Of a DNA stretch of 64,000 nt, positions 1-64,000 are shown piece after piece. Position 1 is the stretch's first letter; each line of letters opens with the position of its first letter. Source of the stretch: Neolewinella xylanilytica (GTDB taxonomy: Bacteria; Bacteroidota; Bacteroidia; Chitinophagales; Saprospiraceae); the NCBI RefSeq assembly GCF_002934605.1, contig NZ_PTJC01000006.1, forward strand, positions 310,001 through 374,000, given 5' to 3'. Made by a program: the position numbers and the translations under genes. The notes beneath the pieces are model-generated. The model was given only the letters and a program-made list of their open reading frames with translations. It searched no databases and was not told the DNA's origin.

Positions 1-609
1 GCGCATCGTCACAACGGACTTGAAGCGGTCCGGCGTTTGTACCAGGTGTTTGTGGAGCTCCTGGCTGCTGCGAACGATCGCCGAAGCCGGGTTATTCAGT
101 TCGTGTGCGAGGCCCGCGCTCATTTTCCCCAGCGCCATGAGCTTTTCGTCCATGAGCCGCATTTGCTGGAAGTCCCGGACGCGATTGGTCATGACCGCTA
201 CCAGGGCCTGCGTCAGGTCGTAACTGACGTTGACCATCTCCACGAAGCAGCCGCGGTGTAGTTCGAGCACTTTAGTGTCTTCCAGGCAGATGCCGTCCGC
301 CCCGGTTTCGTGCATCCGGCTGAAGGGCAGCACGCCGGTAACGTAGGGAGCTTTCCACATTCCCAGCTCCTTCCGGCGGCCGTTGCTTTCCCGCTGAATG
401 ACGTAGCTACCCGTCAGCAATACCTGCATGTGGTCGGCGGGTTCCCCCGAGCGGAAGATATGCGTTCCCTTTGGGTAGCAAACGTAGCTGGACTGCTTCA
501 CCAGCCACGCCAACGCATCGTCGTCGACTTCGTGGAAGATATCGAAGGCACGGAGCCGCTCCTGGAGGTCCGGCGTTTTCGTCAGCGTTTGGGGGGAGGT
601 GGCAGTCAT
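1..609 (-). CDS. cNMP-binding sensor histidine kinase, partial (5' part)
   Basis: The minus strand has an open frame from an ATG at 609 that runs off the window edge, giving 203 residues without a stop. The first ~140 residues look like a Crp-type cyclic-nucleotide-binding beta-roll (motifs YPKGTHIFRSGEPADHM and VLLTGSYVIQRE). They are followed by a helical stretch with a HisKA H-box (MGLAHELNNP-type, here KMSAGLAHELNNPASAI) whose His is the predicted phosphorylation site. The ATPase domain should lie beyond the edge. This layout is known for Bacteroidota kinases that sense through an N-terminal cNMP-like domain. The ligand cannot be read from the sequence. Confidence 0.85.
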   Translation of the reverse strand, partial: MTATSPQTLTKTPDLQERLRAFDIFHEVDDDALAWLVKQSSYVCYPKGTHIFRSGEPADHMQVLLTGSYVIQRESNGRRKELGMWKAPYVTGVLPFSRMHETGADGICLEDTKVLELHRGCFVEMVNVSYDLTQALVAVMTNRVRDFQQMRLMDEKLMALGKMSAGLAHELNNPASAIVRSSQELHKHLVQTPDRFKSVVTMR

Positions 610-745
610 CAGGGGTATAACCCGCGGAATGGCATTTTGGGTCAGTTTTCTTGCGGAGAACCCTGAGTAAATGCGTTTTGCGGCGGGGCGCGGGTGAAGG
701 GTTTTTGAACGGGGTTGCTGTTTTTGTACAACCTGGGCCTGGTCG

Positions 746-898
746 CCTACGAATGCTTCGTAGGATTTCGGGTTTGACCGCGCTGCGGTCTTTAGGGGCC
801 CGCGGGTAAGAGGAACCGCAGCGCGGTTCAAGACCCGTAGCGTGGGGTCACGACCCCACGCTACGGGAATGGCCCGATTTCCCGACCGCAGCGCGGTC
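746..898. repeat. Cluster of REP-like palindromes
   Basis: Five inverted repeats sit within about 150 bases: 746-764 (8-bp stem, 3-nt loop), 776-790 (GACCGC-GCT-GCGGTC), 813-829 (GAACCGC-AGC-GCGGTTC), 834-867 (perfect 16-bp stem, 2-nt loop, containing GTAG and GTGGGG) and 884-898 (GACCGC-AGC-GCGGTC). Three share the core ACCGC-N3-GCGGT in alternating orientation, as in BIME-type REP clusters. A decayed Y1 transposase lies just downstream at 1007-1402. REP elements are known to pair with Y1 (RAYT) transposases; the link here is inferred from adjacency. Confidence 0.7.
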
Positions 899-1006
899 GA
901 ACCCCGGGGCGGTATCCCGTAAGACGGGTAAAAAAGACCGGGCAAAGCGCATATTTAACACAACTCTCACCACATGAGAGCGAGCAAGCGGTCCTTAGCC
1001 GAAAAA

Positions 1007-1402
1007 ATGAACGCTTACGTTTCCAGTGGTTACCCGATTGTCTTCTCCACCAAGTACCGGCGGCCAACCCTCACGAAGCCGAACCGGGAGGAGCCGTTTA
1101 AGTGTATCTGCGGTATCCTAAGAAATAAGCGATGCGTGTCTTTTCCAGTCGGTGGGGTGGAAGATCACTTACCCATCGTATGCTCCCTCGACCGGTCGAT
1201 AGCACCGGCTTCGCTGGTAAAGGACATAAAACTGGGTGCTACATCATACATCAAAGAAGCGAGACGCTTTCCCCACTTTTCCGGCTGGCAGCGTGGGTAT
1301 GGGCGGCAGGGAGCCCACCACCGGAGGAAATCATCCCTGGAGGAAATGATCGATTTGCAGACGGAAAACGAAGTCGGGTTCGCAAGGGAATACGTCGCCT
1401 GA
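1007..1402 (+). pseudogene. Decayed IS200/RAYT-type Y1 transposase
   Basis: The frame from the ATG at 1007 carries recognisable Y1-transposase blocks: PIVFSTKYRRP near the start, then a DHLPIV segment where the family has the metal-binding HUH motif DH(I/L)HI, so the second His is replaced by Pro. LVKDIK, FSGWQRGYG and AHHRRKSSLEE follow. Between GYG and the HHRRKS block about 30 residues that normally hold the catalytic Tyr are missing. The loss of both the HUH motif and the Tyr region marks a non-functional remnant. It could be IS200/IS605 or a REP-associated (RAYT) enzyme; the adjacent palindromes favour the latter. Confidence 0.75.
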
Positions 1403-1607
1403 ACCGGGGGCGATCGACCTAGCTAGGGTGGGCAAGGCATCTTTACCAGGGTATGTAATGCTTAATTCCACCACCGTAGCCCGAATTCGTCGACATTCTT
1501 CCTTGGGTCATCGGGAAAATTCGTGGTCGATGCAACGCTGCCCCCACCTTAGCGTCATTCAACCTAACTGCCTCAGTTGCAAACCATCATCCCACAATCC
1601 ATTAGCC

Positions 1608-1949
1608 ATGAAATCCCTACTATTCGCTCTCGCTCTCGCTACTACCGTCCCCGCCACGGCCACGACCGTAGAACCCCTGATCACTCGCAGCTTCGTCGAG
1701 GATAACCGGCTGGAGCTTGTCCTGGCCAATCTCGAACAGGAACGCACCGTCGTCCGCCTCACCAACCTCGATCAAGACATCGAATACTTCAGCGACCGCG
1801 TCAAACACCACAATGGTTACGGTGTCAGCCTGTCGCTGGACAAGTTGCCGGCGGGTCGCTACGTACTGTCCGTCGAGAAGGGCGACACCGTCCGCCGCCA
1901 GGTGATTCTCAAGACCGAAACCGGCACGAGGTGCAGCGCCTGGAAGTAA
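1608..1949 (+). CDS. Small secreted protein, unknown function
   Basis: A 113-residue protein. The ATG at 1608 is chosen because it directly precedes a typical signal peptide (MKSLLFALALATTVPATA), whereas the frame upstream is not protein-like. The mature part is short and beta-rich, with an LPAGRYVLSVEKGD segment that resembles the last strands of Bacteroidota type IX sorting domains or small DUF3244-like beta sandwiches. It ends in TRCSAWK. I do not recognise a named family. It lies upstream of gldD with a gap of about 48 bases. Confidence 0.6.
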   Translation: MKSLLFALALATTVPATATTVEPLITRSFVEDNRLELVLANLEQERTVVRLTNLDQDIEYFSDRVKHHNGYGVSLSLDKLPAGRYVLSVEKGDTVRRQVILKTETGTRCSAWK

Positions 1950-1997
1950 TCTTGCCCCACGGCAATCCGAAGGGAGGTACGGGACGTTAAGCATCGT

Positions 1998-2594
1998 ATG
2001 CGATTGCTTTTGCTCTGTTGCCTCCCTTTTTTTATGCTCGGTTGCGGCGAGGATATCCCGCCCGTCCCCAAGCCCCGCTCTTACCCCCGGGTAGACTTTC
2101 CCGAGCGGGCCTACCTGCCGCTGGCTGCCGATTATTGCCAGTTCACCTTCGAGCGCCCCGCCTCCTCCGAGGTCGTTCAGGAAACCAACTTCTTCGATGA
2201 GGCGCCGGCCGATCCGTGCTGGTTTGATCTAAAGCTGGCCCCTGCCCTGAACGGCAGCATCCACTTCAGCTACTACCCGGTCAGTTCCTACGCCCAATGG
2301 GAAGAGCTGCGGGACGAAGCCTTCGAGCTAGTCGGGGTACACAACCAGCGGGCCAGCAATATCGAAGAGATCGTCGTTCACCGCGAAGACGCCGACGTCC
2401 ATGGCGTAGCCTTCGACATCGCGGGTCCGGCGGCTAGCCCCTTTCAGTTTTTCCTTACGGACACCACCGATCACTTTCTTCGGGGTGCCCTCTATTTCGA
2501 TACCCGGGTAGATCCTGATTCCCTGGCGCCGGTCGTCGCGTACGTGAAGAAAGATATCTTCCGGATCGTAGAGAGCCTGGAGTGGACGGAGTAA
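1998..2594 (+). CDS. gldD: Gliding motility lipoprotein GldD
   Basis: 198 residues with a lipoprotein signal ending in MLGC (Cys16). The body matches GldD: PKPRSYPRVDFP after the signal, DPCWFDLKL, the block around HNQRASNIEEIV, then SPFQFFLTDTTDHFLRGALYF and a C-terminal DSLAPVVAYVKKDI...SLEW. GldD is an envelope lipoprotein needed for gliding and type IX secretion in Flavobacterium. Its presence agrees with the type IX-sorted protease at 55427-57070. It is followed after 15 bases by a regulator gene. Confidence 0.93.
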   Translation: MRLLLLCCLPFFMLGCGEDIPPVPKPRSYPRVDFPERAYLPLAADYCQFTFERPASSEVVQETNFFDEAPADPCWFDLKLAPALNGSIHFSYYPVSSYAQWEELRDEAFELVGVHNQRASNIEEIVVHREDADVHGVAFDIAGPAASPFQFFLTDTTDHFLRGALYFDTRVDPDSLAPVVAYVKKDIFRIVESLEWTE

Positions 2595-2609
2595 TGTAAA
2601 TTGCCCCCA

Positions 2610-4082
2610 ATGAGGGCAAAAACCGCCAACGAGCGCATCATTTTCGGTCTGAAAGTCAAGCAACTGCGCCTACAGCAGGGCTTCAGCTTCGACCAGTTGT
2701 CCAAGCAGACCGGCATTTCGCTCTCTTACCTGAACGAGATCGAGAAAGGGAAAAAATTTCCCAAACGGGATAAGGTACACCAACTCGCTACCGCCCTCGG
2801 TACCTCCGCGGATGAACTCACCAACGACGATCTCGGCCGGGAGCTAGCCCCCGTCAGCGAACTGCTGAAGTCCAACTTTCTGAACGAACTGCCACTGGAA
2901 CTTTTTGGGATCGAGCTCAGTAAGGTAGCCGAAATCATTGCCGCCGCCCCCCTCCAGGTCGGCGCGTTTATCAGTACGCTGCTCGAAATTAGTCGCAGCT
3001 ACGCGCTGCGGGAGGAAAACTTTTACTTCGCCGCCCTGCGATCTTACCTCGAGCTCAACGCTAATTATTTTCCGGAACTGGAACGTGCCGTGGACACCTT
3101 CGCGGAGCAGTTCAATCTGCCGGCCGTCCGTCCGCTTCCCCCGCGCATACTCGGCGAATTACTGGAGGACCGCTTCGGCTACGAGATTGTTCCCGACGGA
3201 CTCAACGATCTGCCCGCCCTGGAAGGGCTGCGTTCGGTTTACGTACCGTCTTCGAAACGGCTACTCCTCAACGGGAAGCTGTCGCCCGTACAGCGCGGCT
3301 TCCAGTTCGGCAAGGAGATCGCCTTCAATCACCTCAAACTGAAGGACCGGGCCAATACCAGCAGCATCCTCCGTGGCCGCATCTTCGAGGAGGTGCTCAA
3401 CCACAGTAAGGCAACCTACTTCAGCGTGGCCCTGCACCTGCCTCTGCTTCCCTTCGTGGAAGAGTTGCGGCTGTTTTTTCGAAGAGAAAGCTGGGATATG
3501 CAGGCCTTCCGCGATCTCATGCTGCGTTTCAATGCTACACCGGAGATGTTTTATCACCGGCTGACGAACGTTATCCCGGAATTCTTCGGGATGCGGGATA
3601 TGTTTTTCCTCCGCTTCGTTCATGATCGGGGTACGGACGATTTCGTAATCGACAAGGAACTTCACCTCAGCCGGCGGCACCATCCCCACGAGAACGGACT
3701 ACTCGAGCATTATTGCCGGCGCTGGATCAGTATCAACCTGCTCCACCGTCTCTCCGCCGAATCGGATAACGATATACGGATCGAAGCCCAACGAAGTAAA
3801 TACTTCGGCACCGACGACGAGTACCTCTGTCTTACGTTAGCCCGCACCGATTACCCCCGGCCCGGAAAGAACGTCAGCGTCACGCTGGGTTTGCTGATCA
3901 CCGATACCGTTCGTAAAGAAATTGCCTTTTTGGACGACCCGGCCATCCCCCACGTAATCGTAAACACGACCTGTGAGCGCTGCCCGATCGAGGATTGCCG
4001 GGTGCGGGCTGCCCCACCCAAAGTGGTGAAAGCCCGTGAGCAGTACCTGGCGATGAAGGAGGCGCTTCAGGGGCTTAGGTGA
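2610..4082 (+). CDS. XRE-family regulator of the ScfR/RamB type
   Basis: About 490 residues. The N-terminal ~60 residues form a Cro/CI helix-turn-helix (FDQLSKQTGISLSYLNEIEKG). A long middle region resembles the IrrE-like part of short-chain-fatty-acyl regulators, but no HExxH zinc-protease motif is visible (the equivalent stretch reads GFQFGKEIAFNHL). The C-terminus has a cysteine cluster, CERCPIEDCRVRAAPP, typical of the DUF2083/ScfR family. I chose the ATG at 2610; an in-frame TTG lies 9 bases upstream. The family often controls acyl-CoA or glyoxylate metabolism; the target here is unknown. Confidence 0.82.
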   Translation: MRAKTANERIIFGLKVKQLRLQQGFSFDQLSKQTGISLSYLNEIEKGKKFPKRDKVHQLATALGTSADELTNDDLGRELAPVSELLKSNFLNELPLELFGIELSKVAEIIAAAPLQVGAFISTLLEISRSYALREENFYFAALRSYLELNANYFPELERAVDTFAEQFNLPAVRPLPPRILGELLEDRFGYEIVPDGLNDLPALEGLRSVYVPSSKRLLLNGKLSPVQRGFQFGKEIAFNHLKLKDRANTSSILRGRIFEEVLNHSKATYFSVALHLPLLPFVEELRLFFRRESWDMQAFRDLMLRFNATPEMFYHRLTNVIPEFFGMRDMFFLRFVHDRGTDDFVIDKELHLSRRHHPHENGLLEHYCRRWISINLLHRLSAESDNDIRIEAQRSKYFGTDDEYLCLTLARTDYPRPGKNVSVTLGLLITDTVRKEIAFLDDPAIPHVIVNTTCERCPIEDCRVRAAPPKVVKAREQYLAMKEALQGLR

Positions 4083-4122
4083 CGGACCACGTGTTCGCTA
4101 GCCCCTGGCTACGTTGCGGCGG

Positions 4123-4701
4123 CTACCGCCTTACCGAAAAAAGGTTCTCGAAATGCAGGCCCACTGTCCCAACATTGTAGTTGTAAGCGTCCTCGGGACC
4201 CGACAATATCGTGTTGGCCTCGAAGGCAATATCGATATACACCTGCCGCCAAATCCTGACGTTAATACCTGCCCCGTATTGTACGTAAACCAAGCCCGGA
4301 TCAATTCGTGGAAGGCGATCGCCGCAGGTACAAAAGTCTCCGGTTGCCACCCCCAACTGCGCGAACAGCCGGTGTGGGCTATCGGGAACAAAGTCGTGCT
4401 GTACGCTTCCGGTGAATAGGAGGGCCGTGGTCTGCACATGTGGCTCGGGCTCTACATTCGATCGGATAATGTTGGCTTGAATTAGCGTAGACCAGCGGCT
4501 GCTAATTTTATATCCCACGTTAGTGAGGTACGTGCGCTCCCGGTGATGAACGCCGCCGCCTACCTCATCCGTCAAGCCGAAATAAGCCACGCCGAAACTA
4601 AAGCTTCCACTGCTTGGATACGCAGCTGTTAGCCTGGTTCGCTGCGCGGCCAAGGTGCCGATTAGGCCTAAGACGAACAACAGGGACAGATAACCTCTCA
4701 C
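4123..4701 (-). CDS. Predicted outer-membrane beta-barrel protein
   Basis: 192 residues starting at a GTG (4701). A signal peptide (YLSLLFVLGLIGTLAAQ) is followed by alternating polar/aromatic strands such as SFSFGVAYFGLTDEVGG, YLTNVGYKIS and VYVQYGAGINVRIW, ending in VGTVGLHFENLF, which looks like a small outer-membrane barrel. No specific family recognised. It lies downstream of the glycosyltransferase at 4759-5793 on the same strand, with 57 bases between. Confidence 0.65.
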   Translation of the reverse strand: MRGYLSLLFVLGLIGTLAAQRTRLTAAYPSSGSFSFGVAYFGLTDEVGGGVHHRERTYLTNVGYKISSRWSTLIQANIIRSNVEPEPHVQTTALLFTGSVQHDFVPDSPHRLFAQLGVATGDFCTCGDRLPRIDPGLVYVQYGAGINVRIWRQVYIDIAFEANTILSGPEDAYNYNVGTVGLHFENLFSVRR

Positions 4702-4758
4702 AAGCCAACCTTTAGGTGCGACAAAGAGAAGATAGGGTATTTTGCCGGTCCGTGAAGG

Positions 4759-5793
4759 CTAGCCGCTCTGCATCAGCCGTTTCAAAGCTTTTTCCACGTC
4801 CAGTTTGTCCTGGTCCATCACCGCCACCGCCCAACCCTGTAACTGCGCACGCTGTGCCAGATACATTTGCTCGGTTTGGCCGGGAGTGGGAATGAGGATC
4901 GCCTTTTTGTTCAGGGCCCGCAGATCCATCAGCGTGGAATAGCCCGGTCGCGCGATTACGAAGCGGGCAGCCGTCAGCAGGGGAGATAGGGTAGCCGTAT
5001 CCGTGAAGTTGGTGTAATCCAGCGAAGTATGCAGTGATTGCGCCGTAGCCGGTAAGCCCCGCACGATGTGGGTGGATTGAGCAAGCGATTCGAGCTGGGG
5101 TACGACGATCTCCTCCAGGCGGCTGCGCATCGGCTCCGGTCCGGAAAGCAGGGCCAGCAGATCGTATTCCGGTTGGCCCTCCCGGGGCATGATGTGGGGC
5201 AGGGGGCCGATAAACTGGACGTTCTCGTAGCCCGCCGGATCGGAAAGCTTGCCGCTCAGCCGATCGTGCCCCGGATGATCCGGCACCCAGAACTCGTCAA
5301 ATCGGCCCAGCTGCCACCGGTAAACGGTCGTGGCAGGCGCGAAATGAGTGATCGGGTGCAGTTGGTGAGTCAGAAAGACGGAATGGACCTCCGCATGGTA
5401 GCAGCCGAAGCGGCTATCCGAAATGATCCGGTCGATACCCAGCTTCTTCACGAGTTCCGCCGTCGCCCGGTGTTCCGCCTTGATGGTTTTGCGCCAGAAG
5501 TAGGCCTGTCGGGCTACGTTCCATACCATGGACTTGGTATCGTAGCGTACGCGGTAAGGGGGCAGTTCGTGAATCTCGGTGTCGGGCAATTCCCGCCGCA
5601 GCATCTCCGCGGCCGGACCGCTACTCGCCCAACTGATGCGCAACCCTCCATGCTGCAGTTGCCGGGCGAGCGCCAAACTACGGGCGGCGTGTCCCAGCCC
5701 CCAGTCGAGGCAGCAGATCAGGGTATGTTCGGAACGGGCGTCGAGGTCGCGCAAGTAGTCACGTTTTTTATCAAACCTCCACCGGCCGCGCAA
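4759..5793 (-). CDS. GT28/MurG-like glycosyltransferase
   Basis: Up to 344 residues. The N-terminal motif ICCLDWGLGHAARSLALARQL is the nucleotide-sugar glycosyltransferase GxGH loop, and the C-terminal half has FVIARPGYSTLMDLRALNKKAILIPTPGQTEQ, the GT28-type acceptor/donor site. It probably transfers a sugar to a lipid or envelope glycan. No ATG begins the frame: TTG at 5793 is the outermost possible start and TTG at 5754 an alternative, so the first ~20 residues are uncertain. Confidence 0.78.
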   Translation of the reverse strand: MRGRWRFDKKRDYLRDLDARSEHTLICCLDWGLGHAARSLALARQLQHGGLRISWASSGPAAEMLRRELPDTEIHELPPYRVRYDTKSMVWNVARQAYFWRKTIKAEHRATAELVKKLGIDRIISDSRFGCYHAEVHSVFLTHQLHPITHFAPATTVYRWQLGRFDEFWVPDHPGHDRLSGKLSDPAGYENVQFIGPLPHIMPREGQPEYDLLALLSGPEPMRSRLEEIVVPQLESLAQSTHIVRGLPATAQSLHTSLDYTNFTDTATLSPLLTAARFVIARPGYSTLMDLRALNKKAILIPTPGQTEQMYLAQRAQLQGWAVAVMDQDKLDVEKALKRLMQSG

Positions 5794-6204
5794 GTTTGCG
5801 GGGCCGAGGTGGCAGTAAAGCTCCCAGGCAGCATCCTATGGTTCCTTTTGTGTAGGGCATGGGGAATACGTCCTTTAACTCACTGCAGGAATGGCTGGTC
5901 GGCCATGAAATTACCGGACGAACACCGAGAGCTCCGCGGAGGGGACTCCGCCTTTTCCGCTCCGAAGGTAAGTCCGAAAAGGAAGTACGGCGGGCACCGG
6001 AGGGGTTGTCGAAGGGAACCCTGCCCAGCACCCGGATTCCGTTGTTCTTTTTCTACCGTTAGCCGGGCTCCAACTAAAAAAAGCGAAAGGACGAGTTGTA
6101 TGGTGCCTCATGGCATTTGTATGTAGTAAAATAGCTGTCCGATCCACCGACCGGTGTCACCGGCATCGTTCCCGCGCCCCGGCGCCCTCATACTGCCCGC
6201 CGCC
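5794..6204. other. Intergenic stretch without a recognisable gene
   Basis: About 410 bases between the glycosyltransferase and the membrane-protein gene. Short open frames exist on both strands (for example 5859-6062 plus and 5911-6147 minus) but their translations are rich in Arg, Ser and Pro and match nothing I know. A partial inverted repeat of GCTCCGCGGAGG character lies near 5929-5950. It may be decayed sequence. Confidence 0.5.
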
Positions 6205-7002
6205 TCAGCCTCCGAACAGCAATAATTTAAAGGCAACCAGCACCGCGCAGGCCACCAATCCGGTACGCAGTGCGGCACCTTGCCGGACGTCGAACACCTT
6301 GCGTACGCGGACCCGCAGGAGCAGATAAAGCCCCGGGCCGTAAAGCAGGCTACCCACTGCAAAAAGGGTGATGGCGTGATGCAGGGGAGACGGATCCGTG
6401 CGCGCCGCGAACACGTCGGTGGTGCCCAGTAGCGCGTAGCGGATCAGGTCCGAAACCGGGGTAAGCCACTGAAAGAGCAGAAAGGCGAAGGAAAGCACCC
6501 ACCCCACCCGGCGGCGCTGCCAGAGTCGGAGGGCCGCCAGCAAGCATACGACGGCCGCCCCGCACCCGATTAGCGTAATGTACAGCGTAAAGCCATCCAC
6601 CGAGTCGGCGGGTCGGAGCAGGATCAGTCCGCTGAAGAATAAGCCGTACAGTTGCAGACAGGCCAGCAGCCCCATGAGAATGGTCAGCGCGCTCAGGATG
6701 GCCTCCGTACTGACCGGGCCTACATCCAGCCAGTCAGAAGCCATACGACGTACATCGGGGCCCTCAGCGGAAGGAGCTACCGACCCGACCCAGGGGCGGG
6801 GCACCCGTTTGTGCATCTCCATCCGCCCGGCCAGCGCGCGTCGGCGATTGAGGATTTCCTGTAGGGGGATGCCGCGCTTTTCCAGCTCCGCCCAGGCCGC
6901 TACCACGGTCTCGGGGTGGTGCAGTTGGGCTTCCTCGAGCAGTTCGATCAGCTGGTCGAGGGTGAGGGTTTGTAGGTGGTCGGCGGCGCCGGTCATACCC
7001 AT
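6205..7002 (-). CDS. Multi-pass membrane protein, unknown function
   Basis: 265 residues. The first ~90 form a soluble helical part (LDQLIELLEEAQLHHPETVVAAWAELEKRG). About five hydrophobic segments follow, at roughly residues 101-130, 137-162, 168-194, 210-231 and 244-263. A short ATG alternative starts two codons later. No family recognised. It lies 42 bases downstream of the DUF6970 lipoprotein on the same strand. Confidence 0.7.
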   Translation of the reverse strand: MGMTGAADHLQTLTLDQLIELLEEAQLHHPETVVAAWAELEKRGIPLQEILNRRRALAGRMEMHKRVPRPWVGSVAPSAEGPDVRRMASDWLDVGPVSTEAILSALTILMGLLACLQLYGLFFSGLILLRPADSVDGFTLYITLIGCGAAVVCLLAALRLWQRRRVGWVLSFAFLLFQWLTPVSDLIRYALLGTTDVFAARTDPSPLHHAITLFAVGSLLYGPGLYLLLRVRVRKVFDVRQGAALRTGLVACAVLVAFKLLLFGG

Positions 7003-7044
7003 TACAACTGTTTTCGCCCCCGGGGCCGTGCGTGCTAACTATAG

Positions 7045-7365
7045 TTAATCCGGACGCCGCCAGACGACCGTCCGTTCGAAATCCTGGGGGAACTCCCCGC
7101 AGTTGCCGTCCCCGCCGCCCGTGAATCCGCCATCGGGGAAACAGACGCGTTCACAGCGCTCGTTGTAGAGGGGGTTGGGGAAATCACAGCAATCGGCGGT
7201 AAAATAATAATACTCCCCATCGTCGAGGGCCCAGCGCTCTATCTGGATGTAGTGCAGTACTTCCTTCTCCGTCAGCACCTCGACGACGCAAGCGGGGAGG
7301 AGGTCATCGTCTTCCTTTTGGCATCCAAAAAGTGCGCATAACAAGAGCAGGGGGACGGCGCGCAT
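7045..7365 (-). CDS. DUF6970-type lipoprotein
   Basis: 106 residues with a lipoprotein signal (LLLLCALFGC, Cys15). The mature part has the Bacteroidota pattern YYYFTADCCDFPNPLYNE, CFPDGGFTGGGDGNC and a final WRRPD, which I associate with DUF6970. Its six or more cysteines suggest disulfides in the periplasm or at the surface. It follows the TonB-dependent receptor gene after about 78 bases on the same strand and could be the tail of that operon. Confidence 0.75.
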   Translation of the reverse strand: MRAVPLLLLCALFGCQKEDDDLLPACVVEVLTEKEVLHYIQIERWALDDGEYYYFTADCCDFPNPLYNERCERVCFPDGGFTGGGDGNCGEFPQDFERTVVWRRPD

Positions 7366-7443
7366 GGGGTAGTGGTATTATTCCATGCGGTTAGACGGTA
7401 GGCGCTTCCGTAGCGTTGGCGCGAGAAATGCGGTGGAGGCGAT

Positions 7444-9663
7444 CTAAAACTTATACCGCACGACTCCGCGCAGCAGGAAGGGGGCACCCGGCGTGAAGTG
7501 AATCTCCTCCACCGGCTGTGTTTCGGAGAACAGCCGCGACTCGGTGGCGAACTGGGTTTCGTTCCACTCCGCATCCAGGGCGTTCTCCACGACCAAACCG
7601 AGGGAAACGGGACCGATGGCGTAGTTGACATTGGCGTCGAGGATGAAGTAGCCCTCGGCGACGATGGAATTGTCTTCGTTGGCCGGCCGGTTCGCTACGT
7701 AGCGGTAGCGCACGCCGCCGGTCCACCGGCTGTTGAGGACGTTCAGGCCGCCGGAACTGGTGAGGTCGGGCGCCAGGGGAATGTAATCAGCTCCCTCGGG
7801 TTCACCGATGCTGCGGGCGAAGGCGTAGTTCAGGTCGGCGTCGGCGAAGAGCCAGTCGGTCAGCTGATAGCGGGCGCTCAGGTCCACCCCGAGGCGACGG
7901 GTTTCCCCGCTGGGCTCCACGATGCCGGCGTCGCCTACGTATACGAATTCCTGCTCCAGGTAGAGGTACCAGAGTGCGGCGTTCAGGAACAGACGGCCGG
8001 TGGGCCGGAAAATGCCTCCCAGATCGGCGCCGTAGGCCGCGGGCAGAATTTCGGCGGCCGACTGGTCGAGTACGACCCGGGTATCGTTGGCATGGAAGCC
8101 GACGCCCGTTTTCAGGAACAGCTGGGTGCGATCATTCAGGGTATACAGGAAGTTCAATTTGGGGCTGACGGCGGTTTTGCGCTGTTCCTGGCGGTCGTAG
8201 GTGGGTTGGAGTTTATCGACGTAATTGAAGACGAAGTGGTCGAGGCGAACGGCGGGGTTGATCAGCAGGTCCCCGAACTCGAAATCGGCACCGGCGTAGG
8301 CGAATAGATTGCTTTCGTCGATGTCGCCGTACTGGATCCGTTCCAGCAGCTCTTCGCGGTTGCGGGTACGGCTGAGCTCCACGTCGTCGTTGTTGTCGTA
8401 GCGGAGGCCAATGCCGCCTTTGAGGCTGGCTTCGCCGCCGCCGGTGGTGAAGGCGTGGTTGACTTCCGACTGGAAGCCAAAGATCTCCCGGTCTTCGGAC
8501 TGGCGGATCTGATCGCCGTTCACCGGGTCTTCGAGGAAGAAGGTGAAATTGGAGAACAGCTCGAAGTCGTAGCGGGAGTAATAGGCGTTGGTTTTAATGA
8601 AGGTACTGCGGTTGACGACGCGCAGGAACTCGCCCGCCAGGTTGGTCCGGCCGGTGTAGCCCCCCTCCGTGTCGTCGATGGCTCCGAAGCGACCGATCAA
8701 TCCGCTTTCCACCGCCCGTACCGGTATCTGCCCCGAAGCATCCCACTTGCTTTCGAAGTGGCTGGCCAGGAGCGAGAGCTTACTGCCGCCCGGAAGTTCG
8801 GCGGTGTAGCGACCCATGAGGTTTAGGCGGTTGAAGTGCTGGCTGGACTCGAAGGGACCGTCGGTGAGGATGTACTCCGTTGCCAGGTAAGCACTGCTGC
8901 GCTCGTTGTTGAGCAGGTCGAAAAGGCCCACGGCCCGCAGGGTGTTGAAGGAGCCGACCTCGGCCGTCAGTAGCGAGCGGTCGAGTTTGTCCTTCAGGGA
9001 GAAGTCGACGTAGCCGGCGGTGGCGAAGTTGCCCTGGTCGGCGTAGTAGGGCCCCTTGCCGTAATCGATCTTCTCGATGGTTTCCGGGATGAGGAAGTGG
9101 AGATCGGCGTAGCCCTGCCCGTGGGCGTGGCTGACCATATTGACCGGCATACCCTCCACGGAGATGGCCACGTCGGTGCCGTGGTCGATGTCGAAGCCCC
9201 GCAGGAAGATCTGCTCCGCTTTCCCGCCACCGGCGTGCTGGCCGATGATCATGCCCGGTACGCGGCGCAGGATATCCTGGGCGGAATTCACCGGCCGCAG
9301 CCGGGAATCGATGTCGGTGGCGACGTTAAGCGAGCGAAGGTCGGGACGCACGGTGATGGCGTCCAGGTCGAAGAAACTTTCTTCCAGCTCCACCTCCATG
9401 AATTCGTCGGCAGCGGGTACTTCGATTTTTTGCGCCCGGTAACCAAGGTAGGTGACCTGCAGGCTATCCCCCGGGGCGACCCCGTCCAGCATGAAGTTGC
9501 CTAGCTCATTCGTATGGGTGTGATGCTCGGAATTGAGGTGAATGATGTAGGCCCCGATGATCGGGGAACGATCGGCGCTCAGCACGCGACCCTCTACCGT
9601 CTGTGCGGTCAGTCCGGTAGCGAAGCAGGCGGTCAGGAAAAACAGGTAGATGCGTTCAGTCAT
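7444..9663 (-). CDS. TonB-dependent receptor linked to the NRPS operon
   Basis: 739 residues: a signal peptide (ending TGLTAQ), a carboxypeptidase-regulatory-like beta domain (residues ~22-100, GRVLSADRSPIIGAYI), a plug domain (~110-220) and a 22-strand-type barrel ending in VRYKF. The plug has a His-rich block, FDIDHGTDVAIS then SHAHGQGYADLHF, which could contact a metal complex. The gene starts only 23 bases after the end of NRPS1 and has the same orientation, so it is very likely co-transcribed. Receptors co-encoded with NRPS genes usually import the metallophore made by the cluster; that role here is inferred. Confidence 0.9.
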   Translation of the reverse strand: MTERIYLFFLTACFATGLTAQTVEGRVLSADRSPIIGAYIIHLNSEHHTHTNELGNFMLDGVAPGDSLQVTYLGYRAQKIEVPAADEFMEVELEESFFDLDAITVRPDLRSLNVATDIDSRLRPVNSAQDILRRVPGMIIGQHAGGGKAEQIFLRGFDIDHGTDVAISVEGMPVNMVSHAHGQGYADLHFLIPETIEKIDYGKGPYYADQGNFATAGYVDFSLKDKLDRSLLTAEVGSFNTLRAVGLFDLLNNERSSAYLATEYILTDGPFESSQHFNRLNLMGRYTAELPGGSKLSLLASHFESKWDASGQIPVRAVESGLIGRFGAIDDTEGGYTGRTNLAGEFLRVVNRSTFIKTNAYYSRYDFELFSNFTFFLEDPVNGDQIRQSEDREIFGFQSEVNHAFTTGGGEASLKGGIGLRYDNNDDVELSRTRNREELLERIQYGDIDESNLFAYAGADFEFGDLLINPAVRLDHFVFNYVDKLQPTYDRQEQRKTAVSPKLNFLYTLNDRTQLFLKTGVGFHANDTRVVLDQSAAEILPAAYGADLGGIFRPTGRLFLNAALWYLYLEQEFVYVGDAGIVEPSGETRRLGVDLSARYQLTDWLFADADLNYAFARSIGEPEGADYIPLAPDLTSSGGLNVLNSRWTGGVRYRYVANRPANEDNSIVAEGYFILDANVNYAIGPVSLGLVVENALDAEWNETQFATESRLFSETQPVEEIHFTPGAPFLLRGVVRYKF

Positions 9664-9686
9664 GATGTGGGTAAGTTCATAGCATA

Positions 9687-12600
9687 TTAAATCTCCCCTT
9701 CGGTCTCGGCCAATAAGCGGGTAAGGGTTTCTTCCAGGTATTCGCCCTGCAGGGCAATGGTCGGCAATTCGAAAACACGGTGCAGCGGAACCTCCAGCGC
9801 GAAGGCGTCGCCGATACGGGCCGACAGGCGAATGGCCGTAAGGCTGTGCCCGCCGAGGTCGATGAACTGATCGTGGCGACCCACCCGCTCCAGATGGAGT
9901 ACGTCCCGCCAGATGTTGGCGAGCAGTTCCTCGATTTCCCCATCGGGAGCTTCGTAGGCCACGTTCTCCGTAGCGGGTCGACCGCCTAACGCGGCCAGGG
10001 CCGAACGGTCGATCTTGCCGGAAGCCGTCAGGGGCATGTCCTGTAGCGGAAGGAAAAGCTGGGGAATGCTGTAGTCGGGAAGGTGGCGCTGCAACCGTTG
10101 TCGCAGGGCGTCGGGGGTGAGGTCTTCTCCTCCGGTGTAATAAGCTACGAGCTGGCGGCGATCGTAGTTTTCCCCGGGGTGATGATACCCGATTTCGCCC
10201 ATGATTTTCTGTACTGCCTCGGTATCTACCTCCTCATTGATCTCTTCCAGGGCGGCGTCGCGCTGCTTGTGCCCGATGCGTACGTCCCAGCTGTAGGGAA
10301 AGGCGTAGTTGTTATAGCCCTTTTCTTTTTTGTGGACGTAAATGCCCACCTGGTTGATCAGGCAGTTGGTGGAGCGGCCGGTGTCCGTGGGGCGTACCCA
10401 GGGAAGGCGGCGGTCGAGGTAGGCGTACATCTCGTCCAGCGTGGCGTCGGTGTAGCGGTAGAAATCGAGGAAGCGCACCCGCTCGAAGACGTCGTCGGTC
10501 TCGAAGGCGGAGGTATCCAGGAGTTTGCGTACGGCGTCGTCCGCACGATGATACATCTTCCGGGCCTCCAGGATGGCGGCGTCGATGCTGCCCTCGGCGT
10601 GGCGGTCTTCCCAGAAGAGCTCCTCGGTGAGGCGGGTCTCAAAGAATTGTCCGCGGCTCAGCCCGGTGACGATGTAGGGGATATTCTTCTCCAGCGCCAC
10701 CTGGGTGCTGAGGGTATAGATCGTTTTGAAGCAACCGTTGCAAACGTTACAGTGGCGGTACAGGCTGTCGACGAAAATTTCGTTCATGGCTGGCGTGCTG
10801 CCGAAGTGGACGTCGACGCCCAGATCGGACGCCACCCGCCGCACGTTATCCAGGGCCTGCTCCGAGATGTAGCCGTTATCGAGGGTGAAGGCGAGCGGCT
10901 TCAGTCCCAGTTCGACCAACTGGCCCAGGGCGTAGGTACTATCCTTTCCGCCGCTGAGCAGCATGATGCAGTCGTACTCCGTACCGTGCTGGCTGGGCCG
11001 CTCGGCGAAGATGGCGCGGAAGTCGTCGAGGGTGCGGAAGTAGGCCTTAGCCTTGGATTCATAGGCTTCGAAGCCCCGGCACAACTGGCACACCCCCTCC
11101 TCGTCGAAAGAAGCACTGGGGTAGTTGGCGGGCAGTCCGCAGTTGGTGCAGTAGTGATCGACCGGTGCCTGCGACCAGGCGGTCGGGTCGACTAGCTCCA
11201 CGGCGGCGGTGGCAATACCCGGCTGGGCGGCTAGCAGGTGCTCTACCTCCTCGAGTTCGATGCGGTAACCGCGCCACTTGGTCTGCCGATCGTTGCGGCC
11301 CAGGAATTCCAATTCCCCGCGGTCGTTTCGCCGGGCCCGGTCGCCGGTGCGGTACAGGCGGTCGTCCGATCGATAAGGGTGATCCACGAAGCGGGACGCA
11401 GTCAGGTCCGGCCGCCGGTAGTAGCCGTGGGCCAGGCAGCTTCCCCCCAGGTACAATTCGCCGGCCATACCGTCGGGCACCAGCTGCCCCCCCTCGTCGA
11501 GTAGAAGGGCTTCGGTATTATCGATCGGTCGCCCGATCGGCACGGCCCCACTCCGGTCATTCGCCGGGGAAAAGCTTTTTTCGATGCAACCGACGGTAGC
11601 CTCCGTAGGACCGTATTCGTTAATCAGTTCCGCACCCACCGGAAAGTTTGCCGTCACCTCGCGTGCCAGGTCGGTGGATAGTTGTTCGCCGCCCACGATG
11701 AGGGTGGAAATCCGGGCGTGACGGTAATCCCGGCCGCGCAGCAGCGCCAGGTGAGAGGGGGTGAGTTTTACCACGTCGCAGCGGTCGTCGTCCAGTACCC
11801 GCAGCACCGCCAGATCGGGCGTACCGGGTGCCGGTTCCGGATACACGATCACCCGGCCACCACACACCAACGGCGTGAACAGCGAGGTTACCGTCAGGTC
11901 GAAGCCGACGGTAGTGAACAGCGGGAAGACCGGCGCCGCGGTGGTCACGTAACGGCGGCGGGCGTAGGCGATGTAGTTGGCCAGGGAGGCGTGACCGACC
12001 ACCACTCCCTTAGGCGTACCCGTGCTCCCGGAAGTGTACATAATATATGCGGGGGCGTCACCTGGTTGGTGGATGCCTACCGTGGGGTCGTGCCGCAGGA
12101 TGGCCGGCCGGTCCGCATCGAAGAGCACCGTAGGGATCGCAAAGGCTTCTACCCGCGGATAACGCTCCTGGTCGGTGAGGATCAGCGCGCATCCGGTTTC
12201 GCCCAGGATGTGCTCCAGTCGGGCGTCGGGACTATCCGTGGGCAGGGGGAGGTAGGCGTGCCCGGCTTTCCAGCAGCCCAGTATGCCGATCAGCAGATCG
12301 GCGGAGCGGGGAAGTAAGAGGGCCACGTTCTTTCCGGCCTCGCGGAGCCTGCCCCGGAGGAAAGCGGCCAGCCGGCCGGATTCTTCGTCGAGCTCCCGGT
12401 AGGTCAGCTGCCGGTCGGGGCTTTCAATGGCGATGGCGTCCGGCGTCCGGTCGGCTTGAAGTCGGAAGGCAGCCAATACCGAAGCGGGCCTTTCCGCTAC
12501 GTTTTTCCCTTGCCCGGCGGCCAACAACCTTTGCCGTTCGGCCTTTCCGAGGATGTCGATATTGTCGATCGCCCGGTTCGGATGGCTCGTCATTGCATCG

Positions 12601-13817
12601 AGCAGGCGGAGGAATTGATCGGCTACCTTATCACGGTCCGCGGCGGGGAAGACGGCCTCGTTCAGGTCGAATTCGAGTGTCAGGCGGCCCGTCGCATCCA
12701 GATCATGGACCTGCAAGCGGAGGTGGTGGCCCGGATCGGCGTGGCCGGGAGAGCGCCAGCGGGTACGGCAGCTAATGGTGGGGGATAATGCGCCGAATTC
12801 CGCCGTAATGTAATTCAGTACGACGTTAAAGGAGGCGGACAAGCGCGGACGAATTACGCCAGGGCGGGCCGAACGCAGGAAGTCGTTGCCGCTGGTCTTT
12901 AGTCGGCCGAGCAAGTCGAGGAAGGTATCGCCGGCGGCCACCGAGCCGTACAGCGGAAGCATTTCGATCAACTGGGCGGGGAGGCGGCGTTCTTCGGCCG
13001 TGCCGCGGTTGCCGGCGGGAGTGCCGAATGCGATCGCACGTTCTCCGGAGATTTTGTGGACGTAGGCCGTAAGCAGGGTGCCGAAAATATTGAACAGGGT
13101 CATGCCCCGCGTCCAATGGCGAATGCCGTCCCGTTCGGCGAGGGCCAGCAGGGCTTTCGTGCGGTCGGCGTCCAGGGTAAGGGATATGCGCGGTGCGATC
13201 GATGTACCCCCGGCATTTCCGCGCCCCAGCAGGCGGGGCGGTACGGGGTCGACGGCTCGGTCCCAGTATTCGGGTAAGGATACGGGTTCGGAGGGTAGCC
13301 GCTCGCGGTACGTTTGAAAGGAAGGAAGTTGGTCGGAAGGCGTTGCTCCCGCGCCCCGCTCGCCCGCGTAGATTTCCACCAAGCGCCGGTACTGTACGCT
13401 CACGCCCCAGGCGTCCACGATGAGGTGGTGCTGGTTGAGGAAGAAGACGTGGTGGTTTTCGGCGAGTTGCCAGAGGACGGCATCAACGCAAGCCGTGTCC
13501 AGGTTGAATAGTTCCTGGCCCCGTGCGGCGATCTCCCCTTCCAGCGCTTCGCGGCTCCCCGGCCAGGGCGTGACGGCCAGCTCAACCAGGGCGGTAGGCA
13601 GCACCTCCTGCCGGGGCTCGCCGTCGTGGGTACGAAAGACCGTTCGCATATTGTCGCACTCCGCCGTCAGTGCACCGTAGGCCGCACGAAAGCGATCGAT
13701 ATCTAGCTGGCCCCGCAGTTCGAAGGTGAAGATGCAGTGATACTGCGGCGAATTCGGCGCGAGGTGCTGGCCGGTCCATAGTACGAGCTGGGCGGGGGTG
13801 AGGGCGGCGGGACTCAT
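9687..13817 (-). CDS. NRPS1: C-A-T with a PP-loop domain inside A
   Basis: 1376 residues. The C domain (~1-430) has an intact HHLIVDAWG motif (His130, His131, Asp135). The A domain starts at ~445 (TSGSTGTPKG at ~595-604). The pocket reads D-L-T-K-I-G-E-V-G-K, an Asn-type code. After motif A8 (YRIELEEVE, ~851-859), residues ~885-1222 form an inserted ATP pyrophosphatase: CTNCGLP and CQLC (Cys890, 893, 910, 913), the PP-loop SGGKDS (955-960), and CNVCNGC (1023-1029). The A domain resumes with LPDYSIP and the catalytic Lys of TASGKID (Lys1268). The T domain follows (LGGHS, Ser1325). The inserted part resembles N-acetyl-sugar amidotransferases and thioamide-forming PP-loop enzymes. There is no thioesterase. 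The start overlaps the carrier-protein stop (ATGA). Confidence 0.93.
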   Translation of the reverse strand: MSPAALTPAQLVLWTGQHLAPNSPQYHCIFTFELRGQLDIDRFRAAYGALTAECDNMRTVFRTHDGEPRQEVLPTALVELAVTPWPGSREALEGEIAARGQELFNLDTACVDAVLWQLAENHHVFFLNQHHLIVDAWGVSVQYRRLVEIYAGERGAGATPSDQLPSFQTYRERLPSEPVSLPEYWDRAVDPVPPRLLGRGNAGGTSIAPRISLTLDADRTKALLALAERDGIRHWTRGMTLFNIFGTLLTAYVHKISGERAIAFGTPAGNRGTAEERRLPAQLIEMLPLYGSVAAGDTFLDLLGRLKTSGNDFLRSARPGVIRPRLSASFNVVLNYITAEFGALSPTISCRTRWRSPGHADPGHHLRLQVHDLDATGRLTLEFDLNEAVFPAADRDKVADQFLRLLDAMTSHPNRAIDNIDILGKAERQRLLAAGQGKNVAERPASVLAAFRLQADRTPDAIAIESPDRQLTYRELDEESGRLAAFLRGRLREAGKNVALLLPRSADLLIGILGCWKAGHAYLPLPTDSPDARLEHILGETGCALILTDQERYPRVEAFAIPTVLFDADRPAILRHDPTVGIHQPGDAPAYIMYTSGSTGTPKGVVVGHASLANYIAYARRRYVTTAAPVFPLFTTVGFDLTVTSLFTPLVCGGRVIVYPEPAPGTPDLAVLRVLDDDRCDVVKLTPSHLALLRGRDYRHARISTLIVGGEQLSTDLAREVTANFPVGAELINEYGPTEATVGCIEKSFSPANDRSGAVPIGRPIDNTEALLLDEGGQLVPDGMAGELYLGGSCLAHGYYRRPDLTASRFVDHPYRSDDRLYRTGDRARRNDRGELEFLGRNDRQTKWRGYRIELEEVEHLLAAQPGIATAAVELVDPTAWSQAPVDHYCTNCGLPANYPSASFDEEGVCQLCRGFEAYESKAKAYFRTLDDFRAIFAERPSQHGTEYDCIMLLSGGKDSTYALGQLVELGLKPLAFTLDNGYISEQALDNVRRVASDLGVDVHFGSTPAMNEIFVDSLYRHCNVCNGCFKTIYTLSTQVALEKNIPYIVTGLSRGQFFETRLTEELFWEDRHAEGSIDAAILEARKMYHRADDAVRKLLDTSAFETDDVFERVRFLDFYRYTDATLDEMYAYLDRRLPWVRPTDTGRSTNCLINQVGIYVHKKEKGYNNYAFPYSWDVRIGHKQRDAALEEINEEVDTEAVQKIMGEIGYHHPGENYDRRQLVAYYTGGEDLTPDALRQRLQRHLPDYSIPQLFLPLQDMPLTASGKIDRSALAALGGRPATENVAYEAPDGEIEELLANIWRDVLHLERVGRHDQFIDLGGHSLTAIRLSARIGDAFALEVPLHRVFELPTIALQGEYLEETLTRLLAETEGEI

Positions 13818-14062
13818 ACTTTCTGCACGGCTTGACGTTCGCGGACGTAATCGCTCATCGCACGGACCGTCATGAAGTGATCGATGGTCATCTCCTCGGG
13901 CGGAATGCGCACCGAAAAGCTTTTTTCGAGAAAGTCGATGAGGCGAAAAACGGCCATCGAGCCGATCAGCCCGCTGCCGAGCAGGTCGTCGTCGGCCGTC
14001 AGGTCGATCCGGTCGTCATCGATGAGTTCGCGTTTGATAAAGGTGAGGATACGTTCTTCCAT
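13814..14062 (-). CDS. Stand-alone peptidyl carrier protein
   Basis: 82 residues, four-helix carrier protein. The phosphopantetheine Ser is predicted to be Ser35 in SGLIGSMAV; the residue before it is Gly, where the family usually has Asp. It lies between the prolyl-AMP ligase and NRPS1 and overlaps NRPS1 by 4 bases. Together with ligase and oxidase it forms the three-part pyrrole-2-carboxyl cassette known from pyoluteorin (PltF/PltE/PltL) and prodigiosin pathways, so its cargo is predicted to be prolyl, then pyrrolyl. Confidence 0.88.
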   Translation of the reverse strand: MEERILTFIKRELIDDDRIDLTADDDLLGSGLIGSMAVFRLIDFLEKSFSVRIPPEEMTIDHFMTVRAMSDYVRERQAVQKV

Positions 14063-14064
14063 AA

Positions 14065-15630
14065 TTAGGGCATGCTTTTGGTGATCGCCTCCCGGATGGC
14101 GAGGCGATCGATCTTGCCCGCGTCGTTCCGGGGCAGGTTGGGCAGCAGGTCGATGCGGACGGGTACCGCGTGGGGTGGCAATTGATCGCCCATGGCGATG
14201 ATCCAGGTACGGGGATTGCCCACCCAGTCGGATTCGGCAACCACCAGGGCTTCGATAACTTTTTCGTTATCGCCGATCTCGCGGAGGTACACGGCCGCCT
14301 CCCCGACGCCGGGCTGGGCGGCGAGCACGGCCTCCACTTCCTCCAGTTCCACGCGGTGGCCGCGGATTTTCACCTGGCGGTCCTTGCGCCCCATGAACTG
14401 CAGCAGGCCGTCCGCGTCGCGGTACACGAGGTCGCCGGTACGGTAAAAGGTTTCCCGGTTGCCGGGGATGCGTTCGCGGTAGTAGAATCCGCGGGCGGTC
14501 AGGTCGGCTCGGTTCCAGTAGCCCTTCATCCGGGTGGCACTGCGGACCAGCAGTTCGCCGATCTCCCCTTCCGCTACTTCCCCGTCATCGGGGTCGAGTA
14601 TCAGGGTCTCCGTATCGTTCCACACGTGGCCCAGTGGTAGGGGATCGTCGGTATCGGGCGCCTCGGCGAGGTGAAAGTAAGTGCATTGGTTCACTTCCGC
14701 GGGTCCGTACACGTTGCTTGCCCGGGCGTTCGGGGCGTGTTCCATGAGGGCGCGCAGGTGGCGGGGCGCGAAGACTTCGCCGCCGAAGAGTACCCAGCGC
14801 AGGGCGGAGAGGTCGCGCTCGCCAAGGGTGGGGGAACGGAGCATTTGCAGCAGGGCCAGGGGCACGCTGTACCAGATCGTGATGCGCTCCTGTTCGACCA
14901 ATTGCAGCAGGCTGGTGGGGAATTTGGTGTGGGCGTCCGTGACGATCACCGTCGTAGCCCCCGCCAGCGGCCCGGTGAAGTAGCCGAAGGTGGAAATGTC
15001 GTAGTGCAGGGCGCAGTGATTGCCGATCACATCGTCGGGCTGCACGTTATAAAGGTCCCGGCTCAGGCGGGCGTAGGCTAATCCCGAGGTGTGGGTATGC
15101 ATGATGCCCTTGGGCTCGCCGGTGGAGCCGCTGGTGTACATGACGTAGGCCAGGTCATCGCCCAGGATGCGTAGATCCGGTGCCGTGGCGGGATAGTCAG
15201 CGAGCGCATCCCATTCCAGGCTGATTACCCCCTCCACGTCGCCGCCAACGACCCGGTTAACTGGACTAGGCGCGGCGAAAAGAGCAGTAAAATTGCGCCG
15301 GAGCGCGGGAGCAACAAATACCACCTTGATACCGCAGTCGTCGATCAACCGACGGGTCCGGGCCACCGGCGCTTCCGGGTCGAGCGGTACGTAGGCCGCA
15401 CCCGCCTTCAGGATACCGTGCACGGCCGCCGCCCCATCGAGCGACCGCGGTAAGTAGATGCCGATCCGGTCGCCGCGCTGCACCCCCTGCGCCAGAAGCA
15501 AATGGGCGAGCCGGTTGGTGCGTTCGGCCAGCTCCGCGTAGGTAATGGCCTGCTTGCCGCAGCGGAAGGCGGTGCGGTCGGGGGACGCGGCAGCGTGCCG
15601 GTCGATCGGATGGAAGAGCAGGTAGTGCAT
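14065..15630 (-). CDS. L-prolyl-AMP ligase (PltF/RedM type)
   Basis: 521 residues from the ATG at 15630, which gives the normal family start ([17 protein letters not shown]). It is a stand-alone adenylation domain with [10 protein letters not shown] (A3), YRTGDL (A7), [10 protein letters not shown] (A8) and a final NDAGKIDR with the catalytic Lys. The stretch [33 protein letters not shown] and [12 protein letters not shown] is characteristic of proline-specific ligases that load a free carrier protein. The carrier-protein gene starts 2 bases after its stop and the oxidase gene ends 4 bases before its start. Confidence 0.88.
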
Positions 15631-15634
15631 CGGG

Positions 15635-16810
15635 CTACAGGCCGGTAAGTTGAGCAATGATGTTTCGCTGAATATCGGAGGTGCCGGCATAGAGTACCCC
15701 GCCCACCGCGTCGCGCAGGTCGCGTTCGGTACCGAAGTCGGTCAGGTAGGCGTTGCCGCCGCCGATGCGGATAGCGTCCAGACTTGACTCGACGAACGCC
15801 TCACTTAGGTACAGCTTCAGCATGCTGGATTCGATCATGCTGGGCTGGCCGTTTAGCTTGAGAGAGGCCAGTCGGTACAGCAGTAGCCGGGAAATCTCGA
15901 TCCGCATCCGCATGTCGGCGATGCGGTTGGATACCGATTGGAATTCCCCCACGGCTTTGCCGAACTGCTTCCGCTTTTTAGCAAATGTTACGGCTTCTTC
16001 CAGCTGGCGTTGCATGGTGCCGAGCTTGCCCGACAGGATGCAGCAACGGTCGTACTCCAGCGAATGGTTGCAGATGCTGAAGCCGGCACCTTCCTTACCG
16101 ATGCGGTTTTCTTCCGGCACGAAGCAATTTTCGAACGTGATCTCCCCGAAGGGGGCGGTACGCAGGCCCATTTTTTTCCGGTTCGGGCTGGCGGTATATC
16201 CCGCTGAATCCGCGTCCACGAGAAAAGCGGTGATCCCCCATTTACCCCGTTCCGGAGCGGTGCTGGCGAACACGACGGCCACGTCGGCCACGGGTGCGAG
16301 GGTGACGAGGCGTTTGCCGCCGTTCAGCCGGTAGCCACCGTCGAGTTTTTCGGCGGTAGTGGTCAGCGTGAAGATGTCGGACCCACTCTCCGTTTCGGTC
16401 AGGGCGTGACAGCCGAAAAGCTGCCCTTTGACCATGCCGGGCAGATATTTCGCCTTTTGGGTTTCGGTGCCGAAGAGGGCAATGGTCGACTGCACCGCCC
16501 ACATTTGTGCATTGAGGGCCAGGACCAGTCCGGTATCGGGGCAGGCGTAGCCCAGGGCTTCCATCGCCACGACGGAGCGGAATACATCTAATTCGTCCTG
16601 CTGTCCGCCGTACGCCGCGGGGGCCGCCAGCCCCTGGATGCCGAAGTCGGCGCACTTTTGCCAGCCTTCACGCCAGAAGGTGCCCTCGGCGTCGCGGGTA
16701 ATGACGTCGTCCTGGAGCTCCCGACGGGCAAAGTCAATGACCGTTTCCCGGTAATCGAGGTAGGCTTGGGGTAGGGTAAAATTGACGGGTGGTTCGTGGC
16801 GGTAGTTCAT
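15635..16810 (-). CDS. Prolyl-carrier oxidase, acyl-CoA dehydrogenase family
   Basis: 391 residues from the ATG at 16810, which overlaps the OCD stop (ATGA). Acyl-CoA dehydrogenase motifs are clear: CHALTETESGSD, the FAD/substrate domain, RKQFGKAVGEFQ and the C-terminal GGVLYAGTSDIQRN. In the last motif the Glu that is the catalytic base of many acyl-CoA dehydrogenases (YEGTS) is Ala, as expected for the PltE/AnaB/RedW branch, which uses a base nearer the middle (here around SLEYDRCCI). Predicted reaction: four-electron oxidation of prolyl-carrier to pyrrole-2-carboxyl-carrier. Context supports this over fatty-acid oxidation. Confidence 0.87.
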   Translation of the reverse strand: MNYRHEPPVNFTLPQAYLDYRETVIDFARRELQDDVITRDAEGTFWREGWQKCADFGIQGLAAPAAYGGQQDELDVFRSVVAMEALGYACPDTGLVLALNAQMWAVQSTIALFGTETQKAKYLPGMVKGQLFGCHALTETESGSDIFTLTTTAEKLDGGYRLNGGKRLVTLAPVADVAVVFASTAPERGKWGITAFLVDADSAGYTASPNRKKMGLRTAPFGEITFENCFVPEENRIGKEGAGFSICNHSLEYDRCCILSGKLGTMQRQLEEAVTFAKKRKQFGKAVGEFQSVSNRIADMRMRIEISRLLLYRLASLKLNGQPSMIESSMLKLYLSEAFVESSLDAIRIGGGNAYLTDFGTERDLRDAVGGVLYAGTSDIQRNIIAQLTGL

Positions 16811-17907
16811 GTGCGGGCGGTTGCAGTGGTGCGCACGGGGATCGCTTCGGCTTCGGCACTGAGGAAGTGGTACGGATTCGTGGCGTCCCCGCTCATATTT
16901 TCGATCTCGAGGTATTCGCCCAGGCTCAGTTCGGCGGCCATTTCGGCGAAGAGGCGCAGGACAACCTGGTCCTGCAACGACCAACCCGTAGAGTCGTATA
17001 CCGTCAATTCCTCCCGCAAATGGTGGTACGCCACGGGGTTCTTGCACACGGCTACGATGTCGTCGCCGATGTATCGATCCTCCAGGCGCTGGCATTCGCC
17101 CTCTAGTACGGCCTGGGGCCGGAAGTCCGGACAAACGAAGGCGTGTTGCAGCAGACTCAGCGGGAGTTCGGTCTTGCCGGGGAAGTCGGATCCGATGGCG
17201 TTCACGTGCAGGTGGGGGCGGTGGGGGAGAACGTCGAAGAGGGGACCTGCTCCCACGTCGATAGAGGTAGCCGTCAGGAGGATGTCGGCCGACTTGAGGA
17301 TGTCAGGCAGGGTGGAAAGCTCAATATCCGCGACGGTGTCGAAGTGCCGGCAGCGATCGGCCAGGCTGCCACTTGCCTGGCCGTCGACGTCGTAGATCAG
17401 GATCCGGTCGAAGGCGTAGTACAGCGACAGCGCGTGTACGTGGGCTACGGCCTGTGCTCCGCAGCCGATCAGTCCCAGGGTGCGGCTGTCGGGATTAGCA
17501 AACTGCCGGGTGGCGATGACCGAAGCGGCCGCCGTGCGCATGGCCGTTGGCAGCACGCCGTCCATGATGCAACTCAGGTGACCGGTGGCCGTGTCGTAGG
17601 CCGAAATGGTGGATACGATGGTGGGCAGTCCGTAGACCTCCGGGTTTTTCGGGTGGTAGCCGACGACCTTGATGGTGACGTCGCGTCCGCGCTCGTGGAT
17701 CGGCATCCATTCGACCAATCCGGGGTGGGGAGTATCGTAGTGAAAACCGCTCCTGGTCGGGGTGACCGTACGCTCGGCATCGTGGGCCATCATGGTCTTT
17801 TCGAGGCGGCTTACCAGCCGGCGCATGACGCTATCCAGCCCAAAGTGGGCCAGGGTCTGTTCGACCACCCGACGGGTGAGCACGAGGGTAGTGGGGGCGG
17901 GGTGCAT
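16807..17907 (-). CDS. Ornithine cyclodeaminase family protein
   Basis: 366 residues. The Rossmann motif LGLIGCGAQAVAHVHAL and the upstream MDGVLPTAMRTAAAS are typical of the ornithine cyclodeaminase/mu-crystallin family. As the first gene of the minus unit it probably supplies L-proline from ornithine for the pyrrole unit. A SbnB-like role in diaminopropionate synthesis is possible, but the partner SbnA-type synthase is not present in the window. A weak promoter-like pair (TTTG, then ACCCTTTG) lies just upstream. Confidence 0.85.
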   Translation of the reverse strand: MHPAPTTLVLTRRVVEQTLAHFGLDSVMRRLVSRLEKTMMAHDAERTVTPTRSGFHYDTPHPGLVEWMPIHERGRDVTIKVVGYHPKNPEVYGLPTIVSTISAYDTATGHLSCIMDGVLPTAMRTAAASVIATRQFANPDSRTLGLIGCGAQAVAHVHALSLYYAFDRILIYDVDGQASGSLADRCRHFDTVADIELSTLPDILKSADILLTATSIDVGAGPLFDVLPHRPHLHVNAIGSDFPGKTELPLSLLQHAFVCPDFRPQAVLEGECQRLEDRYIGDDIVAVCKNPVAYHHLREELTVYDSTGWSLQDQVVLRLFAEMAAELSLGEYLEIENMSGDATNPYHFLSAEAEAIPVRTTATART

Positions 17908-18135
17908 ATTGGATAGTGTCGTTCAAAGGGTGAGGAAGCGAGCGGTGGCACCAAAAGATGCCGAAAACCATTTCTCCGACGCGGCTATTTCGTGACGGAG
18001 TAGCCGCATAACGGCATGAAAGTTAGTTGGTTTAACTTGCAAATCTGAAATTGTAGGAGAGAAATCCTCCCGGACTTTCGTCCGGGGGCATCCCCTTAGC
18101 CCGATTCTTCGTATTTCAACCTCACCCCACACACT
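17908..18135. promoter_or_regulatory. Divergent control region of the NRPS cluster
   Basis: 228 bases between the two divergent units, so promoters for both must lie here or upstream. Two hairpins are visible: GCGGCTA at 17981-17987 pairing with TAGCCGC at 18001-18007 (with an alternative CTCCG/CGGAG pairing at 17975-18000), and a perfect 7-bp stem with 4-nt loop at 18069-18086 (CCCGGAC-TTTC-GTCCGGG) in the predicted leader of the hupE-like gene. I see no clear Fur or Zur palindrome and no exact TAnnTTTG box. Confidence 0.5.
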
Positions 18136-19374
18136 ATGCATACCACCGCCTTATTTTCGATCCGGCTATTGCCCGGAAATAAATTGGTCAAATGGGCCTG
18201 GTTGGTCATCGTTTGCCTGTTTTTTGTTCCCCCGCGCGCCGACGCCCACGTGGCGAACCAGAGTTACGTTTATTTTCGGATCCTGCAGGACTCCATCCAC
18301 GGGTCGGTACAACTGACCGTAGCGGACGTTAACAAGGCCCTGGATCTGGGGCTGGTCAACGGCATGACCGAAGCGGAGCTCCGTCCCTATATGCCAGCCC
18401 TGCAGGACTACCTACGAGAGCGACTGGAAATCAGTTCTGTCCTGGGAGCGCATCCCATCACTTTTACCGATGAAATCATCACCCTCGAGCTGCGGAATGG
18501 CTACGTCGTCGGCAACGGCTTTACCCTGGGCAATACCCCCTCCGTACCCGATGCCCTCAACGTACGTTTCAATCCAATCTACGACGTAGACCCGACCCAC
18601 CGCACCTTCGCCCTCATCGAGTACAACTGGAAGGCGGGCATTCACGACAACGAGTCGATGATCAGCCTGCGATTCGCACCGGGGGACGATGGTCCCAAAG
18701 TGCTCGACCTCAGCGATGTCTCCATCTGGAAGGGGGTGTGGGCCATGATCGTGAGCGGCATGTACCACATCTACATCGGCCTGGATCATATCCTCTTCCT
18801 CATCGCGCTGCTCCTGCCGGCCGTGGTGCACCGCACGGAGGGTGGGGGATGGCGGCCCGTGGAGCGGTTCCGGCCGGCTTTCCTGTACGTGCTCAAGATC
18901 GTCACCTTCTTCACCATCGCCCACACGATCACCCTGAGCCTGGCCGCCCTCGGCCTCGTTAGCCTGCCCGGCTACCTGGTGGAATCGCTCATCGCCCTCT
19001 CCATCGCCCTCGCAGCGGCCCATAATCTTCGCCCGCTGTTTCAGAACGACGGCATGATCATCGCCTTCGTTTTCGGCCTCTTCCACGGTTTTGGCTTCGC
19101 CAGCGTACTCGGCGAAGTAGGGTTGCGCGGAGAATTTATGACCTGGTCGTTGCTGGGCTTCAACGTGGGGGTCGAGTTGGCGCAGGTACTGATTATCTGT
19201 CTCGTGTTTCCGCTGCTCTTTTTCCTGCGCAGGACCTGGCTCTACCGTTACCTGTTGTACGGTGGGTCGATCGGCCTAATCGTCATCGCGATGTACTGGT
19301 TTGTCGAGCGGTTTTTTGAAGTTAACATTCCCGTCTACTGGATCGTGGAAGGGGTAAAAGGAATTTTCCAGTAG
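18136..19374 (+). CDS. HupE/UreJ-type membrane metal permease
   Basis: 412 residues: a signal/TM segment (AWLVIVCLFFVPPRADA), an extracytoplasmic domain (~residues 38-195) and about seven membrane helices (from ~200). Conserved His/Asp positions of the HupE/UreJ family are visible: YHIYIGLDHILFLIALL, FFTIAHTITLSL and FGLFHGFGFASVLGE. Members transport nickel, cobalt or possibly other metals. It is the first gene of the plus unit, 4 bases before NRPS2, which is strong positional evidence for a role in metal handling linked to the peptide. Confidence 0.86.
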   Translation: MHTTALFSIRLLPGNKLVKWAWLVIVCLFFVPPRADAHVANQSYVYFRILQDSIHGSVQLTVADVNKALDLGLVNGMTEAELRPYMPALQDYLRERLEISSVLGAHPITFTDEIITLELRNGYVVGNGFTLGNTPSVPDALNVRFNPIYDVDPTHRTFALIEYNWKAGIHDNESMISLRFAPGDDGPKVLDLSDVSIWKGVWAMIVSGMYHIYIGLDHILFLIALLLPAVVHRTEGGGWRPVERFRPAFLYVLKIVTFFTIAHTITLSLAALGLVSLPGYLVESLIALSIALAAAHNLRPLFQNDGMIIAFVFGLFHGFGFASVLGEVGLRGEFMTWSLLGFNVGVELAQVLIICLVFPLLFFLRRTWLYRYLLYGGSIGLIVIAMYWFVERFFEVNIPVYWIVEGVKGIFQ

Positions 19375-19378
19375 CCCT

Positions 19379-22300
19379 ATGAGCAAATCGTCCTTATTAA
19401 GTAAATGGCTGAACCGGAAAAAGACCTCCGTTGATCCGCCACCCGAATCTGCCGCCCTTACCGGCGATTACCCCGCCTCGGCCGGGCAACAGCGGCTGTG
19501 GGTACTTTCCGAGCTAGCCCCGGATAACCCGTTCTATCATTACGCCGAACAGTACCGTATCCGTGGAGCGGTGGACGTGGCCATGCTGCAACGGTCCTTT
19601 ACGATTGTTTTCGCCCGGCACGAAATTTTGCGGACCACTTTCTACGGCACGGAGTCCGGGGTTCGCCAGCGCGTAACCCCCGGCCCCGGTTTCAGCTGGG
19701 AGTACCACCCCGCACCGCTGGCGGAAGCGGAAATCCTCGCCCGGGCCAAACGTCCCTTCGATCTTCGCAACGGACCGCTGACGCGTATTCGGTTGGTTCG
19801 CCTGGATGCCGACGATCATCTACTGATGGTAAGCCAGCACCACATCATTACGGACAAACAGTCGATGCGGATTCTCTGCGAGGAAGTTGCTGCGGCCTAC
19901 ACGGCCCTGCGGCGGGGTGAGCCGGTTGACGGTACGCCAATCCCGCAGCAGTACGGGCAATTCGCCAGTCGGCAGTTGGGGGAAGTATCCGACACCTCCT
20001 TGCGTTACTGGCAGCGCCAACTCGCGGACGCGCCCGCCATGCTGGATCTGCCTACCGATTATACCCGTCCCGCTCAGCAATCCTACCGCGGCCAGTACGC
20101 GGAAGCATCCCTTAGCGCGGCGGTGACCAGAGCGATCCGCGAGCGTAGTCGGGAGGCGTCGGTTACGCCTTATGTCTACCTCTTGTCCGCTTACCTGGTC
20201 TTGCTCTATCGCTATTCCGGTCAGGCCGATCTGCTGGTCGGCACGCCGGTTTCCAACCGCGATTCAGTGGAGCAGGAGCGGCTGATCGGTTTTTTCAACG
20301 AGACACTGGTTGTTCGAAATGTCCTTCGCCCCGACATGCCGTTTTCCCATTTGGTGGCGGAAGTGCAAAAGACCGTACTGGAGGCCTTCGCCCACAAAAA
20401 GGTAGCCTTTGACGCCGTAGTGAAGGCCCTGAATCCGGAGCGCCGGGCGGGTGCCAATCCCCTGTTTCAGTCCATGTTCATCCTGCACAAGGTGCCCGAA
20501 CCAATGGAGCTGGAGCCGGGCGTGCAGTTGGAAAGCCGCTCCCTCGACCTCGGGGTCACGAAGTTCGACCTGACGCTCTACGTAGCCGATCAGGCGGAAT
20601 GCTTCACCTACATTTTCGAATACGCCACCGACCTGTTTACCGCCGAACGGATCGAGCGGATGCTCGGCCACTTCGCCCGGATCGTACAGCAGGTCGGGAA
20701 GAGCCCGAGCGTCCCCGTCGGTACCATTCAACTGCTGACCGCGGCGGAATGGCCGGCGGCCCCGGAGCCTGCACTACCTACGCCGGATTTGGTGGACCGG
20801 CAAATCCTCGATATCGCCGCCCGGCATCCGGAGCGGGTGGCTGTAAGTGGTGGCGGTCAGGCGCTCACGTATGCTGACTTAAGCGACCGGTCCTTCGCCC
20901 TCGCCCGGCACCTTCACCGTCGGGGCGTCCGGTCGGGTGACATCGTCGGCTTACAGGTTGACCGGAGTGTATACGCGATCGTTGGAATCCTGGGTATCCT
21001 CCGGGCCGGTGCCGCTTATCTGCCGCTGGATCCGGCTTATCCCGAAGCACGGCGCCGCTTTATGATTTCGGATAGCGGCGCAAGTCTTATCGTGACCGGG
21101 GCGGACATCGCCGATCTCGACCTGACTGATACCGGACCATTGCCGACGGTCGATCGTGATGCGGACGAGCCTGCTTACCTCATTTACACTTCTGGCAGCT
21201 CCGGTCAGCCGAAGGGAATCCAGGTCAGTCACCGGAACCTGGCGTACAGCAACGCCGCGCGGTGGGAAGTGTACGGCGGAGCGCCGCAGGCGTTCCTGTT
21301 GTTGTCCTCTTTCTCCTTTGATAGCTCGGTAGCGGGAATTTTCTGGACGTTGTGCGGCGGCGGTAAGCTGGTCATTTCCGGGGAACGGTCCGAGCAGGAT
21401 CCGATGGCCCTTGGTAATTTGATCCGCCGGGAGTCCGTCAGTCATACGCTGTTGTTGCCCACCCTGTACCGGCAATTGCTGGAGTTTGCCGAACCGCGGC
21501 AGCTGGGATCCTTATCAACCGTCATCGTCGCGGGGGAAGCCTGTACCCCGGCTACCGTAGCCCGGCACTTTGAGCGGTTGCCCGCCGCCTCGTTGTACAA
21601 TGAATACGGTCCGACGGAAGCTACCGTCTGGGCGACCGTCCACCGGATCCGGGCCGGGGCGAACGAAGGCCCCGTTCCCATCGGGGAGGCGATCCCCCAC
21701 TACCAGGTTTACCTCATTGACGGGAACGGTCAACTCGTCCCGGAAGGCGTCGTCGGCGAGATCGTCATCGGTGGCGCAGGATTGACCGCCGGCTACTGGA
21801 ACCGACCGGAGCTGACCGCGGAACGGTTCACGACGCTATCCTTGCCGGATGGCCGTTGCCCGCGGGTGTACCGGACCGGGGACCTCGGCCAACAACGGCA
21901 AGACGGGGCAATCATGTATCTCGGACGGCAAGACCGGCAGGTGAAGATCCGGGGGTACCGGGTGGAGTTGGGGGAAGTGGGCAGGCAACTGCTGGAGCAC
22001 CCCGCCGTGCGTGAGGCCGAGGTGGTGGTGAGCCCGGCGGGGAGCCAATTGATCGCCTACGTAGTGGGGAGCGAGGCAATCGATACCGACGCGTTGACCG
22101 ATTGGCTCCGGGACCGCACGCCAGCCCATCAGTTGCCCTCCCGCCTTGAGGTAATGGATGCGCTTCCCCGCCTGCCCAACGGAAAGGTAGACGTGCGTAA
22201 ATTGGCGGAAACGGCGCCCGATCGCAACGAGCCGGTCACCGAAGGCCAAACGCCGCCGGCGAACGACACCGAAGCAGCCCTGCTCGGCATCTGGCGCGAA

Positions 22301-23833
22301 GTACTCGGCCAGGAACGTATCGGCGTGACCGATAACTTCTTCTCCCTGGGCGGCGATTCGATCCTGAGTATCCGCATCCTGTCGCGGGCCCGGCAGGCGG
22401 GCATCGAATTGCCCGCCACCGCCATCTTCGACCGGCAGACCATCCGGGAGCTTGCCACCGTAGCTATCCAGGCGGAACGGGCTATGGACGCCGACCGTGA
22501 TTACTCCGGCCCGGTGCCGCTGACGCCCATCCAGCATTGGTTTTTCGCCGAGCACCGCAGCGCCCCCCACCATTGGAACCATGGCTGGTGGATCGAACCC
22601 GTGGAGGAAACCGCCATCGATCGCATCCGCGAAGCCGTCGGGCAACTGTACGACCGCCACGATGCCCTGCGGCAGCAGTTTTTCCGCAGCCCAACGGGCG
22701 AGTGGACGGCCCGCACTGCTCCGGCCGGAGTCACGGTACCCTTCGAGCGCCGTCGGGTCGGCGAGCCGGATTTGGCGGACGCACTCCACCGCTTTCAGGA
22801 CGGGATCGACCTCGACCGGGATCCCCTTTTCCGCGTCATCGTTTTCGAGGGCGCCGATGCTTTCCGGGTACTGGTATGGGCCCACCACCTGGTGGTCGAC
22901 ATGGTGTCGTGGGACGTGATTCTGCCAAGCCTCACCGGGCAGCGGGACGCAGGAGGGACCCCTTACCATTACTGGGCCGATCAACTGACTACCTGGGCGA
23001 GAACGGGGAAATTCGAGGGGGAGCGGGGCTTTTGGGAAAGCCAGCAAGGGGGGGCGATCCGTACCGATCTTTCCGGACAATTGCCGGTGCGGCAATCCAG
23101 CGTGGAGACCGTGGAGGCCCGTGTATCCGCATCCGTTACCGCCGCCTTACTCCAAAACGCCAACGATGCCTACGGTACCCGGCCGGAAGAACTGCTGATG
23201 ACGGCGATGCTACGCGTCACCCGCCCCTGGTTCGACGGCCCGGATCAGTGCATCAACCTCGAGCGACACGGCCGGGAGCCCCTCGACGGCGGCCTGGCGG
23301 TGGGAGAAACCCTTGGCTGGTTCACGACCGCCTACCCTTTGACGTACCGGCTGTCTGGCACCGACATCGGAAAGGACATCGTCGCCGTAAAGGAAACCTT
23401 CCGCGCCGTTCCCAGCCAGGGCATCGGCTACGGGGTCCTGCGCTACCTGGCCGGGTACGAGGAACTGCGGCAGCAGCCCGCCTTGTACTTCAATTACCTC
23501 GGGCAGGCCGGTTTGGGAAAGCCGCACGGTACCCCGCCGCCCCGCTTCGTGGCGGAGGGGCTCCGTTCCCCGCGGGGGGAGGTCAACCGGGTTTGGGAAA
23601 TTAACGCCCGGGTAGAGGACGGTGAGCTAGTCTTCACCTGGTCATTTAGCCACGCCCTGCACCACCGTGCCACAGTCGTTGCGCTATGTAATGAGCTGGC
23701 AAAGGCGGTGGAAACCATCGTTCAATACTGTCAATCCCGCGAACAGCAGCAATTCACCCCCTCCGATTTTCCGGAAGCCTCGCTCAGCCAGGACGATCTG
23801 GAAGGATTGCTCGGCCAATTAGATGTAGAATGA
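19379..23833 (+). CDS. NRPS2: C-A-T-E module, His-like substrate code
   Basis: 1484 residues. C domain (~28-445) with HHIITDKQS (His154, His155, Asp159; the usual Gly after Asp is Lys). A domain (~470-940) with TSGSSGQPKG, YRTGDLG and LPNGKVD. The pocket reads D-S-A-L-I-A-E-V-W-K, closest in my memory to the His-type code of bacitracin synthetase (DSELTAEVCK). T domain with LGGDS (Ser994), the form typical before epimerisation domains. E domain (~1045-1480): PLTPIQHWFF, HHLVVDMVSW (His1170), LERHGRE, GWFTTAYPL and NYLGQ. It should add one residue and present it as the D-form to NRPS3, whose start overlaps its stop by 4 bases. Confidence 0.9.
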   Translation: MSKSSLLSKWLNRKKTSVDPPPESAALTGDYPASAGQQRLWVLSELAPDNPFYHYAEQYRIRGAVDVAMLQRSFTIVFARHEILRTTFYGTESGVRQRVTPGPGFSWEYHPAPLAEAEILARAKRPFDLRNGPLTRIRLVRLDADDHLLMVSQHHIITDKQSMRILCEEVAAAYTALRRGEPVDGTPIPQQYGQFASRQLGEVSDTSLRYWQRQLADAPAMLDLPTDYTRPAQQSYRGQYAEASLSAAVTRAIRERSREASVTPYVYLLSAYLVLLYRYSGQADLLVGTPVSNRDSVEQERLIGFFNETLVVRNVLRPDMPFSHLVAEVQKTVLEAFAHKKVAFDAVVKALNPERRAGANPLFQSMFILHKVPEPMELEPGVQLESRSLDLGVTKFDLTLYVADQAECFTYIFEYATDLFTAERIERMLGHFARIVQQVGKSPSVPVGTIQLLTAAEWPAAPEPALPTPDLVDRQILDIAARHPERVAVSGGGQALTYADLSDRSFALARHLHRRGVRSGDIVGLQVDRSVYAIVGILGILRAGAAYLPLDPAYPEARRRFMISDSGASLIVTGADIADLDLTDTGPLPTVDRDADEPAYLIYTSGSSGQPKGIQVSHRNLAYSNAARWEVYGGAPQAFLLLSSFSFDSSVAGIFWTLCGGGKLVISGERSEQDPMALGNLIRRESVSHTLLLPTLYRQLLEFAEPRQLGSLSTVIVAGEACTPATVARHFERLPAASLYNEYGPTEATVWATVHRIRAGANEGPVPIGEAIPHYQVYLIDGNGQLVPEGVVGEIVIGGAGLTAGYWNRPELTAERFTTLSLPDGRCPRVYRTGDLGQQRQDGAIMYLGRQDRQVKIRGYRVELGEVGRQLLEHPAVREAEVVVSPAGSQLIAYVVGSEAIDTDALTDWLRDRTPAHQLPSRLEVMDALPRLPNGKVDVRKLAETAPDRNEPVTEGQTPPANDTEAALLGIWREVLGQERIGVTDNFFSLGGDSILSIRILSRARQAGIELPATAIFDRQTIRELATVAIQAERAMDADRDYSGPVPLTPIQHWFFAEHRSAPHHWNHGWWIEPVEETAIDRIREAVGQLYDRHDALRQQFFRSPTGEWTARTAPAGVTVPFERRRVGEPDLADALHRFQDGIDLDRDPLFRVIVFEGADAFRVLVWAHHLVVDMVSWDVILPSLTGQRDAGGTPYHYWADQLTTWARTGKFEGERGFWESQQGGAIRTDLSGQLPVRQSSVETVEARVSASVTAALLQNANDAYGTRPEELLMTAMLRVTRPWFDGPDQCINLERHGREPLDGGLAVGETLGWFTTAYPLTYRLSGTDIGKDIVAVKETFRAVPSQGIGYGVLRYLAGYEELRQQPALYFNYLGQAGLGKPHGTPPPRFVAEGLRSPRGEVNRVWEINARVEDGELVFTWSFSHALHHRATVVALCNELAKAVETIVQYCQSREQQQFTPSDFPEASLSQDDLEGLLGQLDVE

Positions 23834-26181
23834 CTTCCCAAGCCAATAAAAAGATCGAGGCGGTCTACCCCCTCAACGAGCTGCAACGGGCGTTGCTGTT
23901 TCACCATCGGGCCGATCCTACTCACGACGAGGGGCTCATCCAGGTGCATTTTCGATTGACGGGGCTACTTGATCGCCGTCGTTTCCTAGAGGCCTGGCAA
24001 CAAACCTTTCGGCGGCACCCCGTACTCCGGGCCTCGGTGCACTGGGAGAATATTTCCCAGCCGGTGTGGGTCATTCACCCGGCGGCGGCCCCAGATATTC
24101 AGTGGTTGGAGGGCGCCGGGGCGCAGGAGCGGAGCCCGTCCGATCAATGGCAGGCCTTCCTGGCAGCCGACCGGAATACCCCGCTGGAACTCTCCAAATC
24201 CCCCGCTTGCCGCCTTACCGGTCTGTCAGTCGACGGGGATACCCATTATTTCGCCTGGACGAGCCATCACCTCCTGCTGGATGGATGGTCGGCCGAAGTC
24301 GTCCTGCGGGATGTCCTCCGTTTTTACGCCGGCGAGGATCTGGCGGGAGCACCGATACCTTCCCACAAAGACTATTTGCGGTGGAAGCAACAGCAACGAC
24401 CCGAAGAAGCTACTGCTTTTTGGCGGCAGCAATTGGACCGCCACCGGGGGCCGACACTGTTCCCGGCGGCACGGGGTTCGCAGGTTGAGGTCCGGGCGGT
24501 CGTTACCGGTGCCCTGAAAGCCGGGGTGGAGCGGTACGCGCGGGCCAGGGGATTGAGTCTGAATACGGTCGTGCAGGGAGTATGGGCCTGTCTGCTCGGG
24601 CGGTACTTCGGTACGCCGACGGTGAGCTTCGGTACAACGGTCAGCGGTCGCCCGCCCGAAATGCCCGGATTCGAGACGGTCGCCGGGATGTACGTACATG
24701 TGCTCCCCAAAATCGTCGACCTCGAACCCGCCGGTGATTTTTTGCAGGAGATTCAGCTCGTGAACGGCCGGAGCCAGCCGTACAGCTACCTCACCGAGGA
24801 GGAATTATACGACGATACGGTTTCACCACCCTTTAACAACCTCCTGACGGTCCAAAATTTCCCGTGGAAGGCGCTTTCCGGTGGCGGCCTCCGCGTGACG
24901 GATTACCACGGCGACATGACCTCTACCTATCCGCTTAGCTGCGTGGTCGTGCTGCGCGACGAGTGGACCATCGTGCTGCGGCACCTTACCGATAGCGTCA
25001 CGCAGCGGCAGGCGGAATGGTTTCTGAACGGATTCCGGCAATTGCTGGAACGGCTCACGGCTCTTGCGGATGGAGCGACCTTTACCGTGGCAATGTCGCG
25101 GGAAGACCTCGGGCCGCCACCCCGGGGGGGGGCGCGACCTGGGGTGGCGGCCTACGTTCCACCCGCCAACCGGACCCAGGTAGAGCTGGTCCGGATCTGG
25201 TCCGGGTTACTGCCGGTGGACCGCATCGGCATCGACGACGATTTTTTCGATTTGGGAGGGACGTCTTTTCTAGCCCTACGGCTTTTCAACCGCATCGAGC
25301 AGCACTTTGGCCGTCGCATATCACCGAGCATCTTACTGCACCACCGCAGCGTACGCAGGCTGGCCGAGCGGGTGAGCGATACCGGGGAAGCGGACGGGTG
25401 GAACAACCTCGTGCCGATCCGGGTGGCGGGGCAGTTGCCTCCACTCTTTTGTTTTCACGCGGGGGAGGGGAACGTGCTGATGTACCAGGAACTACTGGCG
25501 CACCTGCACCCCGACCGACCGGTGTACGCCTTGCAGCCCAACGGAATAGACGGTGCATCCGAATTGGACGGAAGCATCGAAACGATGGCGGCTCACTACC
25601 TGGCCGAAATCGATCAACTGGGCGCTCCCGACCCCCTGAATTTGGTGGCTTACTGTTACAGCGGTGCCATCTGCCTGGAGATCGGTCGCCTGCTCTTAGC
25701 CTCCGGGCGACCGGCTCCCCGCATCGTGGGTACGGATATCGATCCGCCCGGTTACGCCCCGGCGGAGTCGGGGGGGCGGACAAAGCGGCGGCGGGGATCG
25801 CTCCGCTGGTACTGGGGCCATCTGCGGCTCGGGCTTTGGGATACGGCCTTCGAGCAATTCGCCGGCGATGTGCTCCCCGATGCCTGGCTAGGGGAGGAAC
25901 TGCGGCTGCGGCTACGGGCCCGGCGGTTGAAGATGGGGCTTATCGATGCCTACGACCGCTACGCCTGGCCGGATTACGCCGGGGAAGTATTGCTCTTGCG
26001 CAGCCGCGATCTGCGGCGGTGGAAAACCCACGACCACGTCGTGAATGCCTGGCAACGGGTAACGGGCGGCCGCCTGAAGCTGGGCGATATCGACAGCGGG
26101 CACGAAGACATGTACCGGGCACCCGCCGTGGAGGAAGTGGCCAGCAAGATCGAGGCATATGTCACATCCGGTCGGTCATGA
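23830..26181 (+). CDS. NRPS3: C-T-TE without A domain, Cys thioesterase
   Basis: 783 residues. C domain (~10-420) with HHLLLDGWS (His146, His147, Asp151). There is no adenylation domain. T domain with DLGGTS (Ser479). Thioesterase (~525-780): CFHAGEGN, then LVAYCYSGAI where the usual GxSxG nucleophile Ser is Cys609, and a terminal His758 in DSGHEDM. Cys thioesterases are known in some NRPSs that form strained rings (obafluorin) but are uncommon. The carrier domain must be loaded in trans or serve as a transfer site. ATGA overlaps exist at both ends. Confidence 0.88.
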   Translation: MTSQANKKIEAVYPLNELQRALLFHHRADPTHDEGLIQVHFRLTGLLDRRRFLEAWQQTFRRHPVLRASVHWENISQPVWVIHPAAAPDIQWLEGAGAQERSPSDQWQAFLAADRNTPLELSKSPACRLTGLSVDGDTHYFAWTSHHLLLDGWSAEVVLRDVLRFYAGEDLAGAPIPSHKDYLRWKQQQRPEEATAFWRQQLDRHRGPTLFPAARGSQVEVRAVVTGALKAGVERYARARGLSLNTVVQGVWACLLGRYFGTPTVSFGTTVSGRPPEMPGFETVAGMYVHVLPKIVDLEPAGDFLQEIQLVNGRSQPYSYLTEEELYDDTVSPPFNNLLTVQNFPWKALSGGGLRVTDYHGDMTSTYPLSCVVVLRDEWTIVLRHLTDSVTQRQAEWFLNGFRQLLERLTALADGATFTVAMSREDLGPPPRGGARPGVAAYVPPANRTQVELVRIWSGLLPVDRIGIDDDFFDLGGTSFLALRLFNRIEQHFGRRISPSILLHHRSVRRLAERVSDTGEADGWNNLVPIRVAGQLPPLFCFHAGEGNVLMYQELLAHLHPDRPVYALQPNGIDGASELDGSIETMAAHYLAEIDQLGAPDPLNLVAYCYSGAICLEIGRLLLASGRPAPRIVGTDIDPPGYAPAESGGRTKRRRGSLRWYWGHLRLGLWDTAFEQFAGDVLPDAWLGEELRLRLRARRLKMGLIDAYDRYAWPDYAGEVLLLRSRDLRRWKTHDHVVNAWQRVTGGRLKLGDIDSGHEDMYRAPAVEEVASKIEAYVTSGRS

Positions 26182-26810
26182 TCTACCTGGCCAGCCACTG
26201 CAACGATACGGAGCTGGCCGTCGATGCCTGGGCGGAAGCGGTCGCATGGCTGCCGGCCCGGGTCCGGGAAGGGCTCAGCGGGTACTGGCGCTGGCAGGAT
26301 CGCCAGGCCGGTCTCTACGGTAAACTACTGTTGCGCCGGGTGGGGCAGGCGGCCACGGGCCGGGTGCCGGACCTAAGTCAGCTCCGTACCGATACCTACC
26401 AACGGCCATCCCTGGCCGATATGCCCGATTTCGATTTCAATATTTCCCATACTGCGGGCCTGGTGGTATGCGGTGGAGCCACTGGGATGGGCAGGCTGGG
26501 CGTCGACGTAGAACGAATCGGAGCGGTGGACATCACGGAATTCCGGCGGGTGTTCACCGAAGGGGAATACGCTTACCTCTCCGGGCTGGATGAACCCGCC
26601 GCCGAATTCTTCCGGCTGTGGACCCGTAAAGAGGCGGTGATGAAGGCCGACGGGCGGGGTTTTTATCTGGATCCCAGCGGGATCGACTGCCTCTCGGAGC
26701 GGGTGTCCGTCGGTGGGGTGGGGTACGGAGTGATGCCCCTCGACTTGGGTAACGCTTACGCCGCCCACGTGGCCGCCAGGTCGGTGGAAGCGGTGTGCAT
26801 GTTGGGGTAG
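26178..26810 (+). CDS. Sfp-type phosphopantetheinyl transferase
   Basis: 210 residues. The ATG at 26178 overlaps the NRPS3 stop. Family motifs: FNISHTAGLVVCG, LGVDVER (Mg-binding Asp/Glu) and RLWTRKEAVMKADGRG. It should transfer phosphopantetheine from CoA to the carrier domains of NRPS1-3 and the free carrier protein. It is the last gene of the plus unit. Confidence 0.92.
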   Translation: MIYLASHCNDTELAVDAWAEAVAWLPARVREGLSGYWRWQDRQAGLYGKLLLRRVGQAATGRVPDLSQLRTDTYQRPSLADMPDFDFNISHTAGLVVCGGATGMGRLGVDVERIGAVDITEFRRVFTEGEYAYLSGLDEPAAEFFRLWTRKEAVMKADGRGFYLDPSGIDCLSERVSVGGVGYGVMPLDLGNAYAAHVAARSVEAVCMLG

Positions 26811-26917
26811 GCCGGCGGGGTTCCGTCGGGTTTTGCACCCGCGCTCCGGCGCAAAAACCACCGTCCGGGGGCACATGCTGCCGGCAAACCTTATTTTGCG
26901 GGCCACAAACTTCGATT

Positions 26918-27007
26918 TTGCGTACCCTGACCCTGTTGTTGCTGCTGTTTTGTGTCCTCTTCCTGGCCGGCTGCCGGGCGGGCAACTGCGGCTGCCCGAT
27001 GTATTAG
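26918..27007 (+). CDS. Tiny lipoprotein, 29 residues
   Basis: A TTG at 26918 opens a 29-residue frame: a hydrophobic signal (LRTLTLLLLLFCVLFLAGC) with a good lipobox (LAGC), then RAGNCGCPMY. Very short lipoproteins ending in a Cys-x-Cys-Pro-aromatic tail occur in other Bacteroidota, as I recall. The start is uncertain because no ATG precedes it. It sits between the NRPS unit and aconitase. Confidence 0.45.
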   Translation: MRTLTLLLLLFCVLFLAGCRAGNCGCPMY

Positions 27008-27021
27008 TGGGCCAATCCTGC

Positions 27022-27029
27022 TACATTTG
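27022..27029 (+). promoter_or_regulatory. Candidate -7 promoter box for aconitase
   Basis: TACATTTG is an exact match to the Bacteroidota TAnnTTTG element, 74 bases before the aconitase ATG. No clear TTTG -33 box is seen at the expected spacing. Confidence 0.45.
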
Positions 27030-27103
27030 TCGACTTTTCGCGGGATTGGCGTGTTCACCCAGTAAGCAAAAGAAGAAGTCGAATCTAAAAATTACAGCTG
27101 ACT

Positions 27104-29371
27104 ATGGCATTTGATATTGATCTGATCAAGAAAGTGTATGATGACCTGCCCGGAAAAATCGCCGAGGCGCGCGAAAAACTGGGCAAGCCGCTAACGCTGA
27201 CCGAGAAGATCCTGTATACGCACCTACACCCCGAGAGCCCCCTGCAACAGTACAACCGCGGTAAGGATTACGTCTTCTTCCAGCCCGACCGCGTCGCCAT
27301 GCAGGATGCTACCGCCCAGATGGCGCTGCTGCAGTTCATGATGGCCGGCCGCGACAAGGTAGCCGTTCCCTCCACCGTCCACTGCGATCACCTGATCCTG
27401 GCCGAGGAGGGCGCCACCGAAGATTTGGCTCGCGCCAATGATGAAAATAAGGAGGTTTACGACTTCCTCTCCACCGTTTCGGATAAGTACGGGATCGGTT
27501 TTTGGAAGCCGGGCGCCGGCATCATTCACCAAATCGTACTGGAGAACTACGCCTTCCCCGGCGGTATGATGATCGGTACCGATAGCCACACGCCCAACGC
27601 CGGCGGCCTGGGAATGGTCGCCATCGGGGTCGGTGGTGCCGACGCCGTCGACGTGATGGCCGGTATGCCCTGGGAACTGAAAATGCCCAAGGTCATCGGG
27701 GTGAAGCTGACCGGAAAGTTGAGCGGCTGGACCAGCTCCAAGGACGTTATCCTCAAGGTGGCCGGTATTCTGACCGTAAAGGGCGGTACCGGAGCCATCG
27801 TCGAGTACTTCGGCGAAGGTGCCCGAAACCTCAGCTGTACCGGTAAGGGAACCATCTGCAACATGGGCGCCGAGATCGGTGCTACGACCAGTACCTTCGG
27901 CTACGACGAGTCGATGAGCCGCTACCTGCGCGCCACCGACCGGACCGAAGTGGCCGAGCTGGCCGACCAGGTGGCCGAGCACCTGACCGGCGACGCTGCA
28001 TGCTACGCGAACCCCGAGCAGTACTTTGACCGCGTCATCGAGATCGACCTGAGCACCCTCGAGCCGCACATCAACGGTCCTTACACCCCGGACCGTGCCT
28101 TCCCGATCAGCGAGTTCGCCGCCGCGGTGGACAAGTTCGAGTTCCCCCCCGTACTGGAAGTGGGCCTGATCGGCAGCTGTACCAACTCCAGCTATGAGGA
28201 CCTGGACCGCGCCGCCAGCCTCGCGCGCCAGGCGAAGCAGAAGGGCCTGAAAGTGAAGAGTGAATTTACCGTCACCCCCGGCTCGGAGCAGATCCGGTTT
28301 ACCGTGGACCGCGACGGGCAGCTGAAGGAATTTGAAGACATCGGCGGCGTCGTGCTGGCCAATGCCTGCGGGCCCTGTATCGGCCAGTGGGCCCGGCACA
28401 CCGATGACCCCAACCGCGCCAACTCCATCCTTACCAGCTTCAACCGTAACTTCGCCAAGCGGAACGACGGCAACCCGCAGACGCGCGGTTTCGTCGCCAG
28501 CCCCGAAATCGTGACGGCCATGGCCATCAGCGGTAGCATGAAGTTCAACCCCCTCACCGACACCCTCATCAACGAGCGCGGCGAGGAGGTAATGCTCGAC
28601 CCGCCTACCGGTGTGGAACTGCCCCCGAACGGATTCGCCGTAGAGGACGCCGGCTACCAGGACCCCGCCGAAGACGGTAGCGGGATCGAGGTGGTGGTCG
28701 ATCCCAAAAGCGACCGCCTGCAGTTGCTGGACCCCTTTAAGCCCATACGTCCCGAACAGGTGAGCGACATGCGCGTGCTGATCAAGGCCAAGGGAAAGTG
28801 TACCACCGACCACATTTCGATGGCCGGCCCGTGGCTGACCTACCGTGGCCACTTGGAGAATATCTCTCAGAACTGCCTCATCGGCGCTATCAACGCCTAC
28901 AACGACAAGACCAACTCGGTGATCAACTACGTCACCAACGAGTACATGGCCGTGCCGGACAGTGCGCTGACCTACCGCGATAACCAGATCGGCCAGATCG
29001 TCGTGGGGGAAGAGAATTACGGGGAAGGATCGAGCCGCGAGCACGCCGCCATGGAGCCCCGCTGGCTAGGGGTGCATGCCGTGCTGGTAAAGAGCTTCGC
29101 GCGGATCCACGAGACGAACCTGAAGAAGCAGGGCATGCTGGCCCTGACCTTCGTCAATGCCGATGATTACGATAAAATCCGCCAGGACGATAAAGTGACC
29201 ATTTCGGACTTCGCCTCCATGGCACCGGACCGTAACCTCACTGTCGTACTGGATCACGCCGACGGCACCCAGGAAAGCTTTGAGGTTGCCCACACGTACA
29301 ACCAAGCTCAGATCGGCTGGGTCACCGCGGGTAGCGCCCTGAACAAGATCCGGGAGGAGCTTACCGCTTAG
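27104..29371 (+). CDS. acn: Aconitate hydratase
   Basis: 755 residues, the size of mitochondrial-type aconitases. Iron-sulfur ligands are in [14 protein letters not shown] and [10 protein letters not shown]; the active-site region SRNF appears as [11 protein letters not shown] and the C-terminal swivel has [14 protein letters not shown]. It converts citrate to isocitrate in the TCA cycle, in the cytosol. A strong terminator follows. The gene stands alone. Confidence 0.96.
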
Positions 29372-29383
29372 AATATTATCCGG

Positions 29384-29426
29384 GCCCCCAACGTTTGCAA
29401 ACAATGCGTTGGGGGCTCTGTTTTTT
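29384..29426 (+). terminator. Intrinsic terminator after aconitase
   Basis: A perfect 10-bp stem (GCCCCCAACG at 29384-29393 with CGTTGGGGGC at 29407-29416) is followed by TCTG and six T residues. Confidence 0.88.
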
Positions 29427-29544
29427 ATGTGTTGCAACTCCGCTTAAACGGAGCTGTAGGGTAGGTTTGAGAAGCGTAGTAAACACATGGACAAACGTCA
29501 CTGAATCCTGCTTCGGTAATACCGTTGGGTTTAAAGCTGTTTGC

Positions 29545-30075
29545 ATGTCCAAAATTTTGCCATTCCTCCTTTTTTCGCTTGTTTTGGTGTATCCATCCTG
29601 TGAGAAAGACAAGGAAATCATTACGGAGTCCGACATCCTGGGTACCTGGATCGTCACGGAATTCGATAATACCTACCAGCTTTCCGGCACCTTTGCCGGG
29701 GAATCGGTCACCGAGCGGGGGGAAAGCCGCATTAGCGACAGTGATCTGCAAATGATCTTTCTCGACAACGGGCGGTGGCAGTCGACCGGCAATTTCACGG
29801 CAACGATCACTACGGGTACGGAAAGACAGGTCAGGGAGGTACCGGGTATCGGGTCCGGTACCTGGTCGTTCAGCCGGGATACCCTCTACGTCGTAGGCCT
29901 GCGTTCGTACAACGAAACCGGATACTTCGCGTCACCGCAACCCCTGGTACTTGAATCCTTTGAGAAGGGGCTGACGCTGGATTTCAAAACATACCTGGAC
30001 GCTACCGAATCGGAAGAGGCTTTCGGTATCGATATCCGCACCCAGGCGAACTACGATCTGCTACTGGTACGGTAA
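29545..30075 (+). CDS. Lipocalin-like lipoprotein
   Basis: 176 residues from the ATG at 29545, which places a lipoprotein signal directly after the start (ILPFLLFSLVLVYPSC). The mature part reads ESDILGTWIVTEF, then FLDNGRW and GSGTWSFSRDTLYV, a pattern of the lipocalin-like domains common in Bacteroidota surface lipoproteins. Ligand unknown. Confidence 0.7.
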   Translation: MSKILPFLLFSLVLVYPSCEKDKEIITESDILGTWIVTEFDNTYQLSGTFAGESVTERGESRISDSDLQMIFLDNGRWQSTGNFTATITTGTERQVREVPGIGSGTWSFSRDTLYVVGLRSYNETGYFASPQPLVLESFEKGLTLDFKTYLDATESEEAFGIDIRTQANYDLLLVR

Positions 30076-30191
30076 ACCCGTTAAATCGTAGGCGGGAAAT
30101 GCTAATATAATAGCAACGGAAGTTGGGAAATGGCGAGTACTGAATAACTTGACCACCTTACTGCGCTTTTTTGGCGCATTTCCCTTAGCCG

Positions 30192-33100
30192 ATGCTTGAC
30201 ATGAGATCTTTTATCACCGTTCTGCTTACGGTATTCTTCAGCGGCCCATTCCTCCGCGCCCAAGTCAACCCCCTCCAAACTGGTTACGACCTGCTTACGG
30301 ACAACCGGGAGCGGGAAGCACGGGACTACTTTGCCGCGCAGTTGACCGGTAGCCACGCCGGCGAGGCGGCCATGGCCCTTTCGTTTGCCGAAAGCATGTT
30401 ACAAAACGTGCCCGGCTCGGTGGAAGCCTTCATAAAATTCGCGCAATTAGAGCGGGATGCGGCCAGGCGCAACGCTTACCTGGACGCGGTGTGGTCGGCG
30501 GGCCATGGGGAAATGGGAGCGGAACAACTGGCTTTCGTCGAGGAGCAAACGCGCAATCCCTATTCTCGCCTGCGTCCACTGGCGTACTACGCCCTCGGGG
30601 AACATTACTACTTTACGGATGACCTCAAGCAATCCCGTGCTAATTTTGAAAAGCTCGGTCCGGTCGATGGTTGGTCAATAACGGGTCCCTTCGAAAATAT
30701 CTCCGAGAGTGGGTTTGACCAGGACTTCGGCGTACTCGCGCAACCCGGGGCCGGTGCTCCGTTCACCAGCAAGTTTGGCGTTTCGGTGAGCTGGTTCCCC
30801 GTTGAGCGGTTGGACCGCCACGGCTGGTTACACTTCGGGAATCACCTGAGTACGGAAAACGCGGTGGCGTACGCTCAGACCTTTGCCCAAAGCGACCGGG
30901 ACCAGACCGTGGTATTCCGGCTCGGAAACAGTGGATCGGTCAAGGTGTGGGTGAACGACCGGCTGGTATTCACCGAGTTCCACGAGCGCGACAACCACCT
31001 CGATACCTACCGTTTCGCGGTCGATCTAAACGCGGGCTACAACCGCATCCTAATCCAGGTCGGGGCCACCACCTCCACCGGATCCAACTTTTTGCTGCGC
31101 ATCACCGACGAGGCGGGAGCGTTACTGCCCGGTCTTTCCTACTCCCGCGACGTGCAGCGCTACGTTCCGGCGGAGGGGGAGAAGGTTATCGTATACGAGA
31201 ACCCCACCGTTGCTTACTTCGAACCGCTCATCGCTTCCGGGAAAGCGACGTACATCGATTATCTGGCCTTCGCCCAATTTCATCTGCTGAACGGCTACCA
31301 CGAAGAATCCAAGGCGGTACTTTCGGAAGCCCTCGCGCGCTACCCGAAGAATCACCACATCGTAAGTCAGCTGATCCCCCTGCTGCGGCAGATGGACGAC
31401 GAGACCAAGGCCTCCGAACTGGAACAGCGGCTCAAAGTTGACGCGCCCGATCACCACCATTCGCTCAACGGGCGGATGAAGGACGCCCAGAACCTGGAAG
31501 ACTGGCCACAGTACGCCGAGCTGCTGAATACATACAAAGCAAAATTCGGAGAAAGCGAACTTACCCTGGGCCACGACCTCATCCTGGCCGGTGGCCGGTC
31601 GGAAGCCGAGAAGGTGCGGAGCCTGATCGAAGCGGGTTACGATCGGTTTCCCGCCAGCGCGGAGATCGCCATCGGCCTGGCGAATATCGCCTCCGGCGTC
31701 CGCCAGCGCCCGAAAGACGCCATCAAGATTCTGGAGAAGTACCTGAAAAGCCATTACCGGGAGAGCGTGGTGGAGGAATTGATCGACCTGCGTTTCAAGG
31801 CGGGCGAGCCCGCCGAGGTGCTCAAACTGTTTGATATGATGCTGGAGCACGACCCGGTATCGGTCAATACCTATTCCCGCCTCAGCCGCTTGTATTACCT
31901 GCTTTCCGACTACGGGAAAAGCCAGGAAATGCTCGATCGGGCGTTGGCCATAGCCCCGTACAGCGGGTCCCTGTACAGCAGCCAGGCCGATATATACTCC
32001 GAAGCCGGTGATAAGGAGCGGGCCCAGGCGGCTTACGAAAAAGCCCTGTCCCTGAACTCCTACGATTACGGTAGCCGCGATGCCCTGCGTACCCTTCGCA
32101 GCGAGGCGGCATCGGCCTTTGCCGCGCTCCCCGAAACCGATTACTACGGGCTATACGCCGCCGCCAAGGGTGCCGAAGCCTATCCCGACGACCACAGCGT
32201 GATCCTGGCCTTCGACGTGCAGCAGGTAGTCCACGAAGGTGGCGCCAACGAAAGCCGGACCAGCTTGCTGGTGAAGGTGCTCAATCCGGAAGGGGTTGAT
32301 TTCTGGAAGGAGTACACCATACCGATCTACGGTAGCCAGCAGGGCAACGTCGAAAAGGTCGAAGTACTCAATCCGGACGGCACTCGCCACGATGCCTCCC
32401 GCTCGGGGGCCGACGTAGTCTTCGACCGGCTGCAGCCCGGCGGTGCCATTCACCTCGTTTACCGGGTGCAGGATTACAAGTACGGCCGGCTCAGCGGTAA
32501 ATTCTGGAACGAGCACCCGCTTGCCTTCGGACTGCCCAGCGTACAGTCCACCTATAGCCTCCTGGTTCCCGCCGACGCGCCCTTCCAGGTGAAAGTCACC
32601 GGCATGGAGCATACCGACGTCGAGCCTACGCGGACCAAAGTAGACGGCCGCGATCTGTACGTCTGGCAAATGAACGACCGGCCCGGTTTGCAGCCGGAAG
32701 CCGTTTCTCCGGATTACGACGACATCCTCCCCACCGTCAGGGTATCCAACATCGAAGACTGGGAATTCATCGCCCGCTGGTACAGTGAGCTGACGTACGC
32801 TAAGGTGCGGGTGGACGAAAGCGTAACGGAGGCCGTCGCCGAACTTTTCGCCGACGCACCCGTCAACCTAACGAAGCGGGAGGAGGTGCAGCGGATCTAC
32901 GAATTCGTGGCCGGCAAGATCCGGTACATCTCCGTGCCTTTCCTGCAGTCGAACTTCATTCCGCAGCGCGCCGCGAAGACCCTCGCCACCCGTCAGGGAG
33001 ACTGCAAAGACGTGAGTTCCCTGTTCGTAGCCATGTGCGACGTGCGCGGGATCGAGGCCAACCTGGTCCTGATCAATACCCGCGACCGCAGCCTGCAGCC

Positions 33101-33950
33101 CCTGGCCCTGCCGGGCATCGGGTTCAACCACTGTATCGCCCGCGTCGAACTGGACGGCGAGGCTTACTACGTCGAACTTACCGACGAGAACCTCCCCTTC
33201 GGTACCGGTGACTGGTCGGTGAACAACTCCTTCGCCGTGGTCATTCCCCGCCGCGGGGAAGCCTTCGACGGAACGGCGGGGCGCATCAATCCACCATCCC
33301 GGGGCGTCAATGCTACGATTCGGGAGGGCAAGGTCACCTTCGAAGGGAACGACCTGATCTTTTCGCTGGATAACCGCGTGGTCAACTCCGTGGCGTCCAA
33401 CTACCGCCATCAGTACCGCAACGAAAGCGCCGATAACCGTCTCCGGTACATGCAGGAAGCCATCAGCGGCGACTATCCCAGAATCGAGCTGACCAAGCTG
33501 GAGTTCGGAGCGGATCTGAACGACCTGGCCGTCAACCAGGTATCTTACCACAGCGAATACCGCGCTTCCGATCCCGGCAACAAGATCGGGGGTATGACGA
33601 TCTATCCGCTGATCCTCAGCGACCGGATGGAAGCCCCGCCGTATACCACCACCCAGGAGCGTAAATTACCCATCGACCTATGGCAGACCTTCCAGGCGGA
33701 ATACTACGAGCAGACCCTCGAAGTCATCAACCCCACCGGAAAAGCCCTGGTCGAAGTACCCGAAGGGATCAAGATCAGTAATGATTTCCTGGATTATGCC
33801 ATCGAGTATACCGCTTCCGACAACGGCCTCACCATCTTCCGCACCCTGCTGCTGAAGAAGGACGTGGTGGCGCCGGCGCACTACGCCGACTTCCGCGAGG
33901 ACATGTTCCGCATCGTAGAGGCGGATAAGGTGAATTTGGCTTACCGGTAG
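30192..33950 (+). CDS. TPR protein with DUF3857 and transglutaminase-like domains
   Basis: 1252 residues. Signal peptide (FITVLLTVFFSGPFLRAQ), a long helical repeat region (~20-640, TPR-like units such as YSRLSRLYYLLSDYGKSQEML), a DUF3857 beta domain (~660-840), then a transglutaminase-like fold with a complete triad: Cys in TRQGDCKDVSSLF, His in GFNHCIARVEL and Asp in YVELTDENLP. A DUF3858-like end follows. Exported. Function in the family is not established; it may process peptides or crosslink in the envelope. ATG at 30201 is an alternative start. Confidence 0.85.
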   Translation: MLDMRSFITVLLTVFFSGPFLRAQVNPLQTGYDLLTDNREREARDYFAAQLTGSHAGEAAMALSFAESMLQNVPGSVEAFIKFAQLERDAARRNAYLDAVWSAGHGEMGAEQLAFVEEQTRNPYSRLRPLAYYALGEHYYFTDDLKQSRANFEKLGPVDGWSITGPFENISESGFDQDFGVLAQPGAGAPFTSKFGVSVSWFPVERLDRHGWLHFGNHLSTENAVAYAQTFAQSDRDQTVVFRLGNSGSVKVWVNDRLVFTEFHERDNHLDTYRFAVDLNAGYNRILIQVGATTSTGSNFLLRITDEAGALLPGLSYSRDVQRYVPAEGEKVIVYENPTVAYFEPLIASGKATYIDYLAFAQFHLLNGYHEESKAVLSEALARYPKNHHIVSQLIPLLRQMDDETKASELEQRLKVDAPDHHHSLNGRMKDAQNLEDWPQYAELLNTYKAKFGESELTLGHDLILAGGRSEAEKVRSLIEAGYDRFPASAEIAIGLANIASGVRQRPKDAIKILEKYLKSHYRESVVEELIDLRFKAGEPAEVLKLFDMMLEHDPVSVNTYSRLSRLYYLLSDYGKSQEMLDRALAIAPYSGSLYSSQADIYSEAGDKERAQAAYEKALSLNSYDYGSRDALRTLRSEAASAFAALPETDYYGLYAAAKGAEAYPDDHSVILAFDVQQVVHEGGANESRTSLLVKVLNPEGVDFWKEYTIPIYGSQQGNVEKVEVLNPDGTRHDASRSGADVVFDRLQPGGAIHLVYRVQDYKYGRLSGKFWNEHPLAFGLPSVQSTYSLLVPADAPFQVKVTGMEHTDVEPTRTKVDGRDLYVWQMNDRPGLQPEAVSPDYDDILPTVRVSNIEDWEFIARWYSELTYAKVRVDESVTEAVAELFADAPVNLTKREEVQRIYEFVAGKIRYISVPFLQSNFIPQRAAKTLATRQGDCKDVSSLFVAMCDVRGIEANLVLINTRDRSLQPLALPGIGFNHCIARVELDGEAYYVELTDENLPFGTGDWSVNNSFAVVIPRRGEAFDGTAGRINPPSRGVNATIREGKVTFEGNDLIFSLDNRVVNSVASNYRHQYRNESADNRLRYMQEAISGDYPRIELTKLEFGADLNDLAVNQVSYHSEYRASDPGNKIGGMTIYPLILSDRMEAPPYTTTQERKLPIDLWQTFQAEYYEQTLEVINPTGKALVEVPEGIKISNDFLDYAIEYTASDNGLTIFRTLLLKKDVVAPAHYADFREDMFRIVEADKVNLAYR

Positions 33951-34035
33951 GCCAGCGGTCCGCCACCCGGCGGTGGAAAGCTGGGAAAGGCGTATTTTAG
34001 AACCATCACACTCTTTTACGAAAGACGCGCCCGAC

Positions 34036-34305
34036 ATGAATACGAAACGCACTCCGTCGGAAAAGAAGGTACGGGTAGCCTTGCTGTCGGTCCTTCGCTA
34101 CATCGGCGAACGGGATATACTTTTCTATTTCCTCGTAGCGGTGGCTACAGCCTGCCTATATCCCGTTGCTTTCGGTAAGGCGGAAAGTACGAGCCTGCCA
34201 GCGCTGACCATCGCGGGCTCGGCTTGTGTTTCCATTCTGACGGCCGCCTATGTGCTGGATAAACTCCCGCACGTGGACCGTATCCTGGAAGACTGGCGGG
34301 ATTAG
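34036..34305 (+). CDS. Small membrane protein, unknown function
   Basis: 89 residues with two hydrophobic segments (DILFYFLVAVATACLYPVAF and LTIAGSACVSILTAAYVL) and charged ends. The ATG at 34036 is chosen because the frame upstream is not protein-like. The stop overlaps the mtaB stop region (convergent, 4 bases). No family recognised. Confidence 0.6.
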   Translation: MNTKRTPSEKKVRVALLSVLRYIGERDILFYFLVAVATACLYPVAFGKAESTSLPALTIAGSACVSILTAAYVLDKLPHVDRILEDWRD

Positions 34306-35669
34306 TCCGGGTAGCTTGCCTCGAGCACCCGGGCCTCGATCGTCATCGCGTTGCCCTTGCCCCGGATGTTGCCGTTGGGGTCCAGCTCCAACTCCACCAT
34401 ATGGTTTACCCAGCTGTCGTCGGCTGGAAACTCAACTTTGATGTAGTTGTCCGTGAAGCCATACAGGACGCCATCCTCTTTTCCCTGCTCCAGCAAGACC
34501 GGTCGTACTGCGCCCCGGTGGCGCTCGTAAAAGGCCCGCCGTTTCTTTTCGCTGAGGATGTTCAGCATTTTGTTTCGGCGGCGGCGCTCCGGTAGGGGGA
34601 CAATGCCGTCCATGTCCGCGGCGGGCGTATTGGCCCGCTCGCTATAGGTGAAAACGTGGAAGTAGGTGACGTCCAGCTCCTGCACGAAGCGGTAGGTCTC
34701 TAGAAAATCTGCTTCCGTTTCCCCGGGGAAGCCTACGATCAGGTCGACCCCGATACAGGCATGAGGCATCACCCAGCGAATGTGTGCCACCCGTTCCGCG
34801 TACAGTTCCCGGCGGTAGCGGCGGCGCATCCGGGCCAGTTGCTTGTTGTTGCCGCTCTGGAGGGGCATATGGAAGTGGGGGGCGAAACGTTCGCTGTTCG
34901 CGACGAAATCGATCACCTCGTCGGTGCAGAGGTTGGGTTCGATGCTGGAGATGCGGAAGCGGTTGATGCCGTCGACCCGGTCTAGTGCACGGGCCAGGTC
35001 GACGAAGAGGGCCTCTTTACGGGGGCGTTTGCCCTCGATCACCTGGGTGCCGTTGCCGAAGTCGCCGATGTTGACGCCGGTCAGCACGATCTCCTTCACG
35101 CCGCGGGCGGCAATGGCCTCCGCGTCCCGGACGATCTGGTCGACGGTACTGCTCCGGCTCGCTCCCCGGGCGAGGGGAATGGTGCAGAAGGTGCACGAAT
35201 AGCTGCAGCCGTCCTGCACCTTCAGGAAGGAGCGGGTGCGGTCGCCGAAGCTGAAGGAGGAGACGAAGGTATCGGCTTCCTTCACCTCGCCGGCGCGGAC
35301 CAGCCCTTTTCCGCTGCCGCCGCCGATCCCGTCGATGAAGTCCAGGATCCGGAACTTCTCGGCCGCGCCCAGGACGAGGTCGACCCCCTCGATATTGGCA
35401 ATGTCCTGGGGTTTGAGTTGGGCGTAACAGCCTACCACGACGATTTTTGCACCTGCGTTCGCGCCCAACGCTTTACGCACTACATTGCGGCACTTCCGGT
35501 CGGCGAATTCCGTAACCGAGCAGGTATTGACGACGACGACGTCGGCCCCGTCGGAGAAGGGAATCTCCCGGTATCCGGCTGCCTCGAACTGACGGCCGAT
35601 GGCGGAGGTTTCGCTGTAATTTAGCTTACAGCCCAGGGTGTAGAAGGAAACGGTACCGATGGTAGACAT
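34302..35669 (-). CDS. mtaB: tRNA t6A37 methylthiotransferase MtaB
   Basis: 455 residues in the methylthiotransferase order: N-terminal MTTase domain with Cys residues (YTLGCKLNYSET, VVNTCSVTEFADRKCR, VVGCYAQLKP), radical-SAM motif CSYSCTFC with the following TIPLARG, the KEIVLTGVNIGDF block, and a C-terminal TRAM-like domain. It makes ms2t6A at position 37 of tRNAs reading ANN codons. KLNYSETS at the N-terminus and the length favour MtaB over MiaB or RimO. Confidence 0.92.
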   Translation of the reverse strand: MSTIGTVSFYTLGCKLNYSETSAIGRQFEAAGYREIPFSDGADVVVVNTCSVTEFADRKCRNVVRKALGANAGAKIVVVGCYAQLKPQDIANIEGVDLVLGAAEKFRILDFIDGIGGGSGKGLVRAGEVKEADTFVSSFSFGDRTRSFLKVQDGCSYSCTFCTIPLARGASRSSTVDQIVRDAEAIAARGVKEIVLTGVNIGDFGNGTQVIEGKRPRKEALFVDLARALDRVDGINRFRISSIEPNLCTDEVIDFVANSERFAPHFHMPLQSGNNKQLARMRRRYRRELYAERVAHIRWVMPHACIGVDLIVGFPGETEADFLETYRFVQELDVTYFHVFTYSERANTPAADMDGIVPLPERRRRNKMLNILSEKKRRAFYERHRGAVRPVLLEQGKEDGVLYGFTDNYIKVEFPADDSWVNHMVELELDPNGNIRGKGNAMTIEARVLEASYPD

Positions 35670-35673
35670 GGGG

Positions 35674-35681
35674 CAAAATTA
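35674..35681 (-). promoter_or_regulatory. Candidate -7 promoter box for mtaB
   Basis: On the minus strand TAATTTTG matches TAnnTTTG exactly and ends 4 bases before the mtaB ATG, which predicts a leaderless or nearly leaderless transcript. Confidence 0.5.
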
Positions 35682-35782
35682 CGATTACCCGGAGACTTGG
35701 CGGTTTACCGCCCGCCGGGTCAAAATGGCGCAAACAACGCCCGAGGCTGGAAGGTTACACAGGTTCTAAATCAAACGGTACG

Positions 35783-36379
35783 ATGCGCAATTTTCTGCTG
35801 CTGATGGGTTTGGGTTCTTTATGGCTGCTGGCAGCCTGTGGCGAGGATGCTCGCGGTCGAACCGGTGCATCCAATGGGGGCATAAGCACGGATTCGATCG
35901 AAGCGGAGCCCCCGCAGTACGTTATCCGACAGAACCGGTTTTATCGCCTGGTCCCGGGCGAGCCCATCGCCGATGCCGGTGAACGACTGAAGGAAGGAAT
36001 CCGGGAAGACGGGGAAGGGCGTTTCCGGGTGTATCACATTATTGGCGACGACGGGGAGGAGATCGGCTACGTCTTGCCCTCGGTGCGCGATTCCACGCTC
36101 ATTGGGGACATTCACGTCACCACGCCGACCGCCGCCACGGAGGGCGATATCCGGGTGGGACACACCTATTCCCGCCTGCGCATCGCTTATCCGGCGGTGG
36201 AAGTGCGGGGATCCGAAATCGAAAGCCGGGCCTACGCCTACACCAAGAACAAGGCCTTTCTGCTGCGGGATTTTACATCAATGGAACAGGATGTCGACGA
36301 AGCGCAGGTGCCGGGGGATACCCGGATCGGAGAAATCATCATCATGGACAAGGCTCCCAGCGCGCCCCTGGAGATCTGA
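35783..36379 (+). CDS. Lipoprotein, unknown function
   Basis: 198 residues; lipobox LLAAC at Cys19. After a low-complexity spacer the body has RQNRFYRLVPGEPIADAGERL, GDIHVTTPTAATEGDIRVGHTYSRLRIAYPAVEVRGSEIE and a C-terminal TRIGEIIIMDK. The last part recalls DUF1131-like envelope lipoproteins that measure or bind something periplasmic, but the match is weak. Confidence 0.62.
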   Translation: MRNFLLLMGLGSLWLLAACGEDARGRTGASNGGISTDSIEAEPPQYVIRQNRFYRLVPGEPIADAGERLKEGIREDGEGRFRVYHIIGDDGEEIGYVLPSVRDSTLIGDIHVTTPTAATEGDIRVGHTYSRLRIAYPAVEVRGSEIESRAYAYTKNKAFLLRDFTSMEQDVDEAQVPGDTRIGEIIIMDKAPSAPLEI

Positions 36380-36458
36380 TCGGAAGGGGTTGTACCGGCC
36401 GCTACCGGTATAATCCGCAACAAGACGGCCCTAATTCCATTTGCATAAAAAAAGCAAT

Positions 36459-37202
36459 ATGAAATTATCCGGAAAAACCGCCATCATCACCGGCGCCAGT
36501 AGTGGCATCGGGGAAGCTACCGCCAAAACCCTGGCCGCTCAGGGCGTGAAGGTCGTACTGGCCGCCCGCCGTGGCGACCGCCTTGAAGAACTGAAAAAAG
36601 CCATTGAAAAGGACGGGGGCGCCGCCCTGGTCGTGGAAACCGACGTAACCGAGCGGGCCGCCGTCAAAAACCTAGTGAAGCAGGCTAAGGATGCCTTCGG
36701 CCCCGTCGATATCCTGGTCAACAATGCCGGGCTCATGCCGCTCAGCTACATGAAAAACCTGCACGTAGACGAGTGGATGACCATGGTGGACGTCAACATC
36801 AAGGGCGTCCTGCTCTGTCTGGCCGAGGTACTGCCCGATATGACCGAGCGCAAGCAGGGGCACATCATCAACATCTCTAGCGTGGCCGGTCGGGAGGTGA
36901 TGCCCGGCTCCGCGGTGTACTCGGCTACGAAATTCGCCGTGCGCGCGCTCAGCGACGGGTTGCGCAAGGAACTGGCTCCTAAGTACGGCATCCGCGTAAC
37001 CTGCATCGAGCCCGGTGCCGTCGAAACGGAATTGTTGGACACCATTACCGACGACGAGCTGCGCACCGACTTCAAGGACAGCTTCGGCAACGTTGAGTTT
37101 CTCGACAAGCAAGACATCGCGAACGCCATCCACTACGCCGTCAGTCAGCCGGACGGCGTACACGTGAACGAACTGCAGGTACGGCCTACTTCCCAGGGGT
37201 AA
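36459..37202 (+). CDS. Short-chain dehydrogenase/reductase (SDR)
   Basis: 247 residues from the ATG at 36459. Classical SDR features: TGASSGIGE cofactor loop near residue 12, NNAG, ISSVAG and the catalytic YSATK. The C-terminal [24 protein letters not shown] is typical of NADP-dependent serine/3-hydroxy acid dehydrogenases of the YdfG type. The exact substrate cannot be read. A TCCATTTG box (7 of 8 to TAnnTTTG) lies at 36436-36443. Confidence 0.9.
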
Positions 37203-37229
37203 ACGACCGGCAAGCCAGATGAAAACACA

Positions 37230-37257
37230 GGGCGCTTCCGTACGGAAGCGCCCTTTT
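37230..37257 (+). terminator. Intrinsic terminator after the SDR gene
   Basis: A perfect 24-base palindrome (GGGCGCTTCCGT-ACGGAAGCGCCC, 37230-37253) followed by TTTT. Confidence 0.85.
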
Positions 37258-37289
37258 GGCATTCGGGTCACGGGTAGGCGTCGGTTTCC

Positions 37290-37297
37290 TAGCTTTG
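37290..37297 (+). promoter_or_regulatory. Candidate -7 promoter box for GT2 gene
   Basis: TAGCTTTG matches TAnnTTTG exactly and ends 6 bases before the ATG at 37304, again suggesting a very short or absent leader. Confidence 0.5.
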
Positions 37298-37303
37298 CGG
37301 GTA

Positions 37304-38053
37304 ATGTACAAGGACAAAAAGGTCGTCGTCGTCATGCCGGCCTACAATGCCGCCCTAACGCTGGAGCGTACGTACCGGGAGGTCCCGCGTGACTTAGTGG
37401 ATGAGGTCATCCTTTGCGACGACGCCAGTGCCGACGAGACGGCCGCCGTTGCCCGCCAGCTGGGGGTAGATCACGTCATTACCCACCCCAGCAACCGCGG
37501 CTACGGCGGTAACCAAAAGAGCCTCTACCGGAAGGCGCTCGACATCGGTGCGGACATCGTCATCATGGTACATCCCGATTACCAGTACACTCCCAAGCTC
37601 ATCCCGACGATGTGCAACATTATCGGCGAAGGACTCTACCCCGTGGTGCTGGCCTCCCGTATCCTAGGTATGGGCGCGCTGCGCGGCGGAATGCCGAAGT
37701 ACAAATACGTCGCCAACCGCTTTCTCACCTTCACCCAGAACCTCCTCATTAACTACAAGCTGAGCGAGTACCATACGGGCTATCGGGCGTTCAGCCGGGA
37801 AGTGTTGGAAACCATCGACTTCGAGGCCAACGACGACGATTTCGTCTTCGATAACGAGATGCTTTCCCAAATCATTTACCACCGCTTCGATATCGCCGAA
37901 GTGACCTGCCCGACCAAGTATTTTGACGAGGCTAGCAGCATCAACTTCGCGCGCAGCAGCAAATACGGGCTCGGCGTGCTGCGGGTCTCCCTAATGCACC
38001 GCCTGGCCAGATGGGGAATAGCGAAGCCGATCATCTACCGTAGGAAAAACTGA
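37304..38053 (+). CDS. Family 2 glycosyltransferase (DPM1-like)
   Basis: 249 residues from the ATG at 37304. GT-A motifs: VVVVMPAYNAALTLERTYREV, ILCDDASADET, a NRGYGGNQKSLYRKAL block and MVHPDYQY. The acceptor half has EYHTGYRAFSREVLE and EVTCPTKYFDEASSI. No TM helices at the C-terminus, unlike ArnC-type enzymes. It probably transfers a sugar to a lipid carrier or glycan; the substrate is unknown. Confidence 0.87.
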   Translation: MYKDKKVVVVMPAYNAALTLERTYREVPRDLVDEVILCDDASADETAAVARQLGVDHVITHPSNRGYGGNQKSLYRKALDIGADIVIMVHPDYQYTPKLIPTMCNIIGEGLYPVVLASRILGMGALRGGMPKYKYVANRFLTFTQNLLINYKLSEYHTGYRAFSREVLETIDFEANDDDFVFDNEMLSQIIYHRFDIAEVTCPTKYFDEASSINFARSSKYGLGVLRVSLMHRLARWGIAKPIIYRRKN

Positions 38054-38119
38054 TCTAGGTTACGCATCGCGCCAGAACAATTGCCTACCCGCGGCGTACC
38101 CTTGTAAATCACCCCCACC

Positions 38120-38806
38120 ATGACCCCCATCTCCTTCAAAGGCATCCTATTCGACCTGGACGGTACCCTCGTGGATAATATGATGGTACACCACCGCGCC
38201 TGGCAACGTAAGTTGCAGGAACTGGGACTTGAGTATTCCCTGGATCGGGTAAAGGCCGAAATTCACGGAGTGAATACCGAGATACTGGAGCGCCTTTTCG
38301 GTGACGAGTATACCCACGAGGAGCGGTTGGCCATCAGCCGCGATAAGGAAGCCGCCTACCGGGAAATCTTCGCCCCGGAAATCGTGGCCAATACCGTCGG
38401 CGGCGCGCTGGACTTCATCAAGCAGGCTTACGCCGAAGACGTACCCATGGCCATCGGTACGGCCGGGCCGGAGGAGAATGCCTTTTTCGTGATCGACGCC
38501 CTCGACATCCGTTCGATGATGGGGCACGTGGTCCACAGTGGCATGGTGAATAATGGAAAACCGGACCCGGAAGTATTCCGAAAGGCCGCCGAAGGCATCG
38601 GGGTGGATGTGAAAGATTGCCTGATCTTTGAAGACAGCGTCACGGGGGCCCGCGCCGCCAACAACGCGGGTTGCCCGGTGGTCGTCCTTACCACCACTCA
38701 TTCCCGTGAGGAATTCGAAGGGCTGGAGGTGGCCGCCTTCCGGGAAGATTTCCGTGGACTTACCGTTGAACGGCAACCAACGGGCGGCTTTCTACTTGCT
38801 CAGTAG
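38120..38806 (+). CDS. HAD phosphatase, beta-phosphoglucomutase-like
   Basis: 228 residues. HAD motif I FDLDGTLVDN (nucleophile Asp), a helical cap (residues ~18-90), motif II GTAG, motif III Lys in NGKPDPEVF and motif IV IFEDSVTGARAA. This set fits the subfamily of beta-phosphoglucomutase and small sugar-phosphate phosphatases. Its stop lies inside a palindrome shared with the convergent ORF. Confidence 0.88.
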   Translation: MTPISFKGILFDLDGTLVDNMMVHHRAWQRKLQELGLEYSLDRVKAEIHGVNTEILERLFGDEYTHEERLAISRDKEAAYREIFAPEIVANTVGGALDFIKQAYAEDVPMAIGTAGPEENAFFVIDALDIRSMMGHVVHSGMVNNGKPDPEVFRKAAEGIGVDVKDCLIFEDSVTGARAANNAGCPVVVLTTTHSREEFEGLEVAAFREDFRGLTVERQPTGGFLLAQ

Positions 38807-38820
38807 CGGATCCGCTACTG
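38801..38820. repeat. Perfect 20-base palindrome over two stop codons
   Basis: CAGTAGCGGA-TCCGCTACTG is a perfect palindrome that contains the TAG stop of the HAD gene (38804-38806) and the TAG stop of the convergent minus ORF (38815-38817). It could act as a bidirectional transcript end, although no T-run follows on either strand. Confidence 0.55.
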
Positions 38821-39156
38821 ACAAAAAAAGCTAGCGTTAGTGCTTCTTGGCCGAAGCCGTCCGCTTGGCGGAGGTTTATTTTTGGCTTCCTTGACCCCCT
38901 TGCCCTTTAACGGGGGGGGGGGCGATGGGAATGCGTTTACCATTTGGATTTCCCCGTTGAGGTAGTCCTCATCATAATCCAGGTCTTCCTGCGGAAAGTT
39001 GAATAAATTGCCGGGATCCCGGCCGTGCGGGGCGTTGAAAGCGAGGCGGTGGTTCAGGCTAAAAGCAAAGGGGGTGCGATTTGGATAGGAAACCGTCTCC
39101 CTTTTTAGGAACCCCGCCCTGAAATAGTACATCCCACCGTCGGAGGTAGCCGACAT
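38815..39156 (-). CDS. Hypothetical protein with a poly-C tract
   Basis: 113 residues. The first ~75 look protein-like (YYFRAGFLKRETVSYPNRTPF, LAFNAPHGRDPGNLFNFPQEDLDYDEDY). The rest is Pro/Lys-rich. An 11-base C run (38912-38922, read as G on the plus strand) encodes a proline stretch; one base less would stop translation at once. It is convergent with the HAD gene and divergent from xerD. No family recognised, and it may not be a real gene. Confidence 0.4.
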   Translation of the reverse strand: MSATSDGGMYYFRAGFLKRETVSYPNRTPFAFSLNHRLAFNAPHGRDPGNLFNFPQEDLDYDEDYLNGEIQMVNAFPSPPPPLKGKGVKEAKNKPPPSGRLRPRSTNASFFCQ

Positions 39157-39179
39157 GCCGGAATGCGTACCTTCGACCC

Positions 39180-40079
39180 ATGTGGTTGTCCCTGTTCCGA
39201 TCCTTCGAGGCCTACCTGAAACTTACCCGGGGCTACAGCGCGCACACCCTGACGGCTTACCGGAGCGACCTGGAAAAATTGCCCGCGTACCTGGAACTCC
39301 GGGGTTGGCAATTGGGGGCCCGGCAAATAGAACGGATGCACCTGGACGGTTTTCTCCGCTACCTGGCGGAACTTGGACTCGCCCCACGGTCTCAGGCACG
39401 ACTGGTTTCCGCCCTCAAAACGTTCTTTGCTTTCCTGCTAGATGAGGGGGTGATCGCTTCCGACCCGACGGAGCTGCTACGGGCCCCGAAACTGGGGCGT
39501 AAGATACCCGAAGTGCTTAGTTACGAGGAGATACGGTCGCTCCTGGGAGTCATCGATCTCAGCACCGATCACGGCCTGCGCGACCGCGCCTTGCTGGAAG
39601 TGCTGTACGCCTGTGGACTCCGGGTGAGTGAAGCTACCTCGTTGCGACTATCCGACCTGTATCTGACGGAGGCCTTTCTGCGCGTGACGGGAAAGGGAAA
39701 TAAGGAGCGCATCGTTCCGATCGGTCCGGAAGCGATCAAGCATTTGGCGATCTACCTGCAGCACGTGCGGAACGCCTTACCGGTGATCCAGGATGAAAAC
39801 ACGGTGTTTCTAAATCGTAGGGGCGGGAGCCTGAGCCGGGTATCGGTCTTTACGGCGGTTAAGAAATACGCCGAAGAGGCGGAATTGGGCAAACACGTTA
39901 GCCCGCACACATTCCGCCATTCTTTTGCTACCCACTTAGTGGAGGGGGGCGCGGACCTGCGGGCGGTCCAGGAAATGTTGGGTCACGAAAGCATCCTGAC
40001 TACGGAAATCTACACCCATTTGGATACGGATTACCTGCGGGAAACCATTCTTTCGTTTCACCCGGCAAACCAGGGTTAA
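39180..40079 (+). CDS. xerD: Tyrosine recombinase XerD
   Basis: 299 residues, a complete Xer recombinase: SAM-like N-terminal DNA-binding domain (residues ~5-90) and catalytic domain with Arg in YACGLRVSEA, Lys in VTGKGNKERIVPI, His-x-x-Arg in PHTFRHSFATH, His in LGHESI and the nucleophile Tyr in TEIYTHLD. The length and order fit chromosomal dimer resolution rather than a phage integrase. TACCTTCG (7 of 8 to TAnnTTTG) lies 4 bases before the ATG. Confidence 0.92.
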   Translation: MWLSLFRSFEAYLKLTRGYSAHTLTAYRSDLEKLPAYLELRGWQLGARQIERMHLDGFLRYLAELGLAPRSQARLVSALKTFFAFLLDEGVIASDPTELLRAPKLGRKIPEVLSYEEIRSLLGVIDLSTDHGLRDRALLEVLYACGLRVSEATSLRLSDLYLTEAFLRVTGKGNKERIVPIGPEAIKHLAIYLQHVRNALPVIQDENTVFLNRRGGSLSRVSVFTAVKKYAEEAELGKHVSPHTFRHSFATHLVEGGADLRAVQEMLGHESILTTEIYTHLDTDYLRETILSFHPANQG

Positions 40080-40189
40080 AATAACTTGGCCAAGCTGGGG
40101 ATAAAGAACAGCGCCAGGAAAATGGCCATGAGAAACGCAAGGAAGAGAATGCGCGCGAGATCGCCACGGAGTTCAGCAGAATGTTTCAT
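40076..40189 (-). CDS. Small single-pass membrane protein, 37 residues
   Basis: A 37-residue minus-strand frame from the ATG at 40189: MKHSAELRGDLAR, then a long hydrophobic helix (ILFLAFLMAIFLALFFI), ending PSLAKLF. The charge pattern (positive start, one helix) looks like a real small membrane protein, and similar short frames occur in other Bacteroidota, as far as I recall. The stop overlaps the xerD stop. Confidence 0.55.
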   Translation of the reverse strand: MKHSAELRGDLARILFLAFLMAIFLALFFIPSLAKLF

Positions 40190-40362
40190 GGGGTTACTGG
40201 TTGGAATAGTGTAGGTACAATCATCTGAAAAACCCTTTTCAAACTTGAAAAGTTCGGTTTTTAGGGGGTAGGGCGGGGGACTTTACGTTCTTTTACTCTA
40301 CAGGTGTAACGCCGCGCGGTCGCGTGATATAGAGTCGCATACGAACTTTAATATCGACCGCT

Positions 40363-41295
40363 ATGAATTACCGCATCCTGCTACTTTTTAGTTTACTCAT
40401 TGCCTTATCCCTCGGCACCGACGCCCAGGGAACGGTGGAACGGGCGAAACGCCGAACCCAGCAACGAGCCAACAACCAGATCGACCGCAAGATCGACCAG
40501 GAAATAGACAAGGCTTTCAACGCCCTCTTCAGCAAGAAAAAAGAGGCCGAGGCTACGGAAGCGGAAGCTGGGGACCCCAACCCGGAGGAGCAGGAAGCGG
40601 CCAACGCCGTCGTAGGCATGCTGATGGGGGGAAACGATGATTTTACGCCCTTCCAAAACGAGCGGCCGTTCAGCGTGCTGATGACCGTAACCGAAGACAA
40701 GCGCGGCAAATCGGATGAAAGCCGCATCCGCATCGGAGCGACCACCGATAAGATCGGCATGATCACGGAGGGCGATGCGGGTTCGACGGCCCACATGATC
40801 TTCGACACCCAAGACGGAAAAACAACGATGATCACCACCGACAAGCGGGGCGACCGCTCCGCCTACCGCATGCGAATGCCCAACTTGGGTAAGCTGATTG
40901 ACGAATCCCGGCAGGATGTGACGGATCACCTCGAGATAGAGCGTACCGGCGAGCATCGCACCATCGATGGCTACGACTGCGAATTGATCATCGTGACCAA
41001 CACCGAGGAGCAGACCACTACCCGCTCGTGGATAACGAATGACGTGGACCTCTCGGCCATGGAGGTTTTCGGGACCATGAGCCGCATGTTAGGCGGTAAG
41101 CAGCAACCAGGCGCCGGTCAAATGGGCCTTCCCCCGGGAATGGCGGAATTGGTGGAAGGTTTTCCGATTGAATCCACCACCGTGGATGGCAACAAAACCT
41201 TCACCATGCGCATGTCCGAAATTAAAACGGGGGGGGATATCGACCTGTCTCTCTTCGAAGTAGGCGACGTTGAAGTGCAGGATATGGGATTTTAG
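40363..41295 (+). CDS. DUF4412 domain-containing secreted protein
   Basis: 310 residues. Signal peptide (ILLLFSLLIALSLGTDAQ), a basic helical stretch with repeated RxxRKxD pattern (~22-60), and a C-terminal beta domain with IGMITEGDAGSTAHMIFDTQDGKTTMI and GYDCELIIVTNTEEQTTTRSWIT, the DUF4412 signature. Function unknown; usually periplasmic or outer-membrane associated in Bacteroidota. Confidence 0.78.
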   Translation: MNYRILLLFSLLIALSLGTDAQGTVERAKRRTQQRANNQIDRKIDQEIDKAFNALFSKKKEAEATEAEAGDPNPEEQEAANAVVGMLMGGNDDFTPFQNERPFSVLMTVTEDKRGKSDESRIRIGATTDKIGMITEGDAGSTAHMIFDTQDGKTTMITTDKRGDRSAYRMRMPNLGKLIDESRQDVTDHLEIERTGEHRTIDGYDCELIIVTNTEEQTTTRSWITNDVDLSAMEVFGTMSRMLGGKQQPGAGQMGLPPGMAELVEGFPIESTTVDGNKTFTMRMSEIKTGGDIDLSLFEVGDVEVQDMGF

Positions 41296-41400
41296 CGGGT
41301 CGGGGGAGCAACGGTTTCCTGCGGTAGCGGTCACAACCTTCTGGGGCCGCTACCGTAATGTAGGGAGCCACTACCTACTTTTACCCCCTAAAATTGCCCC

Positions 41401-42543
41401 ATGTCTACTTCCGATCCGATCCAGATGGTCGACCTCAAAACCCAGTATGAACGCATGCAGGATGAGGTAGACCAAGCCGTGCTCGACGTTATCCGCAGCG
41501 GGGCATTTATCAACGGCCCGGCGGTGCGGGATTTTCAGGCCGGACTGGAAACCTTCCTGCGCTGTGCCCACGTCATCCCCTGCGCCAACGGCACCGACGC
41601 CCTACAGATCGCCCTTATGGCCCTGGAACTGAAGCCGGGCGACGAGGTCATCGTACCAGCCTTCACTTATGTCGCCTCGGCCGAGGTGATCGCCCTCCTC
41701 GGGCTGAGTCCCGTCATGGTGGACGTCGATCCCTTCACCTTCAACCTCACCGCCGAGCTGATCGAGCCGGCGATCACCAAACGTACGCGCGCCATTATTC
41801 CCGTCCACCTGTTCGGGCAAAGCTGTGAGATGGAGCCTATCCGGAAGTTAGCCGATCGGCACGATTTGCGGATCGTTGAGGATAACGCCCAGGCCATCGG
41901 CGCCGAGTATACCTTCTCGGACGGTACGGTAGGCAGAACCGGGACCTTGGGCGACATCGGCTGTACCAGCTTTTACCCCAGTAAGAACCTGGGGGCTTAC
42001 GGCGACGGAGGCGCCATCAATACCGACAACGACGAACTGGCGACCCAACTGCGCAAGGTGGCCAATCACGGCCAAAACCGCCGCTATTACCACGATGTCG
42101 TGGGGGTTAACAGCCGCCTGGATTCCGTCCAGGCCGCCATCCTCAACTGCAAGCTGCCCCACCTGGAAGCGTACAACGAGCGCCGGCGGCAGGCAGCGGC
42201 TTACTACGATTCCCGGCTCGGTGACATCGACGGCTTACTGACGCCGGCCAAACTGCCGTCCAGCACCCACGTCTACCACCAGTATACGCTGCGGATAACC
42301 GACGGCCGTCGTGACGGCCTGCAAAACCATCTTCAGCAGGCCGGTATCCCGAGCATGGTTTATTATCCGGTGCCCCTCTACGATCAGGATGCCTTTCGGG
42401 GTACCGCGGCCAATAAAATCGACTACCTCCCGGTCACGGATACCCTCTGCAAGGAAGTCATTTCGCTGCCGATGCATAGCGAACTCCAGGAAGATGCGCT
42501 CTCCCGTATCTGTGCCTCCGTCCGGGCGTATTTCATGCAGTAA
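41401..42543 (+). CDS. DegT/DnrJ/EryC1/StrS aminotransferase
   Basis: 380 residues. PLP fold type I features: ANGTDALQIALMAL (phosphate loop), VPAFTYVASAEVI, VEDNAQAIGA (PLP-stacking Asp) and the Schiff-base Lys in SFYPSKNLGAYGDGG. C-terminal GIPSMVYYPVPLYDQ fits sugar aminotransferases of the WecE/WlbE/FdtB group, which make amino sugars for surface glycans. TAAAATTG precedes the ATG by 4 bases. Confidence 0.92.
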   Translation: MSTSDPIQMVDLKTQYERMQDEVDQAVLDVIRSGAFINGPAVRDFQAGLETFLRCAHVIPCANGTDALQIALMALELKPGDEVIVPAFTYVASAEVIALLGLSPVMVDVDPFTFNLTAELIEPAITKRTRAIIPVHLFGQSCEMEPIRKLADRHDLRIVEDNAQAIGAEYTFSDGTVGRTGTLGDIGCTSFYPSKNLGAYGDGGAINTDNDELATQLRKVANHGQNRRYYHDVVGVNSRLDSVQAAILNCKLPHLEAYNERRRQAAAYYDSRLGDIDGLLTPAKLPSSTHVYHQYTLRITDGRRDGLQNHLQQAGIPSMVYYPVPLYDQDAFRGTAANKIDYLPVTDTLCKEVISLPMHSELQEDALSRICASVRAYFMQ

Positions 42544-42597
42544 GGTAGGGCGGGGCCGAATGCACGGACAGTCGGGCCATAGCCGGAAACCGGACGT

Positions 42598-42626
42598 CTT
42601 GTTTAAAACAAAAAGTTTTAAACAAG
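42598..42626. promoter_or_regulatory. AT-rich inverted repeat upstream of the KTSC gene
   Basis: CTTGTTTAAAAC (42598-42609), AAAAA, then GTTTTAAACAAG (42615-42626): a perfect 12-bp inverted repeat, unusually AT-rich for this window, 62 bases before the KTSC start. It could be an operator for a dimeric regulator or the transcript end of the aminotransferase gene. Confidence 0.5.
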
Positions 42627-42687
42627 CAACAATCTGTGATTGGCGGGCGTTTATATCGGACAGTGAACTACTGAAAATCACCCGATT

Positions 42688-42957
42688 ATGGCACTCCCGA
42701 TCGTAATGCAGCAAGTCGAATCCCAGATGCTCTCCGAGATGGGGTACCTGCGTTCGGCCAGCACCCTATTCGTGAAATTCCGCAACAACGGGGCCGTATA
42801 CGCCTACTTCGGCGTACCCTCCGAGCATTGGCAGCGGCTACGTGCCGTGGCCAGTATCGGTCGGTACATGCAGCGCCACATTTTTAAGCAGTACGCCGCC
42901 GCCCGCATTTCCGAAGGTGAACGGCAGCCGAGCAATGATCGGCTTGAGGCCGCGTGA
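42688..42957 (+). CDS. KTSC domain protein
   Basis: 89 residues. The KTSC pattern is clear: SEMGYLRSASTLFVKFRNNGAVYAYFGVPSEHWQRL, then ASIGRYMQRHIFKQY. KTSC domains are small, often fused to lysyl-tRNA synthetase-like or nuclease proteins; the function is not known. Confidence 0.85.
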   Translation: MALPIVMQQVESQMLSEMGYLRSASTLFVKFRNNGAVYAYFGVPSEHWQRLRAVASIGRYMQRHIFKQYAAARISEGERQPSNDRLEAA

Positions 42958-43122
42958 CACGGGGTATGGTTTTCCCGGGTTGGAGCCCGTACGTACACGG
43001 ATACCTTGGCCGTACACCATCTTACAAACGATGGTACGCTGAAAATTTGGAAAAATTTAACGTGGGCTGAAACCGAGCAATAGTGCGGCGTTCAGCGGGG
43101 AAGCGCAGAAATATGATCTAAT

Positions 43123-43163
43123 GTTAACTCAATGTAAACTACAGGTAAACTATAACTTAACCA
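43123..43163 (+). promoter_or_regulatory. Four tandem repeats with 11-base period
   Basis: GTTAACTC (43123), GTAAACTA (43134), GTAAACTA (43145) and CTTAACCA (43156) are spaced exactly 11 bases apart. Direct repeats of TTAAC-type units one helical turn apart are the known layout of PhoB/PhoP-type response-regulator sites. They lie 42 bases before the start of the 43205 gene. Confidence 0.55.
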
Positions 43164-43204
43164 ATTGTGTTATATTAGCCTGCCGTTTACAAAAAGTTCA
43201 CACC

Positions 43205-43699
43205 ATGCCCAAGACGATCTATAAAGAAGAACAGCGCTTCCGCAATCCCGGGCTCCTGGCCCTCTTCGCCCTCATGACCCTGTTGCTGTGCTACCGCATC
43301 GGCATCGAGCTCATCAACGGCGCTACCACTTTCGACGTGGTGGTCACCGCCCTCATCGCTATTGCCATCGGTTTTTGCTGGTACGGGGTTTACCAGACCC
43401 GCCTGAAGATCAAGATCAACCGGAAACACCTCAAGGTGAAAATGAAGGGGCTGATCGGTCGCCGACTCAAACTGCGCACCGACAAGATGACCTGCTGTGA
43501 TTTCGTGGACGTATCGCCCTCGGCTCGCTGGTCAGGACTCTTCGCGAACCCATCCTCCGATTTTAGATCCATCGACTTTGGCGGACGGCGCGGGCTTTTC
43601 GTCGAGATGGAAGACGGACGTTCCTACTTTATCGGTTCCGACGATCTGTTTGAGCGGCAGCACGAAAAACCGTTTCAAATACTCGGTCAGGCCAGCTGA
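43205..43699 (+). CDS. Two-TM membrane protein with PH-like tail
   Basis: 164 residues from the ATG at 43205. Two membrane helices (GLLALFALMTLLLCYRIGIEL and FDVVVTALIAIAIGFCWYGVY) are followed by a beta-rich cytosolic part (LKIKINRKHLKVKMKGLIG, FVEMEDGRSYFIGSDD), resembling bacterial PH-like domains. The last 71 bases overlap the convergent ftcD gene. Confidence 0.68.
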   Translation: MPKTIYKEEQRFRNPGLLALFALMTLLLCYRIGIELINGATTFDVVVTALIAIAIGFCWYGVYQTRLKIKINRKHLKVKMKGLIGRRLKLRTDKMTCCDFVDVSPSARWSGLFANPSSDFRSIDFGGRRGLFVEMEDGRSYFIGSDDLFERQHEKPFQILGQAS

Positions 43700-44639
43700 A
43701 AGGTCTGAGCTCATTCAACCCGAGGACGGAAACGGCGGTCTCCATTTCTTCTTCCGGGGAAGCTTCTATACAAAAGCCATTGGCGGCGGCGCGCAGGTGT
43801 CGTGCCGGAATCAAACCAATCAGCTCCGATCCGGTCACGCCGGTACCCAGTTGCTGGGCCAGGTTCACGGCCGTCAGGTACACCCGGGCCAGGCTGAGGC
43901 TATCGGGATCCACGACATTACAACTTACCTGGCACCGGTTGTACTCGTCGATAAACCAGCCAATCGCCTTCAGGCCCGGAAATAATCCGGGCCTTTGCTT
44001 TGTGCCGCTGCCCCGAAGCCGGGCGGCCAGTTGCCGGGCCTGCAACAGCGATGCACCCGGTTCCAGGTTGATGTTCCAGGCAATGAGAAAGGGCCGGGCT
44101 CCCATAATCGTCACCCCCAGGGTGGGGTGGGGGGCGGAAGGACCGAAGTCAGGCTCCCACCCCGGGCTGCGCAGTTTTTCTGCCAGGCCCTCGTACTCCC
44201 CCCGCCGCACGTCGGCCAGGTTAAATCGATCGGGAACCCGCGCGCTGCCGGCGTAAAGGTAAATGGGCAAATCGAAGCGTTCGGTTACCCGTTGGGCCAG
44301 CTCCTGCGTCCCCGCCGCCACCTCCTCCATGCTGATGCCCGACACGGGAACGAAAGGGCAGACATCCACCGCCCCGCTCCGGGGGTGGCTGCCACGGTGC
44401 AGGCGCATGTCGATCCGTTCGCTGGCCACCGCATACACCCGGTAGGCGGCCTCCCACACCGCCGCCGGCTTACCCGCGAACGTGAAGACGGTGCGGTGGG
44501 CGCCGGGACCGACGTCGCGATGCAGTAAATAGCAGCCCGGCGTACCGGCGATCGCCCGGGAGAGCGCTTCCAGGGTCTCCGGATTGCGCCCTTCGCTGAC
44601 GTTTACGACACATTCTAACAGGGGATCGGCTTCGGACAT
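43629..44639 (-). CDS. ftcD: Glutamate formimidoyltransferase
   Basis: 336 residues from the ATG at 44639. Family motifs: ECVVNVSEGRN at the start, HRDVGPGAHRTVFTFAG, HRGSHPRSGAVDVCPFVPVSG, GPSAPHPTLGVTIMGARPFLIAWNINL and GVTGSELIGLIP. It transfers the formimino group of formiminoglutamate to tetrahydrofolate in histidine breakdown. Only the transferase domain is present, without the cyclodeaminase. No other hut gene is seen beside it. Confidence 0.92.
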   Translation of the reverse strand: MSEADPLLECVVNVSEGRNPETLEALSRAIAGTPGCYLLHRDVGPGAHRTVFTFAGKPAAVWEAAYRVYAVASERIDMRLHRGSHPRSGAVDVCPFVPVSGISMEEVAAGTQELAQRVTERFDLPIYLYAGSARVPDRFNLADVRRGEYEGLAEKLRSPGWEPDFGPSAPHPTLGVTIMGARPFLIAWNINLEPGASLLQARQLAARLRGSGTKQRPGLFPGLKAIGWFIDEYNRCQVSCNVVDPDSLSLARVYLTAVNLAQQLGTGVTGSELIGLIPARHLRAAANGFCIEASPEEEMETAVSVLGLNELRPFSWPDRVFETVFRAAAQTDRRNR

Positions 44640-44683
44640 GTGATTTTTCGGACCTTGCGCGTTCGGCAAAGAAAAGAAAAAGC

Positions 44684-45673
44684 ATGCGTTACTGGTTGCT
44701 CCTGCTCCTTCCCGCCATTCTGGCCTGCGGGCCCGACGAGCCGGCGGAAGAAAACCCGGCAACTTCCGGCGACCCCGGTCTCGACCGGCTTACCGAAGCG
44801 ATTCGCCAGAACCCCCGCGACGCCAGTCTGTACGGTCAGCGCGCCAGTATGTATTACGACCTGGAGAATTACGACTACGCCATCAACGACCTGGCTACCG
44901 CCATCTCCCTCGATAGTACCAACATCAACTACCACTATAACCTGGCGGACGTTTACCTGGAATACTACCAAAGTCGCCTCGCCCTGCGCACCCTCCAACG
45001 CGCCGTTGCCCTAGACCCCGACCGGCTCGAGACCCGGCTACGGGTGGCCGAAGCCCAACTGATCCTCAAGCAGTACGAGGATGCCATCGCCTCCCTCAAC
45101 CAGGCGGTGCGCATCGACCCCCGCAACCCGGAAGCCTATTACCTCCTGAGCCAGGTGTTTTACGAGACGGGGGATACCGTCCGGGCCATCAATTCCGCCG
45201 AGGAAGCTACCCAGATCGACCCCGATATGACCGACGCCTACCTGCTGCTCGGGGAAATCCAGGCCGCCCAGGGCGATCCGCGGGCCGAGGCTTACTTCGA
45301 TGCGGCCGTAGACATCGACCCCGAGGACGTGATCGCGATCCACTCCCGGGCGGATTATTACCGCGAGCGGGGCGACCTGACGCGCGCCATCGACGAATAC
45401 CGCCGGGCCAGCATCATCGACCGGCAGTACGTGGCCGGCAATTTCAACGCAGGTCTCCTGCTGATGGAACTGGACAGCCTGCAGCAGGCGTACAACGAAT
45501 TCAACATCACCATCAGCAACGACCCGGTCCACACCCGTGCTTTTTTCTACCGCGGGTACGCCAGCGAACTGATGGGCAAGCTCGACGCCGCCCAACGGGA
45601 TTACGAAACCGCCCTACGCATGGCCCCCGATTTCACGCTTCCCCGGGAGGGACTGGAACGCCTCGATGGATGA
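44684..45673 (+). CDS. TPR lipoprotein
   Basis: 329 residues, lipobox ILAC (Cys15). About eight tetratricopeptide repeats fill the rest (for example ASLYGQRASMYYDLENYDYAI, AEAQLILKQYEDAIASLNQAV and GYASELMGKLDAAQRDYETAL). A periplasmic or outer-membrane scaffold role is likely. Its last 41 bases overlap the convergent hydrolase gene. Confidence 0.82.
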   Translation: MRYWLLLLLPAILACGPDEPAEENPATSGDPGLDRLTEAIRQNPRDASLYGQRASMYYDLENYDYAINDLATAISLDSTNINYHYNLADVYLEYYQSRLALRTLQRAVALDPDRLETRLRVAEAQLILKQYEDAIASLNQAVRIDPRNPEAYYLLSQVFYETGDTVRAINSAEEATQIDPDMTDAYLLLGEIQAAQGDPRAEAYFDAAVDIDPEDVIAIHSRADYYRERGDLTRAIDEYRRASIIDRQYVAGNFNAGLLLMELDSLQQAYNEFNITISNDPVHTRAFFYRGYASELMGKLDAAQRDYETALRMAPDFTLPREGLERLDG

Positions 45674-46472
45674 AGTCCGCGATGAGGGCCGCGTTGGCGT
45701 CGTCCTCGTCGTAAGTCCAGCGGCCGGCGTCCAGGTGGCCGCCACCGGGGATGGTGACCGACTGCACCCGCGCACCTGCCCTCCGTAGGTGGTGGGCAAA
45801 GCGGAGGGAGTGTTGTTGGGCTACCATACCGTCCCGGTCGCCGTGGATTAGCAACCATTCGCTGTCCCGATCGGGGCCCGGGCCCGCACAGGGGCTGATG
45901 GCCGGATACTTGCCGAAGAGTAAGCCGGGGCGCAATAGGTCCAGGTCGAGCGGGGCCGCAAAGAGCAGGGTCTGCTTTGGGCACCGGGGCCAACCGGCCG
46001 CGGACCACCACTCGGGGTGCAATGCCAGTACCGCCGCGAGGTGTCCGCCGGCGCTGATACCGGCGACCTGTACCGGGCCGAGCGGGCGACCGGTTTCCCG
46101 GGCGAGGGTGGCCGCCTCGGTGATGGCGGCCCGGCAGTCGGCCACGATATCCTCCAAATTGACCAACGGCGGACGGCGGTAACTCGGCAGGATCACCCGG
46201 TAACCGGCGGCGAGCCAGGGGCGGGCGGCCGGGAGAAAGGAATCCGGGGTGCCGAAGGTCCAGGCACCCCCGTGGAGGTATACCGCCCAGGGGCGTTCCT
46301 CCTCCCGCCCGGCACCCGCGGGCTCGGCGAGGAGGAAGTACTGTCGCCGGTGCGGGCCGTAATCGTGGCGGGTGATCCTCGCGTCCATCCCCCGCTTCGC
46401 GCTGCGGGTGCGGTACCAATAGTAAGCCAGACCGGCAAGGTCGCTCAGGGCAAATCCTATTTGGCGAATCAT
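45633..46472 (-). CDS. Alpha/beta hydrolase, carboxylesterase-like
   Basis: 279 residues. An N-terminal hydrophobic segment precedes the oxyanion HGGAWTFG, the nucleophile elbow VAGISAGGHLAAV (Ser), and the later LIHGDRDGMV (Asp) and PGGGHLDAG (His). This is the BD-FAE/hormone-sensitive-lipase type. Substrate unknown. Confidence 0.85.
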   Translation of the reverse strand: MIRQIGFALSDLAGLAYYWYRTRSAKRGMDARITRHDYGPHRRQYFLLAEPAGAGREEERPWAVYLHGGAWTFGTPDSFLPAARPWLAAGYRVILPSYRRPPLVNLEDIVADCRAAITEAATLARETGRPLGPVQVAGISAGGHLAAVLALHPEWWSAAGWPRCPKQTLLFAAPLDLDLLRPGLLFGKYPAISPCAGPGPDRDSEWLLIHGDRDGMVAQQHSLRFAHHLRRAGARVQSVTIPGGGHLDAGRWTYDEDDANAALIADFIHRGVPVPPGEA

Positions 46473-46534
46473 TTGTTGGTATTTTCGTCACTCTCCCCGG
46501 CCGCGATCCACCGCAGGCCCCTAAAAACCGACGC

Positions 46535-49042
46535 GTGAAACTACCCATATTCTTAGCCGCCCTGCTGTCGTTTGTTCATTTACCGGCCCAGGCACCCGCC
46601 CGGCCCAACTCCGGCGAATTGCACGCCGCCATTCAGAAACTGGGCGTGCTGGGTTCGGCGCTGTACATCGCCGCCCACCCCGACGACGAGAACACCCGTA
46701 TGATCGCCTATCTCGCCAACGTGGAAAAGGTGGAAACGGCTTACCTGAGTCTCACCCGCGGCGACGGCGGCCAAAACCTGATCGCTCCCGACATCAGCGA
46801 GTTACTGGGCCTCACGCGTACTCAGGAGCTGCTGGCCGCCCGGCGCATTGACGGCGGCCAACAATTTTTCAGCCGCGCCAACGACTTCGGTTACTCCAAG
46901 CATCCCGACGAAACCTTCAACATCTGGGACCGCGAGCAAGTGCTGGCCGACGCCGTCTGGGTAATCCGGAAGTGGCGGCCGGACGTGATGATCCTCCGTT
47001 TTGACCCCCGTGACCCCGGATCCACCCACGGCCACCATACCGCCTCCGCCATCATCGGCCTCGAGGCCTTTGACCTGGCCGGTGACGCCACCGCCTTTCC
47101 CGAGCAACTGGCGTACGTCGAAAACTGGCAACCGAAGCGGGTGTACTGGAATGCCTACAGCTGGGGAGACAACCCGCTGCCCGACCACGCCGACAGCACG
47201 AAGCTCATCGAGGTCGATGTCAATGCCTACCTCCCCAAACTGGGCGAAAGCGTAGCCGAGATCGCCGCCCGCAGCCGCAGTCAGCATAAGAGCCAGGGCT
47301 TCGGTAGCTCCGGCAGTCGCGATCGGGCCGTGGAGAAACTCGAGTTGCTGAAGGGCGACGACCGGGATACCGAGGGTGATCCCTTCGCCGGTATCGATGT
47401 CAGCTGGGGAAGCCTGGAGGGCGGTGCCGCCATCGGCGATCGACTGACGGCGATTGAGGCGTCCTTCGACTTCGACGATCCCGCCGCCTCGGTTCCCGAC
47501 CTGCTCGAGGTTTACGAGCTGATGCAGGAACTGCCCGATGGCTACTGGAAATCGAAAAAGATGACCCAGATAAAGGACGTGATCTCCGGTGCGCTGGGGC
47601 TATACGTAGCCTCCACCGTGACCACGCCCTTCGCCACCCCGGGCGATACGGTAACGGTCGTCACCGAGATCGCCAACCGGAGTACTCTTTCTCTGACCAT
47701 CAATAGCATCGGGGTAGCGACGGGAGGTACCCTGCGGGAGCGCGGCACTTCCCTCGGTCGCGATTTGGCACCAGGAGCGGTGATCCGGGATACCCTGTCC
47801 GTCGTCCTGCCTCCGGAGGCCTTCGATAGCGGCCCCTACTGGCTGGCGGAAGACTGGAAACTGGGGATGTACGTGGTAAACGACCAGCGGCAGCGCGGCC
47901 TACCGGAGACACCGGACCCCCTCACCACCCTGATTTCCTTGATGGTGGATGGGCAATCCCTGCCACTGGAGCGTCCGGTGCGGTACAGCTACACCGACCC
48001 CGTGGCGGGCGAGGAATTTCAGCCCTTCGAGGTACTGCCGCCGGCCTTCGTGGAAGTAGGGGAATCGGGCTTTCTGTTCTCGTCAAACGAGCCGCGTTCC
48101 GTCACGGTAAAGGTGACCGCTGCCCGGGATTCGCTGGACGGAACGCTGCGCCTGGACGTCCCCGCGGGTTGGTCGTTTTCCCCGGCCGACCAGCCGGTAT
48201 CCATTGAGCGGGCCGGTCAGGAGCGTTTCTACTTCTTCGACCTCACCCCGCCGGACGGACAGTCGCAGGGTCGGATCACCCCCCGGCTGAACCTGGACGG
48301 CACCGACTACGACCGTCGCCTGGTCCGCATCGATCACCCCCACATCCCGACCCAACTGGCGACCCTGGACGGTGGTGCCTCCGTGGCCCGGGTCAAAATT
48401 GAAACGGCGGGGCAGACCGTCGGCTACCTGCCGGGAGCGGGCGATGCCATTCCGGAAGCCCTCGCCTCGATTGGGCTGGATGTCGACATTCTGGACGATT
48501 CCGAAGCCTCCGTCGGTGATCTGAGTCAGTACGATGCCATCGTAGTGGGTGTACGCGCCTACAACACCCTCGAGCGCATGCCGGTCTACCAGCCCCGGTT
48601 GCTGGAGTACGTCAAGCAGGGCGGAACGCTGATCGTACAGTATAATACCAACCGCCGCCTCATGATCGACGAGAAAGATCTCGGTCCCTATCCCCTGCAA
48701 CTAAGCCGCGATCGGGTCACGGTAGAGGACGCTCCGGTCGAGCTACTCGTTCCCGATCACCCCGCCCTGAACTTCCCCAATAAAATCACGGCGGCCGATT
48801 TTGAAGGCTGGGTACAGGAACGCGGACTCTACTTTCCAGACGAGTGGGCCGAAGAGTATACCGCCCTGCTCAGCAGCCACGATCCGGACGAAGACCCGCA
48901 CAAGGGAGGCTTGCTGGTCGCCGAGTACGGCTCCGGCCACTTCGTATATACCGGCTACAGCTTCTTCCGCGAGCTTCCCGCCGGCGTTCCGGGCGCTTAC
49001 CGGCTGTTTGCTAACTTGGTGGCCCTGGGCCAAACAAAATAG
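46535..49042 (+). CDS. PIG-L family deacetylase, secreted
   Basis: 835 residues from a GTG at 46535. Signal peptide, then a PIG-L/LmbE domain (~25-270) with zinc motif AAHPDDE and HGHHTAS. The middle is beta-sandwich-like (two NEW3-type segments), and the C-terminal ~200 residues form a ThuA/GATase-like fold ([34 protein letters not shown]). PIG-L enzymes remove N-acetyl groups from sugars; this large architecture is common in Bacteroidota, but its substrate is not known. Followed after 5 bases by the sugar isomerase gene. Confidence 0.88.
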
Positions 49043-49047
49043 ACCGC

Positions 49048-49965
49048 ATGCAACTGGGGTTCGTCACCGCTATCCTTCCGGAATTATCCCTCGAAGAAGT
49101 CCTTAAAACCGCCGCCGACTTCGGTTACGACTGCGTGGAGGCGATGTGCTGGCCTCCGGGAAAAGCCGAGCGGCGCTACGCGGGCGTGACGCACGTGGAC
49201 GTCTCGAAACTCGACGACCGGGGGGCAGACGAAGTACGGGAGCTGCAGGCGCGCCACGGTGTCTTCATTTCTTCTCTGGGCTATTATCCCAACGTTTTGG
49301 GCGCCGGAAGCGCAGGTGAAAAGCAGGTAGCCATCGATCACCTCCACCAACTCATCGATGCCAGTGCCAGCTTGGATATCCGTACCGTAACCACTTTCGT
49401 CGGTCGCGATAAGGACCGCACCATCGACGACCAGTGGGAAGATTTCTTGGCTACTTGGCGCCCGCTAGTCCGCCGTGCGGAGGAAGCCGGGGTGCGCATC
49501 GGTATTGAAAATTGCCCCATGCGCTTCACCGCCGACGAGTGGCCGGGTGGCAACAACCTCGCGGTGAGCCCGGCGATCTGGGAAAGGATGTGGGAAGCCA
49601 TTCCCAGCCCGAGCTGGGGTCTGAATTACGACCCGAGCCACTTGGTGCTGATGCAGATGGATTACACCCGTCCCTTCCGCGACTATCCCGAACGCCTGAT
49701 CCACGTACACGCCAAGGACCTGCGCATCGACCGCGAGAAGCTGGATCGCCACGGTGTTTTTGCTCATCCGGCGCTCTGGCATACCCCGAAGATTCCTGGA
49801 CTGGGCGACGTAGACTGGGGGCGGTTCTTCGGTCACCTGACGGACGCCGGCTACGACGGTCCGGTATGCGTGGAAGTCGAGGACCGGGCCTACGAGGGCA
49901 GTAAGGAACTCCGCCTGCGGTCGCTGCGACAAAGCCACGATTACCTGCGGCAGTTTATCGTCTGA
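49048..49965 (+). CDS. Sugar phosphate isomerase/epimerase (AP-endonuclease-2 fold)
   Basis: 305 residues, TIM barrel. Likely metal ligands: Glu in RIGIENCPM, Asp/His in NYDPSHLVL, His in [11 protein letters not shown] and Glu in CVEVEDRAY. Probably acts on a sugar or inositol compound. It starts 5 bases after the deacetylase stop, so the two likely act together on the same glycan or sugar. Confidence 0.87.
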
Positions 49966-50000
49966 GGCGGCTTTCTGGTCCCGGGCTTACCTTGCACCTG

Positions 50001-50018
50001 TCCCGATTGCTATCGGGA
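50001..50018. repeat. Short hairpin repeat
   Basis: TCCCGAT-TGCT-ATCGGGA, a perfect 7-bp stem between the isomerase gene and rlmD. Hairpins of this sequence type occur many times in some Bacteroidota genomes, as I recall; here only one copy is seen. No T-run follows. Confidence 0.5.
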
Positions 50019-50036
50019 GCGCAATAAATACCTTAC

Positions 50037-51461
50037 ATGGCCCGCCGCAGAAAGAACCGCTTCCCCGAACGCATTGATAACGTAACGATTACCGGACTGG
50101 CGGACAAGGGATTCTGCGTGGGGAAGACCCCCGACGGCATGGCGGTATTCGTAGAAGATGTAGCCCCCGGAGACGTTGTGGACGTGCGCCCCTTCCGGAA
50201 AAAGAAAAAGGTACTTTTCGCAGCGCCCCTGCGGTTCGTTGAGCGGTCGAAAGAACGGGTAGAGCCCTTTTGTCAGCATTTCGGCGTATGCGGGGGTTGC
50301 AAGTGGCAGCACTTCGCCTACTTCGGCCAATTGCGTGAAAAGGAACGGATGGTCCACGATGCTTTCCGCCGCATCGGTAAAGTGGAAGTAGAGCAGTGGG
50401 AGCCGATCCTGGGCAGCGAGACTATCGAATACTACCGGAATAAACTGGAGTTCGGCTGTGCCAACCGCCGTTGGCTGACTACCGAGGAAATCGGCACCGA
50501 CATCAACAACGAGGAACCGGTCATCGGATTCCATAAAGCCGGGGCATACGATAAGCTCATTCAGATCGAAAAATGCCACCTGCAGCACGGACCGAGCAAT
50601 GAAATCCGTAACGGACTGCGTGAACTGGCGACCGAAATGAATGTGCCTTTTTTTGACATGCGGGAGCGTCACGGGCTACTCCGGCAACTCATGGTTCGTA
50701 CCACGACCACGGAGGAGTGCATGCTGGTCATTGCCTTCTTCGAGGATGACCGAGATACCATCACCCGCTTTCTGGATGCCGCGCTGGAACGATTCGGGGA
50801 GCGGATCAGCAGCCTCTACTACTGCATCAACGGCAAGGTCAACGAGTACCTCATGGATCTGGACATGGTGCACTACGCCGGTCGGGAATACGTAACCGAG
50901 ACCCTGGGCCACGTCCACTTTCGGATCGGCCCGAAATCCTTTTTTCAGACCAATACCAAGCAGGCGGAACGGCTCTACGCTATCGCCCGCGATTATGCCG
51001 GACTAACCGGGGAGGAGAATGTGTATGACCTGTACACCGGCATCGGATCCATCGCCCTGTATGTCTCCGGGCAGTGTAAAAAGGTGACCGGTATCGAGGA
51101 GATCGCTGCCGCTATCGACGACGCACGCGAAAATGCACGCGAAAATAATGTCACCAACGCGACTTTTTATGCCGGGAATGTAAGGGACATCCTTACGGAC
51201 GATTTCGCCAAAACCCACGGTAAACCAGATGTCCTGATTACGGATCCCCCGCGGGCGGGAATGCACCCGAAGGTCGTGGAAATGCTGTTGCAGCTTGATG
51301 TACCGACAATCGTTTACGTGAGCTGCAACCCCGCTACCCAGGCCCGCGACCTGGCTTTGTTATCCGATAAATACGTAGTAGAGCGGGCCCGCCCGGTCGA
51401 TATGTTTCCGCATACCAGCCACGTAGAGAATGTAGTTAAATTGAGACGGATTACTTTGTAA
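50037..51461 (+). CDS. rlmD: 23S rRNA (uracil-C5)-methyltransferase RlmD
   Basis: 474 residues. N-terminal TRAM domain (VTITGLADKGFCVGKTPDGMAVFVEDVAPGD), iron-sulfur cysteines CQHFGVCGGCKWQH, SAM motif YDLYTGIGSIALYVS, ITDPPRAGMHP and the nucleophile Cys in VSCNPATQARD, with Glu in the final SHVENVV. It modifies a uracil (U1939-type) in 23S rRNA. RlmCD cannot be excluded. Confidence 0.92.
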   Translation: MARRRKNRFPERIDNVTITGLADKGFCVGKTPDGMAVFVEDVAPGDVVDVRPFRKKKKVLFAAPLRFVERSKERVEPFCQHFGVCGGCKWQHFAYFGQLREKERMVHDAFRRIGKVEVEQWEPILGSETIEYYRNKLEFGCANRRWLTTEEIGTDINNEEPVIGFHKAGAYDKLIQIEKCHLQHGPSNEIRNGLRELATEMNVPFFDMRERHGLLRQLMVRTTTTEECMLVIAFFEDDRDTITRFLDAALERFGERISSLYYCINGKVNEYLMDLDMVHYAGREYVTETLGHVHFRIGPKSFFQTNTKQAERLYAIARDYAGLTGEENVYDLYTGIGSIALYVSGQCKKVTGIEEIAAAIDDARENARENNVTNATFYAGNVRDILTDDFAKTHGKPDVLITDPPRAGMHPKVVEMLLQLDVPTIVYVSCNPATQARDLALLSDKYVVERARPVDMFPHTSHVENVVKLRRITL

Positions 51462-51514
51462 AGATTTGAGTTGTTCGTCGCCCATTTTATTGGCCGGCAT
51501 AGGAGACACATCAC

Positions 51515-52093
51515 ATGGAAACGGATATTCAACGACCCCTCGTAGAGGCGTTAATCAGATTTGGTGTAGACCCAGCGTTCGCGGAATCTTTCGCGAAAGG
51601 GCTGACCCGCCGCTCTTACCAAGCCAAGGAAAATGTCTTCGTCGAAGACGATCCCAATCCCAGCGTCGTATACATCCTCTCGGGGTATATGCGCATGTAT
51701 GTAACCGACCAGGACGGTGAAATCTCTACCCGCCTACTGGCCGGCCCCGGCCATTTTATCGGATGTATCGTTTCCACGCTCTATGATTCCCCGGCTCAGT
51801 ATACCGCGGAATGCATTAGCGATTGCCAAGTGGTCGTTGTGAATAAAAATACCATTATTAAAGCTAAAAAGAGCGCCGAAAGCCGGGCCATATTACAGGA
51901 TATCGTTCTCCACCACTTGGTCAATCTAATGCAGGAGAAGGCCATCATGCTCCCGCTCAAAGCTACGGACCGGTATCTCTATTTCAAGAAGCGGTATCCC
52001 CGAATGATGGAACGGATACCCGCCGGAATCCTGGCCAACTACATTGGCGTACGCCCCCAGTCACTCAGTCGAATAAAACAAATGTTAAAGTAG
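51515..52093 (+). CDS. Crp/Fnr-family regulator
   Basis: 192 residues. Cyclic-nucleotide-binding-type beta roll (VYILSGYMRMYVTDQDGEISTRLLAGPGHFIG) and a C-terminal winged helix with recognition helix RPQSLSRIKQML. No Fnr cysteines. This is the small Bacteroidota Crp type; targets are unknown. A terminator follows. Confidence 0.87.
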   Translation: METDIQRPLVEALIRFGVDPAFAESFAKGLTRRSYQAKENVFVEDDPNPSVVYILSGYMRMYVTDQDGEISTRLLAGPGHFIGCIVSTLYDSPAQYTAECISDCQVVVVNKNTIIKAKKSAESRAILQDIVLHHLVNLMQEKAIMLPLKATDRYLYFKKRYPRMMERIPAGILANYIGVRPQSLSRIKQMLK

Positions 52094-52215
52094 ACTAAAA
52101 AAATGTCGATTTTTTAACCGATGTGAAAACCGGTTTGGAGAATTGCCTGCATCTTTGGATAAGATATTATAGGCTACATTGACACTTTGAACAAATCTCG
52201 GTTTTGAACTTTTGA

Positions 52216-52247
52216 CGCCCGCCCTATTAGGAGCGGGCGATTTTTTT
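52216..52247 (+). terminator. Intrinsic terminator after the Crp-type regulator
   Basis: CGCCCGC (52216-52222) pairs with GCGGGCG (52233-52239) across a 10-base loop, followed by A and seven T residues. Confidence 0.9.
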
Positions 52248-52617
52248 GGGTATCGGTACGTGCCGGCCGATCAAGCCGAACGATGTCGGGTCGGTATCCC
52301 TAAGTGACCCGGTGGCCGAACCAGCGCAAAACGCGGTAAGCGATCCTTACAGCAACTTCCGAAAATTCCATCCAGAGGCTTTTGCGCTACCGAGGTGGCC
52401 GTTTCCCCCGCAATGACCGCAAATCTTCCCGACTACCAGCCACTGTAGGCTTGGTGCCCACCGCCGGAATGAAAAAGTGATTTTTAAGGGATCGAACGTC
52501 TTCGACGGGGAGTTTTGGATACCCTTCATTTTGCCAAATAGCAAGTTAGGGTATCGAGCTTGCGCAATTGTTTCATGGCCAAGGGGACGTTTTCCGTGCA
52601 ACCGCTTCTTTGGTCCC

Positions 52618-52625
52618 TACCTTTG
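52618..52625 (+). promoter_or_regulatory. Candidate -7 promoter box for IorAB-type operon
   Basis: TACCTTTG matches TAnnTTTG exactly, 52 bases before the ATG at 52678. The expected -33 TTTG is not clear. Confidence 0.5.
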
Positions 52626-52677
52626 CTTCGTGTTCCGCTAATTGCTGATTATCTTAGACCAGAAACCGCTCCTTATC

Positions 52678-53139
52678 ATGGCCACCATCAACCTTACCGT
52701 CAACGGGCAACAACGACAAGTAGACGTGGATCCCGAGATGCCCCTGCTGTGGGTACTTCGAGACGAGCTGCAGCTCGTCGGCACCAAATACGGCTGCGGT
52801 ATCGGTTCCTGTGGCGCCTGTACCGTCCACGTCGACGGAATTGCCATGCGTTCCTGTAACCTTCCGGTAGGAAACCTGAGCGGCGAGGCGATAACTACCA
52901 TCGAAGGGCTTAGTGAAAACGGCGACCATCCGGTTCAACTCGCCTGGCTCGAGCACGACGTACCCCAGTGTGGCTACTGCCAGGCGGGGCAAATCATGAC
53001 CGCCGCCTCCCTGCTCGCTAATAGTCCGGACCCGGACGACGCCGAGATCAGCGCATCGATGAACGGAAATATCTGCCGCTGCGGAACCTATACCCGTATC
53101 CACGCCGCCGTGAAAACCGCCGCCAAAAAACTAAGCTAA
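52678..53139 (+). CDS. (2Fe-2S) subunit of xanthine-oxidase-family enzyme (IorA-like)
   Basis: 153 residues from the ATG at 52678. Plant-type ferredoxin cysteines [16 protein letters not shown] and the second cluster [10 protein letters not shown]...[11 protein letters not shown]. It carries electrons from the molybdenum subunit encoded one base downstream. The pair resembles isoquinoline 1-oxidoreductase or related aldehyde dehydrogenases; there is no FAD subunit. Confidence 0.92.
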
Positions 53140-53140
53140 G

Positions 53141-55333
53141 ATGTCCTCCAATCAGCCTTCCCGCCGTTCCTTCCTCAAGCTGACCGCGGCTACCGGCGGT
53201 GGCCTACTGCTGGGCTTCAGCTACCTGACCTCTTGTCGGAACGAAAAAACCGCCCAGGCAGCGCCCGAGTTGGTTATGCCCGAAGAATGGGTAACCGTCA
53301 ATGCCTTCCTGAAAATCGGAGAGAACGGGGTGGTGACCATCATGTCCCCCAATCCCGAGATCGGACAGAACGTCAAGACCGCGATGCCCATGATCGTCGC
53401 GGAAGAACTGGACGTCGATTGGAAAAACGTAGTAGTGGAGCAGGCTCCGTTGGACACCGAGAACTTCGAACGGCAGCTTGCCGGTGGAAGCCAGTCCATC
53501 CGCCACGGCTGGGAGCCGCTGCGGAAAACCGGAGCCACGGCCCGCCACTTGCTGGTTGCCGCCGCGGCCCAACGGCTGGAAGTAGACGCGGGTGAGTTAC
53601 GAACGGAAAACGGTATCGTTTATCACGACGGCAGCGACCGGTCCCTGGGGTATGGCGAGCTGGCCTCCCTCGCCGCAACCCTGCCGCTGCCGGAAGAGGT
53701 AACCCTGAAGGATCCCAAGGATTTTCGCATCATCGGCAACGCGAAGAAGAACGTGGATGCGAAAAAGATCGTTACCGGTCAGCCGCTGTACGGACTGGAC
53801 CTCCAACGGGAGGGAATGAAGTATGCCGCCATCGTCCATCCCCCGGCCTTTGGCATGGCATTGAAATCCGTAGACGATGCGAAGGCAAAAAGCCTCCCCG
53901 GCGTCCACAGCGTAGTGACGATCGATGCCCATCCCGAGGGTTTTGAGCCGCAGTGGTCCGACGTAAACGCCTTTCCTAAACTGGTGGCCGTCGTGGGGGA
54001 TAACCCCTGGACGGTCATGCAGGCGCGCAAGGCGCTGAAAGTGGAATGGGAGCGGACCTCCCCGGCCGAATCCAGCGCCATGCACCGCGCCGCCCTGGAG
54101 CGGCTACTCGACGAGGGCGAGGCCGAAGTTGCCCGCCGCGATGGCGATCCCGAAGGCGCTTTTTCCACCGCCGCTACCGTGGTAGAGCGAACCTACTACG
54201 CCCCCTTTCTCCCCCACAATACCATGGAGCCGATGAACTTCTTCGCGGACGTGCGGGAAGACGGGGCCGAATTGGTCGGTCCGATCCAAACGCCGGAGTT
54301 CCTTCGTAAGTCGGTCAGCGCCCTGCTTGGGATGCCGGAAGAGAATATCCGCATCATGATGACGCGGATGGGCGGTGGCTTCGGCCGACGCCTTTACGGC
54401 AACTTTGGCGTGGAGGCGACGCTGATCAGCCAGGCTACCAAAGTCCCCATTAAATTGGTGTACAGCCGCGAAGACGATATGACCCAGGGCACCTACCGCC
54501 CGGAATACCTGGTGCGCTACCGGGCCGCTCTCGACGGTGACGGTAAGCTTACCGCCTTTCACGTGCGGGGCACCGGAGCCGGTGAAAGCCCGGTGTTTCC
54601 GAACCGCTTCCCCGCGGGCACGGTGGACAACTACCTCGCCGAGAACCTGGTCAACGACTCCAATGTCTCCACCGGTGCCTGGCGGGCTCCCCGCTCGAAT
54701 TTCATTGCCGGCGCGGAACAAGCTTTCCTCGACGAAGTCGCCGAGGCAGCCGGTAAAGACCCGATTGCCTTCCGACTGGAACTCTTCGATCGCGCCATCA
54801 GCAATCCGGTGGGGGAAGAGAACGACTACGACGCCGAGCGGTATGCTCATGTACTGTCTGAGGTCCGGGATAAATCGGGATGGACCGACGGCGACCGCCG
54901 CGGGGTAGCCGCCTATTACTGTCACAATTCCTACGTTGCCCAAGTGCTCGAAGCCGAGATGGTGAATGGCCAGCCGCGGGTCAAGGAGGTGCACTGCGTC
55001 GTCGACTGCGGCATCGTCGTCAACCCCGAAGGCGCCCACAACCAGGTAGAGGGCGGAATTATCGATGGCATCGGCCATGCCTTGTACGGTGCGATCACCT
55101 TCGAAGACGGCCGGCCACAGCAGCAAAACTTCGATACCTACCGGCTGATTCGCCACAATGAGGCACCCACTGCCATTCACACCCACTTCGTGGAGAACGG
55201 TATCGCGCCTACCGGCTTGGGGGAACCCTCCCTCCCGCCCGTAGTCGGGGCGCTGGCGAATGCCATTTACCGCGTGACCGGCGAACGGGTATACGACCAG
55301 CCCTTCGCCGCTCCCCGGGAGCTTAAGGGGTAG
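53141..55333 (+). CDS. Molybdopterin subunit of xanthine-oxidase-family enzyme (IorB-like)
   Basis: 730 residues. Twin-arginine signal (SRRSFLKLTAATGGGLLLG), so the complex is exported folded. Molybdenum cofactor segments include RMGGGFGRRLYG, STGAWRAPRSN and the final GLGEPSLPPVVGALANAI with the catalytic Glu. It oxidises an aldehyde or N-heterocycle; the substrate is not readable. Partner of the upstream ferredoxin subunit. Confidence 0.9.
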   Translation: MSSNQPSRRSFLKLTAATGGGLLLGFSYLTSCRNEKTAQAAPELVMPEEWVTVNAFLKIGENGVVTIMSPNPEIGQNVKTAMPMIVAEELDVDWKNVVVEQAPLDTENFERQLAGGSQSIRHGWEPLRKTGATARHLLVAAAAQRLEVDAGELRTENGIVYHDGSDRSLGYGELASLAATLPLPEEVTLKDPKDFRIIGNAKKNVDAKKIVTGQPLYGLDLQREGMKYAAIVHPPAFGMALKSVDDAKAKSLPGVHSVVTIDAHPEGFEPQWSDVNAFPKLVAVVGDNPWTVMQARKALKVEWERTSPAESSAMHRAALERLLDEGEAEVARRDGDPEGAFSTAATVVERTYYAPFLPHNTMEPMNFFADVREDGAELVGPIQTPEFLRKSVSALLGMPEENIRIMMTRMGGGFGRRLYGNFGVEATLISQATKVPIKLVYSREDDMTQGTYRPEYLVRYRAALDGDGKLTAFHVRGTGAGESPVFPNRFPAGTVDNYLAENLVNDSNVSTGAWRAPRSNFIAGAEQAFLDEVAEAAGKDPIAFRLELFDRAISNPVGEENDYDAERYAHVLSEVRDKSGWTDGDRRGVAAYYCHNSYVAQVLEAEMVNGQPRVKEVHCVVDCGIVVNPEGAHNQVEGGIIDGIGHALYGAITFEDGRPQQQNFDTYRLIRHNEAPTAIHTHFVENGIAPTGLGEPSLPPVVGALANAIYRVTGERVYDQPFAAPRELKG

Positions 55334-55356
55334 GTAGCAGGAATCTAAACACGGAA

Positions 55357-55387
55357 AAGCCCGGTACGACTATGTCGTACCGGGCTT
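55357..55387 (-). terminator. Terminator between convergent genes
   Basis: AAGCCCGGTACGA (55357-55369) pairs with TCGTACCGGGCTT (55375-55387), a perfect 13-bp stem. On the minus strand it is followed by a short T run, so it best serves the M43 protease gene and may also stop plus-strand transcripts. Confidence 0.75.
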
Positions 55388-55426
55388 CGTGCATAGAATG
55401 GGACAAGCCCACCTACGATTTGACCG

Positions 55427-57070
55427 CTAGAGCCTGACGAATTTGGTATTCACGCCGTAGCCATCCTGGGTGCGAACGTGGAGCAGGTAGACGCCGGCGC
55501 GCAGGTTCGTGACGTCCAGCGTGGTTTGACCGTTGTCCTCGACCTTCTTTTGCTGCAATACCCGTCCGGTGAAATCGCGAACTTCCACATTGACAAAGTC
55601 CTCCTGGCTTTCCCGGATGACCGGGTTGGCCAACGCCGGAGCAGTGCTTTCCAGATTCCAGGTTACGGTTACCTCGCTCAGGTTGGTCGGGTTGGGGTAT
55701 ACGCCGAGTGCTTGAGCGGATGCTGAAGCGAGGCGGGCGGTACGTACGCTGGTTTGGGCAAAGTCGGACGTCGCGCCGTTAGCGCAGTTCGAACGCACCC
55801 GCCAGGTGTAGGAAGCATTCTTAGAAATGGTGACGGACGCACTCGTTCCACTAACCGTTCCGGAAGCGAACGTAGCACCGTTTTGCAATACCTCAACAAA
55901 ATAGCTCAGCGCGCCGTCCGCCGTATTCCACGACATGGTAAGCTGGCGCCCCCCTTTACCGATCTGGCCGGTGAGCCCGTTGGGAGCGACACAGTCGCCG
56001 GCCGGTGGAGCACAATTGCTGGCGTAGCTACAGTCGGGGTCTGCACAGTCGGTCAGGCCATCGCCGTCATCGTCGATACCGTTATCACAGATTTCCTGGG
56101 GCGAGGGGGGAGAAGTACCGTCGCAGGTAGCGGAAATCAGCTCCGGGCGGGCGGCTGACACGGCTGCCCACATCCGGTCCTTCTGGCCGATGGTAAACAA
56201 GTTCATGCACTGGTCGTCGGAGTAGTCCATATAGTTCTGAAACATATCCGGGAGGTCCGTTCCGCCGTTCTTACCCCGGGGCGTACAACTGTTTGGACCG
56301 GGATACGTGCAGGCGCCGCCAGTGTAGTTCGGGCCGCCAGCGGTGGGGGTATCGGTGACGAAATCGTCGACGCTACAGCCGCCGTCTCCCCAGATGTGGC
56401 GCAAATTCAGCCAGTGACCGACCTCGTGGGTGGCCGTCCGACCTAGGTCGAACGGTGCCGTAGCCGTGCCGGTCGTGCCGAAGTAGCGGTAGTCGACGAC
56501 CACGCCGTCGGTAGCCGGGCTGCCGCCGGGGAACTGAGCGTAACCGAGTATGCCACCGCCGATCTCACAGACCCACATATTCATTGCTTTGGTAGGTGTA
56601 ACGGCATCGGAACCACCGCTACCGGACGACTTGACCGCGTCATTGGTGCCGAAACTGCTACGCGTAGTTGCCTTTCGAATCACCTGGGTCAGGCAGAATT
56701 CGATCTCCGTATCCGCGGCCACCCCCCGGAAGTCGGAAGGGGTATTGGCGCGGTCGGCGTTAAGGCGCCGGAAGTCGTCGTTCAGTACCTGGATCTGACT
56801 GTTGACCTGGGCATCCGATATGTTTTCGGTATTGTTCCCGTATACGACGTGCACGATGACGGGAATGGTCAGCACGCCACCCGAAAGCGATTTCTGCAGT
56901 ACCGGATCAAATTGGTCGGTAAGGCGCTCCAGCTGCTGCAACTGAAGCTCCCGGGAAGGGTTTTGGCGGATTTGCTGCTCGAGGTAGTCCATCGAACCAC
57001 AGTTGCGCTGGGCGGTTGCCCAATTGGAAAGCGCCAAAAAGATGAAAAAGAGTAGAAGTCTCCACTGCAT
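55427..57070 (-). CDS. M43 (pappalysin-like) metalloprotease with T9SS sorting domain
   Basis: 547 residues from the ATG at 57070. Signal peptide (LLLFFIFLALSNWATAQ), zinc motif HEVGHWLNLRHIWGD, Met-turn region DLPDMFQNYMDYSDDQCM, a fibronectin-type III domain (~370-450, NASYTWRVRSNC) and a C-terminal type IX sorting domain (GVYPNPTNLSEVTV, then LRAGVYLLHVRTQDG). Secreted by the type IX system, probably anchored or released at the surface. A DDDGDGLTDC calcium-binding-type repeat lies at ~350. Substrate proteins unknown. Confidence 0.92.
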   Translation of the reverse strand: MQWRLLLFFIFLALSNWATAQRNCGSMDYLEQQIRQNPSRELQLQQLERLTDQFDPVLQKSLSGGVLTIPVIVHVVYGNNTENISDAQVNSQIQVLNDDFRRLNADRANTPSDFRGVAADTEIEFCLTQVIRKATTRSSFGTNDAVKSSGSGGSDAVTPTKAMNMWVCEIGGGILGYAQFPGGSPATDGVVVDYRYFGTTGTATAPFDLGRTATHEVGHWLNLRHIWGDGGCSVDDFVTDTPTAGGPNYTGGACTYPGPNSCTPRGKNGGTDLPDMFQNYMDYSDDQCMNLFTIGQKDRMWAAVSAARPELISATCDGTSPPSPQEICDNGIDDDGDGLTDCADPDCSYASNCAPPAGDCVAPNGLTGQIGKGGRQLTMSWNTADGALSYFVEVLQNGATFASGTVSGTSASVTISKNASYTWRVRSNCANGATSDFAQTSVRTARLASASAQALGVYPNPTNLSEVTVTWNLESTAPALANPVIRESQEDFVNVEVRDFTGRVLQQKKVEDNGQTTLDVTNLRAGVYLLHVRTQDGYGVNTKFVRL

Positions 57071-57261
57071 ACTAGGCAATTTATGGGTTGGAAAAGGTGT
57101 TACTGAACCCACAAGGTAAATCCCCTTCGGACACCCCCGATGGACAATTTCCGCTTTGTATTCTCCTCTTCCCGGTATTGTGCCTATTTATTTCGGGTTT
57201 TTCTCGATTTTCAGAGCTTTAGTACGTTCAATTTGTTGGATTTTTAACCAATCAAGCCTTC

Positions 57262-58146
57262 ATGTTAACCAATCACCACGCCCATACCTATTACAGCGAT
57301 GGCGTCGGCGCACCCGAAGAATACGTTGAGCGAGCCCTCCGCGAAGGCTTTACCAGCTATGGATTCAGCGACCATGCTCCGATTCCGTTTGCCGGAATCA
57401 GTTCGATGTCGGTAACCGATCTATCCGATTATATCGCGGAGATCGATCGTCTGCGGCTGCGGTTCGGGGATCGGATCAAGCTCTATAAAAGTCTGGAAGT
57501 CGATTACATCCCGGAGGTCATCAACGTAGACAGTACGCACATCCGGGCGGCAGGACTCGACTATACCGTAGGTGCCGTTCATTACATCGATTACTTGCCG
57601 GATGGTATGCCTTGGAGCTTTCAACGGGCTAATCCGGTTTTCGAGGAAGGGATTAATACCATTTTCGGCGGAAATCCCCGTGCCATGGTAGAGCGCTATT
57701 TTTCCCTCGTCCGGGAGATGGTCGCCACCCATCCTCCTTCGATCGTAGCTCACCTGGATCGCGTCAAAAAGCGTAATCAGGAAGGACGTTACTGGGACGA
57801 AAACGAACCCTGGTACCGCCGGGCAGTGGAAGAAACGCTGGAAGCCATCGCCGGCGCCGGCTGTATTATGGAGGTAAATACCCGGGGCATCTACTTGGAT
57901 GAAATTACCGATACGTATCCCACCGATTGGGTCGTCCGGCGAGCTCACCAGCGTGGCATTCGCCTGCAGGTCAATTCCGATGCCCACCGGTCGGAGCACA
58001 TTGCCGGCGCTTTCCAGGAAGTCTACGAAGGGCTGCGGGCCATGGACGTGGAAATAGTATGGACGTTCACCGGCCAGGAGTTTACCCCCCTGGAAGTTGC
58101 GGACCTGCAGCCATTGCTTGAGGGTTCACCCGATCAGATCGCCTAA
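57262..58146 (+). CDS. PHP-domain phosphatase, HisJ-like
   Basis: 294 residues. PHP metal motifs: NHHAHTYYSDG, FSDHAPIPF, SLEVDYIPE, IVAHLDRVKK and VNSDAHRSEHI. The architecture matches histidinol-phosphatase HisJ, which removes phosphate from histidinol phosphate, but other PHP phosphoesterases share it. No other his gene is adjacent. The next gene is convergent, 7 bases away. Confidence 0.85.
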   Translation: MLTNHHAHTYYSDGVGAPEEYVERALREGFTSYGFSDHAPIPFAGISSMSVTDLSDYIAEIDRLRLRFGDRIKLYKSLEVDYIPEVINVDSTHIRAAGLDYTVGAVHYIDYLPDGMPWSFQRANPVFEEGINTIFGGNPRAMVERYFSLVREMVATHPPSIVAHLDRVKKRNQEGRYWDENEPWYRRAVEETLEAIAGAGCIMEVNTRGIYLDEITDTYPTDWVVRRAHQRGIRLQVNSDAHRSEHIAGAFQEVYEGLRAMDVEIVWTFTGQEFTPLEVADLQPLLEGSPDQIA

Positions 58147-58153
58147 GCGGCTT

Positions 58154-59965
58154 TTAGTAGAAGCTAACCGCCTTCCGTTTAAGCTGACCTTCCGCCGAAC
58201 TGTGCATTAGGGCACCGGTGTCCCCAGGGGTAATTTCCGCCGCGTTTCCTTCGTCGGTATCGATGTGCATTTCCAGCAGGTAGTCCGGAGACACCCGCAC
58301 CAGCACGTTACCGAAGGTCAATCCCCGCTCGTCGTTGCGTATCGCCACTTCCACGACATCCCGATCCGCTACGCCAAACCGGCTGGCATCGTCCGGGGTC
58401 ATGTGGATGTGGCGCCAGGCGCAGATCAACCCGTTCTCCAGGTCGACGTGGCCACTGGGACCCACCAACCGGCACCCCGGCGTATTGTCTACTTTTCCGG
58501 ATTCCCGTACCGGGGCGTCGATCCCCAGGAAGAATTCGTCGGTGCGGGAAATCTCCACTTGGTCCACGGAGCGCAGTGGACCCAAAATGCGCACCCGTTC
58601 CAACTGGTTCTTCGGCCCAATGACCGTAACGGTTTCGTTGGCGGCAAACTGACCGGGCTGCGACAACCACTTTTTCACCGTCAACTCGTGACCCACTCCG
58701 AAAAGTTGGTCGAGCGTAGCGCGGGTGAGGTGACAATGGCGGGCGGAAACCGCCACGGGAATCGAGGGCAGCCGATTCACCTTGTTCTCTTCGTCGATCA
58801 GCTTGCCGCACGCTTTGGCAATCGCGAATTGTTCATCGGTGCGGATAGCCAGCAGCTTCACCCGACTGTGGGGCCGGTTAAAGGCAATCACATCCTCTCC
58901 GGTCGTGAGTTGCAGGGATTGATTGCGGTCTTCGTCGATAATGGCACCTAGGTAATCCAGCCGCTGGGCTGCGCGGTGGCGCACGATACTGCTGTTCTCG
59001 CCGACGCCTCCCGTAAAGATGATCGCGTCCACGCCACCCATGACGGCCGTATAGGCACCGATGTACTTCCGCAGACGGTGGGTGAATATCTGCAGGGCGA
59101 GCTGGGCACCTTCGTCACCCCCGGTCGAACGCACGAGGACGTCCCGCATGTCGTTGGACCCGGACAACCCCTTAAGGCCACTCTCCCGGTTCAGGATTTC
59201 ATCGATTCGTGCCGCGCTCAGGTCCGCTTTCTGGGCTAGCATGGTGAGGATTCCCGGGTCGAGGTCTCCGCTTCGGGTACCCATTACCAACCCTTCCAGC
59301 GGCGTCATTCCCATACTCGTCTCGATACTGCGGCCGAACTCGATGGCGGCCACACTGCACCCGTTACCCAAGTGGCAGCTGATCAGGCGCAGGTTGCGAT
59401 AATCGTCCTTTAGGAAGGTGGCCGCACGGCCCGCTACATACTTATGGCTGATCCCGTGAAAGCCGTACCGACGGATGCCGTATTCCTCCGCCAGGGCTCG
59501 GGGGAGGGCGTAGGTACGGGCCCGGCGGGGTAAACTGTGGTGGTAGGACGTATCGAATACCGCGAAGTGCGGAATATCCGGGAAGAAACGTCGGGCCATG
59601 CGGATCCCTTCTAGGTTGATGGGATTATGCAGCGGAGCGAGATCCGAGAGGGCCTCGATTTTTTGCTCGACCTTATCCGTGATGCGCGCAGGGCAGTCAA
59701 AGGTTTCCCCACCGTGCACCACCCGGTGTCCGGTGCCGGCGAGATCGAGATGGCTGCATAGCTCCTTGAGCTTGGTCAAGCCTGCACGGAGTGCTTCCTC
59801 GTGGCCCTTTTGCTGGAGATGGATTTCCGTTCCGTCGCTAAAGGTGAGTTCGGGAGCATCCAGTAATCGGTTGCCATTCATTTCGAAGTGTACCTCCCCG
59901 GAGGTCGCATCCATGACCGATGCCTTCAGTGAGGAACTGCCGGCGTTTAAAACGAGTATTAACAT
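58154..59965 (-). CDS. Fused acetate kinase and PduL phosphotransacylase
   Basis: 603 residues from the ATG at 59965. Residues 1-~395 are acetate/propionate kinase: LVLNAGSSSLKAS, GHRVVHGGE, FDTSYHHSLP, GFHGISHKYV, CHLGNGCS and FTGGVGENSS. Residues ~405-600 are a PduL-type phosphotransacylase with zinc motifs VSARHCHLT and HIHMTPDDA and PGCRLVGPSG. Together they would interconvert acyl-CoA, acyl phosphate and ATP/acid in one chain. The two are usually separate genes. Confidence 0.92.
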   Translation of the reverse strand: MLILVLNAGSSSLKASVMDATSGEVHFEMNGNRLLDAPELTFSDGTEIHLQQKGHEEALRAGLTKLKELCSHLDLAGTGHRVVHGGETFDCPARITDKVEQKIEALSDLAPLHNPINLEGIRMARRFFPDIPHFAVFDTSYHHSLPRRARTYALPRALAEEYGIRRYGFHGISHKYVAGRAATFLKDDYRNLRLISCHLGNGCSVAAIEFGRSIETSMGMTPLEGLVMGTRSGDLDPGILTMLAQKADLSAARIDEILNRESGLKGLSGSNDMRDVLVRSTGGDEGAQLALQIFTHRLRKYIGAYTAVMGGVDAIIFTGGVGENSSIVRHRAAQRLDYLGAIIDEDRNQSLQLTTGEDVIAFNRPHSRVKLLAIRTDEQFAIAKACGKLIDEENKVNRLPSIPVAVSARHCHLTRATLDQLFGVGHELTVKKWLSQPGQFAANETVTVIGPKNQLERVRILGPLRSVDQVEISRTDEFFLGIDAPVRESGKVDNTPGCRLVGPSGHVDLENGLICAWRHIHMTPDDASRFGVADRDVVEVAIRNDERGLTFGNVLVRVSPDYLLEMHIDTDEGNAAEITPGDTGALMHSSAEGQLKRKAVSFY

Positions 59966-60155
59966 GTGGGCGTAAGGGAAGTACGGCGAAAAAAGTTCGC
60001 GACATCCTACCGCATTATAGCGGGGCAACCGAAATTAGGGAAGGAAAGGAAACGCAGCGAGTGGAGCAGCCAGGTAGTCGTGCCGTACCCCCCGCAGTAT
60101 CTAGACGCACATTGCGTACAAGGCACACGGAGTTGAGCATTAAACGACTAAGAAG

Positions 60156-60227
60156 TAGCCCGTAGGGGAATCGAACCCCTCTTACCAGGATGAAAACCTG
60201 GCGTCCTAGCCGATAGACGAACGGGCC
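60156..60227 (-). tRNA. tRNA-Glu (TTC), copy 1
   Basis: 72 bases without encoded CCA. Acceptor GGCCCGT pairs with ACGGGCT, the anticodon stem-loop is CCAGG-TTTTCAT-CCTGG with TTC, and the T arm GAGGGGTTCGATTCCCCT is intact. It differs from the next copy by one base in the D loop (GGCTAGG here, GGTTAGG there). Confidence 0.95.
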
Positions 60228-60257
60228 GGGAGGAATAGTAGGAAGTACGTAGCACTT

Positions 60258-60297
60258 TAGTACGGTAGGCGGCCAGGCATGCAAGCCTACCGTACTA
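60258..60297 (-). other. Hairpin in the spacer between tRNA-Glu genes
   Basis: TAGTACGGTAGGC (60258-60270) pairs with GCCTACCGTACTA (60285-60297), a perfect 13-bp stem with a 14-base loop. It may guide processing of the tandem transcript. Confidence 0.45.
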
Positions 60298-60326
60298 CTA
60301 TACTATCTACTCCCGTACTAAAGAAG

Positions 60327-60398
60327 TAGCCCGTAGGGGAATCGAACCCCTCTTACCAGGATGAAAACCTGGCGTCCTAACCGATAGACGAACGGGCC
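60327..60398 (-). tRNA. tRNA-Glu (TTC), copy 2
   Basis: Same fold and anticodon as the 60156 copy, 72 bases, no encoded CCA. It is transcribed first on the minus strand. Confidence 0.95.
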
Positions 60399-60520
60399 AA
60401 AGGAGATGTACAAAATTTAAAGGACGAAATACAAAGTGAAAAGGTAACCGGACCTTTGTACTTCACACTTTATGCTGTAAACATTGTACCTGAAAACCGG
60501 CATTCCGGCTTTAGCGGTTG

Positions 60521-60551
60521 CAAAGATAGATAGCTTCGGCAAAATCGCAAG
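60521..60551 (-). promoter_or_regulatory. Promoter for the tRNA-Glu pair
   Basis: On the minus strand CTTG (60551-60548), a 19-base spacer, then TATCTTTG (60528-60521), an exact TAnnTTTG with near-consensus -33 box and correct spacing. It lies about 120 bases before the first tRNA-Glu. Confidence 0.7.
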
Positions 60552-60569
60552 TAAATGCCAAACTTTTCC

Positions 60570-61292
60570 TCAGGAAGCTTGCTGTTCGGGCCGATCTTTT
60601 CGGCCGAGCGTGCCCCGCAATTGCTCCAATCGGCGACGTAAAGCATTGGCCTGCTCGGCTTTACTGCTGCCGGCGGCATTGTTGCTTAACTCGACAATAG
60701 TGTCCAGTTCAATGCTGTCCTGCTCGATATGAAAGCGGGTTTCCTCTACCACGGCTTCGTCGTCGTAGTTCGTTTGCCGAAGGTTGCGCAGTTCCCGGCG
60801 ACGTGCGGAGATGCTCTCCATCAGGCGGTGGCGGTCGAGCAGTTCCTTGAGTTGTTGGGCACACTCGGCAAAGAAGCCGGCTTTCGCGTGGCGGAGACTG
60901 AATTCGGCCTCCAATTCTCGGATAACGTCCTCGGCTTTTTTGACTTCCGTCGGATCAACGGAAGTATTTCGTGACAAATCGTCGCGCAGGGTAGCGATAC
61001 TCTTCAGGATACGTTCCCCCTCATCCCGGAAGCGCTCTTCCCGCTGCCGGCAGTCGCGCAGCCGTTCCGACACCCGTTGGGCGAATTCACTTTCGTCGGC
61101 CTGCGGACGGGCGTTGCCCCTTAGCCACTGGGTAACGGAACCGCCGACCAGCACAAAAGCTACCGCCGCCGCAAGTAAAAATGCCGTAAAAGCGAGTGGC
61201 GGGTAAATACGCAGGAGTAACAGGAGACTAAGTACGACGAGGCCGCCGATCAGGATTGTGCGAGTGTAGTCGGGTCCTTGTTCCGGTTTCAT
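60570..61292 (-). CDS. Membrane-anchored coiled-coil protein, unknown function
   Basis: 240 residues from the ATG at 61292. Two adjacent hydrophobic segments (TILIGGLVVLSLLLLLRIYPP and FTAFLLAAAVAFVLVGGSV) are followed by about 170 residues of heptad-like charged helix (ERLRDCRQREERFRDEGERIL, KKAEDVIRELEAEFSL, LRRRLEQLRGTLGRK). Probably an inner-membrane protein with a cytosolic coiled coil. No family recognised. Confidence 0.68.
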   Translation of the reverse strand: MKPEQGPDYTRTILIGGLVVLSLLLLLRIYPPLAFTAFLLAAAVAFVLVGGSVTQWLRGNARPQADESEFAQRVSERLRDCRQREERFRDEGERILKSIATLRDDLSRNTSVDPTEVKKAEDVIRELEAEFSLRHAKAGFFAECAQQLKELLDRHRLMESISARRRELRNLRQTNYDDEAVVEETRFHIEQDSIELDTIVELSNNAAGSSKAEQANALRRRLEQLRGTLGRKDRPEQQAS

Positions 61293-61376
61293 GCTTAGCA
61301 AACCGTTTTTGGCGGGCCGTAGTTGCGTACTATTCGTATAATTGCCCGAGCGAGATCGCCCATTAAACCATCAATC

Positions 61377-62801
61377 ATGTTAGCAGCCGTAGTCGCCTGT
61401 TTTGTCATCGGGTACATAGTAATCGTATTTGAGCATCCACTTCGGTTGGACAAAACGGTTCCCGCACTACTCATGGGAGCATTATGCTGGGCGTTACTGA
61501 GCCTCGGCTTCAACGCCGGCTCCCTGGAAATTATCAACACGGAAGGGGACGTCTTCAACATGATGAACAGCATCAGCGGCGAAGCGATGGAGGTCGGTCA
61601 TGCCGGTGCCCACGAGGCCGCGGAGGAAGGTTTCGTTGGTGCTCTCCTGCACCACCTGGGAAAAACCGCCGAAATCCTCATCTTCCTCATCGGTGCCATG
61701 ACCATCGTCGAGATTGTCGACCTGCACCGCGGCTTCGATATCCTGAAGGGCTGGGTCAAGACCCGCTCGAAAAAACGGCTCCTCTGGATCGTTGGCTGCC
61801 TGGGCTTCGTCCTTTCCGCCATTATCGACAACCTGACCGCTACCATCGTTCTGGTCACCCTCCTCCGCAAACTCGTACCCGACCGGGATCAACGCATCTG
61901 GTACGTGGCCCTGATCGTGATCGCGGCCAATGCCGGAGGTGCCTGGTCGCCGATCGGCGACGTGACCACCACCATGCTGTGGATCGGCAAGCGCGTCAGC
62001 ACCGCCGGACTGATGGAATTCCTTATCGTTCCCTCCCTCATCTGTTTCGCGCTGCCTTTCCTAATCGCCAGCTTCCTCAAGCCCTTCCAGGGAGAAATCA
62101 CCCTGACGGAGGAACAGGAAGAAGAACAGGACCGGGAACGGCTCCTTTCCAGTAAGACGATGCTCTTCCTGGGACTAGGCATGATCGTTTTCGTCCCCAT
62201 CTTCAAGACCATCACTCACCTTCCGCCCTACCTCGGCATGATGCTGAGCCTCGGGGTGGTCTGGCTGGTTTCCGAATACATCCACCCGGAGGAAGACTTC
62301 ACCGAGGAGCGTAAAGTGAAATACTCGGCCCATAACGCCCTGAGCCGCATCGAGATGTCGTCGATCCTCTTCTTCCTCGGTATCCTCATGGCAGTAGCCG
62401 CGCTGGAAACCATCGTCGTTAACGGCGTCGGCGCCCTGCGGGCGGTTGCCGAAAGCCTCCGGGCGGTAATCCCCAACGAAGACATCGTGATTATCATTCT
62501 CGGCTTCCTGTCGGCGATCATTGACAACGTTCCCCTCGTAGCCGCCTCCATGGGGATGTACGACCTCAATAATTACCCGATTGACGCCCGGCTATGGCAC
62601 TTTATCGCCTACAGTGCCGGTACCGGTGGTAGTATGCTGATTATCGGTTCGGCCGCCGGCGTCGCCGCCATGGGAATGGAGCGGATCGACTTCATCTGGT
62701 ACTTCAAAAAGATCGCCTGGCTGGCATTCGTCGGCTTTGCCGCCGGTGCGGCAGCCTTCATCGTAATTGAGTCGCTGTTTAATATCGGTGTCACCCACTA
62801 A
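61377..62801 (+). CDS. nhaD: NhaD-type Na+/H+ antiporter
   Basis: 474 residues from the ATG at 61377, the normal family start just before the first helix. About 12 hydrophobic segments; conserved NhaD motifs SAIIDNLTATIVLVTLL, ANAGGAWSPIGDVTTTMLWIG and a second DN site LSAIIDNVPLVAASMGMY. It exchanges sodium for protons, fitting a marine or saline lifestyle. Confidence 0.92.
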   Translation: MLAAVVACFVIGYIVIVFEHPLRLDKTVPALLMGALCWALLSLGFNAGSLEIINTEGDVFNMMNSISGEAMEVGHAGAHEAAEEGFVGALLHHLGKTAEILIFLIGAMTIVEIVDLHRGFDILKGWVKTRSKKRLLWIVGCLGFVLSAIIDNLTATIVLVTLLRKLVPDRDQRIWYVALIVIAANAGGAWSPIGDVTTTMLWIGKRVSTAGLMEFLIVPSLICFALPFLIASFLKPFQGEITLTEEQEEEQDRERLLSSKTMLFLGLGMIVFVPIFKTITHLPPYLGMMLSLGVVWLVSEYIHPEEDFTEERKVKYSAHNALSRIEMSSILFFLGILMAVAALETIVVNGVGALRAVAESLRAVIPNEDIVIIILGFLSAIIDNVPLVAASMGMYDLNNYPIDARLWHFIAYSAGTGGSMLIIGSAAGVAAMGMERIDFIWYFKKIAWLAFVGFAAGAAAFIVIESLFNIGVTH

Positions 62802-62811
62802 TCATTCCGCC

Positions 62812-63195
62812 TTGGTCCGACTTTCGCTTCTTTGTTTTTTCGCTTTACTCCTGTTACACTGTGAGCAGGAAACCGACCTCCTGGTGGGGGAGTGGCAGGG
62901 GGCGTTAGTCACCGAGGACGGCGATAGCCTCAAACTGGATCCGCGGGAGATCACCTTCGATTTTCGCGCCGATGACCGCTACGAGTTTACCTCTACCCTG
63001 CGCTACAGTGAAGCTGGTACGTACCGGACGGAAGCGGGGTATCTCTTCGCCCAGGATACCACGCAGCCCACTAACCCGGAACGGGTGGTCGCCATCGAAA
63101 AACTGACGGTCGATTCGCTGATTATCCGGATGAGCGCCGATACGGTCCAGCGGTTGGTCACCTTGCTACGCACCAGCGCTCCGCCGCCACAGTAA
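62812..63195 (+). CDS. Lipoprotein, unknown function
   Basis: 127 residues if started at the TTG at 62812, which gives a clean lipoprotein signal (LSLLCFFALLLLHC) 10 bases after nhaD. A longer TTG start at 62767 would overlap nhaD. The mature part (LLVGEWQGALVTEDGDSLKLDPREITFDF) is lipocalin-like. Its last 30 bases overlap queA. Confidence 0.6.
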   Translation: MVRLSLLCFFALLLLHCEQETDLLVGEWQGALVTEDGDSLKLDPREITFDFRADDRYEFTSTLRYSEAGTYRTEAGYLFAQDTTQPTNPERVVAIEKLTVDSLIIRMSADTVQRLVTLLRTSAPPPQ

Positions 63196-64000
63196 GCTGC
63201 TGTCACCGTAGCTGAGGAAGCGGTAATCCGTCTCCCGGGCGTGTTGGTAGATGTCCTTCCAGGCATCGCCCACCATGGCGGCCACCAGGAGTAACAGGGT
63301 GGAGCGCGGCTGATGAAAGTTCGTGATCAGCCCGTCTACGATCCGGGGCCGGGCCGCCGGGGTCAGCATCAACTGGGTGTAACCGGTGAAGCTCTCGCTG
63401 TTCGTCATTTCCAAATGATGGATCAGGGCGGCGAGCGCGGGTGCCGCGTCCGTTCGGGAAACGCTGGCTTCCGTTGCCACCCACTGACCCAATTCGTTCT
63501 CCCAGTTGCCCTCCGTCATACCACGGGCTCCCAGATAAAATAAGCTCTCCAGGCAGCGCATGCTGGTGGTGCCGATGCTGACGATTGGTCGCCCGGCGCG
63601 CAGCTGTGCTTCCAGGCGGTGAAGGAGCTCGATGGATACGCTGAAGTACTCCCGGTGCATCACGTGGCCGCCCAGGTTGGGGGCCGAGACGGGTTTAAAG
63701 GTGCCGGCACCTACGTGTAGGGTGAGTGTCCGAAAATCCACCTCGCGATCCACCAACCCCTCCATGACCTGCGGGGTAAAGTGAAGTCCGGCCGTGGGGG
63801 CCGCCACCGAACCCTCCCGTTCGGCGAAAACCGTTTGGTAGCGGTGGTGATCCTCTCCCTCCGCGGCGCGGCCCAGGTAAGGGGGTAGGGGTATGGTGCC
63901 CGCCGCTTCCAGCAGCTCGCCAAAGCTGAGTTCCCGGGGGCCCGACCAAGTAAAGCGAACCGTGAAGGTGTCGTCGGTACGTTCCAGCCGCTCGGCGACA
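63166..64000 (-). CDS. queA: QueA, tRNA ribosyltransferase-isomerase, partial
   Basis: About 278 C-terminal residues; the 5' end lies beyond the window. Motifs: PLPPYLGRAAEGEDHHRYQTVF, GSVAAPTAGLHFTPQVM, LHVGAGTFKPV, SIGTTSMRCLES and ITNFHQPRSTLLLLVAA. The frame runs to the window edge. It adds the epoxycyclopentane ring to preQ1-modified tRNA in queuosine synthesis. Confidence 0.95.
   Translation of the reverse strand, partial: VAERLERTDDTFTVRFTWSGPRELSFGELLEAAGTIPLPPYLGRAAEGEDHHRYQTVFAEREGSVAAPTAGLHFTPQVMEGLVDREVDFRTLTLHVGAGTFKPVSAPNLGGHVMHREYFSVSIELLHRLEAQLRAGRPIVSIGTTSMRCLESLFYLGARGMTEGNWENELGQWVATEASVSRTDAAPALAALIHHLEMTNSESFTGYTQLMLTPAARPRIVDGLITNFHQPRSTLLLLVAAMVGDAWKDIYQHARETDYRFLSYGDSSLLWRRSAGA

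What the first reader, a model, noticed from the sequence alone, without database searches (positions are those of the whole stretch)
10150..11166. PP-loop ATP pyrophosphatase embedded inside an NRPS adenylation domain
The A domain of NRPS1 is interrupted between motifs A8 and A9 by about 340 residues with a PP-loop (SGGKDS), an N-terminal zinc-type C-x2-C/C-x2-C pair and a CNVCNGC cluster. Known interrupted A domains carry methyltransferase, ketoreductase or oxidase domains at this place. PP-loop enzymes of this type transfer sulfur or nitrogen to adenylated carbonyls (tRNA thiolases, sugar amidotransferases, thioamide enzymes such as those proposed for closthioamide). An embedded one suggests on-line thioamide, nitrile or amide formation on the loaded residue. 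I know of no described case.
Basis: partly seen in the sequence, partly recalled or inferred. Interest (0 to 1): 0.92.

Follow-up and report, generated by a model that had tools for sequence, protein, structure and literature searches.

The report
Asparagine-dehydrating insert inside an NRPS
A peptide-making enzyme of a marine bacterium carries a built-in domain that probably turns asparagine into a nitrile; this kind of insert is already known from two antibiotics, but here it belongs to a widespread, uncharacterised gene cluster that may make a metal-scavenging compound.

Summary
The 1376-residue ORF 9687-13817(-) is a C-A-T NRPS module whose A domain is interrupted between A8 and A9 by an intact PP-loop (AANH-type) domain, residues ~887-1214 (10176-11159). 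It is not an assembly artefact: the same fusion recurs in Bacteroidota, Acidobacteriota and cyanobacterial genomes and a roseobacter plasmid, and the insert is the best conserved part of the protein. 'No described case' is wrong: it fits the AMDH domain (amide dehydratase/aminomutase) of cystobactamid CysH and albicidin AlbIV, which sits in asparagine-specific A domains; on CysH it turns carrier-bound L-Asn into beta-cyanoalanine (-18 Da). The window's A code, DLTKIGEVGK, is published as compatible with cyanoalanine. Two points go beyond what I found in print: an invariant CxxC...C triad (C1026, C1029, C1152) spaced much as in the [4Fe-4S] thioamide synthetase CtaC, which could explain CysH's brown colour; and a recurrent cluster with a His-activating NRPS, HupE permease and, in Bacteroidota, a TonB receptor, often with a cyclodeaminase, prolyl-carrier dehydrogenase and solo A: perhaps a nitrile-bearing metallophore. 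New member of a known kind.

The parts
9687..13817 (-). NRPS1, C-A[AMDH]-T module, 1376 aa
12498..13805 (-). Condensation domain, residues 5-440 (end inferred), with HHLIVDA
11199..12467 (-). A-domain core, residues 451-873; code DLTKIGEVGK (Asn / cyanoalanine)
   Evidence: code meaning from PMC12283262
10176..11159 (-). Inserted PP-loop (AANH, AMDH-type) domain, residues 887-1214
   Evidence: TIGR03573 123.8 bits; conserved in 56 aligned sequences; model pLDDT 87.9, pTM 0.88
10938..10955 (-). PP-loop SGGKDS, residues 955-960
   Evidence: invariant in 56 of 56 aligned sequences, window included
10731..10742 (-). C1026-x2-C1029, proposed first two ligands of an Fe-S cluster
   Evidence: invariant in 56 of 56; HMM alignment places them on the CxxC of TtuA 5mko, weak overall match E 0.11
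10362..10364 (-). C1152, proposed third cluster ligand
   Evidence: invariant in 56 of 56
10014..10154 (-). A-domain C-terminal subdomain, residues 1222-1268, with A10 SGKIDR
9738..9926 (-). Carrier (T) domain, residues 1298-1360
13814..14062 (-). Stand-alone carrier protein, 82 aa
   Evidence: PF00550 24.3 bits
14065..15690 (-). Stand-alone A domain, code DIFYLGVQC(K); proline-like by recall of PltF/AnaC-type codes
   Evidence: an L-prolyl-carrier ligase (6o6e) is among its PDB matches but not the best one
15635..16810 (-). Prolyl-carrier-protein dehydrogenase-like flavoprotein (start inferred from homology)
   Evidence: best PDB match 4irn prolyl-ACP dehydrogenase, 374 bits; Pfam Acyl-CoA_dh
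16807..17907 (-). Lysine/ornithine cyclodeaminase
   Evidence: best PDB match lysine cyclodeaminase 300 bits, ornithine cyclodeaminase 126 bits
18136..19374 (+). HupE/UreJ_2 membrane protein, possible metal permease
   Evidence: PF13795 147 bits; found in 61 of 80 loci
19379..23833 (+). NRPS2, C-A(His)-T-E; code DSALIAEVW(K)
   Evidence: code meaning from PMC12283262
23830..26181 (+). NRPS3, C-T-TE
7444..9663 (-). TonB-dependent receptor
   Evidence: PF07715; found in 61 of 80 loci

Best explanation
The insert is an AMDH-type domain. The A domain activates L-Asn and loads it on the T domain of the same module; the PP-loop domain then binds ATP, adenylates (or phosphorylates) the side-chain amide oxygen of the carrier-bound Asn, and loss of the activated oxygen gives carrier-bound beta-cyano-L-alanine (a nitrile), with isoasparagine as a possible side product. 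The C domain joins it to an upstream acyl group made on the stand-alone carrier protein (cyclodeaminase makes proline or pipecolate, solo A loads it, the dehydrogenase oxidises it to a pyrroline/pyrrole type ring), and NRPS2/3 add His (epimerised) and release the product. Shown here: domain order, Asn code, conservation, gene set. Shown in print on CysH: Asn to cyanoalanine. Inferred: that this homologue does the same, the order of assembly and the starter, that the CxxC...C triad holds a [4Fe-4S] cluster that helps catalysis, and that the product is a metallophore.
For: Place, length and motif match the published domain: ~330-340 aa AANH insert in an Asn A domain with SGGKD (vs passages). A code DLTKIGEVGK in 69 of 79 sequences, the other 10 differing at one position; PMC12283262 gives this code as compatible with cyanoalanine. 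PMC7966384 reports that AMDH homologues found by BLAST were all inserted into Asn-specific A domains, the same pattern. On CysH, Asn loading (+114) became +96, i.e. -18 Da, and this was not seen without the AMDH domain. No HisH/HisF-type ammonia source and no hydroxylase was seen among the 15 window ORFs scanned with Pfam. Insert and A-core distances correlate (Spearman 0.81; 0 of 200 permutations reach it).
Against: The CxxC...C triad is typical of sulfur-inserting AANH enzymes (CtaC, TtuA), which could mean thioamide chemistry. In cystobactamid and albicidin the domain sits in a stand-alone A-T module; here it is in a C-A-T module. One of the 7 genomes with the fusion first found in the family (G106) has a stop in the A core. 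The cluster is accessory: among the genomes listed for the window's own genus, 6 have it and 15 do not. The distant Streptomyces homologue is not inside an A domain. Against the metallophore part: 0 of 6 cyanobacterial, 0 of 5 acidobacterial and 0 of 1 actinomycete-titled loci match the window's TonB receptor within the DNA held, and no TonB receptor is listed around the Roseovarius copy in PLSDB's incomplete table.
Confidence: 0.72

Rival explanations
1. Aminomutase: the domain mainly isomerises carrier-bound Asn to isoasparagine, as CysH does after beta-hydroxylation.
For: Same domain family does it in cystobactamid (PMC7966384).
Against: That reaction is favoured by the hydroxylase CysJ; no hydroxylase was found among the window ORFs scanned. 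Without CysJ the isoAsn product was much less abundant in print.
Confidence: 0.15
2. Thioamide synthetase: an Fe-S dependent AANH domain replaces the side-chain amide (or new peptide amide) oxygen by sulfur, like CtaC, giving a soft metal ligand.
For: Triad C1026/C1029/C1152 invariant in 56 of 56; spacing D959 to C1026 67 and C1029 to C1152 123, against 77 and 127 in CtaC (D77, C154, C157, C284); HMM alignment places the CxxC on that of TtuA, though the overall match is weak (E 0.11); HupE and, in Bacteroidota, a TonB receptor suggest metal binding.
Against: The described in-A-domain relatives make cyanoalanine or isoAsn; the insert is tied to Asn-code A domains; no sulfur-carrier gene seen among the window ORFs scanned, though CtaC's cluster lacks a sulfur-mobilisation enzyme too.
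Confidence: 0.09
3. Amidotransferase: it makes an amidine with ammonia, like WbpG/PseA-type N-acetyl sugar amidotransferases.
For: Nearest named profile is TIGR03573.
Against: Score 128.7 is far below the family cut-off 203.2; no HisH/HisF among the window ORFs scanned; the CxxC...C triad is present in only 4 of 13 stand-alone WbuX-like ORFs read.
Confidence: 0.02

Closest known systems
AMDH domain of cystobactamid CysH (PMC7966384)
   Same: AANH-type domain with SGGKD inserted into an Asn-specific A domain; homologues reported in BGCs of unknown products.
   Different: CysH is a stand-alone A-T module that hands its residue over by CysB and works with hydroxylase CysJ and methyltransferase CysQ; here it is a C-A-T module in another kind of cluster. 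Sequences not compared.
AANH insert of albicidin AlbIV (described in PMC12283262 and PMC8949500)
   Same: 342-residue AANH insert in an Asn-activating A domain, with DLTKIGEVGK given as a cyanoalanine-compatible code; proposed Asn to beta-cyanoalanine.
   Different: Stand-alone A-T module acting in trans; a gyrase-inhibitor pathway. Sequence not fetched.
CtaC thioamide synthetase (PMC6772006)
   Same: AANH enzyme acting on carrier-bound substrates; CxxC plus distant Cys with nearly the same spacing.
   Different: Separate protein, acts on backbone amides, needs sulfide; here embedded and Asn-linked.
N-acetyl sugar amidotransferase WbuX/TIGR03573
   Same: Zn-type C-x2-C pairs, PP-loop, overall profile match.
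   Different: Below the curated cut-off; mostly separate proteins of about 380-410 aa; 9 of 13 read lack the triad.
Methyltransferase-interrupted A domains (PMC11355689, passages)
   Same: Insertion between A8 and A9.
   Different: Different inserted enzyme; the held main text of that review does not contain AMDH, albicidin or cystobactamid.

Membership tests
AMDH (amide dehydratase/aminomutase) domain | Inserted in an NRPS A domain | tested here: met
   78 of 80 loci have the A-core motif upstream in frame
AMDH (amide dehydratase/aminomutase) domain | Host A domain Asn-specific | tested here: met
   DLTKIGEVGK in the window and 69 of 79 in all, by code only; meaning from PMC12283262
AMDH (amide dehydratase/aminomutase) domain | AANH domain of about 342 aa with SGGKD motif | tested here: met
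AMDH (amide dehydratase/aminomutase) domain | Sequence homology to CysH or AlbIV and the seven core motifs of the 2021 paper | not testable with these tools
AMDH (amide dehydratase/aminomutase) domain | Asn to cyanoalanine or isoAsn activity | not testable with these tools
   needs enzyme assay
CtaC-type thioamide synthetase | [4Fe-4S] triad CxxC plus Cys ~125 residues on | tested here: met
   C1026, C1029, C1152 invariant in 56 of 56; CtaC positions from PMC6772006. Presence of residues only, not of a cluster
CtaC-type thioamide synthetase | Separate protein acting in trans on PCP-bound peptide | tested here: not met
   embedded in the A domain
N-acetyl sugar amidotransferase (TIGR03573) | Score above curated cut-off 203.2 | tested here: not met
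   128.7 bits
N-acetyl sugar amidotransferase (TIGR03573) | HisH/HisF-type partners (recalled; such partners are annotated beside a sugar amidotransferase) | tested here: not met
   none among the 15 window ORFs scanned
NRP metallophore cluster | Linked TonB-dependent receptor and inner-membrane metal permease | tested here: inconclusive
   both present in the window and each found in 61 of 80 loci at my limits, but no match to the window's TonB receptor in the 6 cyanobacterial, 5 acidobacterial and 1 actinomycete-titled loci within the DNA held
NRP metallophore cluster | Product binds a metal, metal-regulated expression | not testable with these tools
   no riboswitch reached its gathering score in the window; that says little

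The most novel reading that the evidence does not exclude
AMDH is a [4Fe-4S]-dependent member of the AANH superfamily: the invariant triad C1026/C1029/C1152 binds the cluster that made CysH brown, and it either helps expel the activated amide oxygen (nitrile) or, when sulfide is present, makes thioasparagine. The cluster around it makes an unknown (dehydro)prolyl-cyanoalanyl-D-histidyl metallophore shared by marine Bacteroidota, cyanobacteria, Acidobacteriota and roseobacter plasmids.
Probability: 0.25. Interest if true: 0.75.

Novelty: new member of a known kind. Interest (0 to 1): 0.48.

Why it matters
The published AMDH work ends with the mechanism unknown, a brown protein and no structure. 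The conserved cysteine triad and the CtaC/TtuA comparison give a concrete, cheap hypothesis (iron-sulfur AANH) that point mutants can test. The recurrent cluster points to an uncharacterised natural product, probably with a nitrile or isoasparagine next to histidine, made by many marine bacteria and possibly used to fetch a metal; no paper on such a cluster turned up in my searches of the held open-access library, which lacks most subscription journals.

Tried and rejected
Considered and rejected: misassembly or chance fusion (same architecture in many genomes); sugar amidotransferase function (score below cut-off, no ammonia source among the scanned ORFs); a phage origin (no match in 50,697 phage records). 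First working idea was a CtaC-like thioamide chalkophore; it was demoted to a rival once PMC12283262 led to AMDH. The Rfam scan gave only two tRNAs. Paper searches of no use: 15 (no paper), 8 (one unrelated paper).

Rows dropped before counts: two of 80 loci (L099, L100), whose A core is not in the same frame; three of 80 (L099, L100, L157), because the ORF before the PP-loop was too short; ORFs under 800 aa, matches under 300 aa, and A domains next to SGGKD, 43 loci were tried and 13 gave a usable ORF of 200 aa or more with SGG[K/R]DS (L016 and L060 are one gene, so 12 distinct); the tool kept the best 80 of 247 relatives, so all counts 'of 80' are for the nearest ones. In one search my A10 pattern found 68 of 80; A core and A10 patterns were both found in 66 of 80. 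PCP counts may include T domains of larger proteins and are not used. Presence counts depend on bit-score limits I set (HupE 61 there, 63 by tblastn). On re-reading, the missing TonB matches outside Bacteroidota made me lower the odds of the novel case from 0.3 to 0.25 and call that membership row inconclusive.

Full report
OBSERVATION. ORF 9687-13817(-) encodes 1376 residues. Pfam gives Condensation, AMP-binding (451-800), AMP-binding_C (1222-1268, just under its cut-off) and PP-binding (1298-1360). NCBIfam TIGR03573 (WbuX) fills the gap at 888-1206 with 123.8 bits, E 1e-35, below its cut-off of 203.2. Residues 885-1222 are bases 10152-11165. The insert follows A8 and precedes A9/A10, whose lysine motif (SGKIDR) is kept (motif names recalled). 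AlphaFold2 with an alignment of 49 sequences models residues 880-1216 with mean pLDDT 87.9 and pTM 0.88, with alternating strands and helices in its PP-loop half; residue 1026 starts a helix that also holds 1029, and 1152 lies three residues before another helix. No fold comparison was obtained.

DISTRIBUTION. In 398 genomes of the window's family the profile of seven inserts found 45 with any match. Twenty-two of these score far above the rest (about 225-660 bits a piece): 18 in frames of 1272-1482 aa, G106 with a stop in the A core, and three genomes (G186, G241, G300) with pieces of the insert only. The other matches, mostly stand-alone WbuX-like frames, reach at most 89.9 bits. In 395 genomes of the phylum only the window's own and G595 score in the high range; in 92 genomes of G595's family, G595 and G814. 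A scan of genome contigs reported 247 relatives and kept the best 80, among them Lewinella, Neolewinella marina, Flavilitoribacter, Zobellia, Maribacter, Arenibacter, Algoriphagus, Rhodohalobacter, Acidobacteria MAGs, Leptolyngbya, Adonisia and Crocosphaera. Of these 80, 78 have the A-core motif upstream in frame. Plasmids of Pseudohalocynthiibacter and Roseovarius carry the domain at 56-58% identity and a Streptomyces plasmid a 39% homologue; in Roseovarius it lies inside the first A domain of a 2682-aa NRPS. No phage record matches.

CONSERVATION. Against the window, the insert is 56-73% identical in five relatives while the A core is 35-46% and C 21-37%. Over 78 proteins the medians are 0.66 (insert), 0.45 (A core), 0.36 (C); insert and A-core distances correlate (Spearman 0.81, 0 of 200 permutations reach it). 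So the fusion is probably old and kept as a unit, and the insert is under strong constraint.

SPECIFICITY. The A code read by motif is DLTKIGEVGK in 69 of 79 sequences (window plus 78 loci); the other ten are one-residue variants. PMC12283262 (passages) discusses this code in its Asp/Asn section as compatible with beta-cyanoalanine too. The second NRPS has DSALIAEVW(K) in 31 of 40 sequences, window included, the rest one-residue variants; the same paper lists it under His.

WHAT IT IS. PMC12283262 and the review PMC8949500 (passages) describe a 342-residue AANH insert, with SGGKD, in albicidin AlbIV, whose A domain prefers Asn, and report the proposal that it makes cyanoalanine in place. PMC7966384 (abstract, section 7 part 2, passages) names the homologous CysH domain AMDH, shows -18 Da on CysH-bound Asn that is absent without the domain, shows by deletion that isoAsn formation needs it, and states that BLAST homologues are all inserted in Asn-specific A domains of clusters of unknown product. 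The window fits each described feature that I could test. I could not compare sequences with CysH, and did not fetch AlbIV.

MECHANISM. C1026, C1029 and C1152 are invariant in 56 of 56 aligned sequences, including the 40% Streptomyces homologue; C1023 is not invariant. CtaC, a [4Fe-4S] AANH thioamide synthetase, uses C154, C157 and C284 with D77/S78 in its ATP motif (PMC6772006, parts 1 and 2 of 3): gaps of 77 and 127, against 67 and 123 here. The HMM alignment places C1026/C1029 on the CxxC of TtuA 5mko, though the overall match is weak (E 0.11). CysH was brown, and its authors report no CxxCxxxC motif. I therefore propose, as inference, a [4Fe-4S] site. Of 13 stand-alone WbuX-like ORFs read, 13 keep the four zinc-type cysteines but only 4 have the triad, so the triad is not unique to the embedded form. 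With no hydroxylase among the scanned ORFs, nitrile formation is the likeliest outcome; isoAsn and thioamide remain rivals.

CLUSTER. Minus strand: cyclodeaminase (best PDB match lysine cyclodeaminase, 300 bits), dehydrogenase (best match prolyl-ACP dehydrogenase 4irn, 374 bits), solo A (code DIFYLGVQC), 82-aa carrier, NRPS1, TonB receptor. Plus strand: HupE, NRPS2 C-A-T-E (second Condensation-type domain with HHLVVDMVSW, read as E from recalled motifs), NRPS3 C-T-TE. In the 80 loci, at my limits, TonB receptor 61, HupE 61, solo A 57, dehydrogenase 38, cyclodeaminase 32; 61 of the 80 have 20.5 kb or more, so some absences are contig ends. HupE/UreJ proteins are linked to nickel or cobalt uptake (PMC4284471, passages). 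Many flavobacterial loci lack the cyclodeaminase and dehydrogenase and have other solo-A codes, so the starter varies. Outside Bacteroidota the TonB receptor was not found: 0 of 6 cyanobacterial, 0 of 5 acidobacterial, 0 of 1 actinomycete-titled loci, although HupE is there in 11 of these 12. A metallophore is a natural reading for the window but is not shown, and the missing receptors count against it as a general rule.

NOVELTY. The domain and its fusion are known; this is a new member. New as far as my ten paper searches show: the cysteine triad as an explanation of AMDH, and the HupE/TonB/His cluster.

Noticed in passing
L174:18071-22121 (Streptomyces sp. NBC_01216 plasmid): The 39-40% homologue is not inside an A domain: it forms a separate 726-aa protein with a partial Condensation domain, next to a complete A-T protein and an annotated asnB.
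   Followed up: partly
L030:12224-14403; L172 and L173:1-5304; L116:14508-15248; L134:14420-15160: Some clusters lie beside surface-polysaccharide genes: NeuB and UDP-GlcNAc 2-epimerase in L030, sugar amidotransferase/HisF/HisH/NeuD on the roseobacter plasmids, CpsB_CapC in two flavobacteria.
   Followed up: no
L172, L173: Two plasmids from different genera (one typed conjugative) share protein accessions across most of the flank of the cluster, suggesting recent transfer.
   Followed up: no
L116, L107, L109, L137 and similar flavobacterial loci: Solo A domains with other codes (DPFYLALLC, DPFYFALLC, DQFFRGSRC) and no cyclodeaminase or dehydrogenase match nearby: probably a different starter acid.
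   Followed up: partly
L072, L075, L077, L080, L090: WbuX-like PP-loop domains in the C-terminal half of 609-680 aa frames, all five with SGGRDS instead of SGGKDS and without the CxxC...C triad.
   Followed up: partly
window 60156-60398 (-): Two tRNA genes close together.
   Followed up: no
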